Positions 1-64,000 of a stretch of DNA of 64,000 nucleotides are shown piece after piece. This stretch comes from Ruminococcus sp. (GTDB taxonomy: Bacteria > Bacillota > Clostridia > Oscillospirales > Ruminococcaceae), in NCBI GenBank assembly GCA_017519145.1, contig JAFWTA010000027.1, positions 60,476 through 124,475 on the forward strand. Direction: 5' to 3'. The translations under genes and the position numbers were made by a program. How positions within the stretch are numbered: the stretch's first letter is position 1; each line of letters opens with the position of its first letter. The notes below the pieces were generated by a model. That model was not told where the DNA came from. It saw nothing but the letters and a program-made list of their open reading frames with translations, and did no database searches.

Positions 1-127
1 GCTCTGGAGCGATGAGGCTCTCCGCAGAGAGCTGAGCAGAAAGGGCATTGAGAGAGCAAAGGGCTTCACATGGAAGCGCTCCGCAGAAATGCTCATGGAG
101 GTATACAGGGAGCTGACAAATGAGTAA
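1..127 (+). CDS. Glycosyltransferase family 1/4, C-terminal fragment
   Basis: Only the last 41 codons of this gene lie in the window; the reading frame is open from base 2 and ends with TAA at 125-127. The visible tail contains GFTWKRSAEMLMEVYRELTN, which resembles the final helix of GT4-type glycosyltransferases, where a Trp followed by a helix ending in a VY.EL motif packs against the N-terminal domain. The gene overlaps the start of the next glycosyltransferase by 8 bases, so the two are translationally coupled and probably belong to one cell-surface polysaccharide operon that begins upstream. The donor and acceptor sugars cannot be inferred from this fragment. Confidence 0.6.
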   Translation, partial: LWSDEALRRELSRKGIERAKGFTWKRSAEMLMEVYRELTNE

Positions 128-1244
128 AAAGCTTGAAATTCTTGAAGTCAACAAGGCTTATTATCCCCATATAGGCGGCATAGAGACCATTATCCGCCAG
201 TATTCCGAGGAACTGAGCAAAAACGAAAAGGCTCATGTGAGAGTACTGGTGTGCCGCGACGGCAGAGGCAGGACGATACGCGAGAAGATGCGCGGCGTTG
301 ATATCACCCGTGCAGGCAGCCTCGGCACATATTTCTCATGTCCGCTGTCATTCTCATTCTTCCGCCACTTCCGCAGAATGGCGAAAAAAGCCGACGTTGT
401 ACACATACACGTTCCGTTCCCTCTTGCGGACGCAGCACTGCTGCTGTCGGGCTTCAAGGGAAAGGTGATAGTCTCATGGCACAGCGACATCGTGAAGCAG
501 AAAAAGCTCATGCTGTTCTACAAGCCCTTTATGCGCTATCTGCTGAAAAGGGCTGACGTTGTACTGACAGCCACGGAGGGTCATGTGAAGCATTCACTGT
601 ACCTCCCCGAATACAGCGAAAAATGCAGAGTCCTCCCCTACGGCATAATCCCGGAGGAGTACCTTGCAGTACCGAGAAAGCCCGTCCTCACGGAAAGGGC
701 ATCGGACAAGAGCTGTGTAAAGGTGTTCTTTACGGGCAGACTTGTCTACTATAAGGGCGTAGATGTGCTGCTGAAGGCATTCACAAAAGTGAAGGGCTGC
801 GAGCTGTTCATCGCAGGCACAGGTGAGCTGGGCGACGAGCTCAAATCCTACACCGCTGCTCACGGCATGGAGGAAAAAGTCCATTTTCTGGGGTTTCTCC
901 CCGATGAGGAGCTGCGTCAGGCTTATGCGGACTGCGATATATTCGTGCTGCCCTCGGTGGCTCCCAGCGAGGCATTCGGCATAGTACAGCTGGAAGCCAT
1001 GGTCTACGGAAAGCCCGTAATAAATACTGCTCTCCCCTCGGGAGTGCCCTATGTCAGCCTTGACGGCGAGACAGGTCTCACGGTGAAGCCCAAGTCCCCC
1101 AAGGCTCTGGCAGAAGCCATCAACCGCCTTGCAGGAGACAGTGAGCTCCGCGAAAAACTGGGAAAAGCTGCCGCAGTCCGTGTGACTGAGGAGTTCAGCG
1201 AGGAGAGCATTCAGAAACGTCTTTACGATATACTCAGCGAATAA
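120..1244 (+). CDS. GT4-family glycosyltransferase
   Basis: A 374-residue protein with the two-domain GT-B fold expected of GT4 retaining glycosyltransferases. The N-terminal domain has the early motif YYPHIGGIE (about residues 15-23), where the Gly-Gly loop contacts the donor phosphate. The C-terminal nucleotide-sugar domain begins near residue 195 (VKVFFTGRLVYYKGVDVLL) and holds the family signature PSEAFGIVQLEAMVYGKPVI (about 282-301) with its two glutamates seven residues apart. No signal peptide or membrane span is visible, so it acts at the cytoplasmic face. It overlaps the preceding glycosyltransferase by 8 bases and is followed after 12 bases by a sugar-nucleotide reductase-like gene, which suggests assembly of a deoxyhexose-containing surface glycan. 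The specific linkage is unknown. Confidence 0.85.
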   Translation: MSKKLEILEVNKAYYPHIGGIETIIRQYSEELSKNEKAHVRVLVCRDGRGRTIREKMRGVDITRAGSLGTYFSCPLSFSFFRHFRRMAKKADVVHIHVPFPLADAALLLSGFKGKVIVSWHSDIVKQKKLMLFYKPFMRYLLKRADVVLTATEGHVKHSLYLPEYSEKCRVLPYGIIPEEYLAVPRKPVLTERASDKSCVKVFFTGRLVYYKGVDVLLKAFTKVKGCELFIAGTGELGDELKSYTAAHGMEEKVHFLGFLPDEELRQAYADCDIFVLPSVAPSEAFGIVQLEAMVYGKPVINTALPSGVPYVSLDGETGLTVKPKSPKALAEAINRLAGDSELREKLGKAAAVRVTEEFSEESIQKRLYDILSE

Positions 1245-1256
1245 GGAGGCAGACTT

Positions 1257-2192
1257 TTGAGAGCATTGATTATCGGCGCCGCAGGCTTCGTGGGAGGCTA
1301 TCTCATCAGAGAGCTCAGCGCCTTCGGCTGGGACGTCCACGCCACCTGTCTGCCCAATGAGACCGTGAGCGAGAGCTGTCCCGTACACCATCTGGATATA
1401 CTTTCGGCAGAGGATATCGCTCCCCTGCTGAATGAGGTGAAGCCCGATGTGGTCTATCATCTGGCTGCACAGAGCTCCGTGGCGCTTTCGTGGAGAAAGC
1501 CTCAGCTCACCGCAGAAATAAATGTCATCGGCACGATAAACGTCCTTGAAGCCCTCCGTACAGCCGAAAAACAGGACATCAGGACAATTCTCATAGGCTC
1601 GGGAGAGGAATACGGCTATATCCGCAAGGACGCCTGTCCCCTTTCGGAGTCGGAGCCACTCAATCCGGGAAATATCTACGCCGCCACCAAAGCCTGTCAG
1701 GGCATGATAGGCGAGATATACGCAAGGGCGTACAAAATGGATATCGTCATGGTCCGCGCCTTCAACCACTCGGGTCCGGCACAGAGCAGCATCTTCGTTA
1801 TCTCCGACTTCTGCCGCCAGATAGCCGAGATTGAAAAGGGCATGAAGGAGCCCGTCATCAGTGTGGGCAATCTGTCCGCAAAGCGCGATTTCACCGATGT
1901 CCGCGACGTTGTCAGAGCATACAGGCTCCTCGGCGAAAAGGGCGTCAGCGGTGCAGTCTACAACGTGGGCAGAGGCAGAGCAGTGGATATACAGTTCATA
2001 CTGGATACCGCCCTTTCCTTTGCGAAGCTCCCCATCGAGGTCAGACAGGACCCGGACCGCATGAGAGCCTCGGATATCCCACTCATCGAACCCGATGTGT
2101 CACGCATCGCTGCCGACACAGGCTGGTCCGCCGAGATATCCATGGAGCAGACCGTTGAGGATACCCTCTGTTATTGGAGAAATAATATATAA
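1257..2192 (+). CDS. NAD(P)-dependent SDR, GDP-4-keto-6-deoxymannose reductase-like
   Basis: A 311-residue extended short-chain dehydrogenase. The Rossmann glycine motif IGAAGFVGGYL lies at residues 6-16, and the catalytic pair appears as YAATK (about 141-145). The sequence VRAFNHSGP following it is characteristic of the GDP-mannose dehydratase/RMD branch that makes GDP-rhamnose or related deoxyhexoses; this assignment rests on family resemblance. The start is TTG at 1257, preceded by AAGGAGG at 1243-1249; no in-frame ATG fits the N-terminal Rossmann motif. It follows the glycosyltransferase by 12 bases and probably supplies that enzyme or a neighbour with an activated deoxysugar. It could also be an epimerase of the same superfamily. 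Confidence 0.75.
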   Translation: MRALIIGAAGFVGGYLIRELSAFGWDVHATCLPNETVSESCPVHHLDILSAEDIAPLLNEVKPDVVYHLAAQSSVALSWRKPQLTAEINVIGTINVLEALRTAEKQDIRTILIGSGEEYGYIRKDACPLSESEPLNPGNIYAATKACQGMIGEIYARAYKMDIVMVRAFNHSGPAQSSIFVISDFCRQIAEIEKGMKEPVISVGNLSAKRDFTDVRDVVRAYRLLGEKGVSGAVYNVGRGRAVDIQFILDTALSFAKLPIEVRQDPDRMRASDIPLIEPDVSRIAADTGWSAEISMEQTVEDTLCYWRNNI

Positions 2193-2230
2193 CTATATAG
2201 ACAGGACAAAAGCAGGAAGGAGCGAACAGA

Positions 2231-2566
2231 ATGTCAGATATGAAGCTTACAAATGAAAAAATGCTGACCTTTACGGGGCATGAGAAGGTAGGCACCTTCA
2301 AGGCAGGCGAAAAGCTCATGGAATTCGGCGAAAAACAGAACGCCGCCAACGAGGCTCTCGCCGCAAATCTTAACGACCTTATCAAGAGAGTCTGCGCTCT
2401 GGAGGACAAACAGCTCCAGAATGAAGACATCCTGCGCCGCATAGCAAATGAGCTTGCAGCCTACAAAAAGGAGCTGGACAGAGTAAGACTGTCGGAAAAG
2501 CTCAATTCAGGGGCGATAGAGCGCCTTGACCGTGCAATAAAGCTCGCCGAGGGCGACGGAAAGTAA
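2231..2566 (+). CDS. Small coiled-coil protein, function unknown
   Basis: A 111-residue hydrophilic protein that I do not recognise. From about residue 30 to the end it is almost entirely predicted helix with heptad-like spacing of Leu and Ile (NEALAANLNDLIKRVCALED, then LRRIANELAAYKKELDRVRL), consistent with a coiled coil. There is no signal peptide, membrane span or metal-binding motif; the single Cys lies near residue 57. AAGGAG at 2217-2222 precedes the ATG, and the gene starts 38 bases after the SDR gene, so it may be the last member of the polysaccharide operon. A chain-length or scaffold role would fit the context but is a guess. Confidence 0.6.
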   Translation: MSDMKLTNEKMLTFTGHEKVGTFKAGEKLMEFGEKQNAANEALAANLNDLIKRVCALEDKQLQNEDILRRIANELAAYKKELDRVRLSEKLNSGAIERLDRAIKLAEGDGK

Positions 2567-2625
2567 ACTGCATTTTTGTATATGCTGTCATTCCCAATGA
2601 TTATGCAATTTTTTTCGTCAGACTC

Positions 2626-2659
2626 TTGACAATGTTACCGTTTTGTTATATTATATAAT
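2626..2659 (+). promoter_or_regulatory. Promoter of the ATP synthase operon
   Basis: TTGACA at 2626-2631 is followed, 17 bases on, by TATTAT at 2649-2654; a perfect TATAAT also occurs at 2654-2659 but with a 22-base gap. The region is AT-rich and lies about 150 bases before atpB, so the operon has a long untranslated leader. Confidence 0.65.
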
Positions 2660-2732
2660 AGTGTGGACAGGGTATGCCCCGCAGCTTGAAAAAGTCCGTC
2701 GGACGTATATCTTTACCCATCAAGACTCAATC

Positions 2733-2773
2733 AACGGAGATTTGTGTAATTGCAGTCTCCGTTTTATTATTTT
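2733..2773 (+). terminator. Terminator-like hairpin in the atp leader
   Basis: AACGGAGA at 2733-2740 pairs with TCTCCGTT at 2756-2763 and is followed directly by TTATTATTTT. It lies downstream of the atp promoter and 34 bases before atpB, so it would stop most transcripts unless an alternative fold intervenes. The leader between (about 2665-2732) also contains a short GTCCG/CGGAC stem. Attenuation is an inference. Confidence 0.5.
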
Positions 2774-2806
2774 GGCGCTGAAGCCATACTGAAAGAAGGT
2801 GTTATC

Positions 2807-3529
2807 ATGGCAGAAGAGTTAATGGAACAGCTGGATAATCACACCGCGTTTGTCATACCTATATTCGGCGGTATACCCGTTCCCGATTCCTGTGTGGTGA
2901 CTTGGATAATAATGGCAGCCCTTGTACTGCTGTCGATAATATTCACACGCAAGCTGAAAAAGGTCCCCACGGGCTCACAGTGCATACTGGAGGCCTTCAT
3001 GGACTTCCTCGACAATTTCTTCATCAATATACTGGGAGAAAAAGGCAGGAAGTACGTCCAGATACTTGAGACCTTTATCATATACATAGGTGTATCGAAC
3101 ATAATCGGCGTATTCGGCTTCGTGCCGCCCACAAAGGATATCAACGTCACCGCAGGCCTTGCGGGCATGGCGATAATCCTCGTTCAGGCATCCTTCATCA
3201 TCGAAAAGGGACCGCTGAAATGGGCAAAGAGCTTCCTCAACCCCATAAACCTGCTGGACCTTGTTACCCGTCCCCTGTCGCTGTGTATGCGACTTTTCGG
3301 TAACGTCCTCGGCGCATTCGTCGTTATGGAGCTCATCAAGCACGTTGTCCCCGGCGGCGTACCCGTTATCGCCAGCGCTTACTTCGACCTTTTCGACGGC
3401 CTGCTTCAGGCGTATGTATTCGCCTTCCTCACCTCTCTCTACATGGCAGAGGCTCTCGAGGAAGAAGAACATGAGGGCAAAAAAGTAAAAAAAGCGAAAA
3501 AAAAGCCACAACTTCACGGAGGTAATTAA
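2807..3529 (+). CDS. atpB: F1Fo ATP synthase subunit a
   Basis: The 240-residue membrane subunit that forms the proton half-channels against the c-ring. About five hydrophobic segments are visible. The essential arginine is present in CMRLFGN (Arg162), the motif that faces the c-ring carboxylate. The reading frame is open from ATG 2750, but ATG 2807 is preferred because GAAAGAAGGTG stands just before it and the protein then begins MAEELMEQ, a normal length for this family; the upstream 19 codons overlap the leader hairpin. The C-terminus carries an unusually Lys-rich tail ([11 protein letters not shown]). It is the first gene of the operon; no atpI is visible upstream. Confidence 0.93.
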
Positions 3530-3531
3530 AT

Positions 3532-3759
3532 ATGGGAATAATCGCATTAGGCGCTGCTGTTGCCGTTCTTACGGGCGCAGGCGCAGGTATAGGCATAGGT
3601 CTTGCAACTGCTAAGGCTACCGAGTCCATTGCTCGTCAGCCCGAGGCTAAGGGCGATATAAGAACAGCTCTGCTCCTCGGATGTGCCCTTGCAGAGGCTA
3701 CCGCCATCTACGGCTTCGTTATCGCACTTCTCATTATCCTTTCCCTCGGCGGAAAGTAA
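3532..3759 (+). CDS. atpE: ATP synthase subunit c, first copy
   Basis: A 75-residue hairpin of two membrane helices joined by the polar loop ARQPEAKGD. The ion-carrying carboxylate is Glu55 in [11 protein letters not shown]. The glycine-rich helix reads [10 protein letters not shown], so the Gln that Na+-dependent c subunits carry in this helix is absent, and the residue after Glu55 is Ala rather than Ser; this favours H+ coupling, by comparison with the known Na+ signature. The gene starts 2 bases after atpB stops, with an AGGAGG-like ribosome site inside the end of atpB (ACGGAGGT). Its protein is identical to that of the next gene. Confidence 0.93.
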
Positions 3760-3784
3760 TCAAAATACACGGAGGTAAATTATC

Positions 3785-4012
3785 ATGGGAATCATTGCAT
3801 TAGGCGCTGCTGTTGCCGTTCTTACAGGCGCAGGCGCAGGTATAGGAATAGGTCTCGCAACTGCTAAGGCTACCGAGTCCATCGCTCGTCAGCCCGAGGC
3901 TAAGGGCGATATAAGAACAGCTCTCCTTCTGGGATGTGCTCTCGCAGAGGCTACCGCTATCTACGGCTTCGTTATCGCACTCCTTATAATCCTTTCTCTC
4001 GGCGGCAAATAA
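3785..4012 (+). CDS. atpE: ATP synthase subunit c, second identical copy
   Basis: Encodes exactly the same 75 residues as the gene just upstream, including Glu55. The two DNA copies differ at roughly 18 positions by my hand count, all of them synonymous. A 25-base spacer with its own ACGGAGG ribosome site separates them, so both should be translated. The intact reading frame and separate ribosome site argue against a decaying duplicate. Because the products are indistinguishable, the c-ring is a homo-oligomer; the second copy most simply raises c-subunit dosage, which must exceed that of all other subunits. Confidence 0.93.
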
Positions 4013-4046
4013 GCCGTAAAACAAAAACATCCAAGGAGGGCATAGA

Positions 4047-4535
4047 ATGCTTGATTTTAGTTTCTGGAGCATTTTCTGGGCAGTTTTCAACGTTATCGTG
4101 CTGTTCATACTGCTCAGGATATTCCTTTTCAAACCTATAAATAAGATCAGGGACGAGCGTACCCGCACCATACAGAACGATCTGGACTCCGCCCGGAAGG
4201 CTAAGGATGAGGCTGAGGAGCTCCGTCAGCAGTATGAGAACTCGATCAGCGACGCCAAGGAACAGGCTAACCAGATCATGATGAAGGCGCATGAGGACGC
4301 TGAGTCCGAGAGAGCTGCCATCATCAGGAAGTCTCAGGAGGAGGCTGACAAGATCGTTGCAGACGCTGACAAGACCATTGAAAACGAAAGGAAGCGCGTG
4401 CTCCGTCAGGCTCAGTCAGAGATCGCTGATCTGGCTATCGAAGCCGCTTCCAAGATCATCGGCGAGAACGTGGACGACGAGAAGAACCGCAAGCTCGTTG
4501 ATAAGTTCCTTTCCGAAGAGGAGGGAAATAAATGA
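4047..4535 (+). CDS. atpF: ATP synthase subunit b
   Basis: The 162-residue peripheral-stalk subunit. One N-terminal membrane helix (about residues 7-27, FWSIFWAVFNVIVLFILLRI) is followed by the conserved KPINKIRDERT segment and then a long charged helix that would dimerise and reach up to F1. Length is normal. AAGGAGG at 4033-4039 fits the ATG. Its stop codon overlaps the start of the next gene in ATGA, so translation is coupled to the delta-alpha fusion. Only one b-type gene is present, so the stalk should be a homodimer. Confidence 0.93.
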   Translation: MLDFSFWSIFWAVFNVIVLFILLRIFLFKPINKIRDERTRTIQNDLDSARKAKDEAEELRQQYENSISDAKEQANQIMMKAHEDAESERAAIIRKSQEEADKIVADADKTIENERKRVLRQAQSEIADLAIEAASKIIGENVDDEKNRKLVDKFLSEEEGNK

Positions 4536-6562
4536 GAGATTCAGACAGAGAGTTCCTGAAGGAGCTTGTCCGTCTTGACGTTTCTCAGACAGACTGCTCC
4601 AATACCAGAAAGATCCTCGAGACCTGCGGCGACGTGGGAGATACACTGGCAAATCCCCTTGTTACCCACGACGAAAAGCGCGGTATCATAAATAAACTCT
4701 TCCCCGAGTCCATGCACAAGTTCCTGCTCAATGTTGTCCGCGGAGGCGCCATCGAACGCCTTGAGGAGATACTTGACGAGTATGAAGAGCTGCTTCTGGA
4801 CAAGCAGGGAAGCATCAAGGCGGTAGTCCGCTATGTTACGCCCCTTACAGAGGCGCAGCAGGCAGACCTCCGTCAGTTCATCATGGACAAATTCGTGAAA
4901 GATGACGTTGACATAGAGTACAAGCATGACCCCGATATCATCGGCGGCTTCATACTCAATGCAGGCGACCTTGAATACGACAAGAGCTACCGCACAGGTC
5001 TCCGCCTTATGAAGGACAGCCTCCAGACAAAGGCTGCGGAGTACGTTGACGGCGGCGCTTCCAAGAATACAGGCAAGAACAGCGATATCATCTCCGTCCT
5101 CAAAACAGAGGTAAGAGACTTCGAGGTGAAGTCGGGAGCTACCGAAACAGGCTTCATTACCCGTCTCGGTGACGGTATCGCAAGAGTACACGGCATGAAT
5201 TCCGTTATGTACGGTGAGCTGGTAGAGTTCGAGACAGGCATCAGAGGTATCGTTCAGAACCTTGAAGAAAAGTCGGTGGGAGTAGTTCTCCTCGGCGACG
5301 ACCACGGTCTCACAGAGGGCTCATCGGTCATCAGAACAGGCAAGAGAGCAGGTATCGGCGTAAGCGACGAGCTCCTCGGACGAGTTGTTGACGCTCTGGG
5401 CTCTCCCATAGACGGTCAGGGACAGATAAAGGCTGACGATTACTTCCCCATCGAGCGCGAGGCTCCGGGCGTTATCGAACGTAAGCCCGTAAGTACTCCT
5501 CTCCAGACAGGTATACTTGCCATAGACTCAATGTTCCCTATCGGCAGAGGTCAGCGTGAGCTCATTATCGGCGACCGCCAGACAGGCAAGACCTCCATCG
5601 CCGTTGATACGATTATCAATCAGAAGGGTCAGGACGTTATCTGTATCTATGTTGCCATAGGTCAGAAGTCCTCAACAGTTGCTCAGATAGTAAATACTCT
5701 CAGAAAATACGGCGCTATGGACTATTCCGTAGTTGTTTGCGCTTCTGCCAGCGACCCTGCGCCCTTCCAGTATATAGCTCCCTATTCGGGAACGGCTATC
5801 GCAGAATACTTCATGTCAAAGGGAAAGGACGTCCTCATTGTATACGATGATCTCTCAAAGCACGCCGTCGCATACAGAGCCATGTCACTTCTGCTCCACC
5901 GTCCTCCGGGACGCGAAGCCTTCCCCGGCGACGTTTTCTATCTCCATTCGAGACTTCTCGAGCGCTCCAGCCGTCTTGACGACGAGCACGGCGGCGGTTC
6001 ACTGACGGCTCTCCCCATCATCGAGACCCTTGCAGGCGATATCTCCGCTTATATCCCGACCAATGTTATCTCTATCACGGACGGTCAGATATTCCTTGAG
6101 AGCGAGCTTTTCAATTCAGGTCTCCGTCCTGCGGTGAACTACGGTCTTTCCGTATCCCGTGTAGGCGGTGCCGCTCAGACAAAGGCAATGAAGAAGGCTT
6201 CGGGAAATCTCCGTATCGACCTTGCTCAGTTCAAGGAAATGGAGATATTCACACAGTTCTCATCAGAGCTTGACCAGTCCACAACAGAGCTCCTCGATCA
6301 CGGCAGAATGCTGACCGAGCTTCTGAAGCAGCCTCTGTACAATCCCCTGCCCCACTATGAGCAGGTGATACTCCTCTATGCGGCTCAGCATGACTTCTTC
6401 AAGGGTATCCCCCTCAAGGAGCTCAGAGAGTACCGCACCGACCTGATGACCTATATCAGGAGCTACGGACAGGATATAATCACCGAGATAGAGGAGAACA
6501 AGGTCCTCACAGACGACCTTATGGAACGTATCGAAAGAATACTCACAGCTTTCGAGGAATAA
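4532..6562 (+). CDS. atpA: ATP synthase delta-alpha fusion protein
   Basis: One 676-residue frame holds two normally separate F1 subunits. Residues 1-169 are a full delta subunit, ending in its typical C-terminal block (IIGGFILNAGDLEYDKSYRT, about 136-155). After a short Gly/Ser/Asn linker (about 172-184) comes a complete alpha subunit, with its N-terminal helix, GDGIARVHG (213-221), Walker A GDRQTGKT (347-354) and the usual C-terminal domain. No ATG occurs in any frame between 5012 and 5193, and no ribosome site lies in the linker, so a simple sequencing slip does not explain the join. The nearest in-frame GTG (5126) lacks a good ribosome site and would cut into alpha. Alpha is present three times and delta once in known enzymes, so the fusion creates a stoichiometry problem unless the product is processed. 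Confidence 0.93.
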   Translation: MRDSDREFLKELVRLDVSQTDCSNTRKILETCGDVGDTLANPLVTHDEKRGIINKLFPESMHKFLLNVVRGGAIERLEEILDEYEELLLDKQGSIKAVVRYVTPLTEAQQADLRQFIMDKFVKDDVDIEYKHDPDIIGGFILNAGDLEYDKSYRTGLRLMKDSLQTKAAEYVDGGASKNTGKNSDIISVLKTEVRDFEVKSGATETGFITRLGDGIARVHGMNSVMYGELVEFETGIRGIVQNLEEKSVGVVLLGDDHGLTEGSSVIRTGKRAGIGVSDELLGRVVDALGSPIDGQGQIKADDYFPIEREAPGVIERKPVSTPLQTGILAIDSMFPIGRGQRELIIGDRQTGKTSIAVDTIINQKGQDVICIYVAIGQKSSTVAQIVNTLRKYGAMDYSVVVCASASDPAPFQYIAPYSGTAIAEYFMSKGKDVLIVYDDLSKHAVAYRAMSLLLHRPPGREAFPGDVFYLHSRLLERSSRLDDEHGGGSLTALPIIETLAGDISAYIPTNVISITDGQIFLESELFNSGLRPAVNYGLSVSRVGGAAQTKAMKKASGNLRIDLAQFKEMEIFTQFSSELDQSTTELLDHGRMLTELLKQPLYNPLPHYEQVILLYAAQHDFFKGIPLKELREYRTDLMTYIRSYGQDIITEIEENKVLTDDLMERIERILTAFEE

Positions 6563-6576
6563 GGCGGTGATCCTCT

Positions 6577-7488
6577 GTGCCTAATATGAGAGAGATCCGC
6601 GAAAGGATCGGAAGCATCCAGCAGATCCTGAAGATCACCAACGCTATGTACCTCATGTCCTCATCCAAGCTGAAAAAAGCAAGGAAGTCGCTGGAGTGTA
6701 CAGAGCCGTACTTCTACAAGCTTCAGTCCACTATCGAAAGTGTTCTCGAGCACACTCCCCATACCCGTCAGCAGTACTTCGACAGGCGTGAGGATATCCC
6801 CGAGGATAAGCGTAAGAAGGGCTATATCGTCATCACGGGCGACAAGGGACTCTGCGGAAGCTATAACCACAATGTACTTAAATATACCGAGCAGAAGCTG
6901 AAAGAGGCTGCCGATATCGACAACTGCTACCTCTTTGTCATGGGTCAGGTGGGAAGAATGTACTTCCAGCGCCGTATCCAGAACGACAAGAAGGGCTACG
7001 TTGACGGAGAATTCCTCTACACCACTCAGAATCCCACACTTTACAGAGCCCGTGAGATCGCAGAGCAGGTGCTGGAGAAGTTCGAGAAGCACGAGCTGGA
7101 CGAGGTGTACGTTATATACACCGATATGGTAAATTCCAGCCTTCAGGAGCCGAGAACGCTGCGTCTGCTCCCCTTTGAGAGAAAGCATTTCGGAAAGGCT
7201 GCCGACGGTACGATGAAAAAGCTGCCAAAGGCGTCCTTCATGCCATCTCCCGAGGAAGTTATGAACTATCTGATCCCTCAGTATGCAAAGGGAATAATCT
7301 ACGGCGCCATGGTGGAGGCATTCTGCTGCGAGCAGCAGTCCCGTATGACCGCTATGGACGCCGCCACAAACAGTGCCAAGGACATGATAAAGGACCTTTC
7401 CCTCATGTACAACCGCGCAAGACAGGCAGCCATCACTCAGGAGATAACCGAGGTCTGCGGAGGCGCTGCTTCAATAAACGAGGAGTAA
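6577..7488 (+). CDS. atpG: ATP synthase subunit gamma
   Basis: The 303-residue central-stalk subunit whose N- and C-terminal helices form the rotor coiled coil. The N-terminus MPNMREIRERIGSIQQILKI and the C-terminal block containing RMTAMDAATNSAKDMI are both diagnostic of the family, as is ITGDKGLCGSYNHNV near residue 87. The start is GTG at 6577, with AAGGCGGTGA about 7 bases before it; the in-frame ATG three codons later is an alternative. The gene begins 14 bases after the delta-alpha fusion. It is followed by an inverted-repeat element before atpD. Confidence 0.92.
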   Translation: MPNMREIRERIGSIQQILKITNAMYLMSSSKLKKARKSLECTEPYFYKLQSTIESVLEHTPHTRQQYFDRREDIPEDKRKKGYIVITGDKGLCGSYNHNVLKYTEQKLKEAADIDNCYLFVMGQVGRMYFQRRIQNDKKGYVDGEFLYTTQNPTLYRAREIAEQVLEKFEKHELDEVYVIYTDMVNSSLQEPRTLRLLPFERKHFGKAADGTMKKLPKASFMPSPEEVMNYLIPQYAKGIIYGAMVEAFCCEQQSRMTAMDAATNSAKDMIKDLSLMYNRARQAAITQEITEVCGGAASINEE

Positions 7489-7528
7489 TGCCGGACGGAT
7501 ATTATTCTCCCATACAGAACATGATCTT

Positions 7529-7609
7529 GTAGGGGAGGGCGCCCTCGCCCTCCCGAAATATACATAACATTATACCATACAACGGGAGCCCGAGGGCGGG
7601 CTCCCCTAC
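7529..7609. repeat. Long imperfect inverted repeat between atpG and atpD
   Basis: Two 27-base arms (7529-7555 and 7583-7609) begin and end with GTAGGGGAG/CTCCCCTAC and are GC-rich; within each arm there is a second small palindrome (GGGCGCCC, and CCCGAGGGCGGG). A 27-base AT-rich loop separates them. As RNA this would be a strong hairpin inside the atp transcript. It resembles dispersed REP-like elements, since the GTAGGGG end also appears near 12290, 17466 and 57416. Confidence 0.7.
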
Positions 7610-7638
7610 AAAAAATGATATACCCGAAATTCTCTTAA

Positions 7639-9048
<1,410 letters not shown>

Positions 9049-9060
9049 AGGAGGCGCCAT

Positions 9061-9471
9061 ATGGCTAAGACCTTTCACCTTGAGATAATCGCCACCGACC
9101 GCGTTTTCTTCAGCGGAGAGGTGGAGCACCTCGTCATCACCGCCATAGACGGTCTTATCGGTATCATGGCAGGACATGAGCCCCTTGTTACCTCCCTCCC
9201 CACAGGAGAGCTGAAGTACCTTGTGGACGGAGAGTGGAAGTATGCTGCCATATCCGAGGGCTTCATACAGGTAATGCCCGATTCTTCAATTATTCTGGCG
9301 GATACCTGCGAGCTTCCCGAGGAGATAGACATAAAGAGAGCTCAGGAGGCGCGTGAGCGTGCCGAGGAGCGCCTCAGACAGAAGCAGAGCATAAAGGAGT
9401 ACTATGAGACTCAGGCTGCGCTGAACCGCGCCATGAACCGCCTGAAAATATCACAGAAGCACTTCAAATAA
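9061..9471 (+). CDS. atpC: ATP synthase subunit epsilon
   Basis: The 136-residue rotor subunit. The N-terminal beta-sandwich holds the family motif DGLIGIMAGHEPLVTSLPTG (about residues 30-49); the C-terminal part (about 90-136) is the two-helix hairpin that can extend and inhibit ATP hydrolysis. AAAGGAGG at 9048-9055 precedes the ATG. It is the last gene of the operon and is followed at once by an intrinsic terminator, so the order is a-c-c-b-(delta-alpha)-gamma-beta-epsilon. Confidence 0.92.
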   Translation: MAKTFHLEIIATDRVFFSGEVEHLVITAIDGLIGIMAGHEPLVTSLPTGELKYLVDGEWKYAAISEGFIQVMPDSSIILADTCELPEEIDIKRAQEARERAEERLRQKQSIKEYYETQAALNRAMNRLKISQKHFK

Positions 9472-9477
9472 TACCGG

Positions 9478-9506
9478 AAAGCACTCCGTCGGGGGTGCTT
9501 TTTTAT
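9478..9506 (+). terminator. Terminator of the ATP synthase operon
   Basis: AAAGCAC at 9478-9484 pairs with GTGCTTT, with TCC/GGG extending the stem around a short loop, and a T-run follows. It lies 7 bases after atpC. Further on, GGACGCCC-GAT-GGGCGTCC at 9536-9554 is a separate perfect palindrome without a T-run. Confidence 0.85.
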
Positions 9507-9676
9507 TACTCTCATGGGGCTGTTCCGTTATCCGCGGACGCCCGATGGGCGTCCATGCATTCAGGGCAGACACTTTCTGACATACAAATCCATACGGGAG
9601 CTTTGTCTATATTCCCGATTTTTACTTTAAGTAATTGTGCATATTCTTGAAATGGTAATAATTTCCGCTCACATAC

Positions 9677-9705
9677 TTGACTTTTTTATAAAAATATAGT
9701 ACAAT
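9677..9705 (+). promoter_or_regulatory. Promoter of secDF
   Basis: TTGACT at 9677-9682 and TACAAT at 9700-9705 are separated by 17 bases in an AT-rich stretch. Downstream, CATGCC near 9742 is complementary to GGCATG at the secD start, so the leader could partly mask the ribosome site; this is weak. The remaining 324-base gap between atpC and secD holds only the terminator and the palindrome at 9536-9554. Confidence 0.75.
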
Positions 9706-9795
9706 AATTGTAATTGTCAATGAGACAGGAATAAAGAACTCATGCCTTTTCCCCCTTAGAGGAGTTACGGCTCAAAGAGTTCGGAAATAGGAGGC

Positions 9796-11214
9796 ATGAC
9801 TGTGAAAAAGACAGGCAAATCAACTTTCTTCATTGTCGTTGCTTTTATCGCATTGTTCGCTGTTACAGCGGTGTTTGGTATTGACAAGCTCTTCGGCGAC
9901 AACAGGACCACTTACATCAAGGGTGTCGACGATATCCGCCTTGGTATCGATATCAAGGGCGGCGTTGACGTTACTTTCGGTCCTGCCGATGACTTTGATG
10001 CTGATGCCAGTCAGCTTGACGCTGCTACTGCGATCATCAAGACAAGACTTTCGTCTCTCGGTATCACCGATAACGAGGTCTACAGCGATGAAAAAAGCGA
10101 CAGAATCATCGTTCGCTTCCCATGGCAGGTAGGCGAGACAGACTTCGACCCCGAATCGGCTGTCAAGGAGCTCGGCGAAATGGCTGAGCTGACTTTCCGT
10201 AAGGGCACAGACACAACAACAGACGAAGACGGCAACGAGATCCCCTCAGGCGAGATCGTACTCGTGGGCGATGACGTTGCAAAAGCTTCAAGAGAACTTC
10301 AGAACAGCGACGAAGGAAAGAGCTTTGAATATGTTGTCGCACTGGAACTCAACGCAGAAGGAACAAAGAAGTTTGCTGCCGCAACTGCTGAGCTCTCGGG
10401 TTCGGAAACTCCCATCTCTATCTGGATGGACAATACAATGGTATCTGCTCCCTCTGTAAAAAGCACTATCACAGACGGACACGCAATTATCTCAGGAAGC
10501 TTTGACTCTGACTCTGCAAAGAGACTGGCTGACCAGATCAACTCCGGTGCCCTTCCCTTCAAGATGGAGACCAAGAGCTTCAGAACTATTTCTCCTACAA
10601 TGGGTGAAGGCTCACTGGACGCTATACTCCTCGCAGCTCTCATCGCATTCATAGGAATCGCGATCTATATGATCGTTCTTTACAGACTCCCCGGCGTTGT
10701 GGCTGTTATCGCTCTGGGCGGACAGATCGCAGGCTCTATCGCCGCTATCACAGGCTGGTTCGGATTCATGAACGGCTCTACACTTACCATCCCCGGTATC
10801 GCAGGTATCATCCTCGCCGTTGGTATGGGTGTTGACGCCAATATCATCACAGGCGAGCGTATCAAGGAAGAGCTCAGAACAGGCAAGTCCCTTGACGCTG
10901 CTATCAAGATAGCTTACAAGAGAGCATTCTCCGCTATCCTCGACGGTAATATAACAAACGTTATCATCGCCGTTATCCTCATGGGTGCTTTCGGTGTTCC
11001 CGACAGCTTCTTCTCGAAGATCCTCAACAAGACTATCTTCTTCGCATTCGGCGCTACAGCTGAGGGCGTTGTTTACTCCTTCGGATTTACCCTGCTCGCA
11101 GGCGTTATCTGCAACTTCATCTTCGGAGTATTTGCTTCAAGACTTATGGTAACATCACTCTCCAAGTTCAAGTGCTTCAAAAACAGAAAGCTTTACGGAG
11201 GTGACGAGAAATGA
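9796..11214 (+). CDS. secD: Protein translocase subunit SecD
   Basis: A 472-residue inner-membrane protein that, with SecF, uses the ion gradient to pull exported proteins through SecYEG. A first membrane helix (about residues 11-31) is followed by a large extracytoplasmic region including LGIDIKGGVDVTF (about 49-61), the conserved D-x-x-G-G turn, and then a five-helix bundle from about residue 275 containing PGIAGIILAVGMGVDANI, the signature of RND-type SecD. It is shorter than the E. coli protein, as is usual in Firmicutes. AGGAGGC precedes the ATG. Its stop overlaps the secF start. Confidence 0.92.
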   Translation: MTVKKTGKSTFFIVVAFIALFAVTAVFGIDKLFGDNRTTYIKGVDDIRLGIDIKGGVDVTFGPADDFDADASQLDAATAIIKTRLSSLGITDNEVYSDEKSDRIIVRFPWQVGETDFDPESAVKELGEMAELTFRKGTDTTTDEDGNEIPSGEIVLVGDDVAKASRELQNSDEGKSFEYVVALELNAEGTKKFAAATAELSGSETPISIWMDNTMVSAPSVKSTITDGHAIISGSFDSDSAKRLADQINSGALPFKMETKSFRTISPTMGEGSLDAILLAALIAFIGIAIYMIVLYRLPGVVAVIALGGQIAGSIAAITGWFGFMNGSTLTIPGIAGIILAVGMGVDANIITGERIKEELRTGKSLDAAIKIAYKRAFSAILDGNITNVIIAVILMGAFGVPDSFFSKILNKTIFFAFGATAEGVVYSFGFTLLAGVICNFIFGVFASRLMVTSLSKFKCFKNRKLYGGDEK

Positions 11215-12191
11215 GTAAGAAGAACACTCAGAAGGAAAACGTAACACTTCCTAAGAAGGTTTATAACTTCTGTTCCAAGAAAAGACTTATACTCGGCGTT
11301 GTGATCGCTGTCCTCGTCGTATTTATAGCAGGCGCTGTGATCAGAGGCATCCACCTCGCTATCGAGTTCAAGGGCGGTACCCTTATCACCTACACATATC
11401 AGGGCGATATCAACACAAACGACGTCGCTTCAAATGTAAAGGACATCGTAGGCTCATCCGTTATCGTAAGAAAGGGCGAAAGCCTTGATTCCGGCGGAAA
11501 GCAGATCACTATCTCATTCACCTCTGAGGAAGGACTGACTGCCGACAAGCAGACAGAGCTCACCTCTACTCTCAGAGAGAAGTTCCCCGACAACGCTCTT
11601 GAGATCTACGATTCAAACGATGTAAGCCCCACTTCGGGACATGAGTTCCTGCTCAAGTGCCTCATCGCAGTGCTCTTTGCAGCTCTCATCGTTATCATTT
11701 ACATCGCTATCAGATTCAGAAACATCGGCGGTTGGTCCGCAGGCGTATGCTCTATCTTCGCACTGTGTCTGGACCTCCTCGTAGCGTTCACAACTACTGT
11801 TGTATGCGGTTTCAGCATCGACTCAAACATCGTTGCCGTATTCCTCACCATACTCGGTTACTCTATCAACAACACCATCGTTATCTACGACAGAGTCAGA
11901 GAGAACCGCAAGCTCATGCCCAAGGCTTCTCTTAATGAGCTTATCAACGTAAGCTGCACACAGTCGCTTACACGTTCTATCAGAACATCGGTAACAACTA
12001 TCGGCACAATGCTCATCGTTACCATCGTAGTTCTGGTAACAGGATATGATTCGCTCCTCAGCTTCTCTGTACCGCTGATGATGGGTCTTATCTCAGGTAC
12101 CTTCTCGTCACTTTTCGTTGCACCTGTTACATGGTCATGGTGGAAGAACAAGAAGGCAAAGAAAGAAAAGGAAGCAAAGAGCAGCAAGTAA
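11211..12191 (+). CDS. secF: Protein translocase subunit SecF
   Basis: A 326-residue partner of SecD, translationally coupled through an ATGA overlap. The first helix (about residues 28-48) precedes the SecF motif LAIEFKGGTLITY; the C-terminal bundle includes VFLTILGYSINNTIVIYDRV (about 210-229) and the segment SLTRSIRTSVTT, which are characteristic of SecF. The C-terminus is strongly basic (KNKKAKKEKEAKSSK). In many Firmicutes the two proteins are fused as SecDF; here they are separate. Confidence 0.92.
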   Translation: MSKKNTQKENVTLPKKVYNFCSKKRLILGVVIAVLVVFIAGAVIRGIHLAIEFKGGTLITYTYQGDINTNDVASNVKDIVGSSVIVRKGESLDSGGKQITISFTSEEGLTADKQTELTSTLREKFPDNALEIYDSNDVSPTSGHEFLLKCLIAVLFAALIVIIYIAIRFRNIGGWSAGVCSIFALCLDLLVAFTTTVVCGFSIDSNIVAVFLTILGYSINNTIVIYDRVRENRKLMPKASLNELINVSCTQSLTRSIRTSVTTIGTMLIVTIVVLVTGYDSLLSFSVPLMMGLISGTFSSLFVAPVTWSWWKNKKAKKEKEAKSSK

Positions 12192-12216
12192 TGTTCCTTC
12201 CGCAATACAGAGCTTC

Positions 12217-12258
12217 AGCCCCGAACGTCCTTACGGACGCTCGGGGCTCTTTGTTTTT
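12217..12258 (+). terminator. Terminator after secF
   Basis: AGCCCCGA plus CGTCC pairs with GGACG plus TCGGGGCT around a TTAC loop, followed by TTTGTTTTTT. It is immediately followed by two small palindromes (GCGGAC/GTCCGC at 12260-12272 and CAGGGGC/GCCCCTG at 12272-12296) that resemble the REP-like element at 7529. Confidence 0.9.
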
Positions 12259-12337
12259 TGCGGACAGTCCGCAGGGGCTGCGGAACGCCGCCCCTGTAAT
12301 TTTACTCAACTCATTTGTTATATATGGCTCCTTTCCC

Positions 12338-12366
12338 TTGACTTGACGGGAAGAATATTGTATAAT
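12338..12366 (+). promoter_or_regulatory. Promoter of the FHA/PP2C locus
   Basis: TTGACT at 12338-12343 and TATAAT at 12361-12366 are 17 bases apart. The predicted transcript starts about 25 bases before the FHA gene. Confidence 0.8.
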
Positions 12367-12399
12367 TGTTGTATAAGAATGAGCAGAAGGGAGAAGACT

Positions 12400-13554
12400 A
12401 TGGCTAAGCTGAAATTTTCGGAAAAGACCGGCGGCGTTTGCATACACTGCCGTTTTACAGGCAGCGAGACCCTCAATGAAGCAGAATACAGATATTTTAC
12501 CGACAACCGTATCAAGGGCTGGCTGACGCCTGCATTCTCGGCTCCCGATAAGATAGAATACACGGGCGCTCAGGGCGTCCCCCTTATAAACGTGCTGAAG
12601 CACGGCGTTGACAAGGAGCTTTACTACCGTATCGTTGCGGAGCTTCTCACCATTATGGACACAGCTGCTGCCTGCGGCTTCAATATGCCCAATATCGTTC
12701 TCGACCCGGACTTCATAACCTTTGACACCGAGCGGAAGGAGATGTGGCTTTTCTACCTCCCCATCTGGTACAACGAGAGCACTAACGACGGTATCGTCAA
12801 CTGCCTCCGCAGGATATCCACCTATGCGGAATACAAGTCCAAGGAGGACTTTCACAGCGTTGACGGCTTTATGAACTTCATCTGCCGCGCCGACGGCTTC
12901 ACCGTGGGAGAGGCTATGGAATATATCCGCAGGGAAGCTCCCGATGCGGTGCCTGCACCTAAAGCAGCAGCAAGACCCGTATCATCACAGCCCACGGCAA
13001 GACCTGCCGCTCCTCAGCCTAAGGCAAGACCCGAGTTCAGCCGTCACGAGGCTGCAAGAGTGGCTGAGCAGCCCCGTCAGGCAGCTCCGCAGAACACCGC
13101 TCAGGCTATAATCAACGAGATAAACCGCGGCTCTCAGGAGTTCATGCACACCGAGGAGCCTAAGCTCCCCGAACCCAAGATAATCCCCTCACTCACCGAG
13201 GAAAGACCAAGTGCGGTACCCGAGCTGAAAAAGAGGGATATCCCGAGACCTGTGGTGAAATATCCCACTCTCACAAGACGCGCAACGGGCGTTACCGTCA
13301 ACATCGACAAGCCCGTTTTCAGAATAGGCAAGGAGCGCGACCGCGTTGACTTCTGCGTCACAGAGAACAGAACTGTCAGCCGGCTCCACGCCACTATCTA
13401 CACCCGCAACGGATCCTGCTTCGTAGAGGACAACAACTCCACCAACAGGACATATATAAACGGCACTCCCGTTCTTCCCGACAGAGAGATAAAGCTGAAA
13501 AATGGTGATGTGCTGAAGCTTTCCGATGAGGAATTCGACTTTATCGACGGTTGA
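12400..13554 (+). CDS. FHA-domain protein with DUF6382-like N-terminus
   Basis: A 384-residue cytoplasmic protein in three parts. Residues 1 to about 190 form a globular domain resembling the DUF6382 region often found ahead of FHA domains in clostridia. A Pro/Ala/Arg-rich low-complexity linker follows (about 190-290). The C-terminal FHA domain (about 295-384) shows the phosphothreonine-binding residues: FRIGKE, VSRLHA and DNNSTNRTYING. ATG 12400 is chosen because GAAGGGAGAAG precedes it; the frame is open further upstream, into secF. The stop lies 21 bases before the PP2C phosphatase gene, so the pair probably reads and removes phosphothreonine on shared targets. No Ser/Thr kinase lies in this locus. 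Confidence 0.85.
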   Translation: MAKLKFSEKTGGVCIHCRFTGSETLNEAEYRYFTDNRIKGWLTPAFSAPDKIEYTGAQGVPLINVLKHGVDKELYYRIVAELLTIMDTAAACGFNMPNIVLDPDFITFDTERKEMWLFYLPIWYNESTNDGIVNCLRRISTYAEYKSKEDFHSVDGFMNFICRADGFTVGEAMEYIRREAPDAVPAPKAAARPVSSQPTARPAAPQPKARPEFSRHEAARVAEQPRQAAPQNTAQAIINEINRGSQEFMHTEEPKLPEPKIIPSLTEERPSAVPELKKRDIPRPVVKYPTLTRRATGVTVNIDKPVFRIGKERDRVDFCVTENRTVSRLHATIYTRNGSCFVEDNNSTNRTYINGTPVLPDREIKLKNGDVLKLSDEEFDFIDG

Positions 13555-13575
13555 TACCGCCCTTTGGGGGTAATT

Positions 13576-14343
13576 ATGGATTACATCACTGCCTGCGATA
13601 CCGATATCGGTATCTCAAAGAAGATAAATCAGGACAGCGTCTGCGTCAAGACCGCAAACACCGCCACGGGCAAGGCAGCTCTGGTACTGGTGTGCGACGG
13701 CATGGGCGGTCTCTCACGGGGAGAGCTTGCCAGCGCAGAGGTGGTCAGGAGCTTCGCTGAATGGTTCGATGCGGAGCTTCCCTTCGAGCTTCCCGACTGG
13801 GACTGGAAAACTGCCGCAAGAAACGTCATCAGCCGCCTGAGAAGGCTCAACGCCATACTCATGGACTACGGCGCTCACAACGGCATACAGCTGGGTACTA
13901 CCGCAACAGGCCTCGTCGCCGTCAATAACGGCTTCATGACCTTCCATGTGGGCGACAGCAGGATATACAGGATATCCGACAAGCTCAGCCAGATAACCGA
14001 CGACCACACCTTCGTCAACCGCGCTGTGAAAATGGGCAAAATGACTCCCGAGGAGGCTCTCACCGACCCGAGAAGGAACGCCCTCGTACAGTGCATAGGC
14101 GTAACGGGAGAGGTCGCTCCCGAGGTAAGACTGGGCACATTTGAAAAAAACACAAACTTTATGGTATGCTCCGACGGTTTCCGCCATGTGCTTACGGAAA
14201 AGGAGCTTTTCGAGGAGCTTTCCCCCGAAAAAACACCCGACAGATCAGCTATGAAGTCACAGCTCCGCAGACTCATAGAGACAGTCAAAAGCAGGAACGA
14301 AAACGACAATATCACCGCTGCATTGTTCCGCGCAGAGCTGTAA
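13576..14343 (+). CDS. PP2C-family protein serine/threonine phosphatase
   Basis: A 255-residue metal-dependent phosphatase of the PrpC/Stp type. The aspartates that bind the two metal ions are visible in NQDSV (about residue 22), VCDGMGG (about 43-49) and the final ENDNITAALF, with GTTATGLVAV and HVGDSRIYRI in between. The ATG at 13576 is favoured; an in-frame TTG four codons earlier is possible, and the ribosome site (GGGGGT) is weak, so expression may depend on coupling to the FHA gene. No membrane segment is present. It would reverse phosphorylation recognised by the adjacent FHA protein; the pairing is inferred from context. Confidence 0.88.
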   Translation: MDYITACDTDIGISKKINQDSVCVKTANTATGKAALVLVCDGMGGLSRGELASAEVVRSFAEWFDAELPFELPDWDWKTAARNVISRLRRLNAILMDYGAHNGIQLGTTATGLVAVNNGFMTFHVGDSRIYRISDKLSQITDDHTFVNRAVKMGKMTPEEALTDPRRNALVQCIGVTGEVAPEVRLGTFEKNTNFMVCSDGFRHVLTEKELFEELSPEKTPDRSAMKSQLRRLIETVKSRNENDNITAALFRAEL

Positions 14344-14363
14344 CGGCAAAAAGGAGTGATCCT

Positions 14364-14597
14364 ATGACAAGAGACGAATTGCTGGTTATCGCAGCAGCTG
14401 CTGCGGCTTTCGTCATTATAAACATCATCATGTGGAGCATCATCGCCAAAAAGGAACGAAAGGCGAAGGGGATCGCCGCTGCACAGGATGTAAGCGCTGA
14501 AGACAGGGTAAACAGCGTACCTGCGGCTGCTGCCGCAGAGGGGTTCGAGTTGATCGACAACATCGTCATCGTCCATACTACGGACAGGATCATCTGA
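14364..14597 (+). CDS. Small single-span membrane protein
   Basis: A 77-residue protein starting at the ATG preceded by AAAAAGGAGTG. Residues about 5-27 form one membrane helix (LVIAAAAAAFVIINIIMWSI) followed by a basic stop-transfer segment AKKERKAK and a soluble tail ending HTTDRII. I do not recognise the family. It follows the phosphatase by 20 bases and so probably belongs to the same operon. A short GC-rich palindrome without a T-run lies just downstream. Confidence 0.65.
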   Translation: MTRDELLVIAAAAAAFVIINIIMWSIIAKKERKAKGIAAAQDVSAEDRVNSVPAAAAAEGFELIDNIVIVHTTDRII

Positions 14598-14672
14598 GGA
14601 TATACCTGCCGCCTTCCACGCAGGCGGCGGTCTATCATATATTTATTTCATGATATAGGAGGAAAATCAAAC

Positions 14673-15044
14673 ATGAAACTTGCATTCAAGATCATGACTA
14701 TCTTCTTACTGGTAGTCAACAGCATCGCAGCTATCGTAGGAATATCGGCTGCGGTGGCAGCGAACTCACTCACCGAGGGCAAAACAGGCGGAGATGCCGC
14801 TCTCGGAGGTCTGGCAGTACTCGTCATCGTGCTCTCACTCATTCCTGTGGCACTTACCATCTACATGGCAATATGCGGTCTCAGAGGCAACTATAATATG
14901 TGCTTCAAGCTGTCCGCAGCGCTGATGGTGCTGAACATCGTATCATTCATAGCCACCGAGAACAAGGCATCTGCCATCTTCTCGCTGGTCCTGTCCATCG
15001 TTTACTGCTTCATGGCAAAGAAAATGGACGACGGAGCCTATTGA
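14673..15044 (+). CDS. Small polytopic membrane protein
   Basis: A 123-residue protein with four likely membrane helices (about residues 7-32, 42-66, 75-95 and 98-116) and almost no soluble portion. TAGGAGGAAAA precedes the ATG. No catalytic or transport motif is visible and the family is not recognised. It lies 75 bases after the preceding small membrane gene and 48 bases before the next, so it may be co-transcribed with both. Confidence 0.65.
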   Translation: MKLAFKIMTIFLLVVNSIAAIVGISAAVAANSLTEGKTGGDAALGGLAVLVIVLSLIPVALTIYMAICGLRGNYNMCFKLSAALMVLNIVSFIATENKASAIFSLVLSIVYCFMAKKMDDGAY

Positions 15045-15092
15045 TCCCACACCGAAACACTATACATACACGATATCAAAGGAGGCTTCATC

Positions 15093-15788
15093 ATGTACGA
15101 CCGCTCCGAGGCAGATCGCTATCAGGCACAGAGATCAATGGAATTTGCTCACAACAGAAACCTGAGATCACAGGAATTCGCTCATAATCTCTCGCTGCTG
15201 AACCGCTGCAAAAAGCACTATTCCATCATGGGCATAGTGTATTTCATACCGCTTATAATTTATTTCCTTGTGGCATTTGTATTCGGCTTTCTCACAGGTT
15301 CATTCACAGCTGCCCTTTTCGCGCTGTTTGAATGTCCCCTTATAGCCTATCTGGCTCTCAGGAGCTTTTACAGCCATAAGGATATGACGCTGATAATACT
15401 GCTCGCAACGCTGTTTATAGTTCAGGTGACACTTTTCGTGCTTGCTCCCAAAGAACCTCAGGGAATATTCAAATTCAACATCGCAGGCAAGTGCAGCTGG
15501 ATACACCTTGTAATGGCTGTTATAGAGGGCGGTCTGGCGGTCTGGAACATGGTCACCAACATCACCTATCACAAACTGGAGGAGGCTGACGGCTTTCCGC
15601 AGTTCAACGAGAGATTTTTCGAGCAGGAAATGGACAAGCGCGGCAGTGCTATCAAGGACCCCTACCAGTTAGAAATGGAAAGGCGCATGAGAACTGCTTC
15701 CGATGCTATGTCTGACGTAGTGAAAACAGGTCAGGAGCCTGTGGGCTACAACAGCTCTCACACCACGGGTCAGATGGACGAGATATGA
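15093..15788 (+). CDS. Membrane protein of unknown function
   Basis: A 231-residue protein. An N-terminal hydrophilic region (about 1-45) is rich in Arg, Gln and His and includes a near-repeated RSxEFAHN motif. Four hydrophobic segments follow between about residues 48 and 160, and the C-terminal 65 residues are charged. AAAGGAGGC precedes the ATG. I do not recognise it. It is the last gene before a strong terminator, so it ends the FHA/PP2C transcription unit if that unit runs through. Confidence 0.65.
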   Translation: MYDRSEADRYQAQRSMEFAHNRNLRSQEFAHNLSLLNRCKKHYSIMGIVYFIPLIIYFLVAFVFGFLTGSFTAALFALFECPLIAYLALRSFYSHKDMTLIILLATLFIVQVTLFVLAPKEPQGIFKFNIAGKCSWIHLVMAVIEGGLAVWNMVTNITYHKLEEADGFPQFNERFFEQEMDKRGSAIKDPYQLEMERRMRTASDAMSDVVKTGQEPVGYNSSHTTGQMDEI

Positions 15789-15843
15789 ATATGTCACTTT
15801 GACAATGTATATTTTTCACAGAAAATCTGCAAAAATTTCTGTA

Positions 15844-15875
15844 AATAAAGGCGGCTTACAGCCGCCTTTATTTAT
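15844..15875. terminator. Intrinsic terminator before purB
   Basis: AATAAAGGCGGC and GCCGCCTTTATT form a perfect stem around TTACA, with T-rich flanks on both strands. Confidence 0.9.
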
Positions 15876-15903
15876 TGACATAAGAGGCTTATAATGATAT
15901 AAT
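15875..15903 (+). promoter_or_regulatory. Promoter of purB
   Basis: TTGACA at 15875-15880 and TATAAT at 15898-15903 match consensus exactly with a 17-base spacer. No purine riboswitch is visible in the short leader. Confidence 0.85.
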
Positions 15904-15958
15904 TAAATTGATATTTTATGCGAAAAACGCAAATGAATTTTAAAGGAGAACATTTCAA

Positions 15959-17398
15959 ATGAGCGGTAATATCAAAAGCTATGAAAGCCCTTTCTGTACA
16001 CGTTATGCCAGCGAGGAGATGCAGTATGTCTTCTCTGCCGATAAGAAGTTCACCACATGGAGAAAGCTGTGGGTGGCTCTGGCAAGAGCCGAAATGAAGC
16101 TTGGTCTCCCTGTTACCGAGGCTCAGGTAAAGCAGCTGGAGGAGCACATCAATGATGTGGACTACGAAATGGCTGCCGAGCGCGAAAAAATAACACGCCA
16201 CGATGTTATGGCTCATGTTTTCACATACGGTCAGGCTTGTCCCGACGCCGCAGGTATCATCCACCTCGGTGCTACATCCTGCTATGTTGGCGACAACACA
16301 GACGTTATCATCATGCGCGACGCTCTGAAAATAGTCCGCAGAAAGCTCATCAACGTCATGAACAATCTGGCTAAATTCGCAGAGGAGTACAAGGCTCTCC
16401 CCTGCCTCGCATATACACACCTTCAGCCCGCTCAGCTCACAACTGTAGGCAAGAGAGCTACACTCTGGCTCAACGAGCTCCTCATGGACTTCGAGGACTT
16501 AGAGTACCGTATGTCCACACTGAAGCTTCTCGGCTCAAAGGGCACCACAGGCACTCAGGCTTCCTTCATGGAGCTTTTCGAGGGCGACACAGACAAGATA
16601 AAGCAGCTTGAGAAGATGATAGCCGAGGAAATGGGCTTTGACGCAGTAGTTCCCGTTTCGGGTCAGACCTACTCCCGTAAGGTGGACTCAAAGGTCCTTG
16701 AGCTCCTCAGCGATATCGCTCAGACCGCAAGCAAATTCTCCAATGATATGCGTATCCTCCAGTCCTTCAAGGAGATGGAGGAGCCCAGAGAGAAGAAGCA
16801 GATCGGCTCTTCCGCTATGGCTTACAAGCGTAACCCCATGCGCTGTGAGAGAATAACCTCCCTCGCACGCTATGTGATGATAGACAGCCTCAACCCTGCA
16901 TTCACAGCAGGTACACAGTGGTTCGAGAGAACTCTCGACGACTCCGCAAACAAGCGTATCAGCGTTGCTGAGGCATTTCTCGGCGTTGACGCTATCCTCA
17001 ACATCATGATGAACGTCACCAACGGCATCGTGGTATATCCCGAGATGATACGCCGCCGCGTCATGGCAGAGCTTCCCTTCATGGCAAGCGAGAACATCAT
17101 GATGGACGCTGTAAAGAAGGGCGGAAACCGTCAGGAGCTCCACGACCGTATCATGGATTACTCCATGGAGGCAGGCGCTAACGTAAAGGTTCGCGGTCTC
17201 GACAACAACCTCTGCGAGCTCATCGAAGCAGACCCCATGTTCATGGTAACAAAGGAGGAGCTTGACGCAGTTCTCAAGCCCGAGAACTACACAGGCAGAA
17301 GCTCACAGCAGGTGGACGAGTTCCTTGCCGAGTGCATAAAGCCCATACTGGAAGCCAACAAGGACATTCTCGGCGAAAGCTTTGAAATGAAAAACTGA
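15959..17398 (+). CDS. purB: Adenylosuccinate lyase
   Basis: A 479-residue member of the fumarase/aspartase superfamily that releases fumarate from SAICAR and from adenylosuccinate in purine synthesis. The superfamily signature is GSSAMAYKRNPMRCERI (about residues 281-297), containing the flexible-loop serine; THLQPAQLTT (about 154-163) carries the substrate histidine. AAGGAG precedes the ATG. It has its own promoter and no other purine gene is adjacent. Confidence 0.95.
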   Translation: MSGNIKSYESPFCTRYASEEMQYVFSADKKFTTWRKLWVALARAEMKLGLPVTEAQVKQLEEHINDVDYEMAAEREKITRHDVMAHVFTYGQACPDAAGIIHLGATSCYVGDNTDVIIMRDALKIVRRKLINVMNNLAKFAEEYKALPCLAYTHLQPAQLTTVGKRATLWLNELLMDFEDLEYRMSTLKLLGSKGTTGTQASFMELFEGDTDKIKQLEKMIAEEMGFDAVVPVSGQTYSRKVDSKVLELLSDIAQTASKFSNDMRILQSFKEMEEPREKKQIGSSAMAYKRNPMRCERITSLARYVMIDSLNPAFTAGTQWFERTLDDSANKRISVAEAFLGVDAILNIMMNVTNGIVVYPEMIRRRVMAELPFMASENIMMDAVKKGGNRQELHDRIMDYSMEAGANVKVRGLDNNLCELIEADPMFMVTKEELDAVLKPENYTGRSSQQVDEFLAECIKPILEANKDILGESFEMKN

Positions 17399-17445
17399 GC
17401 GCGGAGCGCCCCCGCGGCATTTCACTGCAATAATTATGTGTTTGC

Positions 17446-17467
17446 GGAACGGCGAGGGCGCCGTTCC
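17446..17467. repeat. REP-like palindrome after purB
   Basis: GGAACGGCG and CGCCGTTCC form a perfect 9-base stem, followed by CTAC, like the ends of the element at 7529-7609. No T-run follows. The neighbouring sequence 17476-17494 (GGCTAAGGGCTAAAGGCTG) recurs in related form at 44444-44463. Confidence 0.55.
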
Positions 17468-17617
17468 CTACTGACGGCTAAGGGCTAAAGGCTGAAATCC
17501 GGCTATTTCACGCACTCTGCGAAGCGTAGACTCCGCTTTTTATCATAATTCTACGGCTCATGGGTGTACTTTTTCTCCGCAGCATGATACACTTTTCTCA
17601 GAAAGGAGGACACATGA

Positions 17618-18223
17618 ATGGATCAGGTAAAGATCGGTAAATTCATATCTCAGATGAGAAAAGAAAAAGGACTTACACAGAAACAGCTTGGCGAAGAACT
17701 CCTTATCAGCGATAAGACAGTTTCCAAGTGGGAGACAGGCAAGGGTATGCCCGAGGTGTCCCTTATGTTACCCCTCTGTGAAAAGTTAGGTATCAATGTC
17801 AATGAGCTCCTCACGGGCGAGCGTATCCCCGACGAGGACTACAAAAAGAAAGCGGAGGAAAATATTATGAATATCATGCGTGAAAAAGAAGAAAGCATCA
17901 GAAAAATTATCATTGAAGCAGTCGCATTCGTTATCACTATACTTGCGTGCGTCTCCATTATCGCAGTCGCAGGTTTGACCGACATTAAAACATGGCAGAG
18001 AGTACTGCTTGTCATAGTAGCATGTATTATCATGGCAGGCGGTATCACAGTCGGTGCTATGGCAGATATGAGCATAGGTACATTTGAGTGCAAGCACTGC
18101 GGAACTCGCTTCGTACCGTCTGCAGCAAGCTATATCTTCGGTGCTCATACTATAACAAGGAGAAGGCTCACCTGCCCCAAGTGCGGCAAGCGTTCTTACT
18201 GCAAGCACAGACTCACACATTAA
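17618..18223 (+). CDS. XRE-family regulator with membrane and zinc-ribbon tail
   Basis: A 201-residue protein. Residues 5-60 are a Cro/C1-type helix-turn-helix (KGLTQKQLGEELLISDKTVS), followed by a short linker, two membrane helices (about 97-115 and 123-143), and a C-terminal cytoplasmic or exposed segment with two Cys-x2-Cys pairs (CKHCG and CPKCG) that would form a zinc ribbon. AAAGGAGGA at 17602-17610 fits ATG 17618; an earlier ATG at 17614 is out of frame. It may be a membrane-tethered repressor that senses envelope state. The target is unknown. Confidence 0.8.
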   Translation: MDQVKIGKFISQMRKEKGLTQKQLGEELLISDKTVSKWETGKGMPEVSLMLPLCEKLGINVNELLTGERIPDEDYKKKAEENIMNIMREKEESIRKIIIEAVAFVITILACVSIIAVAGLTDIKTWQRVLLVIVACIIMAGGITVGAMADMSIGTFECKHCGTRFVPSAASYIFGAHTITRRRLTCPKCGKRSYCKHRLTH

Positions 18224-18259
18224 ATACCATATATCCGTCCGTATGACCAAGGAGATAAA

Positions 18260-18763
18260 ATGAAAAAAGAATATCTGGAAGCGGGCAAGATAGTCACTAC
18301 CCACGGCATACGAGGGGAAGTGAAGATAATGCCCTACACCGACAGCCCCGACCTCCTTGCTGAGTTTGACAGGCTTTTCATAGGAAAAAACCACGAGGAA
18401 GTGTTCATTGAGCGCTCCCGCGTGTTCAAGAATACAGTCATTGCCAAGATAGAGGGAATAGACACTCCCGAGGCGGCGGAGAAGCTCCGCAACAAGGTGC
18501 TGTATATGCACCGCGACGACCTTGAGCTGGACGAGGACACCTACTTCATTCAGGACCTCATCGGTCTTGAGGTACGCGACGCCGATACGGACAGGGTCTA
18601 CGGCAAGATAGCCGACGTCATGCAGACAGGCGCCAACGATGTATACGTCATCAAAGGCGAGGATCGCGAGTACCTTGTGCCTGCTATCGGAGATGTGGTC
18701 ATCTCCACGGATATTGACGGCGGCGTTATGACTATCCGCCCTCTGGACGGACTTTTCGACTGA
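18260..18763 (+). CDS. rimM: Ribosome maturation factor RimM
   Basis: A 167-residue factor for maturation of the 30S head, which binds ribosomal protein S19. The N-terminal beta-barrel starts with the characteristic GKIVTTHGIRGEVKIMPYTD (about residues 8-27); the C-terminal PRC-barrel includes LIGLEVRDADTDRVYGKIAD. AAGGAGATAAA precedes the ATG. In most Firmicutes rimM directly precedes trmD; here two unrelated genes lie between them and rpsP is 28 kb away. Confidence 0.92.
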   Translation: MKKEYLEAGKIVTTHGIRGEVKIMPYTDSPDLLAEFDRLFIGKNHEEVFIERSRVFKNTVIAKIEGIDTPEAAEKLRNKVLYMHRDDLELDEDTYFIQDLIGLEVRDADTDRVYGKIADVMQTGANDVYVIKGEDREYLVPAIGDVVISTDIDGGVMTIRPLDGLFD

Positions 18764-18764
18764 T

Positions 18765-19355
18765 ATGAAAAAGAGCAATATCATCGCTCTGTCAGCGCTG
18801 TGTGCGGCTTTTGCAGCTATTGCAGCATGGTCTCCGGCAGCAAACGGCGGTCTCCCCGAAAGCTGGTTCAGGCTGCCGAAATGGGGAATATCGGTGTTGG
18901 GGATAGTTTTCCTGCTGATGCTGTTCATACCAAATATCATCTGGGGCAAAAATCAGCCAGAGGGCTACGAGGAGGCTTCAAAGCGCGAGAACAAGGTGCT
19001 TCTGGCACTTGAACGCGCAGGCGAAGCGCTGGTATCGACTCTGGTGCTTATCGACAGACGGCTTGACAGCTTCTCACTCTCACCGAGATCGGGCTACATG
19101 ATACTTGCGCTTATACTAATGATACTCTACGAGCTCTACTGGCGGAAATATTTCCGAAGCAGCCGCACTCTGGCGGATATGTACTCGGACTACTGCGGTT
19201 TTCCGCTGGCAGGAGCCTCACTTCCCGTTTTTGCCGTGTTCCTTCTGGGAATTTACGCCTGCAATGTCTTTCTAACTGCGGCGGCGGTAATACTTGGCAT
19301 AGGTCACATAGGCATTCATTTCATGCATAAAAAAGATATAGAAAAAGAGATATAA
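18765..19355 (+). CDS. Polytopic membrane protein between rimM and trmD
   Basis: A 196-residue protein starting one base after rimM ends. Segments at about residues 5-22, 40-58, 107-125 and 150-188 are hydrophobic enough to be membrane helices; the middle carries a basic/acidic stretch (EGYEEASKRENKVLL). No signature motif is recognised. There is no strong ribosome site, so translation is probably coupled to rimM. The spacing says it rides in the rimM-trmD transcription unit, but nothing in its sequence links it to RNA modification. Confidence 0.65.
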   Translation: MKKSNIIALSALCAAFAAIAAWSPAANGGLPESWFRLPKWGISVLGIVFLLMLFIPNIIWGKNQPEGYEEASKRENKVLLALERAGEALVSTLVLIDRRLDSFSLSPRSGYMILALILMILYELYWRKYFRSSRTLADMYSDYCGFPLAGASLPVFAVFLLGIYACNVFLTAAAVILGIGHIGIHFMHKKDIEKEI

Positions 19356-19409
19356 AGAACAAAGAACAAAAGAAAAATGGCGGAATACCGCCAAAAGGAG
19401 GCACCCATC

Positions 19410-20135
19410 ATGAAAAAATTCTTAGGCATACTGTTTCTGCTCATCGTTATAGCTATCGGCGTCGGAGCTTACTTTTTCCCGGGCTTACCTTATTATTATA
19501 AGTGTACCCACGACCTTGAGTTCCGCGAAAGCCTCACCCATGAGCTTCCCATAGCCTCTCCCGACGTTCCTGAAAACAGCGCCGACTATGCCAATCTGGG
19601 CATACGTCTGACAGCGTGGGGCGATATGGAGGCTCAGCGCACCAATGACAAAAATCAGGCGCTCTGGGAGAACAAGGACGGCAGCCATACTGTTTCGATA
19701 TACGCCGAGACTCTCGGTGACAACTACGACTTCCTTGACAGGACGAACATCTCACACGAGTCCCTCGACCGCTACTGCAAGGCTGTAAAGAAGACAACTC
19801 CCGAGACCAACTATGAATTTGTAAAGCTGGTTTGCTCACTTACCATGGATGACTTTGATATCCACGACCTGAAGAATGCCAAGACCTTCAGCAAGATGAT
19901 GAGCATAAAGAACGAAAACTTTGTCAGAGGGAACACTCCCCTTGCGCATTACATAGTGGACGGCGTGGGCTATCACGGCTTCATGCTGATATCTGAGGAC
20001 GCCGAAAGCGGCAAAGAAGCCGTTATCAATGTGTATCCCGAGAAAAACAAGCACAAGAGATACATTATCATTCTCAGCTTTACCGACAAGGACGAGATAC
20101 TTTCCATCACAGGAAAGATCAAGCTCACGGAATAA
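19410..20135 (+). CDS. Exported or membrane-anchored protein, unknown
   Basis: A 241-residue protein with an N-terminal membrane helix (about residues 5-24, ILFLLIVIAIGVGAYFFPGL) and a long extracytoplasmic domain without Cys-rich or catalytic motifs. The start is the ATG preceded by AAAAGGAGG; the frame is open 11 codons further upstream but without such a site. It sits between rimM and trmD, 54 bases after the preceding gene. No family is recognised. A short AAGGACCGC/GCGGTCCT hairpin between this gene and trmD lacks a good T-run. Confidence 0.65.
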   Translation: MKKFLGILFLLIVIAIGVGAYFFPGLPYYYKCTHDLEFRESLTHELPIASPDVPENSADYANLGIRLTAWGDMEAQRTNDKNQALWENKDGSHTVSIYAETLGDNYDFLDRTNISHESLDRYCKAVKKTTPETNYEFVKLVCSLTMDDFDIHDLKNAKTFSKMMSIKNENFVRGNTPLAHYIVDGVGYHGFMLISEDAESGKEAVINVYPEKNKHKRYIIILSFTDKDEILSITGKIKLTE

Positions 20136-20186
20136 ACTGCAAAAGGACCGCTTCGGCGGTCCTGTGTTCTTGAAAAGGAGAAAAAT

Positions 20187-20885
20187 ATGCATATTGAGAT
20201 AGCAACTCTCTTTCCCGAAATGTGCGAAGCCGTTCTCGGCGAGAGCATAGTGGGACGCGCAAGACGTGCGGAAAAGCTCAGCCTGAACTGCCGCCAGATA
20301 AGAGAATACACCCTCGACAAGCACCGCCGCGTGGACGATACTCCCTACGGAGGCGGCATGGGTATGGTCATGCAGTGCGAGCCCATATACAACTGCTACA
20401 AGGCGGTCTGTGAGGAGCTTGGCGCCAAGCCCCATACTATATATATGTCCCCCAAGGGCAGAGTTTTCGACCAGAAACGCGCTGTGGAGCTGTCAAAAAT
20501 GGACAATATCCTCATCATCTGCGGCCACTATGAGGGCGTGGATCAGCGCGTTATCGACAAGATCGTGGACGAGGAGCTGTCCATCGGCGACTATGTGCTG
20601 ACAGGCGGCGAGATCCCCGCAATGGTGGTTGCAGACGCAGTTGCCCGTATGTGCGACGGAGTCCTCTCCGACGAGGTGTGCTTCACCGACGAGAGCATTT
20701 ACAGCGGTCTGCTGGAGTATCCTCAGTACACACGCCCCGAGGTATGGGAGGGCGAGGCTGTTCCCCCTGTGCTGCTTTCGGGCCATCACAAGAACATCGA
20801 GGCATGGAGACATGAACAGAGCCTTAAAATAACAGCTGAAAGAAGACCTGATCTTTTAGCTAAATATAAAGCTGAAAATGACTGA
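20187..20885 (+). CDS. trmD: tRNA (guanine37-N1)-methyltransferase
   Basis: A 232-residue SPOUT methyltransferase that makes m1G37 in tRNAs and so prevents +1 frameshifting. The N-terminal knot domain contains VDDTPYGGGMGMV (about residues 50-62), and the SAM-binding trefoil-knot loops contain ICGHYEGVDQRV and SIGDYVLTGGEI. AAAAGGAG precedes the ATG. It is normal in length. rplS, which usually follows, is not here. Confidence 0.94.
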   Translation: MHIEIATLFPEMCEAVLGESIVGRARRAEKLSLNCRQIREYTLDKHRRVDDTPYGGGMGMVMQCEPIYNCYKAVCEELGAKPHTIYMSPKGRVFDQKRAVELSKMDNILIICGHYEGVDQRVIDKIVDEELSIGDYVLTGGEIPAMVVADAVARMCDGVLSDEVCFTDESIYSGLLEYPQYTRPEVWEGEAVPPVLLSGHHKNIEAWRHEQSLKITAERRPDLLAKYKAEND

Positions 20886-20980
20886 CCAGAATTTGCGGTG
20901 GGTTTTTCCTCTCCTCATTTATTGCTGTTCCACATATTAACTGGCTGTATATACAAAAAAACATTCTCCACTTAGAAGAA

Positions 20981-21002
20981 TTCAACATATTCCAATGTTG
21001 AA
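20981..21002. promoter_or_regulatory. Inverted repeat upstream of ptsH
   Basis: TTCAACAT and ATGTTGAA form perfect 8-base arms around 6 bases in a very AT-rich intergenic stretch. Related half-sites, TTTCAACA and GTCAACAT, follow at about 21013-21035. The arrangement could be an operator or a weak terminator for trmD. Apart from these, the 364-base gap between trmD and ptsH holds only the ptsH promoter. Confidence 0.35.
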
Positions 21003-21136
21003 AAATATGCACTTTCAACAATTACTGTCAACATTTTTTTGTGGTGATAATAAACAAGCTTGTTGATAAAATTTCATTCACATTTAATCTAAATGTAGAA
21101 TTTAACGAAAAGATGGTGTTTAATCGCAAAAATCCG

Positions 21137-21165
21137 TTGACGGGGAGAAAAAATGATTGTATAAT
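21137..21165 (+). promoter_or_regulatory. Promoter of ptsH
   Basis: TTGACG at 21137-21142 and TATAAT at 21160-21165 with a 17-base spacer, about 85 bases before the HPr start. Confidence 0.8.
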
Positions 21166-21249
21166 GATATCAGCAAGTGAAACATATTTGCAAACGGCAA
21201 CGCAGTCCTGTTGAGAGGGGCTGTAATACAGAGAATAGGAGAGTTGTAT

Positions 21250-21522
21250 ATGTTTGTAAGAGAAGTAATGGTTAAGAATCAGGTTGGACTTCATGCAAGA
21301 CCTGCAACCTTCTTTATTCAGAAGGCTAATGAGTTCAAGTCATCAATCTGGATCGAAAAAGAAGAACGCAGAGTAAACGCTAAGAGCCTGCTCGGAATTC
21401 TTTCTCTCGGTATCGTAGGCGGTACAAATGTAAAGGTTATCGCTGACGGAGCTGACGAGAAGGCAGCAGTTGACGCTCTTATCGAACTCGTTGACAGCGG
21501 TTTCAGCGAAGAAAACAGATAA
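21250..21522 (+). CDS. ptsH: Phosphocarrier protein HPr
   Basis: A 90-residue HPr. The phosphotransfer histidine is His15 in GLHARPA, and the regulatory serine phosphorylated by HPr kinase is Ser46 in NAKSLLGI, so it is HPr rather than Crh. ATG 21250 is chosen because ATAGGAGAG lies just before it and places both residues at canonical numbering; the frame opens 13 codons earlier. It stands alone with its own promoter and terminator, with no ptsI beside it, so it may serve carbon-catabolite control as much as sugar transport. Confidence 0.92.
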   Translation: MFVREVMVKNQVGLHARPATFFIQKANEFKSSIWIEKEERRVNAKSLLGILSLGIVGGTNVKVIADGADEKAAVDALIELVDSGFSEENR

Positions 21523-21537
21523 TCAACAAAAAAACTT

Positions 21538-21570
21538 GGGGCGTTACTTTCCGTAACGCCCGCTTTTATT
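21538..21570 (+). terminator. Terminator of ptsH
   Basis: GGGCGTTAC and GTAACGCCC form a perfect 9-base stem around TTTCC, followed by a T-rich tract. Confidence 0.9.
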
Positions 21571-21580
21571 GTCGGATGGG

Positions 21581-22807
21581 CTATTTCATGCCCTCCGCCA
21601 TGTTTTCCGCAAATATGCCATAGCCCTGAGTCGGGTCGGCTACAAATACATGGGTAACAGCTCCCGCAAGCTTTCCGTTCTGGATAACGGGACTGCCGCT
21701 CATGCCCTGCACTATGCCGCCCGTGCGCTCAAGAAGCCTCTCATCGGTTATGCGTATCACCATATTTTTGGAGGTCCCGACGCTGCCGTAGTCAACACTG
21801 ACTATCTCGGCTGAGTACCTCTCGGGTGTTTCACCATCGACCGTGGCGTATATCTCCGCCGCCCCCGTGCCGACCTCCTGTCGGCGTGCCATTGTGAATT
21901 CCTCACAGCTTTCAGAGATCGTGGCAAGTGCCTCGGGGGAGAGGTGTCCGTATATGCCGCTTGACTTGTTACGGTCAAGGATACCGAAGCTTCCGCTCTT
22001 TGAGAATGCTCCGCGGAGCTCTCCCGGAAGTCCCCGCGCACCGCGCTTTACTTCGGTTATATCAACAGGAACAGCTTCACCGCTGTGTACAGGAACTATC
22101 CCTCCTGTGTCGGAATCGCATATGGGGTGCCCAAGTCCGACAAAGCTGCCTGTTTCCTTGTCAAAAAAGGTCATGGTGCCAATGCCTGCAATACTGTCGC
22201 GGACCCACATACCGCCCTTCCAGCCTCCGCTCCGCCCGGACATAACAGGCTGGAGGTATGCGGTAAAGCTTTCACCGTCACGCTCTGCGGAAAGCTCTAT
22301 GACTTTTCCGCAGGATGACGATATGAGCTCCTGAAGCTGGTCGTTGGAGGTAAGTTCAACGCCGTCTGCACGGCGTATGACATCACCTTTCTGTATCCCT
22401 GCATCCTTTGCAGGACAGATGCAGCCGCCCTCAGCAGTCTCGATATCGCCCAGACCCGTGACCATGACGCCCTCCATAAGGAGCTTTATGCCGAAGGGGC
22501 GTCCTCCCACAGCAAAAACGGGAGCTTCCTCCCTGTGAACTTCAACATTTTTAACGGGAATTGCCCCGAAAAGCGAGAGCGTGACCCGTTCTGTACCCGA
22601 ACAGGTCTGTGCGGCAGGTATCGCCGCCTCTGTGTCAGTACAGCAGCTCAGTTCGGGAAATCCCGCTATTTTTATATCCTCCGCCCTGTCCGCAGTGATG
22701 ACGTCGGGCAGTCGGGCGGAATAATACCCGGCTGTGCCGTATAATCCTAAAAAAGCCGCAGATAATAGTGCCGCAGCAGTTTTTATTATTTTTCTTTTCA
22801 ATCGCAT
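21581..22807 (-). CDS. spoIVB: SpoIVB-type serine peptidase with PDZ domain
   Basis: A 408-residue secreted protease of family S55. In Bacillus, SpoIVB crosses from the forespore and triggers SpoIVFB cleavage of pro-sigma-K. An N-terminal membrane anchor (about residues 8-27) is followed by a PDZ domain (about 95-185, with AGIQKGDVIRRADGVEL) and the peptidase domain with GLGHPICD (catalytic His) and GIVQGMSGSPVIQNGKLAGA (catalytic Ser). The frame is open 12 codons further upstream, but GAAAGGAAAG fits the start MRLKRK, coordinate 22807. Its presence suggests a spore-forming ancestor or a spore-forming strain. The gene is on its own between two + strand units. Confidence 0.92.
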   Translation of the reverse strand: MRLKRKIIKTAAALLSAAFLGLYGTAGYYSARLPDVITADRAEDIKIAGFPELSCCTDTEAAIPAAQTCSGTERVTLSLFGAIPVKNVEVHREEAPVFAVGGRPFGIKLLMEGVMVTGLGDIETAEGGCICPAKDAGIQKGDVIRRADGVELTSNDQLQELISSSCGKVIELSAERDGESFTAYLQPVMSGRSGGWKGGMWVRDSIAGIGTMTFFDKETGSFVGLGHPICDSDTGGIVPVHSGEAVPVDITEVKRGARGLPGELRGAFSKSGSFGILDRNKSSGIYGHLSPEALATISESCEEFTMARRQEVGTGAAEIYATVDGETPERYSAEIVSVDYGSVGTSKNMVIRITDERLLERTGGIVQGMSGSPVIQNGKLAGAVTHVFVADPTQGYGIFAENMAEGMK

Positions 22808-22825
22808 TTTTCTTTCCTTTCTTTC

Positions 22826-22853
22826 ATGTTCCCGCGGGAACATATCTATTATA
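22826..22853 (-). promoter_or_regulatory. Palindrome and -10 box upstream of spoIVB
   Basis: ATGTTCCCGCGGGAACAT at 22826-22843 is a perfect 18-base palindrome, 18 bases before the spoIVB start. On the - strand a TATAAT-like box (22848-22853) lies immediately upstream, so the palindrome would cover the transcription start. It looks like an operator for a dimeric regulator; which one is unknown. Confidence 0.5.
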
Positions 22854-22917
22854 CAGCGGCGGACTGCGATTATGTCTGAGAATTAAACACAGCCGTAATA
22901 TTCATGTGGAGTAAAAA

Positions 22918-23448
22918 ATGAACGCAAAAAATATGAAAAAAATGCCGCGAAAACGCTCTCACCTTATGACCGCCGCCAAAGCGGTCATGCTGGTACTGAG
23001 CCTTGTTTTTTCCTGTGCCATGCCTGTCCTTGCAGGCTCTGGACTTCTATATAACCGCGAAAGCTACGGTGATGACATGGCAAAAACAGGAATATTCATG
23101 ATATTTTCCGCCATATTTATGACAGCGGGAGCCGTTTTGTGCCTTTTCAGAAAAAATCTTCCCAATATGCTATCGGCAGTCCTCTCCGTGGGTGGAGTTA
23201 TCATCTGTCTCGCCATGCTGAAAATACTCACGGACCATGCCGACGCAAGCGGCTGGACGGACAAGTACACACTCTCCCCTGTCAGCGGAATGTATACCGC
23301 AAGGATACTGCCCTGTATCATCCCTGTCGTCATGGCAGCGGTCATAGCCGCGGTGCAGCTCTGCTCCTATGACCTGAGAGAGCAGCGCCGCGCCAAAAAA
23401 GCCCGTAAGCTTGCAGAGGAGAACGCTCCATCGCCGCCCATTGTGTGA
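22918..23448 (+). CDS. Membrane protein, unknown
   Basis: A 176-residue protein with a basic N-terminus and four hydrophobic segments (about residues 21-43, 55-77, 83-101 and 129-150) followed by an Arg/Lys/Ala-rich tail. No family motif is recognised. The ribosome site (GGAGTAAAA before the ATG) is moderate. It is divergent from spoIVB, with a 110-base gap that contains the palindrome at 22826, so both genes could share a regulator. Confidence 0.6.
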   Translation: MNAKNMKKMPRKRSHLMTAAKAVMLVLSLVFSCAMPVLAGSGLLYNRESYGDDMAKTGIFMIFSAIFMTAGAVLCLFRKNLPNMLSAVLSVGGVIICLAMLKILTDHADASGWTDKYTLSPVSGMYTARILPCIIPVVMAAVIAAVQLCSYDLREQRRAKKARKLAEENAPSPPIV

Positions 23449-23506
23449 AAACCGCAGTAACGGCACTCAGCTCCACGAGCTGCTTCTGATAAAATTATAT
23501 ACCATA

Positions 23507-23532
23507 AAGGACGGGAATACCGTCCTTTTTTG
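23507..23532 (+). terminator. Intrinsic terminator before birA
   Basis: AAGGACGG and CCGTCCTT form a perfect stem around GAATA and run into TTTTTTGTT. Confidence 0.9.
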
Positions 23533-23573
23533 TTGGGCATAACTGTTTTTTCTCCTCTTTTTCTGTATTTATC

Positions 23574-23602
23574 TTGCATTATATGTTTTTTTGTGGTAGA
23601 AT
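23574..23602 (+). promoter_or_regulatory. Promoter of birA
   Basis: TTGCAT at 23574-23579 and TAGAAT at 23597-23602 are 17 bases apart. Confidence 0.6.
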
Positions 23603-23636
23603 ATTGTTAATAATACCGAAAGGAACATCCGCAATC

Positions 23637-24620
23637 ATGAACGTAAAAACCGAATTGCTCTCAACCCTTGCCAATGCAGGCGGTCAATTCATTTCGGGAG
23701 CTGCTCTTGCCGAAAAGCTGGGCGTGAGCCGAAATGCCGTCTGGAAAGCGGTAAAAGCTCTGGAGGCAGAGGGTTTTTCTATCACCTCAGTTACGTCAAA
23801 AGGATACAGACTCAACAACGACAACAACATTCTTTCGGAAAGCCTTATCGCGCCCTATCTCAACACCAAGGAGATAGGCAGAGTCATGAAGGTGTACGAC
23901 ACAGTGGACTCCACCAATAATATCTGCCGCGAGCTGGAGACAGAAAAGGCTCCCAACGGCACCACGGTCATCGCCGACAGGCAGACTGCGGGAAAGGGCA
24001 GGATAGGCAGACATTTTGAGTCGCCCTCGGGAAAGGGCATATATCTCAGCGTGCTGGTGCGTCCCCATTTCGACCTCAGCTTCGCCCCCATGATAACTGC
24101 GGCGGCTGCCTGTGCGGCGGCTGAAGCCGTCGAGACCTTCTGCGGCAGTCATGTCATGATAAAGTGGGTCAACGACCTGTATATGAACGGCAAGAAGATA
24201 TGCGGCATACTCACGGAAGCCTCTCTGGGTCTTGAGATGAGAATGCTGGACTGCGCTGTCATAGGCATAGGAATAAACGTCAGAAAGGTGGGCGACAGCT
24301 TCGACAGCGAGCTGAAAAAGACCGCTACCTCCATCGAGGACGAAACAGGTCTTGTCATAAACAGGAACAGGCTCTGTGCGGAGCTGCTCAACAAGCTGGA
24401 GATATACCTCGGCAGGATAGAGGACAGGAGCTTCCTTATCCGCTACCGCGAAAGGGAAATGCTCACGGGAAATATCATCACAGCCAATGTGGGCACGGAG
24501 ACCATCGTGGGTGAAGCCCTCGGTATCGGCGATAACGCCAATCTTATAGTAAGAATGCCCTCGGGCGAGATAAGAGAGCTCAGCTCCGGCGAGGCAAATC
24601 TTTGCAGGATAAAAGTGTGA
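23637..24620 (+). CDS. birA: Bifunctional biotin ligase/repressor BirA
   Basis: A 327-residue protein. Residues about 1-65 form the N-terminal winged helix-turn-helix (SGAALAEKLGVSRNAVWKAV), which makes it a probable repressor of biotin genes as well as a ligase. The catalytic core includes the biotinyl-AMP loop TAGKGRIGRHFESPSGKGIY (about 118-137) and KWVNDLYMNGKKICGILTE; a small SH3-like C-terminal domain follows from about 270. GAAAGGA lies 12 bases before the ATG. No biotin operator or biotin gene is visible nearby. Confidence 0.92.
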   Translation: MNVKTELLSTLANAGGQFISGAALAEKLGVSRNAVWKAVKALEAEGFSITSVTSKGYRLNNDNNILSESLIAPYLNTKEIGRVMKVYDTVDSTNNICRELETEKAPNGTTVIADRQTAGKGRIGRHFESPSGKGIYLSVLVRPHFDLSFAPMITAAAACAAAEAVETFCGSHVMIKWVNDLYMNGKKICGILTEASLGLEMRMLDCAVIGIGINVRKVGDSFDSELKKTATSIEDETGLVINRNRLCAELLNKLEIYLGRIEDRSFLIRYREREMLTGNIITANVGTETIVGEALGIGDNANLIVRMPSGEIRELSSGEANLCRIKV

Positions 24621-24676
24621 AGGAGCTATGCTCCTCCGCTTTAATATATTTTATTTAATAAGGAGGGTATGTCCGT

Positions 24677-25351
24677 ATGAGATATACTATCATCGGTCAG
24701 ACAGTTCCTGCTGTTGAATGTGAACTCAACGCAGGCGAATCAATGTTTACCCAGTCAGGCGGAATGATCTGGCAGTCACAGGGTATCAAGATGACAACAA
24801 ACGCAAGAGGAGGCCTCGGAAGAAGCCTCGGAAGAATGTTCACAGGCGAATCAATTTTCATGGCTAACTACACCGCAGAAGTCGCAGGCGCTAAGATCGC
24901 TTTCGGCTCTACAGTTCCCGGCTCTGTGGTTCCCGTTAATATATCTCAGGGCGGCCTCATATGCCAGAAGGGCGCTTTCCTCTGCGCAGAGCAGACAGTT
25001 GACCTCAAGGCTATCTTCACCAAGAAGTTCACGGCAGGTCTTTTCGGCGGCGAAGGCTTTATCCTCCAGCAGCTCTTCGGTCAGGGCATGGCTTTCCTCG
25101 AAGTAGACGGAGATATGGTAGAGCGCTACCTCAACCCCGGCGAGGTCATCAAGGTCGATACAGGCAACGTGGTTGCCTTCGAGCCCACTGTTCAGTATGA
25201 GATCGAGACTGTAAAGGGCCTCGGCAATATCTTCCTCGGCGGCGAGGGACTCTTCCTCACACGTCTTACAGGTCCCGGAAAGATAATACTCCAGACACAG
25301 AACTTCAACGACTTCGCAGGCAAGGTGCTCTCACTGGCTCCCAAGCGCTGA
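24677..25351 (+). CDS. AIM24/TIGR00266-family protein
   Basis: A 224-residue beta-rich protein of the AIM24 family, recognised from the start MRYTIIGQTVPAVECELNAG, the GMIWQSQGIKM segment and the late GGEGLFLTRLTGPGKIILQT. The biochemical role of bacterial members is not established. There is no signal peptide or membrane span. TAAGGAGGG precedes the ATG. The stop shares its last base with the start of the small membrane ORF, so the two are coupled. Gly-rich repeats such as GGLGRSLGR occur but no catalytic motif does. Confidence 0.85.
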   Translation: MRYTIIGQTVPAVECELNAGESMFTQSGGMIWQSQGIKMTTNARGGLGRSLGRMFTGESIFMANYTAEVAGAKIAFGSTVPGSVVPVNISQGGLICQKGAFLCAEQTVDLKAIFTKKFTAGLFGGEGFILQQLFGQGMAFLEVDGDMVERYLNPGEVIKVDTGNVVAFEPTVQYEIETVKGLGNIFLGGEGLFLTRLTGPGKIILQTQNFNDFAGKVLSLAPKR

Positions 25352-25494
25352 TGAAGCACTGGCTCATTGCAGTCGCTGTTGCGGTCATATATCTGCTTTT
25401 CAGCGTATTCACCGGACTCTGGGCGATCTCATGGATCATCTGGGTGTTCTATGGAGTATACAGGCTGGTGGACTATATAAAGTCTCAGCAGTAA
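25351..25494 (+). CDS. Small membrane protein (47 residues)
   Basis: A short open frame that starts in a TGATG overlap with the AIM24 gene. It encodes one or two tightly packed hydrophobic segments (AVAVAVIYLLFSVF, then WAISWIIWVFYGVYRLV) with a short polar tail. The overlap, and its position before another co-directional gene, support its being translated. Function unknown. Confidence 0.55.
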   Translation: MKHWLIAVAVAVIYLLFSVFTGLWAISWIIWVFYGVYRLVDYIKSQQ

Positions 25495-25548
25495 ACCGAT
25501 CCCACGTTATCACTCACACCCGTTCACATCAAAAGTGAGGTGCTGATT

Positions 25549-25809
25549 ATGTTTATCTACGGTTTCCCCGTTATGGGACTTCAGTATATGACAAGAGCCG
25601 ATGACCTCTTCCGTATGGCGGCAGAAATGCATCCCGCCCCTGCATGGACGGGCAATGTCTGGCTCTGCTCCTGCGGCAGGACTAACGATACTAAATTCTG
25701 CCCCGACTGCGGTGCAAAGGCTCCCGTAAAGCCTTGGAAATGTACCTGCGGAAAGGACTGCACTACAAATTTCTGCCCGGATTGCGGCAGTAAAGCCCCT
25801 GACAGATAA
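25549..25809 (+). CDS. Double zinc-ribbon protein
   Basis: An 86-residue protein. The C-terminal half holds two zinc ribbons, CSCGRTNDTKFCPDCG and CTCGKDCTTNFCPDCG, each with two CxC/CxxC half-knuckles. The N-terminal half is moderately hydrophobic. ATG 25549 is chosen, with GTGAGGTG just before it; an in-frame GTG three codons upstream falls within that ribosome site. It follows the AIM24 gene and the small membrane ORF and may act with them, as zinc-ribbon proteins often accompany AIM24-type genes; that link is inferred. Confidence 0.75.
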   Translation: MFIYGFPVMGLQYMTRADDLFRMAAEMHPAPAWTGNVWLCSCGRTNDTKFCPDCGAKAPVKPWKCTCGKDCTTNFCPDCGSKAPDR

Positions 25810-25831
25810 AGGAGCGGAGCTCCTTTATCAT

Positions 25832-25898
25832 AGCCGACAGCCTTCAGCACCTTCTTCTTCACGGGCGACCGCCTTTTTTCCGCTGAAGGCTGTCGGCT
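25832..25898. repeat. Perfect 17-base inverted repeat
   Basis: Arms at 25832-25848 and 25882-25898 are perfectly complementary (AGCCGACAGCCTTCAGC and its complement) with a 33-base loop. A smaller hairpin (ATAAAGGAGC/GCTCCTTTAT, 25806-25828) precedes it, and GTGATTTTTT/AAAAAATCAC at 25901-25922 follows. It may end the AIM24 transcript, although the T-run sits in the next hairpin. It lies just before the leuA promoter. Confidence 0.6.
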
Positions 25899-25931
25899 CA
25901 GTGATTTTTTGAAAAAAATCACATCAGGGGC

Positions 25932-25960
25932 TTGACAAAAGGGATTTTTCGTTGTACAAT
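25932..25960 (+). promoter_or_regulatory. Promoter of leuA
   Basis: TTGACA at 25932-25937 and TACAAT at 25955-25960 with a 17-base spacer, just before the T-box leader. Confidence 0.85.
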
Positions 25961-25965
25961 GAAAT

Positions 25966-26243
25966 CAATAAATGCGATGAAGGGAATAAAAGCTTGTATC
26001 ATGGCTTCACAGAGAGCTGCCGTTTGGTGAAAGGCAGTATGCAGGTATGAGAAATAACTCCTCCCCGAGCAGCCGACCCAAAGAAGCGCAGCTTCAAGTA
26101 GGCTCGGACGGGCGCTCCCGTTACAGAGATATGCGTTGATCCGACGCAGATGAGTGGGTGTATTCTTACATCAAGAAGAGTGGTACCACGGAGTATAACA
26201 GTAACTTCGTCTCTTCCATGCCGCGCATGGAGGAGACTTTTTT
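25966..26243 (+). promoter_or_regulatory. T-box riboswitch, probably leucine-specific
   Basis: The leader has the T-box core GAAGAGTGGTACCACGG (about 26174-26190), where TGGT can pair with an uncharged tRNA ending ACCA, preceded by a stem I with AGAGAGCTGCC and CCCCGAGC landmarks. The probable specifier triplet is CTC at 26058-26060 (Leu), consistent with the leuA downstream, but the exact loop register is inferred. The terminator is the stem from GTCTCTTCCATG (26209-26220) to CATGGAGGAGAC (26226-26237) followed by TTTTTT. Uncharged tRNA-Leu would favour read-through into leuA. Confidence 0.88.
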
Positions 26244-26291
26244 ATTACCCTTCATAAAGTCGGCAAAACGGATCGGAATGGAGGTTTTTAT

Positions 26292-27959
26292 ATGAATAAC
26301 GTCAATAAGTACACAAGACAGTTCTTTGAAGCGCCTGCAACTGAGATGAAATGGACAAAGCGTTCATACGTTGACAAGGCACCCATCTGGTGCAGCGTGG
26401 ATCTCCGCGACGGCAATCAGGCACTGATAATCCCCATGAGTCTGGGCGAGAAGCTGGAGTTCTTCCAGATGCTGGTGGATATCGGCTTCAAGGAGATCGA
26501 GATCGGCTTCCCTGCGGCGTCCGAGACCGAATATGACTTCTGCCGCACACTCATCGAGCAGGACCTCATACCCGACGATGTGACCATTCAGGTGCTGACA
26601 CAGTCAAGAGAGCACATCATCGAAAAGACCTTTGAGGCGCTGAAGGGCTGCAAGAACGCCATCGTCCACCTTTACAACTCCACCTCTGTGGCTCAGCGAG
26701 AGCAGGTATTCCGCAAGAGCAAAGAGGAGATAATCGATATCGCTGTCAGCGGCGCAAAGCTCTGCAAGGAGTACCGCGAGAGGTACGAGGGCAATTTCCG
26801 CTTTGAATACTCTCCAGAGAGCTTCACAGGCACCGAGCCCGAGTTCGCTCTGGAGATATGCAACGCCGTGCTGGACGTATGGGAGCCAACTGCTGAGGAC
26901 AAGGTGATAATCAACCTCCCCGTAACGGTTCAGCTGTCCATGCCCCATATCTACGCCAATCAGATAGAGTATATGTGCGATAACCTGAAATACCGAGAGA
27001 ACGTCATAGTCTCCCTCCACCCCCACAACGACCGCGGCTGTGCAGTTGCGGACACGGAGATGGGACTGCTGGCAGGAGCCGACAGAGTCGAGGGAACTCT
27101 CTTCGGAAACGGCGAGCGCACAGGCAATGTGGATATAGTTACCCTTGCTATGAATATGTACTCGCAGGGCGTTGATCCGCAGCTGGAATTCGGTGATATC
27201 CCATCTATATCCGAGCTGTACACACGGGTCACGCGAATGAACATCAACGAGCGCCAGCCCTATTCGGGCAAGCTGGTATTCGCAGCCTTCAGCGGCTCTC
27301 ATCAGGACGCTATCGCCAAGGGCATGAAGTGGCGCGAGGAGGGGCACACTCAGTACTGGACAGTCCCCTATCTGCCGCTGGATCCCGAGGACGTTGGCAG
27401 AGAGTACTCCGCAGACGTTATCCGTATCAACAGCCAGTCGGGCAAGGGCGGTATCGGTTATATCCTCGAGACCCGCTTCGGCTACGACCTTCCCAAGAAG
27501 ATGCGCGAGAGCGTGGGATATCTGGTCAAGAGCGTTTCCGACCACAAGCACAAGGAGCTCCTCCCCGACGAGGTCTACGAGATCTTCAAGACCAACTATG
27601 TGGATATCGTAACTCCCATCAATATCACCGAGACCCACTTCGTTCAGCGTGACGGCATTGAGGCAACCATCAGCTTCAGCTATAACGGCAGGAACGTCAC
27701 CGTCACCGATATGGGTAACGGTCGTCTTGACGCCGTCAGCAACGCTATCCGCTCCTATACGGGTGCTGAATACAGCCTGAACACCTACTCCGAGCACGCC
27801 CTTGAAGTTGGCTCGGCTTCAAAGGCTGTGTCCTATGTGGAGATAATCGCAGGAGACGGAAAGAGCTTCTGGGGAACAGGCATAGACAACGATATCATCA
27901 CCTCATCTGTCAAGGCTCTCGTCAGCGCGGTAAACAATATGCTGACAAAAACTCGTTAA
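26292..27959 (+). CDS. leuA: 2-isopropylmalate synthase
   Basis: A 555-residue enzyme that condenses acetyl-CoA with 2-oxoisovalerate, the first committed step of leucine synthesis. It is of the longer LeuA type whose N-terminus begins with the RQFFEAPATEMKW-like segment. The catalytic TIM barrel opens with WCSVDLRDGNQALIIPM (Arg and Asp of the metal site) and contains HPHNDRGCAVADTEMGLLAG (metal-binding His pair). The C-terminal regulatory domain from about residue 430 should bind leucine for feedback inhibition. GGAGG precedes the ATG. The gene is controlled by its own T-box and is separate from the downstream ilv-leu operon. Confidence 0.95.
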   Translation: MNNVNKYTRQFFEAPATEMKWTKRSYVDKAPIWCSVDLRDGNQALIIPMSLGEKLEFFQMLVDIGFKEIEIGFPAASETEYDFCRTLIEQDLIPDDVTIQVLTQSREHIIEKTFEALKGCKNAIVHLYNSTSVAQREQVFRKSKEEIIDIAVSGAKLCKEYRERYEGNFRFEYSPESFTGTEPEFALEICNAVLDVWEPTAEDKVIINLPVTVQLSMPHIYANQIEYMCDNLKYRENVIVSLHPHNDRGCAVADTEMGLLAGADRVEGTLFGNGERTGNVDIVTLAMNMYSQGVDPQLEFGDIPSISELYTRVTRMNINERQPYSGKLVFAAFSGSHQDAIAKGMKWREEGHTQYWTVPYLPLDPEDVGREYSADVIRINSQSGKGGIGYILETRFGYDLPKKMRESVGYLVKSVSDHKHKELLPDEVYEIFKTNYVDIVTPINITETHFVQRDGIEATISFSYNGRNVTVTDMGNGRLDAVSNAIRSYTGAEYSLNTYSEHALEVGSASKAVSYVEIIAGDGKSFWGTGIDNDIITSSVKALVSAVNNMLTKTR

Positions 27960-28026
27960 ATCGCACAAATAGAACCGTTGAAAATTACACACACAGAGAA
28001 TATTCCCCGAAAAATGCCGCTTCTTA

Positions 28027-28055
28027 TTGATTTTGCACCTGCAAAGTGTTATAAT
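28027..28055 (+). promoter_or_regulatory. Promoter of the ilvBN-leuCDB operon
   Basis: TTGATT at 28027-28032 and TATAAT at 28050-28055 with a 17-base spacer. The transcript would begin about 25 bases before the leader peptide. Confidence 0.8.
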
Positions 28056-28086
28056 TCAGTTATATTATCAGAAGGGAGCGAAAATA

Positions 28087-28194
28087 ATGAGGATCGCAGT
28101 TATGAAAACAGGTCATGTCATTATTTCGGGCGCAGTCATCAGCGTAATGGACTGCGGTCTCTTTTCGTTCTGTCCGAACGGCGCTCTTGCCTGA
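28087..28194 (+). CDS. Ile/Val-rich leader peptide of the ilv-leu attenuator
   Basis: A 35-codon frame between the promoter and an intrinsic terminator, with GAAGGGAG placed 8 bases before its ATG. The peptide starts MRIAVMKTGHVIISGAVISV; Ile (4), Val (4) and Leu (2) make up 10 of its 35 codons, with a dense cluster at codons 11-20. Its stop codon lies in a small hairpin (CTGATATA/TATATCAG, 28191-28212) and the terminator begins 36 bases later. Stalling at Ile or Val codons would let an alternative fold form. The strong ribosome site and the amino-acid bias are direct evidence; attenuation is inferred. Confidence 0.65.
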   Translation: MRIAVMKTGHVIISGAVISVMDCGLFSFCPNGALA

Positions 28195-28230
28195 TATATA
28201 GCTGTATATCAGTTGTTACAAAGAAGCCTT

Positions 28231-28264
28231 GCCCTCCGACAGAATTGTCGGAGGGCTTTTGTTT
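28231..28264 (+). terminator. Attenuator terminator before ilvB
   Basis: GCCCTCCGACA at 28231-28241 pairs perfectly with TGTCGGAGGGC at 28246-28256 around GAAT, followed by TTTTGTTTT. It lies 68 bases before ilvB, within the same transcript as the leader peptide. Confidence 0.9.
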
Positions 28265-28331
28265 TACAGCAGGTACAAGACAATAACGGAAGCGTCCTGC
28301 GGCGCTTCCTGAAGTAAAGGATTTTGATACT

Positions 28332-30014
28332 ATGAAAATTTCAGGTGCAAAAATAGTTGTTGAGGCCCTGATTGAACAGGGCTGTGATACCATTTTCTGC
28401 TATCCGGGAGGACAGGTCATCGACCTGTTTGACGAGCTCTACACCGCCCGCGACCGCATAAAGCAGATACTCTCCGCCCACGAGCAGGGTGCGGCTCATG
28501 CCGCAGACGGCTACGCAAGGGCTACGGGAAAGGTCGGCGTTGTCATCGCCACATCGGGTCCCGGTGCTACAAACCTCGTAACAGGCATAGCTACGGCAGC
28601 TCTGGACTCTGTCCCCATGGTCGCCATAACGGGGAACGTCCCCTGCGAGCTCATCGGCAGGGACAGCTTTCAGGAGGTGGACATCGTCGGTGTGACCATG
28701 CCTATCACCAAGCACAACTTCATCGTCAAGGATATAAGCGAGCTGGCGGACACCCTCCGCACAGCCTTTAAAATAGCCAAATCGGGCCGTCCCGGTCCTG
28801 TGCTGGTGGATATCCCCAAGGACGTTCAGACCGCCCTCTTTGAATTCGAGGCAAATCCGCAGCCCGTTATCCCCTATCCCATCACCTTCGCCTCCGAGGA
28901 GAAGCTGAAAAAGGCTGCCGAGATGATAAACAATGCCGAGAGACCCTATATCTACTTCGGCGGCGGAGTCATCAGCGGCAAGGCTTCCGCACAGATAATC
29001 GCTCTGGCGGAGCGGATAGACGCGCCTATGGGCTGTTCACTTATGGGACTTTCCGCAGTTCCCTGCGACCACCCGAAATTTCTCGGTATGCAGGGGATGC
29101 ACGGACACTACGCCTCCTCCATCGCTGAGGACGAAGCCGATCTCGTAATAGCTCTGGGAGCACGTTTCAGCGACAGAGCTACGGGAAACAAGTCCCGCTA
29201 TGCAAAGCATTTCAGCATAATCCATATCGACATTGACGGAGCGGAGCTCCACAAGAACATCAACGCTGACCTCGCCATAAAGGGCGATATCAGAGACGCC
29301 GCAGAGCGCCTTATCGCCATGACAGAGGAGAAAAAGCGTCCTCGGTGGACTCAGCGCATCGAGGAGCTGAAAAATGAGGAGGCTGCAAGGACTGCCTCTG
29401 CAAGAAAGACAAAAAGCGGCTTCCTTCACCCATACGATATAGTTGATATCGTAAGCGCTCACGCAGGCGATGATACTATCATCGCCACCGATGTGGGTCA
29501 GCACCAGATGTGGACCGCCCAGAGATATCCCCTGAAAAAGCCCCGCACCTTCCTCACCAGCGGAGGTCTCGGCACCATGGGCTACGGTCTGGGGGCAGCC
29601 ATAGGCGCCTGCGCTGCTGCGGGCAGACGCGCTGTACTTTTCACAGGCGACGGCAGCTTCGGCATGAACCTCAACGAACTGGCTACTGCCGTATCACAGC
29701 AGACTCCCGTTACCATCGTCATTATGAACAACGGTGTTCTGGGCATGGTGCGCCAGTGGCAGACACTCTTCTTCGACAAGCACTACTCCTGCACCACCCT
29801 CAACAGAAAGACCGATTTCGTAAAGCTGGCAGAAGCATTCGGCGCAGAGGGCGGCAGAGCCGCGACTAAGGAGGAGCTTGAAAAGCTGGCGGAGAGAGCC
29901 TTCGCCTGCGACGGACCATTCGTCATTGACTGTGCAGTTGACTGCGACGAGTTCGTTCTTCCCATGCTCCCTCCCGAGGGCTCGGTTGACGACATAATTA
30001 CTGAGATAAAGTGA
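28332..30014 (+). CDS. ilvB: Acetolactate synthase, large subunit
   Basis: A 560-residue ThDP enzyme that makes acetolactate or acetohydroxybutyrate, the common first step for Val, Leu and Ile. The catalytic glutamate is in LSAHEQGAAHAADGYARATG (about residues 47-66), and the ThDP/Mg motif is GDGSFGMNLNELATA (about 439-453). Length is normal. It is the first gene of a seven-gene operon behind the attenuator and is followed 10 bases later by its regulatory subunit. Confidence 0.95.
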   Translation: MKISGAKIVVEALIEQGCDTIFCYPGGQVIDLFDELYTARDRIKQILSAHEQGAAHAADGYARATGKVGVVIATSGPGATNLVTGIATAALDSVPMVAITGNVPCELIGRDSFQEVDIVGVTMPITKHNFIVKDISELADTLRTAFKIAKSGRPGPVLVDIPKDVQTALFEFEANPQPVIPYPITFASEEKLKKAAEMINNAERPYIYFGGGVISGKASAQIIALAERIDAPMGCSLMGLSAVPCDHPKFLGMQGMHGHYASSIAEDEADLVIALGARFSDRATGNKSRYAKHFSIIHIDIDGAELHKNINADLAIKGDIRDAAERLIAMTEEKKRPRWTQRIEELKNEEAARTASARKTKSGFLHPYDIVDIVSAHAGDDTIIATDVGQHQMWTAQRYPLKKPRTFLTSGGLGTMGYGLGAAIGACAAAGRRAVLFTGDGSFGMNLNELATAVSQQTPVTIVIMNNGVLGMVRQWQTLFFDKHYSCTTLNRKTDFVKLAEAFGAEGGRAATKEELEKLAERAFACDGPFVIDCAVDCDEFVLPMLPPEGSVDDIITEIK

Positions 30015-30024
30015 GGTGACAGTT

Positions 30025-30525
30025 ATGGATCAGTATGTAATAGGAGTTATAGTTGCCAACGTTTCGGGTGTTCTTTCACGAGTTTCGGGAATGTTCACCA
30101 GACGCGGCTTCAACATCGACAGCCTTACCGTGGGCGAGACTGAGTCAAGCGGTTTTTCCCGTATCACCATAGCCTTCCACGGCGACGAGGACATCAAGGA
30201 GCGCATACTCCAGCAGCTCCAGAAGCTCCATGACGTCAGAGAGGTAGAGGTGCTGGACAGCAAGGATACCGTTATCAGGGAGCTCCTCCTCATCAAGGTA
30301 AGGAACAAGACAGAGATAAGACAGGATATCATGACGGCAGTTGAGATATTCCGCTCAAAGATAGTTGACTATTCCCCCACGGCTCTTGTATGTGAGCTCA
30401 CGGGCGAGACCTCAAAGATAGACGCTTTTATCCAGCTTCTCAAGCCCTACGGCATCATGGAGATGTGCCGCACGGGTATCGTGGCTATCGAGAGGGGCGA
30501 GAACTGCCTCAAGACAGTGAAATAA
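30025..30525 (+). CDS. ilvN: Acetolactate synthase, small regulatory subunit
   Basis: A 166-residue regulatory subunit. The N-terminal ACT domain begins [20 protein letters not shown] and includes [11 protein letters not shown], the valine-binding interface; a second ferredoxin-like domain follows from about residue 80. ATG 30025 is chosen: GAGGTG lies 8 bases before it, and an in-frame GTG three codons earlier falls within this site. It should confer valine feedback on IlvB. Confidence 0.93.
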
Positions 30526-30574
30526 CAAAGCGGAACAGCTCCGCGGCAAATATATACGAAAGAAGCGTGTAAAA

Positions 30575-31843
30575 ATGGCAATGACAATGACGCAGAAGAT
30601 ACTTGCGGCTCACTCGGGCAGAGAGTCCGTCAGCCCGGGAGAGCTTATCTTAGCCGACTTAGATCTGGTCCTCGGCAACGATATCACCTCTCCCGTAGCT
30701 ATCAAGGAGTTCGCAAAGCTTGGCAAGGACAGCGTGTTCGACAAAGATAAGATCACCATGGTCATGGATCACTTCGCTCCAAACAAGGACATAAAGGCGG
30801 CAGAGCAGTGCAAAATGTGCCGCGATTTCTGCGGAGAAAAGGAAATAACCCATTTTTACGATGTGGGAGAAATGGGCATTGAACACGCCCTGCTCCCCGA
30901 AAAAGGACTGGTCACCGCAGGAAATGCAGTCATCGGCGCAGACTCCCACACCTGCACCTACGGCGCTCTGGGAGCCTTCTCCACAGGCGTCGGCTCCACG
31001 GATATGGCCTGCGGCATGGCAACAGGCAAGGCGTGGTTCAAGGTGCCCTCTGCCATTAAGTTCAACCTTACGGGAAGCCTCCGCAGATACGTTTCCGGCA
31101 AGGACGTTATCCTCCACATTATCGGAAAGATAGGCGTTGACGGCGCCCTCTACCGCTCTATGGAGTTCACAGGTGAGGGACTCTCCTCACTGACTATGGC
31201 TGACCGCCTCTGCATTGCCAACATGGCTATAGAGGCAGGCGCAAAGAACGGTATCTTCGAGGCAGACGATATAACCCTTGACTATATCCGTCAGCACGGC
31301 GGCGCAGAGCCCGTTGTGTACAGTGCCGACCCCGACGCTGAATACGACGAGGTCATCGACATTGACCTCTCGGAAATTGAGCCTACCGTGGCTTTCCCCC
31401 ACCTCCCCGAAAACGCAAAGACCTTCGGCAGCATAGGCGATGTTAAAATAGATCAGGTGGTCATCGGTTCCTGCACCAACGGCAGACTTGAGGACCTTAT
31501 CGCTGCCGCAGAGATAATGAAGGGCAGAAAGGCTGCAAAGAATGTCCGCGTCATAGTTATCCCCGCGACTCAGCAGGTCTACCTTGACGCTATGGAAATG
31601 GGGCTCCTCCGTACATTCATCGAATTCGGCGCGGTAGTCTCCACCCCCACCTGCGGTCCATGTCTCGGCGGATACATGGGCATACTTGCCGCAGGCGAAA
31701 GAGCCATAACCACTACGAACCGCAACTTCGTGGGAAGAATGGGTCACCCCGAGTCAGAGGTGTACCTTGCAAGCCCTGCAACTGCCGCAGCAAGCGCAGT
31801 AACAGGCAGGATAACAAGTCCATGGGAGGTAATGGGAAAATGA
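30575..31843 (+). CDS. leuC: 3-isopropylmalate dehydratase, large subunit
   Basis: A 422-residue aconitase-superfamily protein that isomerises 2- to 3-isopropylmalate with LeuD. The [4Fe-4S] ligands are visible as GSCTNGR (about residue 304) and PTCGPCLGG (about 363-371), and [20 protein letters not shown] (about 127-146) lies in the active site. GAAAGAAG precedes the ATG. Its stop overlaps the start of leuD. Confidence 0.95.
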
Positions 31844-32331
31844 AATACACAGGAAGCGTTATAAAGTACGGCGACAACGTGGACACAGACGTTATTATCC
31901 CTGCACGTTACCTCAATACCAGCGACCACAAGGAGCTGGCGAGCCACTGCATGGAGGACCTTGACAAGACCTTCGTCAGCCGCGTAAAGCAGGGTGACAT
32001 CATCACCGCAGGGCAGAATTTCGGCTGCGGCTCCTCCCGTGAACACGCTCCCATAGCCATAAAGGCAAGCGGAGTCTCACTGGTCATCGCCAAGAGCTTT
32101 GCCCGTATCTTCTACCGCAACGCCATAAACATAGGACTTGCCATCGTGGAATGTCCTGCGGCTGCTGAGGAGATATCCGAGGGAGACACCGTGGAAGCCG
32201 ACCTTGACAACGGCATTATCCGCAATATAACTGCGGGCAAGGAGTACAAGACCGCTCCATTCCCCGATTTCGTACAGAAGATAATCGAAAACGGAGGGCT
32301 TATGCAGGCTATCGTGAACGAAGCTTTCTGA
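31840..32331 (+). CDS. leuD: 3-isopropylmalate dehydratase, small subunit
   Basis: A 163-residue swivel domain of the isomerase. The start is the ATG in the ATGA overlap with leuC; the frame is open for 60 codons upstream but only inside leuC. It contains [16 protein letters not shown] (about residues 10-25) and the substrate loop [11 protein letters not shown] (about 65-75), diagnostic of LeuD. Length is normal. Confidence 0.95.
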
Positions 32332-32341
32332 GGCGCAGGAA

Positions 32342-32767
32342 ATGACAGCAAGGATAATCGTAAAATGTATAATCCACAATAAAAAGCTGAACCGCTTTCT
32401 CCTTGTCAGGCGCAGTGAAAACGATGACACGGGCGCAGATACATGGGAAAATGCAGGCGGCAGTGTCGAAAGCGGAGAGACTCCCGAGGACGCAGCAAAA
32501 CGAGAGGTCAGGGAAGAAACAGGCATTGGGGATATAAGGATAGGCAATATCGCTTATATTGCGCTCTTGCACCATGAGGTCCCCGATCTTATCATAGCGT
32601 ATCTGTGCGAAACAGATGAAGAAGACGTAAAGCTGAGCTCTGAACACAGCTCTTTTGTGTGGGCTGACGAACAGCAGTGCCGTTCCCTGCTTCCTGCTGC
32701 GATAATCAGCGATCTCGAGAAGAATAAGGTATTTGACATCCTCAGCAAAGGAGACCATCATGACTGA
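32342..32767 (+). CDS. Nudix hydrolase
   Basis: A 141-residue protein with a full Nudix box beginning GGSVESGETPEDAAKREVRE (about residues 39-58) and closing ETGI, where the two central glutamates bind Mg. It would cleave a nucleoside diphosphate linked to another moiety; the substrate is not evident. It starts 10 bases after leuD inside the leucine operon and overlaps the next gene by 8 bases. It has no known role in leucine synthesis, so it is a passenger or a housekeeping gene placed under this control. Confidence 0.88.
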   Translation: MTARIIVKCIIHNKKLNRFLLVRRSENDDTGADTWENAGGSVESGETPEDAAKREVREETGIGDIRIGNIAYIALLHHEVPDLIIAYLCETDEEDVKLSSEHSSFVWADEQQCRSLLPAAIISDLEKNKVFDILSKGDHHD

Positions 32768-33416
32768 CCTGAGCTGCCTTCTGGCAGGACTTACAAATCT
32801 GCTGGGGCCGCTTCTGCTGCTGATATTCTGGCACAAAAGGACAGGGGCACGGATACTCCCCGCACCTGCCGCACTTGCGGTGTGCTTACCCGTATTTATT
32901 GTGGCAGGAGCAATACGCGCAGGCTTTGACCGCAGCGACCATCTCTCGTTCTATTTGCAGCAGGCTCTGCTGTACGGCATATTCGAGGAGGGCAGCAAGT
33001 TCGTCGTGCTGCGCTGGCTCCTCAGCTCATACGACCACCGCAGGGACGCAGTCACCTACGCAATAGGACACGGTTCTTTCGAGAGCATAGGTTCGGGATT
33101 TGCCTGCCTGAACATCATCGGTACAGGCAGGGCAGCCGCAGATATCCTCCCCGTGAATTTGTTTGGCTTCATCGAAGGCGCGGCTTTCTGTATCGGCGTG
33201 ACTGTGCTCATATTCTACGGCATACAGATGAACAAGTCAAAGATAATGCTGCCATTAGCGGTATTTCTGCACTTTCTGGGCAATCTCGCAGGAGCGGTGT
33301 TTATAATGCCTGTCTCAATGGGGATACGTCTGCTGATGACAGCAGGCATATGCTATGCCGCATACCGCTGCTACAAGGCAATGGGAGCCTCCTATGAGCA
33401 TGAAACATATATATAG
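32760..33416 (+). CDS. YhfC-family intramembrane protease
   Basis: A 218-residue protein of seven or so hydrophobic segments. FEEGSKFVVL (about residues 79-88) and the GHGSFESIGSG segment (about 109-119) match the glutamate- and histidine-containing motifs of the YhfC branch of CPBP-like glutamic intramembrane proteases. The start is ATG 32760, 8 bases inside the end of the Nudix gene and with AAAGGAG just before; the frame opens 9 codons earlier. The target is unknown. Together with the Nudix gene it interrupts leuD and leuB. Confidence 0.75.
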   Translation: MTDLSCLLAGLTNLLGPLLLLIFWHKRTGARILPAPAALAVCLPVFIVAGAIRAGFDRSDHLSFYLQQALLYGIFEEGSKFVVLRWLLSSYDHRRDAVTYAIGHGSFESIGSGFACLNIIGTGRAAADILPVNLFGFIEGAAFCIGVTVLIFYGIQMNKSKIMLPLAVFLHFLGNLAGAVFIMPVSMGIRLLMTAGICYAAYRCYKAMGASYEHETYI

Positions 33417-33473
33417 TGTGCAGAGCGCGTTCTGCGCGGCACTGCAATCTCACATTGATCGAAAGGAGTAATT

Positions 33474-34547
33474 ATGGAACTGAAGATCGCATTGCTAAAG
33501 GGCGACGGCATAGGTCCCGAGATAGTGGACAGCGCCGTGGCAGTCCTTGAAAAGACAGCAGAAAAGTTCGGACATAAATTCACCTTTACACCCTACCTCA
33601 TCGGCGGCTGCGCCATTGACGAGACAGGCATCCCCCTCCCTCAGGAGACCGTGGAGGGCTGTCTGGCTTCGGACAGCGTCATTCTGGGAGCCGTCGGCGG
33701 ACCCAAGTGGGACGACCAGCCCGGAGACAAGCGCCCTGAAAAGGCTCTGCTGGGCATACGCTCGGCCATGGGACTGTTCACCAATCTCCGTCCTGCAAAG
33801 CTCTATCCTGCTCTCCGCGGAGCTTCTCCGCTGAAGGACGAGATAGTAGGCGAGGGCTTTGACATAATGATAGTGCGCGAGCTCACTGGAGGCATCTACT
33901 TCGGCGACCGCGGCTACCGCGAGGGAAAGTACGGTCAGGAGGCTTTCGACACCGAGGCTTACAGCGTCACCGAGATAGAACGCATCGGCAAGGTCGCCTT
34001 TGAAGCAGCTATGAAGCGCAGCAAGCGCCTTTGCAGCGTGGATAAGGCAAATGTTCTGGAGTCCTCACGGCTCTGGCGCAGGACCATGCATGAGCTGTCG
34101 GAGCATTATCCCGAGGTAGAATACAGGGATATGTTCGTGGACAACGCCGCTATGCAGCTGGTACGCGACCCTAAGCAGTTCGATGTGATAGTCACCTCCA
34201 ATATGTTCGGAGATATACTTTCAGATGAAGCTTCGCAGATCACAGGCTCCATAGGAATGCTGGCTTCGGCGTCACTGGGCGCTTCAAAGCGCGGTCTCTA
34301 CGAGCCGATACACGGTTCTGCCCCTGATATCGCGGGAAAGAACATAGCAAACCCCATTGCCACCATCCTTTCGGGAGCAATGATGCTCAGGTATTCATTC
34401 GGTCTCATAAAGGAGGCTGAGACCATCGAAAACGCCGTAGATAAGGTGCTTGATGCAGGTCTCAGGACTGCCGATCTCATGGGAAGCGACAAGGGTCAGC
34501 CCCTTAGCTGTACAGAGATGACAGAAGCTATATTAAAGGTTATATAA
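33474..34547 (+). CDS. leuB: 3-isopropylmalate dehydrogenase
   Basis: A 357-residue NAD-dependent oxidative decarboxylase that makes 2-oxoisocaproate. The N-terminus has [14 protein letters not shown] (about residues 8-21); the substrate arginines lie in the segment from [11 protein letters not shown]; and the metal-binding [20 protein letters not shown] (about 243-262) and the NAD site [18 protein letters not shown] (about 279-296) are intact. AAAGGAG precedes the ATG. It is the last gene of the ilv-leu operon; a 57-base gap separates it from the Nudix/YhfC pair, without a clear promoter. Confidence 0.95.
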
Positions 34548-34596
34548 ACCTATGATAAGTTCACATGAACTTCATAAAAAATTTAAAATTTCCTCA

Positions 34597-34625
34597 TTGA
34601 CTTTCTGTGTCAAAAATATTATTAT
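34597..34625 (+). promoter_or_regulatory. Promoter of the lipoprotein gene
   Basis: TTGACT at 34597-34602 and TATTAT at 34620-34625, 17 bases apart, in an AT-rich stretch. A short AAGTTC/GAACTT palindrome at about 34558-34574 may end the leu operon. Confidence 0.6.
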
Positions 34626-34684
34626 ATATACATAAAATATTTGCGTATATATATTTTATATCGCAGAAATATCAGGAGGTAAAA

Positions 34685-35341
34685 ATGAAAAAAGGATTAT
34701 TGGGACTTTCAGCATTAGTTTTCGCAGCAGCGCTCGTGGGGTGCGGCGCTGACAAGAACAAGGACTCCGAAAAGGAGACCAAGTCATCAAAGGCAGAAAC
34801 AACAGCTGCCGCAGAGGATACAACAGCTGCGGACGAAACTGAGGCTGACACAAACGAAAAAGAAGAAGAAAAAGGATCATCAGCAGAAAGCGTTGATCTC
34901 AAGGATCTCGCAGGTGCTTATCACCTCAACGGCTATATGACCATGGGCGATGTACCCGAGGAGCTTGATCCCAAACAGCTCAAGGAAACATACAAGGACG
35001 ATCCCGTCAGCATCTCGGAGGACGGTGTTCTCCACCTCTACGGCAAGGACTACAAGCTCGCTGCCGAGGGCATGGATGACGAGGATACCGTTTTCAGCAT
35101 CGAGGGCAGCGGCTTTGATATGGAAAGCTACCGCAATTCCTCAAAGGTGTCTGATAAGGACTATGAGGGTCCCTGCGCACTTATAGTGCAGGTGTCTCAT
35201 ATGACCGTCAACGATGTGGACGTTCCCTATACTCAGTATAATGTGCTTCTGACACAGAAGGGCGACGAGGACTATTTCGGCTATGTCGGAATAGATGCAG
35301 GCGAAGACAGCGACTGGGACTGGGATGACGACGATGAATGA
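34685..35341 (+). CDS. Acidic lipoprotein, unknown function
   Basis: A 218-residue predicted lipoprotein. The signal peptide ends with the lipobox LVGC (Cys20). Residues about 22-70 are a Ser/Thr/Lys/Glu-rich flexible stretch; the globular C-terminal domain begins near residue 72, and the protein ends in an acidic tail (DWDWDDDDE). ATG 34685 is chosen with AGGAGG just before it; the open frame upstream lacks such a site. It is monocistronic or co-transcribed with ridA 69 bases downstream. No family was recognised. Confidence 0.75.
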   Translation: MKKGLLGLSALVFAAALVGCGADKNKDSEKETKSSKAETTAAAEDTTAADETEADTNEKEEEKGSSAESVDLKDLAGAYHLNGYMTMGDVPEELDPKQLKETYKDDPVSISEDGVLHLYGKDYKLAAEGMDDEDTVFSIEGSGFDMESYRNSSKVSDKDYEGPCALIVQVSHMTVNDVDVPYTQYNVLLTQKGDEDYFGYVGIDAGEDSDWDWDDDDE

Positions 35342-35410
35342 GAGCCGATAAGCACCCCCGGACCTGCGCCGGCTACTAAGCTGATATGATCCTCTATGGA
35401 GGAAAAAACT

Positions 35411-35788
35411 ATGATAAAGATCCACACAGAAAAGGCTCCTGCCGCAGTAGGGCCCTATTCACAGGCGATAGTCTCAAGAGGAATGGTATACACCAGCGGA
35501 CAGATAGCCATTGATCCCCTCACCAATACAGTAAAGGGCACCACTATCGAGGAGCAGACAGAGCAGGTAATGAAAAACCTCGGCGCTGTACTCGCCACCT
35601 CGGGCTCGTCCTTTGAAAAGGCAGTAAAGACTACCTGCTTTCTTGCGGATATGAACGATTTTGCCGCATTCAACGAGATCTACGGAAGGTACTTTACTTC
35701 CCTTCCTGCAAGAAGCTGCGTAGCAGTAAAGACTCTCCCCAAGGGAGTTCTTGTGGAGGTCGAGGTCATCGCCGAAAGTGAGCTCTGA
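35411..35788 (+). CDS. ridA: RidA-family enamine/imine deaminase
   Basis: A 125-residue protein of the YjgF/YER057c/UK114 family. It starts MIKIHTEKAPAAVGPYSQAI, contains YTSGQIAIDP, and has the conserved Arg and Glu in ARSCVAVKTLPKGVLVEVEV (about residues 101-120) that define deaminase-active members. These proteins hydrolyse reactive enamines produced by PLP enzymes such as threonine dehydratase and so protect branched-chain synthesis, which suits its position after the ilv-leu genes. ATG 35411 is chosen, with GGAGG in front; another ATG at 35396 precedes that site. It ends before the nested inverted-repeat element. Confidence 0.9.
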   Translation: MIKIHTEKAPAAVGPYSQAIVSRGMVYTSGQIAIDPLTNTVKGTTIEEQTEQVMKNLGAVLATSGSSFEKAVKTTCFLADMNDFAAFNEIYGRYFTSLPARSCVAVKTLPKGVLVEVEVIAESEL

Positions 35789-35803
35789 TGTGTAAAAAAT
35801 AAC

Positions 35804-36103
35804 CGCAGCGGATATGACCGCAGTGCTTATATAACAGTTTATATGCAACTATCGGGGGAAAACCTTTCTGAGGAAAGGTTCTTCCCCCGAACCCCTTTTC
35901 CAAAGACTTTTGGCTGGTTTTTCTATGGAGAGGACGCTTTTTCACATAACCAAGCGTCCGTTTTGTTCAAGCGTCCTCTCCATAGAAAAACGAAAACAGA
36001 GTCCTCAGAAAGGAATCAAAGGAAGCGCTTTTCAAAAGGGTTCCCTTGATATCGCGTATATAGCTGCCATATGAGTATAGCAGTCATATCCGCTGCGTTT
36101 TTT
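35804..36103. repeat. Terminator stem split by a nested inverted-repeat element
   Basis: CGCAGCGGATATGAC at 35804-35818 is perfectly complementary to 36083-36097, after which TTTTTT follows, so the outer arms look like an intrinsic terminator of ridA. Between them lie further structures: a GGGGGAA...TTCCCCC hairpin (35854-35888) and a perfect 23-base inverted repeat (35917-35939 with 35969-35991, loop 29 bases), flanked by ACCCCTTTTCC and CAAAAGGGTT segments. It encodes no convincing protein. This stretch accounts for most of the 445 bases between ridA and nadA. An insertion of about 200 bases into the loop of a terminator is the simplest reading. Confidence 0.6.
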
Positions 36104-36143
36104 CGGAACTATGCACTTTTCACTGACAACTCTCCGTTATGGC

Positions 36144-36172
36144 TTGAAATATTATAACATATGTGGTATAAT
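36144..36172 (+). promoter_or_regulatory. Promoter of the nadA-hydE operon
   Basis: TTGAAA at 36144-36149 and TATAAT at 36167-36172 with a 17-base spacer, 62 bases before nadA. Confidence 0.75.
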
Positions 36173-36233
36173 TGATAAAATAGGCAAATTATAATTTCAA
36201 GTCTGATGCCTAAGACCGAAAGGAAGTATTATA

Positions 36234-37166
36234 ATGAACGTTCGTGAACTTCAGGACAGTATCATAAAACTCAAAAAAGAGACAAATACCGCCATCCTCG
36301 CACACTGCTATCAGGCAAGAGAGATATGCGAGATCGCAGACTTCGTGGGTGACAGCTATAAGCTCAGCGTTGACGCAAAAAATATCGCTGAGGAAAATAT
36401 CCTTTTCTGCGGAGTTCACTTCATGGCTGAGACCGCAAAAATGCTCTCGCCGCAGAAGCGTGTATTCCTTTCCAACAGGCACGCAGGCTGCCCCATGGCT
36501 GAGCAGATGGACAGGGAAATGATAAGTGCTGTCCGCGAAATGGAGCCCGACCGCACTGTTGTGGCTTACATCAACACCACTGCTGCATTAAAGACCGTTT
36601 GCGACGTCTGCGTTACCTCGTCAAGCGCTCTGCGTATCGTGAGAGCTCTCGACACCGACAAGATACTCTTCATCCCCGACTGCAATCTGGGAGACTATAT
36701 AAAGAAGCAGTGCCCCGAAAAGGATATCAAGCTCCTTCAGGGCGGCTGCCCCACTCATGCAAGGATAACAGTCAAGGAGGTACTGGCTGCAAAGGAGGAG
36801 CACCCCGATGCGCTTTTCCTCGTACATCCCGAGTGTACTCCCAAGGTGGTAGAGCTGGCTGACTATGTGGGCTCCACCACAGGTATCATGGACTATGCAA
36901 AGAAGTCCGACAGGAAGGAGTTCATCATCGGCACGGAAAATTCCATCGTGGAGCACTTGCAGTATGACTGCCCCGAAAAGAAATTCTATCCCGTCAGCCG
37001 TGACCTTGTCTGTCACAATATGAAGCTCACCACCCTCCCCGATATCTACAATACTCTCGTCGGTATCGGCGGCGGCGACGGCGACGCTTTCGAGATACTC
37101 ATGGACGATGAGCTCATCGCTCAGGCGAGAAAGTGCATAGATGAAATGATAAGGCTGGGCGGCTGA
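36234..37166 (+). CDS. nadA: Quinolinate synthase
   Basis: A 310-residue iron-sulphur enzyme that condenses iminoaspartate with dihydroxyacetone phosphate in NAD synthesis. The three cluster ligands are visible: Cys86 in HAGCPMAE, Cys201 in HPECTPK and Cys260 in VCHNMKLTT. HCYQ near residue 24 and GVHFMAETAKML (60-71) are substrate-binding. This is the short NadA form. GAAAGGAAG precedes the ATG. nadB and nadC, its usual partners, are not nearby; instead hydE starts one base after its stop. Confidence 0.92.
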   Translation: MNVRELQDSIIKLKKETNTAILAHCYQAREICEIADFVGDSYKLSVDAKNIAEENILFCGVHFMAETAKMLSPQKRVFLSNRHAGCPMAEQMDREMISAVREMEPDRTVVAYINTTAALKTVCDVCVTSSSALRIVRALDTDKILFIPDCNLGDYIKKQCPEKDIKLLQGGCPTHARITVKEVLAAKEEHPDALFLVHPECTPKVVELADYVGSTTGIMDYAKKSDRKEFIIGTENSIVEHLQYDCPEKKFYPVSRDLVCHNMKLTTLPDIYNTLVGIGGGDGDAFEILMDDELIAQARKCIDEMIRLGG

Positions 37167-37167
37167 T

Positions 37168-38202
37168 ATGACGGAACTTGTCGAAAAGCTTTACAATACG
37201 GGAGACCTCTCCGACAGCGAGCTGAAAGCTCTCATCGAGACCGACGACAGCAGCGCTGCGGAGCTCCTGCGCAGATACGCCGATGAGACAAGGCAGAAAA
37301 GCTACGGTAAAAAGGTCTTTCTCAGAGGACTTATCGAGGTCTCAAGCTATTGCAGGAATGACTGCCTTTACTGCGGTATCCGCCGCAGCAACAAGGAGGC
37401 TGACCGCTACCGCCTCTCCCGCGAGGAGATAATGAGCTGCTGCGAAAACGGCTACGGACTGGGCTTCCGCACATTCGTAATGCAGGGCGGAGAGGACAGC
37501 TTCTTCACCGATGACTTCATGTGCTCGGTAATATCGGAAATAAAGGAAAAATACCCCGACTGCGCTGTTACACTGTCACTGGGAGAGCGCTCTTACGACA
37601 GCTACAAGCGCATGAAGGAGGCAGGTGCGGACAGATACCTGCTCCGCCACGAAGCCGCCTCAGAGGAGCTGTATTCAAAGCTCCACCCTGCGGAGATGAG
37701 CCTTGCCCACCGCAAGGAATGTCTCTTTCAGCTCCGCGAGCTGGGCTATCAGGTAGGCGCAGGCTTCATGGTAGGCGCTCCGCACCAGACCACCGACCAC
37801 ATCATCGCGGACCTGCGCTTCCTTCAGGAGCTGCGCCCCCAGATGATAGGAATAGGTCCCTTTGTGCCCCACCATAACACTCCCTTTGCGGAGGAAAGCG
37901 GCGGCACTCTCACACTTACCCTGAGACTTCTGGGCATTCTCAGGCTCATGTTCCCAAAGGTGCTGCTGCCTGCTACCACTGCCCTCGGCACTATCGCTCC
38001 CAACGGCAGGGAGCTGGGGCTGAAAACAGGCTGCAACGTCGTTATGCCCAACCTCTCGCCTGTAAAGGTGAGGAAGAAATACGACCTGTACGACAACAAG
38101 ATATGTACGGGCGAAGAAGCCGCCGAATGCCGCGGCTGCCTGCAAAGACGCATAGAGTCCGCAGGCTATGAGGTGTCCGCAGAGCGCGGAGACTGCATAT
38201 AA
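37168..38202 (+). CDS. hydE: Radical SAM protein, HydE family
   Basis: A 344-residue radical SAM enzyme. The cluster motif is CRNDCLYC with cysteines at 62, 66 and 69, in the context LRGLIEVSSYCRNDCLYCGI that is typical of HydE/PylB-type proteins; VGAGFMVGAPHQTTDHI is also a HydE hallmark. HydE builds part of the di-iron ligand set of [FeFe] hydrogenase. No hydF, hydG or hydrogenase gene lies in the window. It begins one base after nadA and precedes four tandem U32-like genes, so a different substrate is possible. The C-terminal CRGCLQRR may bind a second cluster. Confidence 0.85.
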   Translation: MTELVEKLYNTGDLSDSELKALIETDDSSAAELLRRYADETRQKSYGKKVFLRGLIEVSSYCRNDCLYCGIRRSNKEADRYRLSREEIMSCCENGYGLGFRTFVMQGGEDSFFTDDFMCSVISEIKEKYPDCAVTLSLGERSYDSYKRMKEAGADRYLLRHEAASEELYSKLHPAEMSLAHRKECLFQLRELGYQVGAGFMVGAPHQTTDHIIADLRFLQELRPQMIGIGPFVPHHNTPFAEESGGTLTLTLRLLGILRLMFPKVLLPATTALGTIAPNGRELGLKTGCNVVMPNLSPVKVRKKYDLYDNKICTGEEAAECRGCLQRRIESAGYEVSAERGDCI

Positions 38203-38286
38203 GCCATTAGCCGTCAGCTGTCAGCCCTATTGCTGACAAGGCTTAATAACAAATAAAAATATACTTCGATCCAAGGAGAATAAAAC

Positions 38287-39231
38287 ATGAGAGTTCGTTT
38301 CCACCTTCCCGATTTTTCGGGTAATTTCAAGCTCAATCTCCTCTTTGCGGAAATGCTGAAGCACCGCCCCGAATTTTTCCGCGAGGGCGTGGAGATAGCT
38401 TCATTTTACGGCGTATTCCCGCCCTCCATCTGGAACGGCGGCAGAACTCAGGGCGGAGTCTGTGACAAGACCTTCGTAAAGCAGGTCATCAAGACCTTCA
38501 ACGAGAGAGGCATCCCCCTCAGATTTACATTCACAAACCCTGCATTGGAGAAAAAGCACCTCAGCGACCAGTTCTGCAACATGGTGCTGAATATGGCGAA
38601 CAACGGTCTCAATGAGGCTATCGTCATGTCTCCCCTCCTTGAGGACTATATCCGCAGGAACTTCCCCGACTACAAGCTTACCAGCTCCACCTGCAAGCGC
38701 CTTGATACACTTGAGGGACTTCTGGGCGAGCTGGAAAAGGATTACCATATAGTGGTCATGGACTACGACCTGAACAACCGCTTCGAGCTCCTTGAGAAGA
38801 TACCTATGGAGTACAGGCCCCGTATCGAGTTCCTCTCAAATGCCTGCTGTGAGCCGGGATGTCCCAGACGCTCCGCCCATTATCACTCCATAGGCGTCCA
38901 GCAGATAGCCTATAACGAGCATATAAAGAAGTACCCCAATCTCCCCTTCAATGTGGAGAAGTACGACCCCGACCACTTCCGCGACTGCCCCTACTCACAG
39001 AGAGGTATCTTCGAGATAAGGAACCTCCGCACACATATCTCCCCTGAGGATATCTGGGAGAAGTATGTGCCCATGGGCTTTGAGCAGTTCAAGATAGAGG
39101 GAAGAACGGCAAGTCCCATAAACGTGCTGGAAACATATATGTATTACATGGCAAAGCCCGAATGCCGCGACGAAGCAAGGTTCACCCTGCTGAAGACCAT
39201 GGAAAATTCAGGCGCATTGTCATTCAAGTAA
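38287..39231 (+). CDS. U32-like Cys-rich protein, tandem copy 1
   Basis: A 314-residue protein, first of four tandem paralogues. The C-terminal EDIWEKYVPMGFEQFKIEGR (about residues 267-286) matches the U32 signature in which an aspartate-led helix precedes KIEGR. Six cysteines are invariant in all four copies: 59, 97, 136, 188, 192 and 234, the 188/192 pair forming C-x3-C. U32 proteins such as UbiU, UbiV and TrhP use four cysteines for a [4Fe-4S] cluster in O2-independent hydroxylations; a cluster here is inferred. The gene starts with AAGGAGAATAAAAC 85 bases after hydE. It has no signal peptide. The classical peptidase name of U32 should not be taken literally. Confidence 0.7.
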   Translation: MRVRFHLPDFSGNFKLNLLFAEMLKHRPEFFREGVEIASFYGVFPPSIWNGGRTQGGVCDKTFVKQVIKTFNERGIPLRFTFTNPALEKKHLSDQFCNMVLNMANNGLNEAIVMSPLLEDYIRRNFPDYKLTSSTCKRLDTLEGLLGELEKDYHIVVMDYDLNNRFELLEKIPMEYRPRIEFLSNACCEPGCPRRSAHYHSIGVQQIAYNEHIKKYPNLPFNVEKYDPDHFRDCPYSQRGIFEIRNLRTHISPEDIWEKYVPMGFEQFKIEGRTASPINVLETYMYYMAKPECRDEARFTLLKTMENSGALSFK

Positions 39232-39242
39232 GGAGGATAATC

Positions 39243-40199
39243 ATGCGAGTAAGATTTCATCTCCCTGATTTTACGGAGCATTTCCGCTTCAATCTCGTCT
39301 TTGCGCATATGATGAAGAACCGCCCCGACTACTTCCGCGAGGGCGTTGAGATAGCTTCATTCTACGGAGCCTTCCCTCCCTCATTATGGAACGGCGGCAG
39401 GACCATCGGCGGTCAGTGCGACGAGAGCTTCATCAAGGGCGTCATAAAAAGCTTCAACGACCTTGGCATACCGCTGAGATTTACCTTTACTAACCCCGTG
39501 CTGAAAGAGGAGCACCTCTATGACCCCTTCTGCAACAGAGTCATGGAGCTTGCCAACAACGGCTTCAACGAGGTCATCGTGAACTCTCCCCTGCTGGAGG
39601 ACTACATCCGCAAGACCTATCCCGACTACAAGCTGACCAGCTCTACCTGCAAGCGCCTTGACACCGAGGACGGCTTCCTCAATGAGCTGAAAAAGGACTA
39701 CAGCATCGTGGTCATGGACTACGACCTGAACAATAAATTCGATATCCTTGAAAAGGTGCCCATGGAGGACAGACCCCGCATCGAGTTCCTGTCCAACGCC
39801 TGCTGCAACCCGAAATGTCCCAACCGCAAGCTGGAATACGACCTTATCGGCGAGCAGATGATATACTACAACAAGCATCTGAAGGAGCACCCCGAGCTTC
39901 CCTTTGACATCAATAACTACACCGAGCGCAACGTCAACAAGCTCATACACTGCAACTGCCGTCAGCGTACCCTATATGAGATAAAGGACCTGCCCACCCA
40001 TATCTCTCCCGACGATATCTGGGGCAAGTATGTGCCCATGGGCTTTGAGCAGTTCAAGATAGAGGGCAGGACCGCAGGAAACCTCTACCTCATAGATATC
40101 TATATGTACTACATGACAAAGCCCGAATGCCGCGACGAGGCAAGAATGATGTTCTTCTACAACCTCGACTCAAACGGCGTTATCCAGTACGAAAGCTAA
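39243..40199 (+). CDS. U32-like Cys-rich protein, tandem copy 2
   Basis: A 318-residue paralogue of the preceding gene; 45 of its first 60 residues match copy 1 in a hand alignment. It keeps the six family cysteines, the STCKRLD motif and the C-x3-C pair as CNPKC, and ends with DDIWGKYVPMGFEQFKIEGR. Near the last ligand it has an extra pair (HCNCR), so a fifth thiolate is nearby. AAGGAGG precedes ATG 39243; the upstream open frame lies inside copy 1. The gene follows copy 1 after 11 bases. Confidence 0.7.
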   Translation: MRVRFHLPDFTEHFRFNLVFAHMMKNRPDYFREGVEIASFYGAFPPSLWNGGRTIGGQCDESFIKGVIKSFNDLGIPLRFTFTNPVLKEEHLYDPFCNRVMELANNGFNEVIVNSPLLEDYIRKTYPDYKLTSSTCKRLDTEDGFLNELKKDYSIVVMDYDLNNKFDILEKVPMEDRPRIEFLSNACCNPKCPNRKLEYDLIGEQMIYYNKHLKEHPELPFDINNYTERNVNKLIHCNCRQRTLYEIKDLPTHISPDDIWGKYVPMGFEQFKIEGRTAGNLYLIDIYMYYMTKPECRDEARMMFFYNLDSNGVIQYES

Positions 40200-40211
40200 G
40201 GAGGCGATATC

Positions 40212-41168
40212 ATGAGAGCAAGATTTCATCTTCCGGGACTTACAAAGAACTTTTCCTTCAATCTCATATTCGCACATATGATGAAAAACTGTCCCTATTT
40301 CTTCCGCGAGGGCGTGGAGATAGCTTCATTCTACGGCATATTCCCCCCTGCTGTCTGGAACGGCGGAAGGTCCGTAAGAGGCAGATGCGATGAGAGCTAT
40401 GTAAAACAGGTCATAACCACCTTCAACAATATGGGCATTCCTGTCCGCTTTACATTCACAAATCCCTGTATCACAGAGGAGCTCCTCCACGACCCTTTCT
40501 GCAACAGGATACTTGAACTGGCTTACAACGACCTCAATGAGGTCATCGTCAATTCAGCCCTACTTGAGGACTACATACGCGACAAGTACCCCAACTTCAA
40601 GCTGACCAGCTCTACCTGCAAGCGCCTTGACACCGTTGACGGTCCCATAGGCGAGCTGAAAAAGGATTACAGCATAGTGGTGCTGGACTACGACCTGAAC
40701 AATCAGTTCGACCAGCTGGAGAAGATACCCGTTGAGGACAGAGGCAGATGCGAGATACTCTGCAACACTCTCTGCAATCCCAAGTGCAAGATGCGTAAGG
40801 AGCATTACAGGCTCATAGGCGAGCATTCCATCGCTTACAACGACTATGTGAACAGCGGAAGCACCGAGCCCTTTGACCTGAACAAATATTATGAGATAAA
40901 CGAGGAAAACGTCATAAACTGCGGCTGTTTCACCAGAAACGCCTTTGATATAAGAAAGCTCCCCACCCATGTGAGCCCCGACGATATCTGGGAGAAGTAC
41001 ATCCCCATGGGCTTTGAGCAGTTCAAGCTCGAGGGCAGGACCGCAGGCAGGATATTCCTCACAGAGAACTATCTCTACTACATGGTAAAGCCCGAGTGCC
41101 GCGATGAAGCCCGTCTTATGCTCCTGTATAATCTGGAGCGCAACGGAATAATCCGCGTGGATAAATAA
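40212..41168 (+). CDS. U32-like Cys-rich protein, tandem copy 3
   Basis: A 318-residue paralogue. It is the most Cys-rich of the four, with NCGCF at the last ligand and further cysteines at NCPYFF, NPCITE, RCEILCN and CKMRK, while keeping the six invariant ones. The shared barrel strands VEIASFYGIFPP, RFTFTNP and NEVIVNSALLEDYIRDKYP are intact. Substitutions in otherwise shared segments (IPVEDRGRCEILCN in place of IPMEYRPRIEFLSN) suggest a distinct partner or substrate. AAGGAGGC precedes the ATG, 12 bases after copy 2. Confidence 0.7.
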   Translation: MRARFHLPGLTKNFSFNLIFAHMMKNCPYFFREGVEIASFYGIFPPAVWNGGRSVRGRCDESYVKQVITTFNNMGIPVRFTFTNPCITEELLHDPFCNRILELAYNDLNEVIVNSALLEDYIRDKYPNFKLTSSTCKRLDTVDGPIGELKKDYSIVVLDYDLNNQFDQLEKIPVEDRGRCEILCNTLCNPKCKMRKEHYRLIGEHSIAYNDYVNSGSTEPFDLNKYYEINEENVINCGCFTRNAFDIRKLPTHVSPDDIWEKYIPMGFEQFKLEGRTAGRIFLTENYLYYMVKPECRDEARLMLLYNLERNGIIRVDK

Positions 41169-41180
41169 GAGGTAGAGAAT

Positions 41181-42119
41181 ATGAAAGCAAGATTTCACCT
41201 CCCCGGTATAGCCACCCATTTCAAGTTCAACCTTATCTTCGCCACGGTGCTGGAGCAGTATCCCCAGTACTTCCGCGATTTCGAGATAGCCTCATTCTAC
41301 GGAGCCTTTCCCCAGTCCATCTGGAACGGCGGAAGGACTCAGGAGGGCTTATGCGACAAGAAGTTCGTGAAGATGGTGCTGAAGGCGTTCAACGACAGGG
41401 GCATACCCGTCCGCTTCACCTTTACAAATCCCGCTCTTGAAAAGAAGCACCTCAATGACAAGTTCTGCAACATGGTCATGAGCCTTGCCAACAACGGTCT
41501 CAACGAGGCAATAGTTGTGTCCCCCATACTGGAGGACTATATCCGCAAAAACTATCCCGATTTCAAGCTGACAAGCTCCACCTGCAAGCGCCTTGACGAC
41601 GGCGAAAGACTGGCTCAGGAGCTGGAAAAGGATTACAGCATAGTGGTGGTGGATTACGACCTCAACAACAAGTTCGATATCCTCGAAAAGCTTCCCCACA
41701 AGGAGAAGTGTGAATTTCTGGTCAACTCAAACTGCCGCCCTGCCTGTCCCAACAGGAAACAGCATTACTACAACGTGGGCGTCCAGCAGATAAACTACGC
41801 CAACCATATGCGCAAGTACCCCGACCAGCCCTATGACCCCATAATCTTCGGTGACGGAGCCAATCAGAACTGCCCGTTTTTCACCAGGAACCTCTTTGAG
41901 ATAAGAGACCTGAGCACAAATATTAAGCCCGCCGACATCTGGGACAAGTACCTCCCCATGGGCTTTAACCAGTTCAAGATCGAGGGCAGGACAGCATGGC
42001 TGTTCAACCTCATCGAGACCTACATATACTATCTGGCAAAGCCTGAATACGCCGATATCGCAAGATATACCCTCATCGACTTCTGCTATGAGAACGACGT
42101 TCTTTCAGTAAACGAATAA
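41181..42119 (+). CDS. U32-like Cys-rich protein, tandem copy 4
   Basis: A 312-residue paralogue, somewhat shorter near the N-terminus (FRDFEIAS in place of FREGVEIAS) and more divergent after residue 170, but with all six invariant cysteines, the STCKRLD motif and ADIWDKYLPMGFNQFKIEGR. The last-ligand region reads NCPFFTRN. The CRDEAR motif shared by copies 1-3 after the KIEGR block is replaced by YADIAR, so that extra Cys is not required. AGAGGTAGAG precedes the ATG. It is followed 15 bases later by the esterase gene. Confidence 0.7.
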   Translation: MKARFHLPGIATHFKFNLIFATVLEQYPQYFRDFEIASFYGAFPQSIWNGGRTQEGLCDKKFVKMVLKAFNDRGIPVRFTFTNPALEKKHLNDKFCNMVMSLANNGLNEAIVVSPILEDYIRKNYPDFKLTSSTCKRLDDGERLAQELEKDYSIVVVDYDLNNKFDILEKLPHKEKCEFLVNSNCRPACPNRKQHYYNVGVQQINYANHMRKYPDQPYDPIIFGDGANQNCPFFTRNLFEIRDLSTNIKPADIWDKYLPMGFNQFKIEGRTAWLFNLIETYIYYLAKPEYADIARYTLIDFCYENDVLSVNE

Positions 42120-42134
42120 GGAGATTTTCGCATA

Positions 42135-43649
42135 ATGAAAGCTGCTGCTGTATTCAGTGATAACATGGTGCTGCAAAGAGAGCGGTACGTCCGTATCTTC
42201 GGCACCTGCACCAATAACGAAAAGGTCATAACCGTCTCCGTGCCCGAGCTGCTCATCTCCGTGAGAGCCATCATCAGAAAAGGCAGATGGGAGGCTGTAC
42301 TGCCCCCTATGACGGAGTGCAGCAAATGCACCCTCGAGATAGCCTGCGGAGCCATAAGGAAGGTGTTCCGCAATGTGGCTATCGGAGAGGTCTGGCTGGC
42401 AGGCGGTCAGTCCAACATGGAATTTGAGCTCCGCAACGACAAAAACGGAGTCCGCGAGCTGGTCAGCTGCGCCGAGGAGGACGTTAGATATTACTACACT
42501 CCCAAATGCGCCATGCCCGAGGAAATAGAGGAAGCCGAAAAGCATACGGGCTGGAGCCTGCCCTCTGCGGATAATTCCGCGGCATGGTCGGCTGCGGGGT
42601 ATTACTTCGCAAAAGAGCTGAGCCGCAGGCTGGGCGTTACCGTAGGCATCATAGGCTGCAACTGGGGCGGCACCTCCGCCTCTGCGTGGATGAGCCGCGA
42701 GTACCTCGAGCAGGACAGCCGCCTCCGCCCCTATGTGGAGGAGTATGACAAGGCTGTAAAGGGCAAATCACGCAGGAAAATGATAGCTGAGTACGACGAG
42801 TATACGGCGTATCAGGAGGGCTGGGAGCAGCGTGTGGCTGAGTGCTATGACGCTGACCCCGATATAAAGTGGCCCGATGTTGTGGCTAAATGCGGCGAAA
42901 ACAGGTATCCCGGTCCCCACGGCATTAAAAATCCCATGCGCCCATGCGGTCTGTATGAGACAATGGTCAGCAGAGTGGCACCCTATACTCTCCGCGGCGT
43001 GCTCTGGTATCAGGGCGAGTCCGACGACCACCGCCCCCAAGTATACAGCGTGCTGCTGAAGGCTCTCATCGAGAACTGGCGTCGCGACTGGAAGGACGAC
43101 GAACTGCCGTTTATCATCGTGCAGCTGCCCATGTTCAAGTACAGGGACGATCCCGACACAAAGAGCTGGGCGCTCATAAGAGAAGCGCAGGAAAAGGTGT
43201 TCCGCACCGTTAAGAACACGGGACTTGCTGTCTGCCTTGACTGCGGAGAATTCAACAATATCCACCCCACCGACAAGGAGCCCATAGGCCACAGACTGTA
43301 CCTTCAGGCAATGAGCGAGGTCTATTCTCAGATGAGCAGGAGCGAGTCCATGCCGCCCATGTACGACGGCTTTGAGATAAGAGGAAGCGCTATGCTCATA
43401 CACCTTGCCAACGTGGGAAAGGGTCTGGGCGGAAAGGACGAGAACTGCCTTGAGGGCTTCGAGCTGGCAGGCAGCGACGGTAAGTTCTATCCTGCACAGG
43501 CAAGGGTAGCCCTGCCCTATATAGAGCTGAGCTGCGAGAAGGTGAAAGCCCCTGCCGCAGCCCGTTTCAAGTGGACAAACTATGCGGACGTAGGTCTTTT
43601 CGGAGTCAACGGGCTCCCTCTCGCGCCATTCCGCACATATACCGACTAA
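42135..43649 (+). CDS. Sialate O-acetylesterase-like SGNH hydrolase
   Basis: A 504-residue SASA-family esterase. The catalytic serine is in LAGGQSNMEFEL (about residues 92-103), the block-III motif is LWYQGESDDH, and the histidine is in NNIHPTDKEPIGHRL; all three SGNH elements are present. No signal peptide is visible, so it should act in the cytoplasm on imported acetylated sugars rather than on the cell wall. It is the fifth gene after hydE, and the short spacing and AAGGAG site place it in the same operon as the U32-like array. The natural acetylated substrate is unknown. Confidence 0.82.
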   Translation: MKAAAVFSDNMVLQRERYVRIFGTCTNNEKVITVSVPELLISVRAIIRKGRWEAVLPPMTECSKCTLEIACGAIRKVFRNVAIGEVWLAGGQSNMEFELRNDKNGVRELVSCAEEDVRYYYTPKCAMPEEIEEAEKHTGWSLPSADNSAAWSAAGYYFAKELSRRLGVTVGIIGCNWGGTSASAWMSREYLEQDSRLRPYVEEYDKAVKGKSRRKMIAEYDEYTAYQEGWEQRVAECYDADPDIKWPDVVAKCGENRYPGPHGIKNPMRPCGLYETMVSRVAPYTLRGVLWYQGESDDHRPQVYSVLLKALIENWRRDWKDDELPFIIVQLPMFKYRDDPDTKSWALIREAQEKVFRTVKNTGLAVCLDCGEFNNIHPTDKEPIGHRLYLQAMSEVYSQMSRSESMPPMYDGFEIRGSAMLIHLANVGKGLGGKDENCLEGFELAGSDGKFYPAQARVALPYIELSCEKVKAPAAARFKWTNYADVGLFGVNGLPLAPFRTYTD

Positions 43650-43667
43650 TTATTCAGGAGGAAGATC

Positions 43668-44438
43668 ATGCTTTTAGCAGTAGATATCGGAAATACCAAC
43701 ATCGTTTTCGGCTGTGTTGACGACAAGGACGAGGTAGTTCTCTTTGAGAGGATCAGCACAGACCACAATGCCACAGCCGCAGAATACGCTGTACTCATCA
43801 AGACCATCCTCGAGATGAACAGCTTCAACGTCTCTGACATTGACGACGCTATCATGTCATCGGTAGTGCCCTCTGTGACCAATACCGTCAAGGAGGCTGT
43901 CCGCAAGCTCTTCGGAGTTGACGTAATGATGGCAGGTCCCGGAGTAAAGACGGGACTCAATATCCTCATCGACAACCCTGCACAGCTGGGAAGCGATCAG
44001 GCTGTGGACGCTGTTGCGGCTATAAACCAGTACCCTGTTCCCCTCATCATCATTGATATGGGGACCGCCACAACTCTCTCTGTTGTTGACAGCAAGAAGA
44101 ACTACCGCGGCGGACTTATCCTCACGGGCATGAAGGTAGCTGCCGACGCTCTCACAGCAAGAACAGCACAGCTCCCCAAGGTGAATTTTGAGGTGCCGCC
44201 TCATGTTATCGGCACAAACACCATCGACTGTCTCAAGAGCGGCATACTCTACTCCAACGCCAGCGCCCTTGACGGCATAATCGACCGCATAGAGGACGAG
44301 CTGGGTGAGAAGTGTACAGCAGTGGCAACAGGCGGACTTTCCGAGCTGGTAGTTCCCCTTTGCAGGAGAAAGATAATACTTGACAACAACCTCCTCATAA
44401 AGGGGCTGGCTATAATCTACAGGAAGAACAAGAAGTGA
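43668..44438 (+). CDS. coaX: Type III pantothenate kinase
   Basis: A 256-residue ASKHA-fold kinase that starts CoA synthesis. The phosphate-1 motif is DIGNTNIVFG (residues 6-15), the central motif GSDQAVDAVAA precedes DMGTATTLSVVD (about 125-136), and the substrate-loop glycines at YRGGLILTGM are intact. CoaX enzymes are not feedback-inhibited by CoA. GGAGGAAG precedes the ATG. It follows the esterase by 18 bases and is the last gene of the operon. The 178 bases before the next gene carry only a short repeat and that gene's promoter. Confidence 0.92.
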   Translation: MLLAVDIGNTNIVFGCVDDKDEVVLFERISTDHNATAAEYAVLIKTILEMNSFNVSDIDDAIMSSVVPSVTNTVKEAVRKLFGVDVMMAGPGVKTGLNILIDNPAQLGSDQAVDAVAAINQYPVPLIIIDMGTATTLSVVDSKKNYRGGLILTGMKVAADALTARTAQLPKVNFEVPPHVIGTNTIDCLKSGILYSNASALDGIIDRIEDELGEKCTAVATGGLSELVVPLCRRKIILDNNLLIKGLAIIYRKNKK

Positions 44439-44561
44439 TGTTAAAGCCCTTAGCCTTTAGCCGTATAAAAAACAATGCCCCGAAGCTTATGTGCGGCGCT
44501 GATAAATAAGTTTTAGCCATAGTATTTCTGATATGCAGTCAGAAGTACTGTGGCATTTTTA

Positions 44562-44590
44562 TTGACGGTGCTGAGATAATGTGCTATAAT
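44562..44590 (+). promoter_or_regulatory. Promoter of the AT-rich orphan gene
   Basis: TTGACG at 44562-44567 and TATAAT at 44585-44590 with a 17-base spacer. It lies 36 bases before the start codon. Confidence 0.8.
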
Positions 44591-44625
44591 TACACCAGTA
44601 TAAATCGGGATTTGAGGTGACACTC

Positions 44626-45099
44626 TTGACGATAGAAGAATTGGTTAGGTATATTGAATTAGGAAAATACCCACCTGTGATTTATTGTGAAAAAAAGTAT
44701 GAAGGCATTTGCTGTATGCTTAAACTTGTCAAAAACAATACTGTGTTTCTTGATTATGATGATACATACGATGACAGTGAATCAGAGGGAGCTTTCCGAG
44801 CCACATTCAAATTCGATTCATTTGATAAAATGATAGCTGCAATTGAAAAATTTACACATAAAAGTATTTGCGAACTTACTATCAATCCATATTGCTATGA
44901 TTTATTTGATTGTATTGAACCAAAGTGGGATGATTTTAAATTGGATCTATATAACGGAAAAATCGGTATGATGGACAATTATGATGATTTCTTCATTGGC
45001 GACTTTTACTGGGATGGGCTGTTTCAGAAAAAAATCAAGCCAGATGCAAGTACAGATGAGATATTAGAATGGATAAATTTACGGCAAAATTCTGATTGA
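44626..45099 (+). CDS. Orphan AT-rich acidic protein
   Basis: A 157-residue protein that I do not recognise. It is rich in Asp, Glu, Tyr and Phe and ends with an acidic helix (ASTDEILEWINLRQNSD). Its bases and codons are markedly more AT-rich (TTA, AAT, GAT, AAA) than in the flanking genes, which suggests recent acquisition. Size and acidity resemble immunity proteins of contact-toxin systems, but no toxin gene is adjacent and that reading is a guess. TTG 44626 is chosen because GAGGTG lies 6 bases before it; GTG 44617 overlaps that ribosome site and is less likely. It stands alone between its own promoter and a shared terminator. Confidence 0.6.
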   Translation: MTIEELVRYIELGKYPPVIYCEKKYEGICCMLKLVKNNTVFLDYDDTYDDSESEGAFRATFKFDSFDKMIAAIEKFTHKSICELTINPYCYDLFDCIEPKWDDFKLDLYNGKIGMMDNYDDFFIGDFYWDGLFQKKIKPDASTDEILEWINLRQNSD

Positions 45100-45121
45100 T
45101 ATGAGCAGCCATACAAAATAC

Positions 45122-45160
45122 AAAGCCCCGAAGCGATTTGAAACGCCTCGGGGCTTTATT
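45122..45160. terminator. Bidirectional terminator between converging genes
   Basis: AAAGCCCCGA at 45122-45131 pairs with TCGGGGCTTT at 45148-45157, with further AGCG/CGCC pairing. It serves both the orphan gene and the M23 peptidase gene. Confidence 0.88.
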
Positions 45161-45164
45161 CATG

Positions 45165-46934
45165 TCAGTTTTTATCCTTTTTCTTGTCCTCTTCCTTCTT
45201 CTTGTCAGCCTCTGCATTGAAGCTTTCGGTAGTGTTGAGGAAGAGTGCCGGGTCAAGGCAAATTCCCAGATGCCTTACCTCGAAGTGGCAGTGTGAGCCG
45301 AAGGAATTACCCGTGTTGCCCACAAGCCCGATGAGTTGTCCGCGGGAGACATATTGTCCCTCGTCCACCAGCACCTCGCTCATATGACCGTAAACGGTCT
45401 GGTATTCGTCTGTATGACCTATCTGTACAAAGTAGCCGTAGCCGCCTGTATTCCAGCCTGCGGAGACTACCTCTCCGTCGGCAGCAGCATATATCTCCGT
45501 GCCTGTTGAAGCTGCGATATCCATACCCTTGTGGTTTCTCTCGCCGCCGAAGCCATCGCTTACCCAGCCGCCGTCAACAGGCCAGCCGAACTCGCCCGAG
45601 CCCGTAAGTACCGTATCGGGACTGTCAGGTCTTGCGGCATAGATACCTATGCCTATCTTCTCGACCACAGGTTCCTTGGTTATCTTGCTGCTTATAGTCT
45701 TTCGCGAGTACTCCTTGCCGTCAACGTAGGTTATTTCCACATGGCTGGTCTTTTCGCCTCGTCTTCCCACTACAAGAGTGTCTCTGACGCCAACGTTAAG
45801 GGAGCTGGTCTCTACCTCCACGGTCTCATAGTCGAGGAAGGTAACGGGGTCCATCTCGCGGACGTACTGTATGGGGAGATAGCTCTCGGTCTCGATGACA
45901 TTGACTATCATGCCCTTGCTGCACTTTTTGATGATACCCTCATTGAGCTCCTCCAGCTTGTTGAGATCCATGTTGTACTTCATGGCGATGGTAACAGCGG
46001 TATCGCCCTTCTGCGCCACATATACCGCCTTCTTCTCCTTTGAGGAGGTAAGCAGGTCTATGGCAGCCTTGGTGTCCATAACGCTGCTTGCAAGGTAGAT
46101 ACCATGGGAGTACTCGATGTTGTTCTTGTAGGATATATCCTTTACCACGCCGTCCACGCGGTAATTGAGTATCCTCTCGTTAAGGGCGTCCTGAACGGGC
46201 TCCTTATCAGTTACAGCGCCTATGAACTTGCCGTCGATATAGATGCCGAAAGCCTCTGTGAGAGCCTCATCGGAAGCGGCAAGCATCTCGTTTGCCAGCT
46301 GTGACGATGAGACCACCTTATCGTTCTCATTTATGATACGCAGCGAATATTTTGCGGAGAGGTCTATGGTCTCGTCACTTTCGGCATAGGCTATTCTCTG
46401 CTGCACCTCGCGCTCGGCAGCCTCAAAGTCTGCCTCGGCGGTAATAATGCCTATCTCCCTGCCGTTGTACTCCACGCTGAGACCGTATTCAAGTCCCGAG
46501 CCGTAGCGGATAATTCCCACCAGAAATGCTATGGAGACCACGGGCAGGATATAATTGAAGGCTGTATAGAAAACGCCGTCCTCGCCGAAAAGATATGAGA
46601 ACCAGAACTGAAACAGTGCCTTGTTGTACTCGGTCTTACCTGCCTTTCTGGCCTTCTGGACCTTTTTCTGCATATCCTTGTTTATATTGAAGCGGTTTCT
46701 CAGCGGAGAGGTCAGCTCCCTGAGTATCCAAAGGAGCACCTTCAGCAGTGATACGGCAAGCTCAAGCAGCTCTGAGAGTATGAGCTTGACGCCCTTTATC
46801 AGTCCCAGAAGCAGGGCAGCGCCCACCTTTACGGACAAGTGACCGACTCTTGCGAAGAAGTTCAGCTTTCCGCCGCCGGCAGCAGGTACTATATCACCCG
46901 TTTCCGCGGAAAAGTCCTGTTTTTCCGTATCCAT
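45165..46934 (-). CDS. M23 peptidase with LysM and G5 domains
   Basis: A 589-residue cell-wall enzyme. Near the N-terminus, hydrophobic stretches (about residues 30-65) and a helix (about 127-148) anchor it; a long extracytoplasmic region follows, then a LysM domain (about 303-352, AVYVAQKGDTAVTIAMKYNM), a G5 domain (about 370-445) and a C-terminal LytM/M23 zinc endopeptidase with NHKGMDIA and HCHFEVR ligands. It ends in a Lys/Glu tail. The start is taken at MDTEKQ because AAAGGAGC lies just upstream; an ATG six codons earlier falls before that site. It likely cleaves peptidoglycan cross-links. It is monocistronic. Confidence 0.88.
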   Translation of the reverse strand: MDTEKQDFSAETGDIVPAAGGGKLNFFARVGHLSVKVGAALLLGLIKGVKLILSELLELAVSLLKVLLWILRELTSPLRNRFNINKDMQKKVQKARKAGKTEYNKALFQFWFSYLFGEDGVFYTAFNYILPVVSIAFLVGIIRYGSGLEYGLSVEYNGREIGIITAEADFEAAEREVQQRIAYAESDETIDLSAKYSLRIINENDKVVSSSQLANEMLAASDEALTEAFGIYIDGKFIGAVTDKEPVQDALNERILNYRVDGVVKDISYKNNIEYSHGIYLASSVMDTKAAIDLLTSSKEKKAVYVAQKGDTAVTIAMKYNMDLNKLEELNEGIIKKCSKGMIVNVIETESYLPIQYVREMDPVTFLDYETVEVETSSLNVGVRDTLVVGRRGEKTSHVEITYVDGKEYSRKTISSKITKEPVVEKIGIGIYAARPDSPDTVLTGSGEFGWPVDGGWVSDGFGGERNHKGMDIAASTGTEIYAAADGEVVSAGWNTGGYGYFVQIGHTDEYQTVYGHMSEVLVDEGQYVSRGQLIGLVGNTGNSFGSHCHFEVRHLGICLDPALFLNTTESFNAEADKKKEEDKKKDKN

Positions 46935-46999
46935 GACAACAGCTCCTTTCATTCATGATAATATATGTTCCCGACTTGCATCAAAGAACAGCACTATTT

Positions 47000-47028
47000 A
47001 TTATAACATAAAATTATAAAAATATCAA
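47000..47028 (-). promoter_or_regulatory. Promoter of the M23 peptidase gene
   Basis: On the - strand, TTGATA (47023-47028) and TATAAT (47000-47005) are 17 bases apart. Confidence 0.75.
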
Positions 47029-47089
47029 GGGGCGCAGTATTAAAGTTCCATTTTAGAGAGCTCCGCCGCTAAGATCCGATTTACCCGAA

Positions 47090-47128
47090 TAAACAAAATG
47101 CCCCTGAACGCTGTAAAACGCTCAGGGG
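47090..47128 (-). terminator. Terminator of the DUF805 gene
   Basis: On the - strand, CCCCTGA (47128-47122) pairs with TCAGGGG (47107-47101), with GCG/CGC inside, and the stem is followed by CATTTTTGTTT-like sequence. It lies 50 bases beyond the DUF805 stop. Confidence 0.75.
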
Positions 47129-47178
47129 TCAAACTTCTGTATAAGCACCGACATTAATTTCCCGGCTTGCTGCTTTTA

Positions 47179-48165
47179 TTAATATTTGATCTTAGGCATT
47201 GCAGGATATCCCCACTGGTTGGGGCCCACGCTGGGACGGCATAAGAATATTATAAGTATGATACCATAAACGAGTATGAACAGGCTGGTAAAGCACACCA
47301 CCGCACCAAAAGCTTCAAGGCTTTGTGCAGCAGCTGCTGCTATCATAAAGCCTATGCCGGCAATGGCGATGAAAACCGTGCCCAATACCCACCAGCCTGA
47401 TTTGCCGATGTCATGGAGCCTTCTTACCTGTGATGAAAGATTGGGCAGGAAGAATACTATCGACTCTGCTAAGCTGATGACCGATGTTATAACAGTGGCA
47501 TCAGAGCCGAGTGATGTTTTCAGTATGGACGTGAACATACTAACACATATTCCGACTAAAAAAACGAACAGATAGCCGAACCAGTATTCGCTTCGTGTGG
47601 AACGTCCGCTGAAGTTCACATAGTTCTTGAAATAGAGCTTGATCGCCTCGCCGAAGCCTACATATCTGGGGCTTCCGTCCGACTGATTGTAGAATGACGG
47701 GTCAAGTCCGTAGATAGGAGGAGCACCGTAGGGCTGTCCGTAAGGCTGACCATAGCCGCCGGGCTGACCGTAGTTGCTGCGCTGTCCGTAGTTATTGGGC
47801 TGTCCGTAATTGTTAGGCTGTCCGTAGTTATTGGGCTGACCGTAGTTGTTAGGCTGTCCATAATTGTTGGGCTGTCCGTAATTATTGGGCTGACCGTAAT
47901 TGTTGGGCTGACCGTAATTGTTAGGCTGACCGTAATTGTTTGGCTGTCCGTAATTGTTAGGCTGTCCGTAGTTGTTAGGCTGTCCGCCGTTTGTCGGCTG
48001 CACACTGCTGTCCTGCTGTGCCTGATCTGTTGTCGGCTCCGCAGATGCCTTTGAAGCTGAGAAGAGATCGTCCATTGCCCCCGACGCATCCTCCAGTGCA
48101 GCTCCGCAGTTTTCGCAGTATCTGTCGCCTATCTTGTTTTCAAAATTGCAGTATTTACACTTCAT
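47179..48165 (-). CDS. Zinc-ribbon DUF805 membrane protein with repeats
   Basis: A 328-residue protein. The N-terminus is a zinc ribbon ([19 protein letters not shown]). It is followed by a low-complexity stretch, then eleven exact copies of the hexapeptide PNNYGQ and a few degenerate ones (about residues 63-150), and then a DUF805 membrane domain with four helices (about 190-320), recognised from [18 protein letters not shown]. The repeat is Asn/Gln/Tyr-rich and would be disordered or sticky. AAAAGGGGG precedes the ATG, and the DNA behind the repeat is an 18-base tandem array. Confidence 0.85.
47782..47979 (-). repeat. 18-base minisatellite, eleven units
   Basis: Eleven tandem 18-base units encode PNNYGQ. 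The units differ only at a few mostly silent positions (for example GTAATT/GTAGTT and GGG/AGG), so protein identity is kept while the DNA drifts. Slippage would change the number of repeats in frame without breaking the gene. Confidence 0.95.
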
Positions 48166-48196
48166 GGTAAAAACCCCCTTTTTTCATGATGATAAT

Positions 48197-48225
48197 ATTC
48201 TATCAGAAAAAATACTGTTTGTCAA
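48197..48225 (-). promoter_or_regulatory. Promoter of the DUF805 gene
   Basis: On the - strand, TTGACA (48220-48225) and TAGAAT (48197-48202) are 17 bases apart. Confidence 0.75.
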
Positions 48226-48237
48226 TATATATACACA

Positions 48238-48262
48238 CAAAAAAGCTCCCTGTCGGGGAGCT
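48238..48262 (-). terminator. Terminator after khpA
   Basis: On the - strand, AGCTCCCC pairs with GGGAGCT around GACA and is followed by TTTTTTG. Confidence 0.85.
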
Positions 48263-48267
48263 TCTGC

Positions 48268-48501
48268 TTATTCGATCGTAACAGAGACCTTCTGGTCCTT
48301 CTTAGCTGCACCTGCGCGCATGATAGTACGGAGGGCCTTTGCGATCCTGCCCTGCTTGCCGATAACTCTGCCCATATCATCGGGAGCAACGTTAAGGTGG
48401 AATACAATAACGCCCTCTTCGTCGGGCTCGTCCTCGGTAATATTTATAGCGGACTTATCTTCTACGAGGCCTGCTGCGATAGCATAAAGTAAATCTTTCA
48501 T
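48268..48501 (-). CDS. khpA: KH-domain RNA-binding protein KhpA
   Basis: A 77-residue protein with a single KH domain. VGRVIGKQGRIAKALRTIM-type sequence appears as DMGRVIGKQGRIAKALRTIM (about residues 39-58), containing the GxxG loop that binds RNA. The length and place next to rpsP are typical of KhpA (YlqC), which partners KhpB in RNA-mediated control of cell elongation. ATCGGAGG precedes the ATG. It ends the ylxM-ffh-rpsP-khpA operon here. Confidence 0.9.
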   Translation of the reverse strand: MKDLLYAIAAGLVEDKSAINITEDEPDEEGVIVFHLNVAPDDMGRVIGKQGRIAKALRTIMRAGAAKKDQKVSVTIE

Positions 48502-48574
48502 TAGTAAAACCTCCGATAAGCTTGCGGACAGAGGCAGAGACCATTACGCCTCTCCTCCTCCATTAAGCTTCAGC

Positions 48575-48817
48575 TCAAAGAACTCCCTCTTTCTTGAGGA
48601 TAGCCTTTACTGTGTCAGTAGGCTGTGCGCCCTTAGCGATCCAGTCCTTAGCCTTATCTGCGTCGATCTTGACAACAGAGGGCTCCTTAGTAGGATCATA
48701 GTAACCGATCTCCTCAACGAAACGACCGTCTCTGGGGTATCTTGAATCAGCTACGACTACACGATAGAAAGGAGCCTTCTTAGCGCCCATTCTTCTCAGT
48801 CTGATCTTTACTGCCAT
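48575..48817 (-). CDS. rpsP: 30S ribosomal protein S16
   Basis: An 80-residue ribosomal protein that binds the 16S rRNA 5-prime domain. It begins [20 protein letters not shown] and contains [20 protein letters not shown], both diagnostic. CGGAGGTG precedes the ATG. In this genome it is linked to ffh and khpA while rimM and trmD, the usual downstream genes, lie elsewhere in the window. Confidence 0.96.
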
Positions 48818-48892
48818 TTGAATTCACCTCCGTGTAAAAAGTATATATTCCATGCGGCGGGAGACGTCGCATTGAAAGCTTTGTCATTCTTT

Positions 48893-50275
48893 TCAGAAGG
48901 GCAGATTTCCGCCGCCCTTGCCTGTGTACTTGTCGAAGTTCATTCCTGCAAGGTTCTTTCTTGCCTTACGCAGGCTCATCTTGCCTGTCTTTCCTGTGAA
49001 CTTCTTCATCATGGTCTGCATCTGGTCGAACTGCTTGAGGAGTCGGTTTACGTCCTCCACCTTGGTGCCCGAACCGTTTGCGATACGCTTTTTGCGTGAC
49101 GGATTGATTATAGAGGGCTTGGCTCTCTCAGCCTTGGTCATAGAGGTTATCATAGCCTCTATCCTGCCCAGCTGGCTCTCGTCGATATCGGCGTCCTTTA
49201 TCTTGTCGCCCACGCCGGGGAGCATACCGAGTATGGATTTCATTGAGCCCATGCGCTTGATCTGCTTCATCTGGTCAAGAAGGTCATCCATATCGAACTT
49301 GTTCTCCTTGAACTTCTTGGTGAGCTTTTCAGCGTCCTTCTGGGACATGACGTTCTCGGCTTTTTCTATGAGTGTGAGCACATCGCCCATACCGAGGATA
49401 CGGGAAGCCATTCTCTCGGGGTGGAACTGCTCGAAATCGTCAAGCTTTTCGCCCATACCAACAAACTTGATGGGCTTACCTGTTACGGAGAGTACGGACA
49501 GAGCCGCACCGCCTCTGGTATCGGAGTCGAGCTTTGACATAAGAACGCCTGTGATACCAACGGCATCATCGAATGCCTTGGCAACATTTACTGCGTCCTG
49601 ACCTGTCATAGCGTCAACTACCAGCATTATCTCATCGGGGTTTGTCTCCTTCTTGATATTTACCAGCTCATCCATGAGAGCCTCGTCAATGTGGAGACGT
49701 CCTGCGGTATCTATTATGAGTATGTCGTGACCGTAGTCCTTGGCGTAGGCAAGAGCCTTCTTGGCGATGACAACGGGGTCTGTCTGACCCATCTCAAACA
49801 CCTTTACGTCAGCCTTTCCGCCCACTACCTGCAGCTGATTGATAGCGGCAGGACGGTAGATATCACAGGCAGCCAGCAGGGGACGGTGTCCCTCCTTCTT
49901 GAGGAGCTTAGCCAGCTTGGCGGCGTGGGTAGTCTTACCTGAACCCTGAAGTCCGCACATCATGATGACCGTAGGCGGCTTTGAAGCCATATTTATACGG
50001 GCGTTGCTGTTACCCATAAGGGATACCAGCTCTTCGTTAACTATCTTTATTACCTGCTGAGCGGGAGTAAGGCTTGCCAGCACTTCCTCGCCCACAGCTC
50101 TTTCGGTAACGCTCTTTACAAAGTCCTTGACTACCTTGTAGCTTACGTCGGCTTCAAGCAGCGCAAGTCTTACCTCACGCATAGCCTCCTTTACGTCGGA
50201 CTCAGTGAGCTTGCCTCTTGACTTGAGCTTTTTGAAGACGTTATTGAGTTTTTCGGAAAGTCCCTCGAATGCCAT
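48893..50275 (-). CDS. ffh: Signal recognition particle GTPase Ffh
   Basis: A 460-residue SRP54 protein that targets nascent membrane proteins to FtsY. The GTPase P-loop is GLQGSGKTTHAAKLAKLLKK (about residues 109-128), followed by the DIYRPAA segment and DTAGRLHID; the C-terminal M domain (from about 300) is Met-rich and contains the SRP-RNA-binding stretch near SRKKRIANGSG. The end GGGNLPF is normal. AAAGGAGG precedes the ATG. It is preceded in the operon by ylxM. Confidence 0.95.
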   Translation of the reverse strand: MAFEGLSEKLNNVFKKLKSRGKLTESDVKEAMREVRLALLEADVSYKVVKDFVKSVTERAVGEEVLASLTPAQQVIKIVNEELVSLMGNSNARINMASKPPTVIMMCGLQGSGKTTHAAKLAKLLKKEGHRPLLAACDIYRPAAINQLQVVGGKADVKVFEMGQTDPVVIAKKALAYAKDYGHDILIIDTAGRLHIDEALMDELVNIKKETNPDEIMLVVDAMTGQDAVNVAKAFDDAVGITGVLMSKLDSDTRGGAALSVLSVTGKPIKFVGMGEKLDDFEQFHPERMASRILGMGDVLTLIEKAENVMSQKDAEKLTKKFKENKFDMDDLLDQMKQIKRMGSMKSILGMLPGVGDKIKDADIDESQLGRIEAMITSMTKAERAKPSIINPSRKKRIANGSGTKVEDVNRLLKQFDQMQTMMKKFTGKTGKMSLRKARKNLAGMNFDKYTGKGGGNLPF

Positions 50276-50292
50276 GCCGAACCTCCTTTATA

Positions 50293-50628
50293 TTACAGCA
50301 GCTCCGCGCCCTTAGCGGTCTCGGAGAGTATGGTATTTCTTATATTCCCGTCAGTGATCTGCTCTGCGGCAGCCTCTATATTGCCGAAGCATTCCCGCAT
50401 CCTGCCCAGTCTTTCCGCGAAGCCCAGCTTTTCCTCGTAGTTGAGGAGTATCTCCTCGGTGCGCTTTATTATGCTGCGCACAGCCTGTCTGGTGATATTC
50501 ATGGGCTGACCTATTTCCGCAAGGGACAGGTCATCGCAGTAATACATCTCCATGATACTGCGCTGGTGGTCTGTGAGCAGGTCGCCGTAGCAGTCAAGGA
50601 GCATTACGAATTTCAGTTCTTTAGCCAT
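50293..50628 (-). CDS. ylxM: YlxM-family helix-turn-helix protein
   Basis: A 111-residue protein with a sigma-70 region 4-like helix-turn-helix (LSLAEIGQPMNITRQAVRSI, about residues 34-53). YlxM proteins almost always precede ffh and are thought to modulate the SRP. The start ATG is preceded by GAGGTGCCC. Length and position are normal. It is the first gene of the - strand operon. Confidence 0.88.
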   Translation of the reverse strand: MAKELKFVMLLDCYGDLLTDHQRSIMEMYYCDDLSLAEIGQPMNITRQAVRSIIKRTEEILLNYEEKLGFAERLGRMRECFGNIEAAAEQITDGNIRNTILSETAKGAELL

Positions 50629-50672
50629 TTTTCGGGCACCTCTTTTGGGTGTAATGCAAAATCACTTTACAC

Positions 50673-50701
50673 ATTATACTACATCCCCGCAGTTTTGTCA
50701 A
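50673..50701 (-). promoter_or_regulatory. Promoter of ylxM-ffh-rpsP-khpA
   Basis: On the - strand, TTGACA (50696-50701) and TATAAT (50673-50678) match consensus exactly with a 17-base spacer. Confidence 0.88.
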
Positions 50702-50741
50702 GTGGGCGCGGCAAATTTTCTCCACATTCGGGATAATGCCG

Positions 50742-50770
50742 AAAAAAAGCGTCCCCTCGGGACGCTTTTT
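50742..50770. terminator. Bidirectional terminator
   Basis: GCGTCCC and GGGACGC form a perfect stem around CTC, flanked by A- and T-runs, between the lipoprotein gene and the ylxM promoter. Confidence 0.88.
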
Positions 50771-50789
50771 GTATACTGTCAGGCAGTGC

Positions 50790-51443
50790 TCACTTTTCCT
50801 GCCCGTTCTCCTCTGTTCCGGACATATCCGAATATGTTATGCTTACCATATCCACCACATCCTCCTCATTGAAGGAAATGACGATGGAATGTCCTCTCAG
50901 TATGCCCTGTTCGTCCTTGCCCAGCATGATGCCGTAGCGGTAGGTATGAGTAAAGGGCATTTCCAGCTTCTGCTCGTCATCGGGAGGACCGATGAGCCTT
51001 GTTACATCGTCAATAGTGGACACAAGAGGTGTTATGCCGTAGATACTGCTGTCCGAGGTCTTTACGGCTATGCTGTACATAACGCTCTCCTGTTCGTGGT
51101 GGGTGTAGGAGTTCTCCAGCATAACGGTACCCATTTCCGTGCCGTTATAATAAAGGGAAGCCATGGCGTTGCCCTCTTTAAGTCCGTACTCCTTCTTGTC
51201 ATAGAACTTTACGTCCCACTCTTTTCCCAGCTTTGTAATGTACTGAGGCAGGTCAAAGTGCTGACCCTTTATGTTGATATTGCTTCGCACCGCGTCAACA
51301 TCGAAAACGCCTTCCTCAACGGTATAGGGCTCGGGAATGGGCGGTATCTCCATGTGTGACACAACAAAATCGTCCTTTTTGAGACAGCCCGCCGTCAGGC
51401 ACATCATGGCGCAGGCAAGCATAAAGGCAATGGTCTTTTTCAT
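50790..51443 (-). CDS. Lipoprotein, unknown
   Basis: A 217-residue predicted lipoprotein with the lipobox LTAGC (Cys20). The mature part starts LKKDDF and has a mixed alpha/beta composition with no recognised motif. AGAGGAGAATAAC precedes the ATG. It follows psd by 25 bases and is the last gene of the four-gene - strand operon that begins with the acyl-CoA dehydratase activase. Its role is unknown. Confidence 0.75.
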   Translation of the reverse strand: MKKTIAFMLACAMMCLTAGCLKKDDFVVSHMEIPPIPEPYTVEEGVFDVDAVRSNINIKGQHFDLPQYITKLGKEWDVKFYDKKEYGLKEGNAMASLYYNGTEMGTVMLENSYTHHEQESVMYSIAVKTSDSSIYGITPLVSTIDDVTRLIGPPDDEQKLEMPFTHTYRYGIMLGKDEQGILRGHSIVISFNEEDVVDMVSITYSDMSGTEENGQEK

Positions 51444-51468
51444 GTTATTCTCCTCTGTTCGTAAGCCT

Positions 51469-52332
51469 TCAGCGGCAGGCTTTTCCTATTTTTTCGCCGT
51501 ACTTCACCACAGTCTCGATACCCTCTGCGGAATTGCGGAGAATATCCTCATCGGGACAGATAACGTCCTTGCCGAAAAGCATGACTATGGTGGAACCGCC
51601 GAACTCGAATTTTCCCTTTTCCTCGCCGCGGCAGAAGCCGCCCTCGCCGTGGTGGTTAACGATCCGTCCCACCATCATGGCGCCCACCTCGACCTGTACT
51701 ACGTCGCCGAAGTTCTCGGTGTGGAGCACGGTGTACTCGCGGCTGTTGCGCTTGTAGATGTTATACCGCTCCAGCGCTACGGGATTGACAGTGTGGAGCT
51801 CTCCTGCGATAAAGGTATTGTCGGTCTTGGTGCCGTTGTCTATGTAGCAGTAGCGGTGATAGTCGTCCACCTCAAGGCGGAAGATAAAGCAGTAGCCTCC
51901 GCAGAAGCGGTTCGCGAGAAACTCGTTCTTCAACAGATCGCGGACTCTGTATCGCGAGCCCTTTATGCGGAAGATGCTGTTCCTGCTTATCTTATGCACC
52001 GTAAGCTTTGAGTCGCAGGGGCTTATAAGATGGTCGGGAGCATAGTCCACGGGGCGCTTTTCAGGCTTTATGACACGGGTGAAGAAATCGTTGTATGAGC
52101 GGAAGCGGTACATGACATACTCCGAGGTATCTATGCCGCTTCGCTTGATGAAAGGCTTTATCAGCAGCGCGGAAGCCCTTGAGTCCATGAACTTTCCTGC
52201 GATATATGACACCGCAGGTGCAGTCAGGGTCTTGAGCAGCACTCGTCCGAGGACACTGCCGTAGAGCTTTTTCAGCAGCTTGTTCTGGTTTTCGTTGGTG
52301 ACGATGGTCTCGCCTGTTCTGGTCTTTATCAT
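51469..52332 (-). CDS. psd: Phosphatidylserine decarboxylase
   Basis: A 287-residue enzyme that converts phosphatidylserine to phosphatidylethanolamine. The self-cleavage and pyruvoyl-forming site is the GST in KFEFGGSTIVMLFGKD (about residues 241-256); the H in DDYHRYCYI and in VNHHGEGG are the other conserved catalytic-site residues. A hydrophobic N-terminal stretch (about 30-45) attaches the protein to the membrane. GGGGAGGAG precedes the ATG. pssA is not adjacent; a substrate synthase must be elsewhere. Confidence 0.9.
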   Translation of the reverse strand: MIKTRTGETIVTNENQNKLLKKLYGSVLGRVLLKTLTAPAVSYIAGKFMDSRASALLIKPFIKRSGIDTSEYVMYRFRSYNDFFTRVIKPEKRPVDYAPDHLISPCDSKLTVHKISRNSIFRIKGSRYRVRDLLKNEFLANRFCGGYCFIFRLEVDDYHRYCYIDNGTKTDNTFIAGELHTVNPVALERYNIYKRNSREYTVLHTENFGDVVQVEVGAMMVGRIVNHHGEGGFCRGEEKGKFEFGGSTIVMLFGKDVICPDEDILRNSAEGIETVVKYGEKIGKACR

Positions 52333-52365
52333 GGTGAAGCTCCTCCCCTCAGCCTCGGCAGCGGC

Positions 52366-53595
52366 TTAAAGCCTTGCATTGGCAAGCATGAGCTTGATAC
52401 GGTTTTCCTGATTTACTCTTGTGGCGCCGGGGTCATAGTCTATGGCGACTATATTTGCGTTGGGATTATCCTGCTTGATGGCACGGGACATACCCTTTGC
52501 CACGATATGATTGGGCAGACAGCCGAAGGGCTGTGTGCAGATGATATTCTCCACGCCCGACTTTGCCAGTGCAGCCATTTCCGCAGGTATGAGCCAGCCC
52601 TCGCCCATGACTACGCCCTGATTGATGTACTTGTCAGCAAGCTTTCTCAGGTGCTCGAAGTCGTGGAGAGGCTCGAAGCTTCCCTGCTCCTTCATGACCT
52701 TGATAAGCTCCTTCTGCTTGGCATAGATGAGATCATAGCCTATCTTGTTGAAAATGGACTGCTTGGTGGTGTGGTCGTATATCTTAGCGTCGTTAAAGGT
52801 GCCTGCCGCGCAGTACATAACGAACTCCAGCAGTGAAGGCACAACAGGCTCGCAGCCCTCGGAAATGAGGAAATCCTCAAGGTGGTTGTTGGCAAGAGGA
52901 GAATACTTGACATATATCTCGCCCACGATGCCCACTCTTATCTTCTTCTCGCTGCTGAGAGGGATAGAGGCGAAGTCATCAAGGATATCCCTGTATACCT
53001 TCTTTGTCCTGAGGAACATCCTGCTGCCCTTCAGGAAGATATTGCACAGTCTCCTGTGCCATTTATCCAGCATTTTCTTTGACTCGCCCTTGTTTATCTC
53101 ATAGGCTCTGCACTTGTTGTAGCAGGTCATGAGCAGGTCGCCGTAGAGCACGGCGTACAGCATCTTCAGGAACATGGGAGCGGTTATCCTGAAAGCGCTG
53201 TCCTTTTCCAGTCCGCTGAAATTCAGTGATACAACGGGAATCTGGGGATAATTCTTGGCAACAGCCTTTCTCAGCAGGTGGATATAGTTTGAAGCTCGGC
53301 AGCCGCCTCCCGTCTGTGTGATGAGGAGAGCGGTCTTGTCGGGGTCATACTTTCCGCTTTTGAGAGCGTCCATGAACTGTCCTATAACGAGGAGCGCAGG
53401 GTAGCAGGCGTCGTTGTGGACATTTTTCAGTCCCTCATCGACCACTGCACGGGAATCATTTGTCAGCAGCTCCAGCTTGTAGCCCTTTGCCTCAAAGATG
53501 GAAATGAGCATCTTGAAGTGTATGGGCAGCATATCGGGTACGAGGATAGTGTGGGTCTTTATCATATCCTCGGTAAACTTTGCATATTCGGGCAT
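52366..53595 (-). CDS. Acyl-CoA dehydratase activase-related protein, C-terminal half
   Basis: A 409-residue protein that corresponds to the C-terminal part of the large 2-hydroxyacyl-CoA dehydratase/activase-like proteins of clostridia (about 1,400 residues as a single chain, from memory of the family). The segment LLITQTGGGCRASNYIHLLR (about residues 85-104) contains the conserved cysteine that aligns with the dehydratase component, and IICTQPFGCLPNHIVAKGM near residue 345 has another. GGAGGT precedes the ATG. It lies 37 bases downstream of its partner and in the same orientation, so the pair replaces the fused protein. The acyl-CoA substrate is unknown. Confidence 0.75.
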   Translation of the reverse strand: MPEYAKFTEDMIKTHTILVPDMLPIHFKMLISIFEAKGYKLELLTNDSRAVVDEGLKNVHNDACYPALLVIGQFMDALKSGKYDPDKTALLITQTGGGCRASNYIHLLRKAVAKNYPQIPVVSLNFSGLEKDSAFRITAPMFLKMLYAVLYGDLLMTCYNKCRAYEINKGESKKMLDKWHRRLCNIFLKGSRMFLRTKKVYRDILDDFASIPLSSEKKIRVGIVGEIYVKYSPLANNHLEDFLISEGCEPVVPSLLEFVMYCAAGTFNDAKIYDHTTKQSIFNKIGYDLIYAKQKELIKVMKEQGSFEPLHDFEHLRKLADKYINQGVVMGEGWLIPAEMAALAKSGVENIICTQPFGCLPNHIVAKGMSRAIKQDNPNANIVAIDYDPGATRVNQENRIKLMLANARL

Positions 53596-53632
53596 AGTGA
53601 CCTCCGTATCATTGCTTCATAGCCTGTGCAGC

Positions 53633-56602
53633 TCAGACAGTCTGCACCTGAGGCTTTTTCGCAGGCTTCTGCTCAGCCTGCTCCATAGCGGCGACAAGGC
53701 TCCTGAGTCTTATCCTTGCGGCGCCAAGGTTGTTTATCTCGTCTATTTTCAGCTGTGTGTACAGCTTTCCGCGGCTCTCGAGGATATGTCTCACCTCATC
53801 GCCCGTAACAGCGTCTATTCCGCAGCCGAATGACACAAGCTGTATGAGCTGCATATCCGGCTGTGTAGTGACGTATTTTGCGGCGCGGTAGAGCCTTGAA
53901 TGGTAAGTCCACTGGTTGAGCACGCCCAGCTTGGGAGTGCTGGCGAGTCCGGCGATGCTGTCCTCGGTGATGACAGCCATGCCGAGACTGGAGACAAGCT
54001 TATGTATGCCGTGGTTTATCTCCTTGTCTATGTGATATGGACGGCCTGCGATGACGATTATCTTTCTTTCCTCGGCTCTTGCCTGAGTGATTATCTCCAT
54101 GGCTTTTTTCGTTACCGAGTTGTGGTAAGCCTGAAGCGCCTCGTAAGCCTTGTCCACAGCGTCGGGTATCCTGCCCTTGACGTTGTAGCGGCTGAGAGCC
54201 TGTCCCAGAACCTTTATGACGTTTTTCCTGATGTTAAGGTCGAGATAGGGATGAACGAAATTATTCTTGTTGAGTCTCGGGTTGTTTGCCATGAGCAGCT
54301 CGGGATAATAGGCAACTACGGGACAGTTGAAGTGGTTGTCGCTGCCGCCCTCGTCCAGATTGTAGCTCATGCAGGGGTAGAATATGAAGTCCACGCCCTT
54401 GTCCAGCAGGTTCTCGATATGTCCGTGGGTGAGCTTTGCAGGGTAGCACACCGTATCCGAGGGGATGGTATGCTGTCCAAGATAGTACATATCACGGGAG
54501 CTCTCGTCGGAGACCACTGTCCTGAAGCCCAGTGTGGTGAACAGCATATGCCAGAAGGGCAGCTGCTCGTAAAATCCGAGTGCAAGGGGAAGTCCCACTG
54601 TGCCGCGGAAGCGTCTGGGCTGATGTGTCTTGACGGTGTTGAGTATGCTGTCGTATTTGAACTCATAGAGATTGGGGACGGTGTTCCTGTTGGCAGCTCC
54701 GCCGCCCTTTTCGCAGCGGTTGCCCGAGATGAAGCGGCGTCCCTTGCCGAAGCTGATGATGTTCAGCTGGCAGTGAGCGGTACATCCGCCGCAGTTTGCA
54801 GAGCGCGAAGTGTAGGTGAAGTTCTCCAGCTCCTCTGCGGAGATGAGCTTTGAGGCTTCCTCCCCTGCCCTCTCCTTGGCGTAGAGAGCACAGCCGAAGG
54901 CGCCCATGAGTCCCGAGATAGCGGGACGGATAACGTTCCTGCCCAGCTCCTTCTCGAATGAGCGGAGCACCGCGTCATTGAGGAAGGTTCCGCCCTGAAC
55001 GACGATGTTCTTTCCGAGGTCGTCGGGAGAATTGGCACGGATGACCTTGTAAATGGCGTTCTTGATGATGGATGAGGACAGACCTGCGGAGATGTCCTCC
55101 ACGGTGGCGCCGTCCTTCTGTGCCTGTTTTACTGAGCTGTTCATGAATACGGTACAGCGCGAGCCAAGGTCAACGGGGTGCTCCGCAAAGAGACCCAGCT
55201 GTGAGAACTCGGCTATATCGTAGCCCAGCGCCATAGCGAATGTCTGTATGAAAGAGCCGCAGCCCGAGGAGCAAGCCTCGTTGAGCATGATGCTGTCGAT
55301 GCTCTTGTTCTTTATCTTGAAGCACTTGATGTCCTGTCCGCCGATGTCGATGATGAAGTCAACGTCGGGGCAGAAGTAAGCCGCCGCCTTGAAGTGAGCC
55401 ACAGTCTCCACTATGCCGTGGTCAACGGAAAGACCTGCCTTTATGAGGTCCTCGCCGTAGCCTGTTACAGCGGAGCCCTTTATGGTGATACCGGGGTTCA
55501 TCTCGCTGTAAATGCGCTTTACCTGATCGGCTATCTTGTCAAGGGGCTGGCCCAGATTTGAGGAGTAGTGGTGGTAGAGGATGCGTCCGTCCTCTGTGAT
55601 GAGCACCAGCTTGGTGGTGGTGGAGCCTGCGTCGATACCGAGATAGGCGTCACCCTTGTAGGTGCGTATATCCGCATAGCCCAGATCGAACTTCTTGTGG
55701 CGGTCTATGAACTCGTCATACTCGGCGTGGGAGCGGAAAAGGGGCTCACCCGTAACTATGGCGTCGGAAGCCTTTGCGGTGCGTATCTTCTCGATAATAT
55801 CGCTTATATGGAACGCCTTCTCGGCAGTAGCCGCATAGATAGCGCAGCCGTAAGCCACGAAAACAGGAGCCTCGGGCGGGAACACAGCGTGCTCATCGTC
55901 AAGTCCGAGAGTCCTTACGAAAGCCTTTTTGAGTCCGCGGAGGAAGAAAAGAGGACCGCCGAGAAAAAGTACCTTTCCCTCGATGGAGCGTCCCTGAGCA
56001 AGTCCCGAAACAGTCTGGTCAACGACTGCCTGAAAGATACTTGCGGCAACGTCCTCGCGCCTTGCTCCCTGATTGAGCAGGGGCTGTATATCCGACTTGG
56101 CAAAAACTCCGCAGCGTGAAGCTATGGGGTATATCTTCTGTGCGTGGAGGGAAAGCTCGTCCAGCTGGTCTGCGGAAACGCCCAGCAGTGTAGCCATCTG
56201 GTCGATGAATGCGCCCGTACCGCCTGCACAGGTGCCGTTCATACGCTGTTCAACGCCGCCTGTCAGGAATATTATCTTAGCGTCCTCGCCGCCCAGCTCT
56301 ATAACAGCGTCAGCGTCGGGCTGCTTCTGCTTAACGGCAAGAAAAGCCGCATGGACCTCCTGAACGAAGGGGATATCCGCAGAATTTGCCAGTCCCAGAC
56401 CTGCCGAGCCTGTGATACATACGGTGAACTCCTCGTCGGGATAGTCTGCCTGAATGATCTTCAGCTGGTCAGTCACCGTCTCCTTTACCTTGGAGAGATG
56501 GCGCTGATACTTGGAATACAGGATATTTCCGTCGCTGTCGGTTATGACAGTCTTTACCGTGGTCGATCCCACGTCAATGCCGAGAGAATACTTATTTGCC
56601 AT
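53633..56602 (-). CDS. Acyl-CoA dehydratase activase-like ATPase, double domain
   Basis: A 989-residue protein. It holds two tandem BadF/BadG/BcrA/BcrD-type ATPase domains: the first begins GIDVGSTTVKTVITDSDGN (about residues 8-26) and the second GIDAGSTTTKLVLITEDGR (about 323-341), each with the later cluster-binding element (MNGTCAGGTGAFIDQM; LNEACSSGCGSFIQTFA). A C-terminal DUF2229-like region has CGGCTAHCQLN near residue 610. Such proteins couple ATP to electron transfer into a 2-hydroxyacyl-CoA dehydratase partner. TGAGGTG precedes the ATG. It heads an operon with the shorter partner, psd and a lipoprotein. Confidence 0.85.
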   Translation of the reverse strand: MANKYSLGIDVGSTTVKTVITDSDGNILYSKYQRHLSKVKETVTDQLKIIQADYPDEEFTVCITGSAGLGLANSADIPFVQEVHAAFLAVKQKQPDADAVIELGGEDAKIIFLTGGVEQRMNGTCAGGTGAFIDQMATLLGVSADQLDELSLHAQKIYPIASRCGVFAKSDIQPLLNQGARREDVAASIFQAVVDQTVSGLAQGRSIEGKVLFLGGPLFFLRGLKKAFVRTLGLDDEHAVFPPEAPVFVAYGCAIYAATAEKAFHISDIIEKIRTAKASDAIVTGEPLFRSHAEYDEFIDRHKKFDLGYADIRTYKGDAYLGIDAGSTTTKLVLITEDGRILYHHYSSNLGQPLDKIADQVKRIYSEMNPGITIKGSAVTGYGEDLIKAGLSVDHGIVETVAHFKAAAYFCPDVDFIIDIGGQDIKCFKIKNKSIDSIMLNEACSSGCGSFIQTFAMALGYDIAEFSQLGLFAEHPVDLGSRCTVFMNSSVKQAQKDGATVEDISAGLSSSIIKNAIYKVIRANSPDDLGKNIVVQGGTFLNDAVLRSFEKELGRNVIRPAISGLMGAFGCALYAKERAGEEASKLISAEELENFTYTSRSANCGGCTAHCQLNIISFGKGRRFISGNRCEKGGGAANRNTVPNLYEFKYDSILNTVKTHQPRRFRGTVGLPLALGFYEQLPFWHMLFTTLGFRTVVSDESSRDMYYLGQHTIPSDTVCYPAKLTHGHIENLLDKGVDFIFYPCMSYNLDEGGSDNHFNCPVVAYYPELLMANNPRLNKNNFVHPYLDLNIRKNVIKVLGQALSRYNVKGRIPDAVDKAYEALQAYHNSVTKKAMEIITQARAEERKIIVIAGRPYHIDKEINHGIHKLVSSLGMAVITEDSIAGLASTPKLGVLNQWTYHSRLYRAAKYVTTQPDMQLIQLVSFGCGIDAVTGDEVRHILESRGKLYTQLKIDEINNLGAARIRLRSLVAAMEQAEQKPAKKPQVQTV

Positions 56603-56670
56603 TATACACCTCAGAAGAAGTTATTATCGGGCGGACGATCCGCCCATATCGTTCAATTCGCTATTCTTTT

Positions 56671-56700
56671 ATTATAGCACAATTATTATGTAAAAGTAAA
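56671..56700 (-). promoter_or_regulatory. Promoter of the activase operon
   Basis: On the - strand, TTTACT (56695-56700) and TATAAT (56671-56676) are separated by 18 bases. A GGGCGGA-CGA-TCCGCCC hairpin (56628-56644) lies in the leader before the start codon. Confidence 0.55.
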
Positions 56701-56737
56701 GAGGTAAAATTTCCGCATTGCAGATAGGTGGGATAAG

Positions 56738-56766
56738 TTGCCATTTTTCGCAGGAAATGATATAAT
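56738..56766 (+). promoter_or_regulatory. Promoter of the ECF sigma gene
   Basis: TTGCCA at 56738-56743 and TATAAT at 56761-56766 with a 17-base spacer. An ECF-type self-recognised promoter was not identified. Confidence 0.5.
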
Positions 56767-56898
56767 AACGTATATTTGGTACATTTCAGTATAGCACGAT
56801 AGCTTCACAATGTCAATTTGAAAATTTTTCGGAAAAAGCTGTAACGAAAGGGCTTTTTCCGCAACTAATAAGTGAACGTTCGGAAAGGAGGTGTCGGC

Positions 56899-57378
56899 GT
56901 GTCGGGAGAAATGGAGCAATACTACAAGGAAAACGGCAGGAAGGTCTTTCTGTACCTCATGACCCTCTGCGGCGATGCCGACACCGCCGAGGAGCTCACT
57001 CAGGAGACCTTTTACCGTGCCATAAAGTCGCTGAAGAAATACAAGGGCGAGAGCTCCGTGTACACATGGCTGTGCAGTATCGCGCGCAACGCATGGCTGG
57101 AGGAGCTCCGCAAGCGCACAAAGCACAAGGGCGAGGAGATAAGCGAGCTTGCGGAGGACACGGCTCCCCGTCCCGACGAAGCTGCGGAGAGCGCTGACGG
57201 ACGGCTGAGGCTGCTGAAGAAGATACACTCCCTGCCCGAGACGGAAAAGGAGCTGATACTGCTCCGCGCCTCACAGGAGCTTAGCTTCCGCGAGATAGGG
57301 GAGATATTCGGCAAGTCCGAGAACTGGGCGCGTGTGACCTATTACCGTGCCAAGCAGAAATTAGCCCGCGGCGATTGA
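56899..57378 (+). CDS. ECF-type RNA polymerase sigma factor
   Basis: A 159-residue sigma factor with region 2 (about residues 10-75, LTQETFYRAIKSLKKYKGES) that binds the -10 element and a region 4 helix-turn-helix (about 105-155, LSFREIGEIFGKSENWARVT) that binds the -35 element. There is no region 3, as in ECF factors. The start is GTG at 56899 with AAAGGAGGTG just before it; an ATG four codons later is an alternative, and the frame is open further upstream. The gene precedes a membrane protein with an anti-sigma zinc motif, so the two probably form a sigma/anti-sigma pair. Confidence 0.88.
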   Translation: MSGEMEQYYKENGRKVFLYLMTLCGDADTAEELTQETFYRAIKSLKKYKGESSVYTWLCSIARNAWLEELRKRTKHKGEEISELAEDTAPRPDEAAESADGRLRLLKKIHSLPETEKELILLRASQELSFREIGEIFGKSENWARVTYYRAKQKLARGD

Positions 57379-57432
57379 TGCGGGGACGACCACAAACAGC
57401 CAACTGTAGGGGCTGATATTATCCGCCCGACA

Positions 57433-57530
57433 AGTTGAGAGTTGCGGTATCGCCTTTCGGCGATAGTATTCAGATCTGTCTGCGTAAGCAGACACAATAA
57501 CTCTGCACTCTCAACTCTAAACTCTCAACT
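57433..57530. repeat. Cloverleaf-like element between sigma and anti-sigma genes
   Basis: Outer arms AGTTGAGAGT (57433-57442) and ACTCTCAACT (57521-57530) enclose two perfect small hairpins: TATCGCC-TTTC-GGCGATA and GTCTGC-GTAA-GCAGAC. The unit ACTCTCAACT is partly repeated at its end. As RNA it would make a three-way junction. The 171-base gap has no clear promoter or terminator, so the sigma and anti-sigma genes would share one transcript that contains it. Confidence 0.65.
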
Positions 57531-57549
57531 AAAAAAAGGAGTTGATATT

Positions 57550-58284
57550 ATGAAATGCAGTATAATCAGAGACCTTCTGCCGCTGTACTGCGACAAGCTG
57601 ACCTCAGAGGACAGCAACGAGGAAATAGAAAAGCACCTCCGCGAATGCGAGGAGTGCAATAATATCTACGAGAGCATGAACAACAAGGAAGATGAAATAA
57701 AAGCCGACCGGAAGGACATAAAGCCGCTGAAAAAGATAAAAAAGCGCATCGCCCTCAAGGTCGTGGCAGCCATTATCGGCACACTTGCAGTGCTGTCCGC
57801 AGTTTTTGTATTCGTTTTTGTGGGAGTTGTCCCCATAAGCTCGGATAAGCTGCATTATACCGTTACCGCATATGAAGTCAAGTCATACATGATAAAGCAC
57901 GAGCCGAACGAAAACGGTGAATATCTCGAAGAATACCGTGCTGAATACATGGACGATTTCTATCCCATTCCTGATGGTGCAAAAGTCGAAACAGAACATC
58001 ATATAAGCATTGATTTTGAGGCGGACTGCAAGATGATAAATTACAGGTTTGACGCTGATTACGAATATTTTGTAAATGATGAGGGCATAAATGATATGAG
58101 AACGCACGAAGAGAGGTGGATATATCCTGTTGTGAAGCTGCCTTTTGATAATCTTGGCAAACACCCTAATCAGTTTTCGTGCGGCGGAAATGTTAAAGAA
58201 GGCGATACTCTCACTATCCACTGCCGTGACAAGGACATAGAATTAGACCTCTGGCAGCTCTATCTCGACAATGTTGAAAAATAA
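57550..58284 (+). CDS. Probable anti-sigma factor with zinc-binding domain
   Basis: A 244-residue protein. The N-terminus has the ZAS zinc site, with Cys in LLPLYCDKL and HLRECEECN (H-x3-C-x2-C, about residues 30-38). One membrane helix follows (about 79-100), and the remaining 140 residues are extracytoplasmic. This topology is typical of anti-sigma factors that release an ECF sigma on an envelope signal. ATG 57550 is chosen with AAAGGAG before it; the frame opens 36 codons earlier. The sensory domain is not recognised. Confidence 0.8.
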   Translation: MKCSIIRDLLPLYCDKLTSEDSNEEIEKHLRECEECNNIYESMNNKEDEIKADRKDIKPLKKIKKRIALKVVAAIIGTLAVLSAVFVFVFVGVVPISSDKLHYTVTAYEVKSYMIKHEPNENGEYLEEYRAEYMDDFYPIPDGAKVETEHHISIDFEADCKMINYRFDADYEYFVNDEGINDMRTHEERWIYPVVKLPFDNLGKHPNQFSCGGNVKEGDTLTIHCRDKDIELDLWQLYLDNVEK

Positions 58285-58289
58285 CGCAG

Positions 58290-58320
58290 ACGGACGGTGA
58301 AAGCCGTCCGTTTTCTTTTT
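58290..58320 (+). terminator. Terminator after the anti-sigma gene
   Basis: ACGGACGG and CCGTCCGT form a perfect 8-base stem around TGAAAG and run into TTTCTTTTT. Confidence 0.9.
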
Positions 58321-58404
58321 CCCTGTTTTTCGGGCGGCGAAGCGCCGTTCATGTGGTTTGCGACGGGTATTTGCTGCGTTTTTCAACTTTCAACTTCCCA
58401 AATG

Positions 58405-58433
58405 TTGACAAATCGGGACTCTTTATGTATAAT
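58405..58433 (+). promoter_or_regulatory. Promoter of the first cyclophilin gene
   Basis: TTGACA at 58405-58410 and TATAAT at 58428-58433 match consensus exactly with a 17-base spacer. Confidence 0.88.
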
Positions 58434-58464
58434 AATAGCAGTATGAAACGGAAAGGATAATTTC

Positions 58465-59274
58465 ATGTTCAAACGCAACCATGTCGTAAGACTTATACTC
58501 ATATTCACCCTCATTATGGGAGTTTCCTCCCTTGCTGTCATGATAGGCGGAGTGATGAGGGCGCGAAACAACAACTACATCACCATCGACCCCGAGACTA
58601 TGAAGCTTGTACAGCTTGATCCCCCGAAGGAAGGCGATCCCATAGCCATCGTGGACACCACCCTCGGTGAGGTAAGGTTCAGACTTTTCCCCGACAAGTG
58701 TCCCAATGCTGTGAAAAACTTCACAGAGCTGGCAAACTCAGGCTACTATGACGGCACCTACGTTTTCCACGCAGAGAGCGGAGTCTATTCCGCGGCGGGC
58801 GCTCCCAACAAGGACGGCTCCGCCAAGGACAACTCCCACGAGCTGGTGGAGAGAGAGCTCAGTCAGGACCTCTGGCCATTCAAGGGCGCTGTCCTCGCCA
58901 TGAACACCACTGTCAAGCAGACCTTCAAGGAGAAGATACTGGGCGGCGGCACCTACTACAACGGAAGCCGCTTCATCATGCTGAATACCGTCACCTACGA
59001 TGACGAATTCAAGGAGGAGCTGAAGAACTCCTCCGAGAGCGAAGCCCTTGCGGACGCATTTATCGAAAACGGCGGCGTTCCCAACTTCTCACAGCAGATG
59101 ACCGTCATCGGTCAGATATACAGCGGCATGGACGTTGCGGAAAAGCTGGCTCAGCTGGAGACCAACGACATCGGCGTGTATAAGTTCCCCAAGGAGGATA
59201 TCCTCATAAATTCCGTCACCATAAGCACCTTTTCTTCGGAAGATGAAATAACGGAAGATACAAAAAACAGCTGA
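58465..59274 (+). CDS. Membrane-anchored, degenerate cyclophilin-like protein
   Basis: A 269-residue protein with an N-terminal anchor helix (about residues 8-29) and one cyclophilin-type domain. The fold signature survives (IAIVDTTLGEVRFRLFPDKC, then GYYDGTYVFH), but the usual FHR active-site arginine is replaced (FHAESG) and the FMIQGGD strand is lost, reading YSAAGAPNKDG. It may therefore be a chaperone or a scaffold rather than an active prolyl isomerase. GAAAGGA precedes the ATG. The next gene encodes a better-preserved relative. Confidence 0.8.
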   Translation: MFKRNHVVRLILIFTLIMGVSSLAVMIGGVMRARNNNYITIDPETMKLVQLDPPKEGDPIAIVDTTLGEVRFRLFPDKCPNAVKNFTELANSGYYDGTYVFHAESGVYSAAGAPNKDGSAKDNSHELVERELSQDLWPFKGAVLAMNTTVKQTFKEKILGGGTYYNGSRFIMLNTVTYDDEFKEELKNSSESEALADAFIENGGVPNFSQQMTVIGQIYSGMDVAEKLAQLETNDIGVYKFPKEDILINSVTISTFSSEDEITEDTKNS

Positions 59275-59354
59275 TATTTCGTTGATTTCAGCGATAAAAC
59301 AGCCCTGTTCAGGGAAAAGCTTTGTATCCTGACCACAAAAATATCAGGAAACTA

Positions 59355-59383
59355 TTTACAAATCAAATTTTTTGATGTATAAT
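59355..59383 (+). promoter_or_regulatory. Promoter of the two-domain cyclophilin gene
   Basis: TTTACA at 59355-59360 and TATAAT at 59378-59383 with a 17-base spacer. Confidence 0.75.
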
Positions 59384-59446
59384 ATATAAGTTGAAGTATA
59401 GTTACTCATAATAATCACAGGATATTCTTTTCCTAAGGAGTGATAT

Positions 59447-60946
59447 ATGATGCTCAGAAAATTCCTCGCAGGTGTTTTCTGTACAGTTATTGCTGCTTCT
59501 GCATTTACATCATGCAGCAGTCAGACGAGCGGCAGCTCTGACACCGCGGAGGTAACTACCGCAGCAGAGCCTACAACAGAAGCTGTTACCACTCAGCCGC
59601 TCACAGCGGAAAATGTTGACATCGCAAACTTCACAGCCCCCGAAAAGGGCGATACTATAATCATCATGAACGTCAAGGACTACGGAACGGTCAAGTTCAG
59701 GCTCTTCCCCGAGTATGCGGACAGAGGCGTTGAGAACTTCGTCGAGCTGGCTAAAAAAGGCTACTACGACGGTCTCAAGTTCCACAGAGTCATCAACGAC
59801 TTTATGATACAGGGTGGAGACCCCCTCGGCACCGGCACAGGCGGCGAATGCGTCTGGGGCGGAAAGTTCGACGGCGGCACAGACCCCCATCTTATCCATG
59901 CAGCAGGCGCAGTTGCCTACGCAAACAGCGGAAGCACATCCACCAACGGCAGCCAGTTCTACATCGTTACGGGTACCACCTATACCGATGAGGATTTCGG
60001 TGAGATCGCCAAGAAAGGCTTTGCTTTCTCCGACAACGCAAAGGAGATATACAAGAAAGCAGGCGGCGCACCGTGGCTCGACGGAGGCTATACCGTTTTC
60101 GGTCAGGTCATCGACGGTCTGGATATTGTATTCAAGATTCAGAATGTTGCCACCGACCCCCAGAACAATATGCCCTATAAGGACGTCATCATCGACTCCA
60201 TTACAGTCGGTGAGTACGACGGAGAGGATATACACTGGTATATCGACGAATACGAGTCCTTTGACCCCGAGGAGATAAAACAGGCTTCGGCAAAGGAAGA
60301 AGTAGAGATAAAGAACTTCACAGCCCCGAGAGAGGGCGAGACCATAGTCAGCATGAAGCTGAAGGGCTACGACAGGGAAGTTAAGATAAAGCTCTTCCCC
60401 GAGTACACCGAAAAAGGTATCGAAAACTTTACCACTCTTGCGGAGCGCGGCTACTATGACGGCCTTACCTTCCACAGAGTCATAAAGGATATGCTCATCG
60501 AGGGCGGCGATCCCAACGGCGACGGTACAGGCGGCGAGTCCATTTACGAGCACGGATTTGACGACAGCTCAGACCCCCACCTCATCCACGTTTCGGGAGC
60601 AGTTGCCTACTCCAATGAGGGTTCTACAAGTACAAACGGAAGCCGTTTCTTTATTGTCACAGGCGAAAAGCTCTCTGAGGATGAGGCGGCGGAAATGGAA
60701 TCCTACGGATATTCCTTTACCAAGGGCGAAAAGGAGCTCTACACCGAGTACGGCGGTATCCCGTGGTTCGACGGCAGCTATACCGTTTTCGGTCAGGTCT
60801 TCGACGGTCTTGATATCATCTTCGATATCCAGAACTGCGACGTTGACGATAACGGCAAGCCCAAGAAGGACGTTGTCATCGAAAAGATGACCGTCACCAA
60901 GTATAACGGTGAGGACGTCCGCTGGCATATTTCCGATTATGAATGA
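59447..60946 (+). CDS. Lipoprotein with two cyclophilin domains
   Basis: A 499-residue predicted lipoprotein (lipobox FTSC, Cys23) with a short Ser/Thr-rich tether and two tandem cyclophilin-type peptidyl-prolyl isomerase domains. Domain 1 (about residues 60-260) keeps LKFHRVINDFMIQGGD and the NGSQFYIVTG motif, so it should be active. Domain 2 (about 285-495) keeps FHRV but reads MLIEGGD, with the active-site Gln replaced by Glu, and NGSRFFIVTG. The internal duplication is obvious to the eye. It likely folds exported proteins at the outer face of the membrane. AAGGAGTGATAT precedes the ATG. Confidence 0.9.
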   Translation: MMLRKFLAGVFCTVIAASAFTSCSSQTSGSSDTAEVTTAAEPTTEAVTTQPLTAENVDIANFTAPEKGDTIIIMNVKDYGTVKFRLFPEYADRGVENFVELAKKGYYDGLKFHRVINDFMIQGGDPLGTGTGGECVWGGKFDGGTDPHLIHAAGAVAYANSGSTSTNGSQFYIVTGTTYTDEDFGEIAKKGFAFSDNAKEIYKKAGGAPWLDGGYTVFGQVIDGLDIVFKIQNVATDPQNNMPYKDVIIDSITVGEYDGEDIHWYIDEYESFDPEEIKQASAKEEVEIKNFTAPREGETIVSMKLKGYDREVKIKLFPEYTEKGIENFTTLAERGYYDGLTFHRVIKDMLIEGGDPNGDGTGGESIYEHGFDDSSDPHLIHVSGAVAYSNEGSTSTNGSRFFIVTGEKLSEDEAAEMESYGYSFTKGEKELYTEYGGIPWFDGSYTVFGQVFDGLDIIFDIQNCDVDDNGKPKKDVVIEKMTVTKYNGEDVRWHISDYE

Positions 60947-61060
60947 CAGCTTTCAGGCAAAGGCTTGATGATCTGTATTTTCGGCGTCTTATGCCGAGGA
61001 ACAAAAGAAAGAAATTCGGGAGCAGATATAAATAACCCGAAAAATAAGGAGAGAAAATAT

Positions 61061-62365
61061 TTGGATAAGTTTGTTGTAAAAGGCGGAAGACGCCTTGAAG
61101 GTGAAGTTACCATCAGCGGTGCAAAGAATGCAGCTGTTGCTATCCTGCCCGCAGTGATCCTTTCGGACGAGCCCTGCATTATCGAGAACGTCCCCTACAT
61201 CAGCGATGTAAGGATATGCGTCCGCATACTCAAGGAAATGGGTGCGGAAGTCACTAACGTAGGCAAGGACGCTTACAGGATCGATCCCACAACTATCAAT
61301 AAATTCTGCGTTCCTTACGAGTACGCAAGAAAAATGCGTGCTTCCTACTATTTCCTCGGAGCGCTCCTCGGCAAATTCAACAAGGCAAGAGTTTCAATGC
61401 CCGGCGGATGTCCCTTGGGCGACCGTCCCATCGACCAGCACCTGAAGGCTTTCACAGCTCTGGGCGCTAAGTACACACTCAGTCAAGGCATGATCGACCT
61501 TACCGCAGACAAGCTCTCAGGCAACCAGATCTTCTTTGATGTGGTGACCGTTGGGGCAACTATGAACGCTATGCTGGCTGCCGTAAAGGCAGAGGGCCTC
61601 ACCGTCATAGAGAATGCGGCTAAGGAGCCCCATATCGTTGACCTCGCCAACTGCCTCAACTCCATGGGCGCAAACATCATGGGCGCAGGTACAGACGTCA
61701 TCAAGATCAGAGGCGTGGAGCACCTCCACGGTACTACCTACGCTGTTATCCCCGACCAGATCGAGGCAGGTACATTCATGGTAGCTGTTGCAGCTACAAA
61801 GGGCGATGTGCTCATCAAGAACGTGATTCCCAAGCACCTTGAGTCGATCACAAAGAAGCTTGAGAAGATAGGCGTAAACATAGAACAGTTCGACGACAGC
61901 ATCAGGGTATGGGTAGACGGTCCCCTTGTAAAGACCAATGTAAAGACCGCTCCTCACCCGGGCTTCCCCACAGATATGCAGTCTCAGATAGCTACTCTCC
62001 TCTGTCTCGCAGAGGGAACCAGCATCATCACCGAGAATATCTGGGAGCAGCGCTTCCGCTACGTTGACGAGCTGAGAAGAATGGGCGCCGATATCACCGT
62101 AAACGGCAAGGTCGCTCTTATCGAAGGCACAGGCAAGCTCATGGGAGCTCCCGTAAAGGCGTGTGACCTGAGAGCAGGCGCTGCACTTATCATTGCAGGT
62201 CTGGCTGCAAGCGGCGTAACCGAGATTGAGGATATCTACCACATTGAGCGCGGCTATGACTGCATGGAGGGCAAGCTCCGTGCGCTGGGCGCTGATATCG
62301 AAAAGGTCAGCGTTCCCGATAAGGCTGAGGACTCAAAGCCCGACAGCACAAAGGCTGCTGTTTAA
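61061..62365 (+). CDS. murA: UDP-N-acetylglucosamine 1-carboxyvinyltransferase
   Basis: A 434-residue enzyme that transfers enolpyruvate to UDP-GlcNAc, the first step of peptidoglycan synthesis. The N-terminus FVVKGGRRLEGEVTISGAKN binds the substrate Lys and Asn. The catalytic cysteine, the fosfomycin target, is Cys117 in MPGGCPLGDRPID; substitution to Asp, as in intrinsically resistant bacteria, is absent. The start is TTG at 61061 with AAGGAGA 7 bases upstream; the open frame 32 codons earlier gives a long non-homologous extension. The tail after residue 413 (EKVSVPDKAEDSKPDSTKAA) is an unusual acidic extension. Confidence 0.92.
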   Translation: MDKFVVKGGRRLEGEVTISGAKNAAVAILPAVILSDEPCIIENVPYISDVRICVRILKEMGAEVTNVGKDAYRIDPTTINKFCVPYEYARKMRASYYFLGALLGKFNKARVSMPGGCPLGDRPIDQHLKAFTALGAKYTLSQGMIDLTADKLSGNQIFFDVVTVGATMNAMLAAVKAEGLTVIENAAKEPHIVDLANCLNSMGANIMGAGTDVIKIRGVEHLHGTTYAVIPDQIEAGTFMVAVAATKGDVLIKNVIPKHLESITKKLEKIGVNIEQFDDSIRVWVDGPLVKTNVKTAPHPGFPTDMQSQIATLLCLAEGTSIITENIWEQRFRYVDELRRMGADITVNGKVALIEGTGKLMGAPVKACDLRAGAALIIAGLAASGVTEIEDIYHIERGYDCMEGKLRALGADIEKVSVPDKAEDSKPDSTKAAV

Positions 62366-62376
62366 TAAGCATCACG

Positions 62377-62405
62377 GCTGCTGCACAACAGTGCGGCAGC
62401 TTTTT
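62377..62405 (+). terminator. Terminator of murA
   Basis: GCTGC-T-GCAC pairs with GTGC-G-GCAGC around AACA and is followed by TTTTT. Confidence 0.85.
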
Positions 62406-62470
62406 CATCTGTCTGCATGGGAGCACGCTCTGCGCGCCCCCTGTTTTTATGACCTCACACAAGGAGTTTT

Positions 62471-63814
62471 ATGAAGGATAATAAAGGATTATACAAAAAA
62501 CTGTTCACCATAGTGGCGCCTATCGCCTTCCAGTACATGATGTCGTCACTGGTCTCGGCGTCGGACGCCTTTATGCTGGGCTTTCTCGATCAGGACTCGC
62601 TGTCCGCCTCATCTCTGGCAGGACAGATAGCCTTCGTGTACAGCCTGTTCTTCGGAGCATTCGTGGCAGGCTGCGGAGTCCTCGCTGCCCAGTACTGGGG
62701 CAAAAAGGATCAGCGCACCGTTGAGGAGGTACTTGCCATAACCATGCGCTATTCCCTTATAATAGGCGCACTTTTCTCTCTGGCAGCCGCTCTGCTGCCG
62801 CGGCAGATAATGCACATCTTCACCTCGGACAGCCGCCTCATCAGTCTCGGCGCAGTCTATCTGCGTACTGTGGCAGCTTCCTATCTGCTGGCAGGCTTCT
62901 CACAGGCTTATTTCGGCATTATGAAGGTCTGTGACCGCGCAGGGCTCAGCTCCCTTATAGGCAGCCTTGCCGTGGTGCTGAATATCGCTCTCAACGGCTG
63001 TCTCATCTTCGGCGTGGGTCCCTTCCCCGAAATGGGCATCGCAGGAGCAGCTCTCGCCACAGTCATCACCCGCGGTTTTGAATGCGTGTTCATACTCTTT
63101 GTCATCGGCATGAAGAAATGTCCGCCCCTGCGGCTGAAACTCATGCTCCGCTCAAGGACTCCCCTGCTCCACAGGGACTACATACGCTATACACTGCCCC
63201 TGCTGCTCAATCAGCTGGGCTGGGGCGGCGGAGTCACCATGTACTCCGTTATCATGGGTCATCTGGGCTCTGACGCCACTGCAGCAAACTCCATAGCAGG
63301 CATAGTCCGCAGCATAATCGCCAGCCTTTGCTGGGGCATAGCCTCGGGTGTGGGCATCATCATCGGCGGTATGCTGGGCAGAGATGAAAAGGAGGAAGCA
63401 AAAAAGGCAGGCGGCAGCTTCGTCCGCTTCTCCATATGGATAGGCGCTGCTTCGGGAGTAGTCATACTGGCACTTACTCCCCTGCTCATGAGGTTCATCA
63501 CCCTTGCTCCACAGGCGCAGTACTACCTGAAGTATATGCTGTTCATGGCAGCTTATTATATCATCGGCAACTCCCTGAACTCCACTATAATCTCGGGAAT
63601 ATTCCCCGCAGGCGGCGACACGAGGTTCGGCATGATATGCGATATCGTAACGCTCTGGTGCGTTGTGGTACCCATGGGAATGATAGCAGCCTTCCTGCTG
63701 AAGCTCCCCGTGCTTACGGTGGCGTTCATACTGACCCTTGACGAGTTCGTGAAGATACCTGCGGTATACAAGCACTACATGAAGTACAAGTGGGTCAGCA
63801 ATATAACGCGATAA
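62471..63814 (+). CDS. MATE-family efflux transporter
   Basis: A 447-residue protein with about twelve membrane helices in two pseudo-symmetric halves. The first half begins FTIVAPIAFQYMMSSLVSASDAFML and the second YIRYTLPLLLNQLGWGGGVT, typical of the MATE superfamily (NorM/DinF-type). It exports cationic drugs or lipid-linked compounds using an ion gradient, by analogy. CAAGGAG precedes the ATG. It follows murA with its own ribosome site but after a terminator; a promoter was not identified. Confidence 0.88.
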   Translation: MKDNKGLYKKLFTIVAPIAFQYMMSSLVSASDAFMLGFLDQDSLSASSLAGQIAFVYSLFFGAFVAGCGVLAAQYWGKKDQRTVEEVLAITMRYSLIIGALFSLAAALLPRQIMHIFTSDSRLISLGAVYLRTVAASYLLAGFSQAYFGIMKVCDRAGLSSLIGSLAVVLNIALNGCLIFGVGPFPEMGIAGAALATVITRGFECVFILFVIGMKKCPPLRLKLMLRSRTPLLHRDYIRYTLPLLLNQLGWGGGVTMYSVIMGHLGSDATAANSIAGIVRSIIASLCWGIASGVGIIIGGMLGRDEKEEAKKAGGSFVRFSIWIGAASGVVILALTPLLMRFITLAPQAQYYLKYMLFMAAYYIIGNSLNSTIISGIFPAGGDTRFGMICDIVTLWCVVVPMGMIAAFLLKLPVLTVAFILTLDEFVKIPAVYKHYMKYKWVSNITR

Positions 63815-64000
63815 ACATGACTTCGACGCCGCGCCGTAATTATTGCTAACATAAATCAGAATTTCGAGCTGAGCCAGCTCGACCGCTTGCCACGTTGTCG
63901 CTCGTAAACTCGCTTAATAATATCAAAAATGATATTTGTACATCGCTTACAGCGCAATAAGTACGCCGAGCCTATGTAAGGGATTCCAAAGGGACTGTGT
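63815..64000. other. Window end without a convincing gene
   Basis: The last 186 bases contain a palindrome CGAGCTGAGCCAGCTCG (63865-63881) and an open frame on the - strand running from the window edge to a TGA at 63856-63858. The peptide it would encode is short and Arg/Cys/Ser-rich without recognised motif, so it may be a noncoding repeat or the end of a gene outside the window. Confidence 0.3.

Follow-up and report, generated by a model that had tools for sequence, protein, structure and literature searches.

U32 oxidases are a recently recognised route to C-O bonds without oxygen, and few members of the group have a known function. Among the described systems, UbiV of E. coli is a U32 protein with a [4Fe-4S] cluster and a CXnCX12CX3C cysteine motif, and forms part of an O2-independent hydroxylase (PMC6747719). 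In B. subtilis, TrhP1/TrhP2 (YrrO/YrrN) are tandem U32 paralogues of a single operon that carry the peptidase U32 motif and have tRNA U34 as their target; they always co-occur and are both required (PMC6599085). According to the same paper, TrhP and RlhA, two characterised U32 oxidases, modify RNA. Here we describe four tandem U32-like genes of Ruminococcus, U1 to U4, and the family to which they belong. We put at about one in two the probability that this family is an unnamed and distant U32 branch of stand-alone [4Fe-4S] oxidases acting without oxygen, in which U2-U4 are duplicates with different substrates and the adjacent hydE and nadA reflect inherited order. The family would then be a new stand-alone branch of the O2-independent U32 oxidases whose gene has undergone duplication in Ruminococcus flavefaciens.

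Gene organisation of the locus

The window is the whole 64,000-nucleotide stretch of Ruminococcus sp. DNA that was analysed, and the genes of the locus all lie on its + strand. The first gene in the transcription unit is probably nadA (quinolinate synthase, 36234..37166; PF02445, E 1.3e-114), preceded by a promoter-like site at 36144-36172 (a consensus match only, with 11/12 matches and a TG ahead of the second hexamer). It is followed by hydE, for the radical-SAM maturase of the [FeFe]-hydrogenase H-cluster (37168..38202; TIGR03956, 564 bits against a cut-off of 254.6), and by the four paralogues: U1, the core copy of the array (38287..39231, 314 residues), U2 (39246..40199, 317 residues), U3 (40212..41168, 318 residues) and U4 (41181..42119, 312 residues). 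A longer open reading frame from 39162 was listed for U2; the start used is the RFHLP methionine with its ribosome-binding-like site, at 39246. The intergenic spacers of U1-U4 measure 12-14 bp, which suggests co-expression, and a ribosome-binding-like stretch stands ahead of each start. A SASA-type acetylesterase gene (42135..43649; PF03629, E 2e-22) lies downstream in the same unit, 15 bp 3' of U4, and 18 bp beyond it comes a gene that we take to be coaX-like, encoding a type III pantothenate kinase (43668..44438). This is likely the last gene of the unit; a terminator-like stem-loop of 17 pairs, likewise a consensus match only, lies 3' of it at 44516..44554 (+ strand).

U2-U4 are 59-65% identical to U1, U3 being the lowest at 59%. 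All four share RFHLP, SSTCKRLD, C-x3-C and K-(I/L)-E-G-R, with exactly six cysteines common to all of them (C59, C97, C136, C188, C192 and C234 in U1 numbering). The preliminary description of this DNA had listed four consecutive genes of 312-318 residues, the motifs RFHLP, STCKRLD, C-x3-C and KIEGR, a neighbouring HydE gene and an acetylesterase that follows; the reading frames, all on the + strand, and the motifs (the fourth as K-(I/L)-E-G-R) were recovered, and both neighbours were confirmed by profile match. Because independent R. flavefaciens isolates carry the same four-gene array, with gene-by-gene identities of 90-99% (L005) and 98-99% (L006), the array is not an assembly artefact.

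A distant kinship with U32 proteins

Against Pfam Peptidase_U32 (PF01136), U1, U2 and U4 scored 18.4, 18.7 and 14.3 bits (E 0.0014, 0.0011 and 0.026) and U3 had no Pfam match; all four thus fall under the curated cut-off of 22.4 bits and outside membership of Peptidase_U32. No significant NCBIfam match was found for U1-U4, and a PDB profile search with them returned chance matches only; within these searches, none of Pfam, NCBIfam and PDB covers the family. Profile searches gave 284 matches, reduced to 273 after partial ones were dropped and to 221 after identical ones were removed: 198 core, 11 divergent and 12 remote. Twelve intermediate U32-like proteins were picked by hand from the remote matches plus L188. 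The family profile (198 core and 11 divergent rows) matched these intermediates with E 1.7e-24 over 237 columns, the intermediates matched UbiU, UbiV, TrhP, RlhA and two host U32 proteins with E 4.9e-14 by profile comparison, and the family profile matched this last set directly with E 1.7e-6; eight decoy profiles reached E 0.025 or worse against the family and 1.1e-4 or worse against the intermediates. When single sequences were compared with the family profile, E-values were 0.35 (UbiU), 0.24 (UbiV), 0.039 (host U32), 0.021 (RlhA) and 0.0055 (TrhP), with decoys from 0.099; for UbiU, UbiV, RlhA and the host U32 protein the comparison is little or no clearer than for decoys.

The blocks that align to U32 proteins are R53 with R35 of UbiU, the S-S-T region of strand 5, and FKIEGR with VKIEGR. 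Thus the family shares with the TrhP/RlhA/UbiU oxidases the KIEGR block, the strand-2 arginine, the S-S-T strand and kinship at the profile level, but U1-U4 lack their CX6C pair and stay under the PF01136 cut-off. Altogether, these comparisons support the view that the family is a distant branch of the U32 superfamily lying outside the curated family and, judging from the Pfam scores, presumably absent from the published 12-group U32 tree. The U32 membership first proposed holds as superfamily kinship and does not extend to the curated Pfam family. The Pfam name of the superfamily would make these proteins peptidases, and this name is the one point in favour of a role that we find barely credible: characterised U32 members with conserved cysteine clusters are oxidases (PMC11574389, PMC6747719), and U1-U4 retain cysteines and the KIEGR block.

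The intermediates themselves are uncharacterised U32-like proteins with an N-x2-C-x3-C signature (L127, L131, L132, L183, L188 and seven others). Beyond the 237 columns of homology, they share with the family C-x3-C, N185, Y260, K269 and R273 in 12/12 and N163 in 11/12, but 10/12 are longer, most have a C-terminal four-cysteine block, and C97 and C136 are missing in all twelve. PF01136 matched six of seven remote relatives scanned, five of them above its cut-off; no Pfam match came from the seventh or from either of the two divergent members scanned. One of the intermediates, L183, sits among tailoring-enzyme-like genes. A literature search, with most subscription journals outside its reach, found nothing joining U32 proteins with R. 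flavefaciens or with biosynthetic gene clusters; for tandem paralogues it listed one review, on Yersinia ruckeri.

Cysteine pattern and a putative cluster site

Conservation across the family was uneven among the six cysteines. C188 and C192 are kept in 198/198 core, 11/11 divergent and 12/12 intermediate sequences. C234 is present in 198/198 core sequences and 9/12 intermediates, and has no aligned counterpart in 11/11 divergent rows, where the third cysteine aligns elsewhere; C97 is found in 197/198 core and 11/11 divergent sequences and is missing in the intermediates. C59 is kept in 66% of the 198 core relatives, and C136 is replaced by threonine in 11/11 members of the divergent sister group. 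The invariance of six cysteines noted earlier is therefore true among U1-U4 but not family-wide. The usual U32 motif CX6CX15CX3/4C is absent from the family, which has no conserved CX6C pair; in U1 the conserved pattern reads C97 ... C188-x3-C192-x41-C234.

This arrangement is closer to the CXnCX12CX3C of UbiV than to the common CX6CX15CX3C, as far as conservation can speak for ligation. As in UbiV, a small single-domain protein (292 residues, versus 312-318 here), one distant cysteine in the N-terminal half is combined with a C-x3-C pair. The two differ in that the third cysteine lies upstream of the pair in UbiV and downstream of it in the U1-U4 family, in that no significant pairwise match exists (E 0.24), and in that UbiV partners with UbiU whereas the U1-U4 family also occurs as single copies. 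Because the near-fixed cysteine pattern resembles UbiV, the family is best read as one of [4Fe-4S] proteins; such a cluster is plausible from the cysteines kept, although the usual four-cysteine motif is lacking. In our model each of U1-U4 is probably a single-domain (beta/alpha)8-barrel, as U32 kinship would suggest, with a [4Fe-4S] cluster probably held by the C188-x3-C192 pair, the downstream C234 and the distant C97. The part given to C97 is a guess, since this residue is missing in 12/12 intermediates. By analogy with UbiU/UbiV, TrhP and RlhA, each protein would most likely oxidise or hydroxylate a substrate of its own independently of O2. With its deviant cysteine pattern, the family can readily be used to test which features a U32-type cluster site requires.

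Copy number, selection and the question of a complex

Across 80 loci, the array contains one copy in 30, two in 37, three in 2 and four in 11, these counts being lower bounds as some loci end at a contig edge. Two-copy arrays, the commonest, have other clade combinations than U1-U4. At least 2.5 kb of sequence follows the gene in 29/30 single-copy loci, and three of the 30 (L077, L081 and L084) lie dispersed and lack hydE. Of the 17 R. flavefaciens-type loci (L005-L021), 8 had four copies and the other 9 a single one, with no intermediate numbers, and the tree of neighbouring genes requires at least three switches between these states; the length filter of the tree and selection analyses excluded the fourth gene of L007, which was counted as present by profile match. 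In the family tree (237 sequences of 280-345 residues kept, 93 used), U2, U3 and U4 each have an ortholog clade of their own and the U1 clade includes one gene from nearly every hydE-linked locus. Each of U1-U4 is under purifying selection (dN/dS 0.03-0.12). All nine single copies resemble U1 from end to end, which rules out that single-copy loci arose as U1/U4 recombination chimeras.

In R. flavefaciens-type loci, U2-U4 are thus gained and lost as a block and may act as a set. This behaviour, together with the separate clades under purifying selection and the short spacers, would fit a heteromeric enzyme in which U1-U4 join in one complex, and the UbiU-UbiV heterodimer and the jointly required TrhP1/TrhP2 provide precedents. 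However, whole-haplotype exchange between strains also accounts for the all-or-none pattern, and the copy counts across all loci speak against a complex, as do genomes with a single match at 90% completeness or more (five in the genus list and nine in the family list), one of which, G117, is a one-contig genome. We therefore consider such a complex unlikely. In particular, a fixed four-subunit machine, one form of the heteromeric hydroxylase suggested at first, does not agree with arrays of one to four copies and near-complete one-member genomes; because copy number varies, it is unlikely even though all four genes are under purifying selection. Nor was an obligate co-occurring partner paralogue of the UbiU-UbiV type found, given the single-copy loci and single-match genomes. 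The family also differs from TrhP1/TrhP2 in array size (one to four) and cysteine motif.

Since single-member genomes show that one member can suffice, we favour stand-alone oxidases, with U1 probably working alone or as a homo-oligomer. U2-U4 would be older duplicates maintained by purifying selection; they probably share a transcript with U1 and take different substrates. A more ambitious version combines an own mode of cluster ligation (C-x3-C, the downstream cysteine and the remote cysteine) with a U1 expanded by three specialised partners, U2-U4, that come and go as a block, to yield a multi-paralogue anaerobic hydroxylase of rumen bacteria; we put this forward only tentatively, as something rather unlikely.

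Distribution of the family

The family was found in 120/125 genomes of the genus and in 30/197 genomes of its taxonomic family; a genome may have as many as eight matches, split or divergent ones included. Relatives 34-49% identical are encoded by three short unannotated records of a phage collection; PHROGs gave one chance-level match only, and PADLOC, searched for anti-phage defence, gave no match for U1-U4. The genome counts bear on the possibility that the proteins are additional hydroxylases of tRNA or rRNA bases, similar to TrhP and RlhA. RNA is the substrate of both namesakes, and an RNA modifier could well be encoded by a stand-alone gene among unrelated neighbours. Yet a core RNA modification would be expected to be spread less patchily than over 30/197 genomes, RNA positions do not readily account for as many as eight matches in a genome, and the host genome already encodes a U32 protein of canonical type (L185) and a 690-residue frame with two U32 matches (L186 and L187); RNA hydroxylation is quite improbable. 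The family by itself settles no long-standing question; it provides a named target set for deletion combined with metabolomics or RNA mass spectrometry.

Neighbouring genes

Within the genus, hydE is the immediate upstream neighbour in 75 of the 78 syntenic loci with enough sequence (67 by a strict rule and 8 read from gene lists, comprising seven overlapping starts and a broken hydE call in L037). It is also somewhat commoner in family-positive genomes (21/30 versus 78/167; Fisher p 0.028, uncorrected for relatedness). Both observations would suit proteins that aid H-cluster assembly or relay sulphur together with HydE; no result of the analysis bore on the sulphur relay named in the first proposal. 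Nevertheless, hydE is absent (no match at E 1e-60) from 9/30 family-positive genomes, including G090 and G171 at 100% completeness, while 78 of the 197 genomes surveyed have hydE without the family. The family gene and hydE are 0.5 Mb apart in the one-contig G117 and on different contigs in G158. Of 40 wider loci away from the syntenic place, none has hydE, nadA, the esterase or coaX near the gene, and even within the genus the esterase follows the array in only 42 of 72 loci with enough sequence; hydE, nadA and the esterase are not constant companions of the family. Coupling to HydE is very improbable, and distribution and location led us to reject a HydE-linked function: hydE is a conserved neighbour within the genus that lies outside the family's function as far as tested, and its place, like that of nadA, seems to reflect an inherited order of genes and not a joint task.

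Other neighbours were also considered. An orphan nadA needing a new iminoaspartate source was ruled out by nadB-like genes in the genome (440 bits, just under the cut-off of 452.75, and 272 bits). GGDEF/EAL genes lie beside L084, L146, L152, L198 and the Treponema L211; a cyclic-di-GMP link was dropped, GGDEF being common in these genomes (3 to 66 matches in 12 genomes). Among 20 dispersed copies with annotated neighbours, no consistent function emerged. A homologue of the coaX-like gene is found downstream in 17/80 loci. The window has its coaX-like gene, panBCD lies about 170-180 bp after a dispersed copy (assigned by Pfam for L200 only and by gene order and length for the others), and cobyric acid synthase precedes the L. 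eligens copy; a link to cofactor synthesis is a lead only.

A probable distant branch of the U32 superfamily

The four unnamed U32-like paralogues (U1-U4, genes 1-4; 38287-42119, all on the same strand) encode proteins of 312-318 residues, with 65%, 59% and 62% identity between gene 1 and genes 2, 3 and 4, respectively, and the motifs listed in a preliminary description are present in all four proteins. The host genome (3.17 Mb in 65 contigs) is of the Ruminococcus flavefaciens type, and U1 is 99% identical in loci of strains ND2009 and SAb67. The genes from nadA through the coaX-like gene appear to form a transcription unit, given the short gaps inside it (1-18 bp, except 84 bp ahead of U1), a promoter-like site before nadA and a terminator-like stem of 17 pairs after coaX, both of these being consensus matches only.

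Direct searches with U1-U4 returned little: as single proteins they scored 18.4, 18.7, none and 14.3 bits against PF01136 (cut-off 22.4), NCBIfam gave chance-level matches only, and PDB sequences gave no match or chance matches only. On plasmid records of Lachnospira eligens (two records) and of Treponema saccharophilum, relatives carry the label 'hypothetical protein', and the family is not described in the available portions of PMC11574389, PMC6747719 and PMC6599085. Genome searches recovered a core family and a set of remoter U32-like proteins. They also brought out a divergent sister group, at about 31-37% identity, to which a fifth gene of the same genome belongs (C20:72307-73164). Pfam scans matched PF01136 in six of seven remote proteins (five above cut-off), with no match for the seventh or for the two divergent proteins scanned.

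Profile comparison connected the family to 12 of these remote intermediates (E 1.7e-24, 237 columns), the intermediates to U32 proteins (4.9e-14) and the family to U32 directly (1.7e-6), E-values that apply to profile pairs and not database-wide; the U32 profile comprised UbiU, UbiV, TrhP, RlhA and two proteins of the window's genome. Eight unrelated decoy profiles, treated identically, gave at least 0.025 against the family and at least 1.1e-4 against the intermediates, the lowest of the latter values coming from HydE, whose fold is barrel-type, as in other radical-SAM proteins. Against single U32 sequences the family was little or no clearer than against decoys. This chain through the intermediates leads us to consider the family, with a probability of about 0.85, a separate and distant branch of the U32 superfamily. 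The U32 identity first proposed thus stands as superfamily kinship, but not as membership of the curated family, in which U1-U4 are not placed.

The window's own genome encodes a 564-aa protein (L188, a contig C15 locus of about 17.2 kb; ORF 292-1986, minus strand) with a U32-like N-terminal domain, ten proline/glycine-rich repeats and a cysteine-containing C-terminal segment. A remote U32-like gene (L183:7916-8998) lies inside a run of tailoring-type genes (L183:6619-15615), named from sequence alone as PLP decarboxylase-, GHMP-kinase-, aminotransferase- and methyltransferase-like plus two radical-SAM-like genes; the run may be a biosynthetic cluster that employs a U32-like enzyme.

Conserved cysteines and putative activity

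Exactly six cysteines are invariant among U1-U4, as originally described, but this invariance does not extend across relatives. C188 and C192 (gene 1 numbering) are present in all core (198), divergent (11) and intermediate (12) rows. C234 occurs in 198/198 core rows and 9/12 intermediates, divergent rows having a downstream cysteine aligned elsewhere; C97 is found in 197/198 core, 11/11 divergent and 0/12 intermediate rows. C136 is confined to the core (196/198); C59 is kept in about two thirds of core rows. CX6CX15CX3/4C, the motif usual in U32 proteins, is missing. UbiV is a U32 protein whose [4Fe-4S] cluster is held by one remote cysteine and three others, CXnCX12CX3C (PMC6747719). This precedent, together with cysteine conservation, points to C97, C188, C192 and C234 as candidate [4Fe-4S] ligands, and by analogy the family protein probably carries an Fe-S cluster.

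Each protein would use such a cluster to hydroxylate or otherwise oxidise a substrate with no need for O2, a reading drawn from kinship with UbiU/UbiV, TrhP and RlhA; hydroxylation or a similar oxidation is a possible activity of the family, to which we give somewhat less than even odds. Those characterised systems are prephenate-dependent (PMC11574389, PMC6599085).

Distribution and copy number

With the window's own genome counted in every sample, matches were found in 120/125 genomes of the genus, 30/197 of the taxonomic family, 21/391 of the class sample (10 of the 21 with remote U32-like matches only) and 5/398 of the phylum sample. Of 80 loci, 30 held one copy, 37 two, 2 three and 11 four. 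A tree built from 93 of 237 sequences placed U1, U2, U3 and U4 in separate ortholog clades, with 100% bootstrap for the nine-row groups of U2, U3 and U4 each, and dN/dS was 0.03-0.12 for all four copies (versus three relatives).

Among 17 R. flavefaciens-type loci, eight had four copies, nine had one and none was intermediate, with at least three switches of state on a neighbouring-gene tree. This block behaviour favours reading U2-U4 as one set, but exchange of whole haplotypes between strains would give the same all-or-none pattern. In the seven U1-only-array genomes checked, U1 is not the sole member, each having 1-3 more core members elsewhere. Nine of 12 dispersed core copies fetched form one further ortholog group, being 80-99% identical to one another.

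The suggested heteromeric system of four is compatible with the block movement of U2-U4, but the evidence speaks against an obligate four-subunit machine: arrays vary from one to four copies, and five genus and nine taxonomic-family genomes of at least 90% completeness hold a single match. In the genome of strain FD-1 the same three-gene array appears on two contigs with identical scores (C3:111441-114442 and C10:11719-14720), which reflects either true segmental duplication or redundancy in the assembly.

Genomic neighbourhood

Within the genus, hydE was the upstream neighbour in 75 of the 78 loci (of 80) with room upstream. In the 197 taxonomic-family genomes (thresholds E 0.001 for the U32-like family, 1e-60 for hydE), the family occurred in 30, hydE in 99 and both in 21. 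Ignoring relatedness, hydE was weakly commoner with the family (21/30 versus 78/167, Fisher p 0.028); it was missing from 9/30 positive genomes, including four of 99-100% completeness (G002, G021, G090, G171), and lay 0.5 Mb from the U32-like gene in single-contig G117. Homologues of hydE, nadA, the esterase and coaX were found in 0/40 wider loci around dispersed, divergent or remote members (L145-L184), and across L085-L144 (30 earlier short loci and others), window copies aside, hydE occurred only in L086, a genus member. Twenty neighbours annotated by Pfam had varied functions, including GMP synthase, a leucine-rich-repeat protein, amidohydrolase, methionine gamma-lyase, a chemotaxis receptor, a TrkA-type protein, DegV and cellulase. 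hydE, nadA and the esterase do not always accompany the family, and its distribution and varied neighbours are what a stand-alone enzyme would show.

Several of the nine similar dispersed copies are flanked on one side by panBCD gene order. In six R. flavefaciens-type loci (L193, L196, L197, L200, L201, L203) the dispersed member lies ~170-180 bp upstream of panB-panC-panD-like genes, named by order and lengths, with Pfam for L200 only; its other flank is a sigma/RsgI-like pair in L200 and similar-sized genes in other loci. A divergent member of Lachnospira eligens (L210:5986-6903) directly follows a cobyric acid synthase gene that belongs to a run of cobalamin genes carried by a 627-kb plasmid. 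GGDEF/EAL-domain genes adjoin dispersed members in five loci (L084, L146, L152, L198, L211), probably by chance given their abundance (3-66 GGDEF matches across 12 genomes). Finally, a minus-strand ORF in the window (47179-48165) combines paired CxxC motifs at its start with ~10 tandem repeats of the NNYGQP type and a C-terminal half that is hydrophobic.
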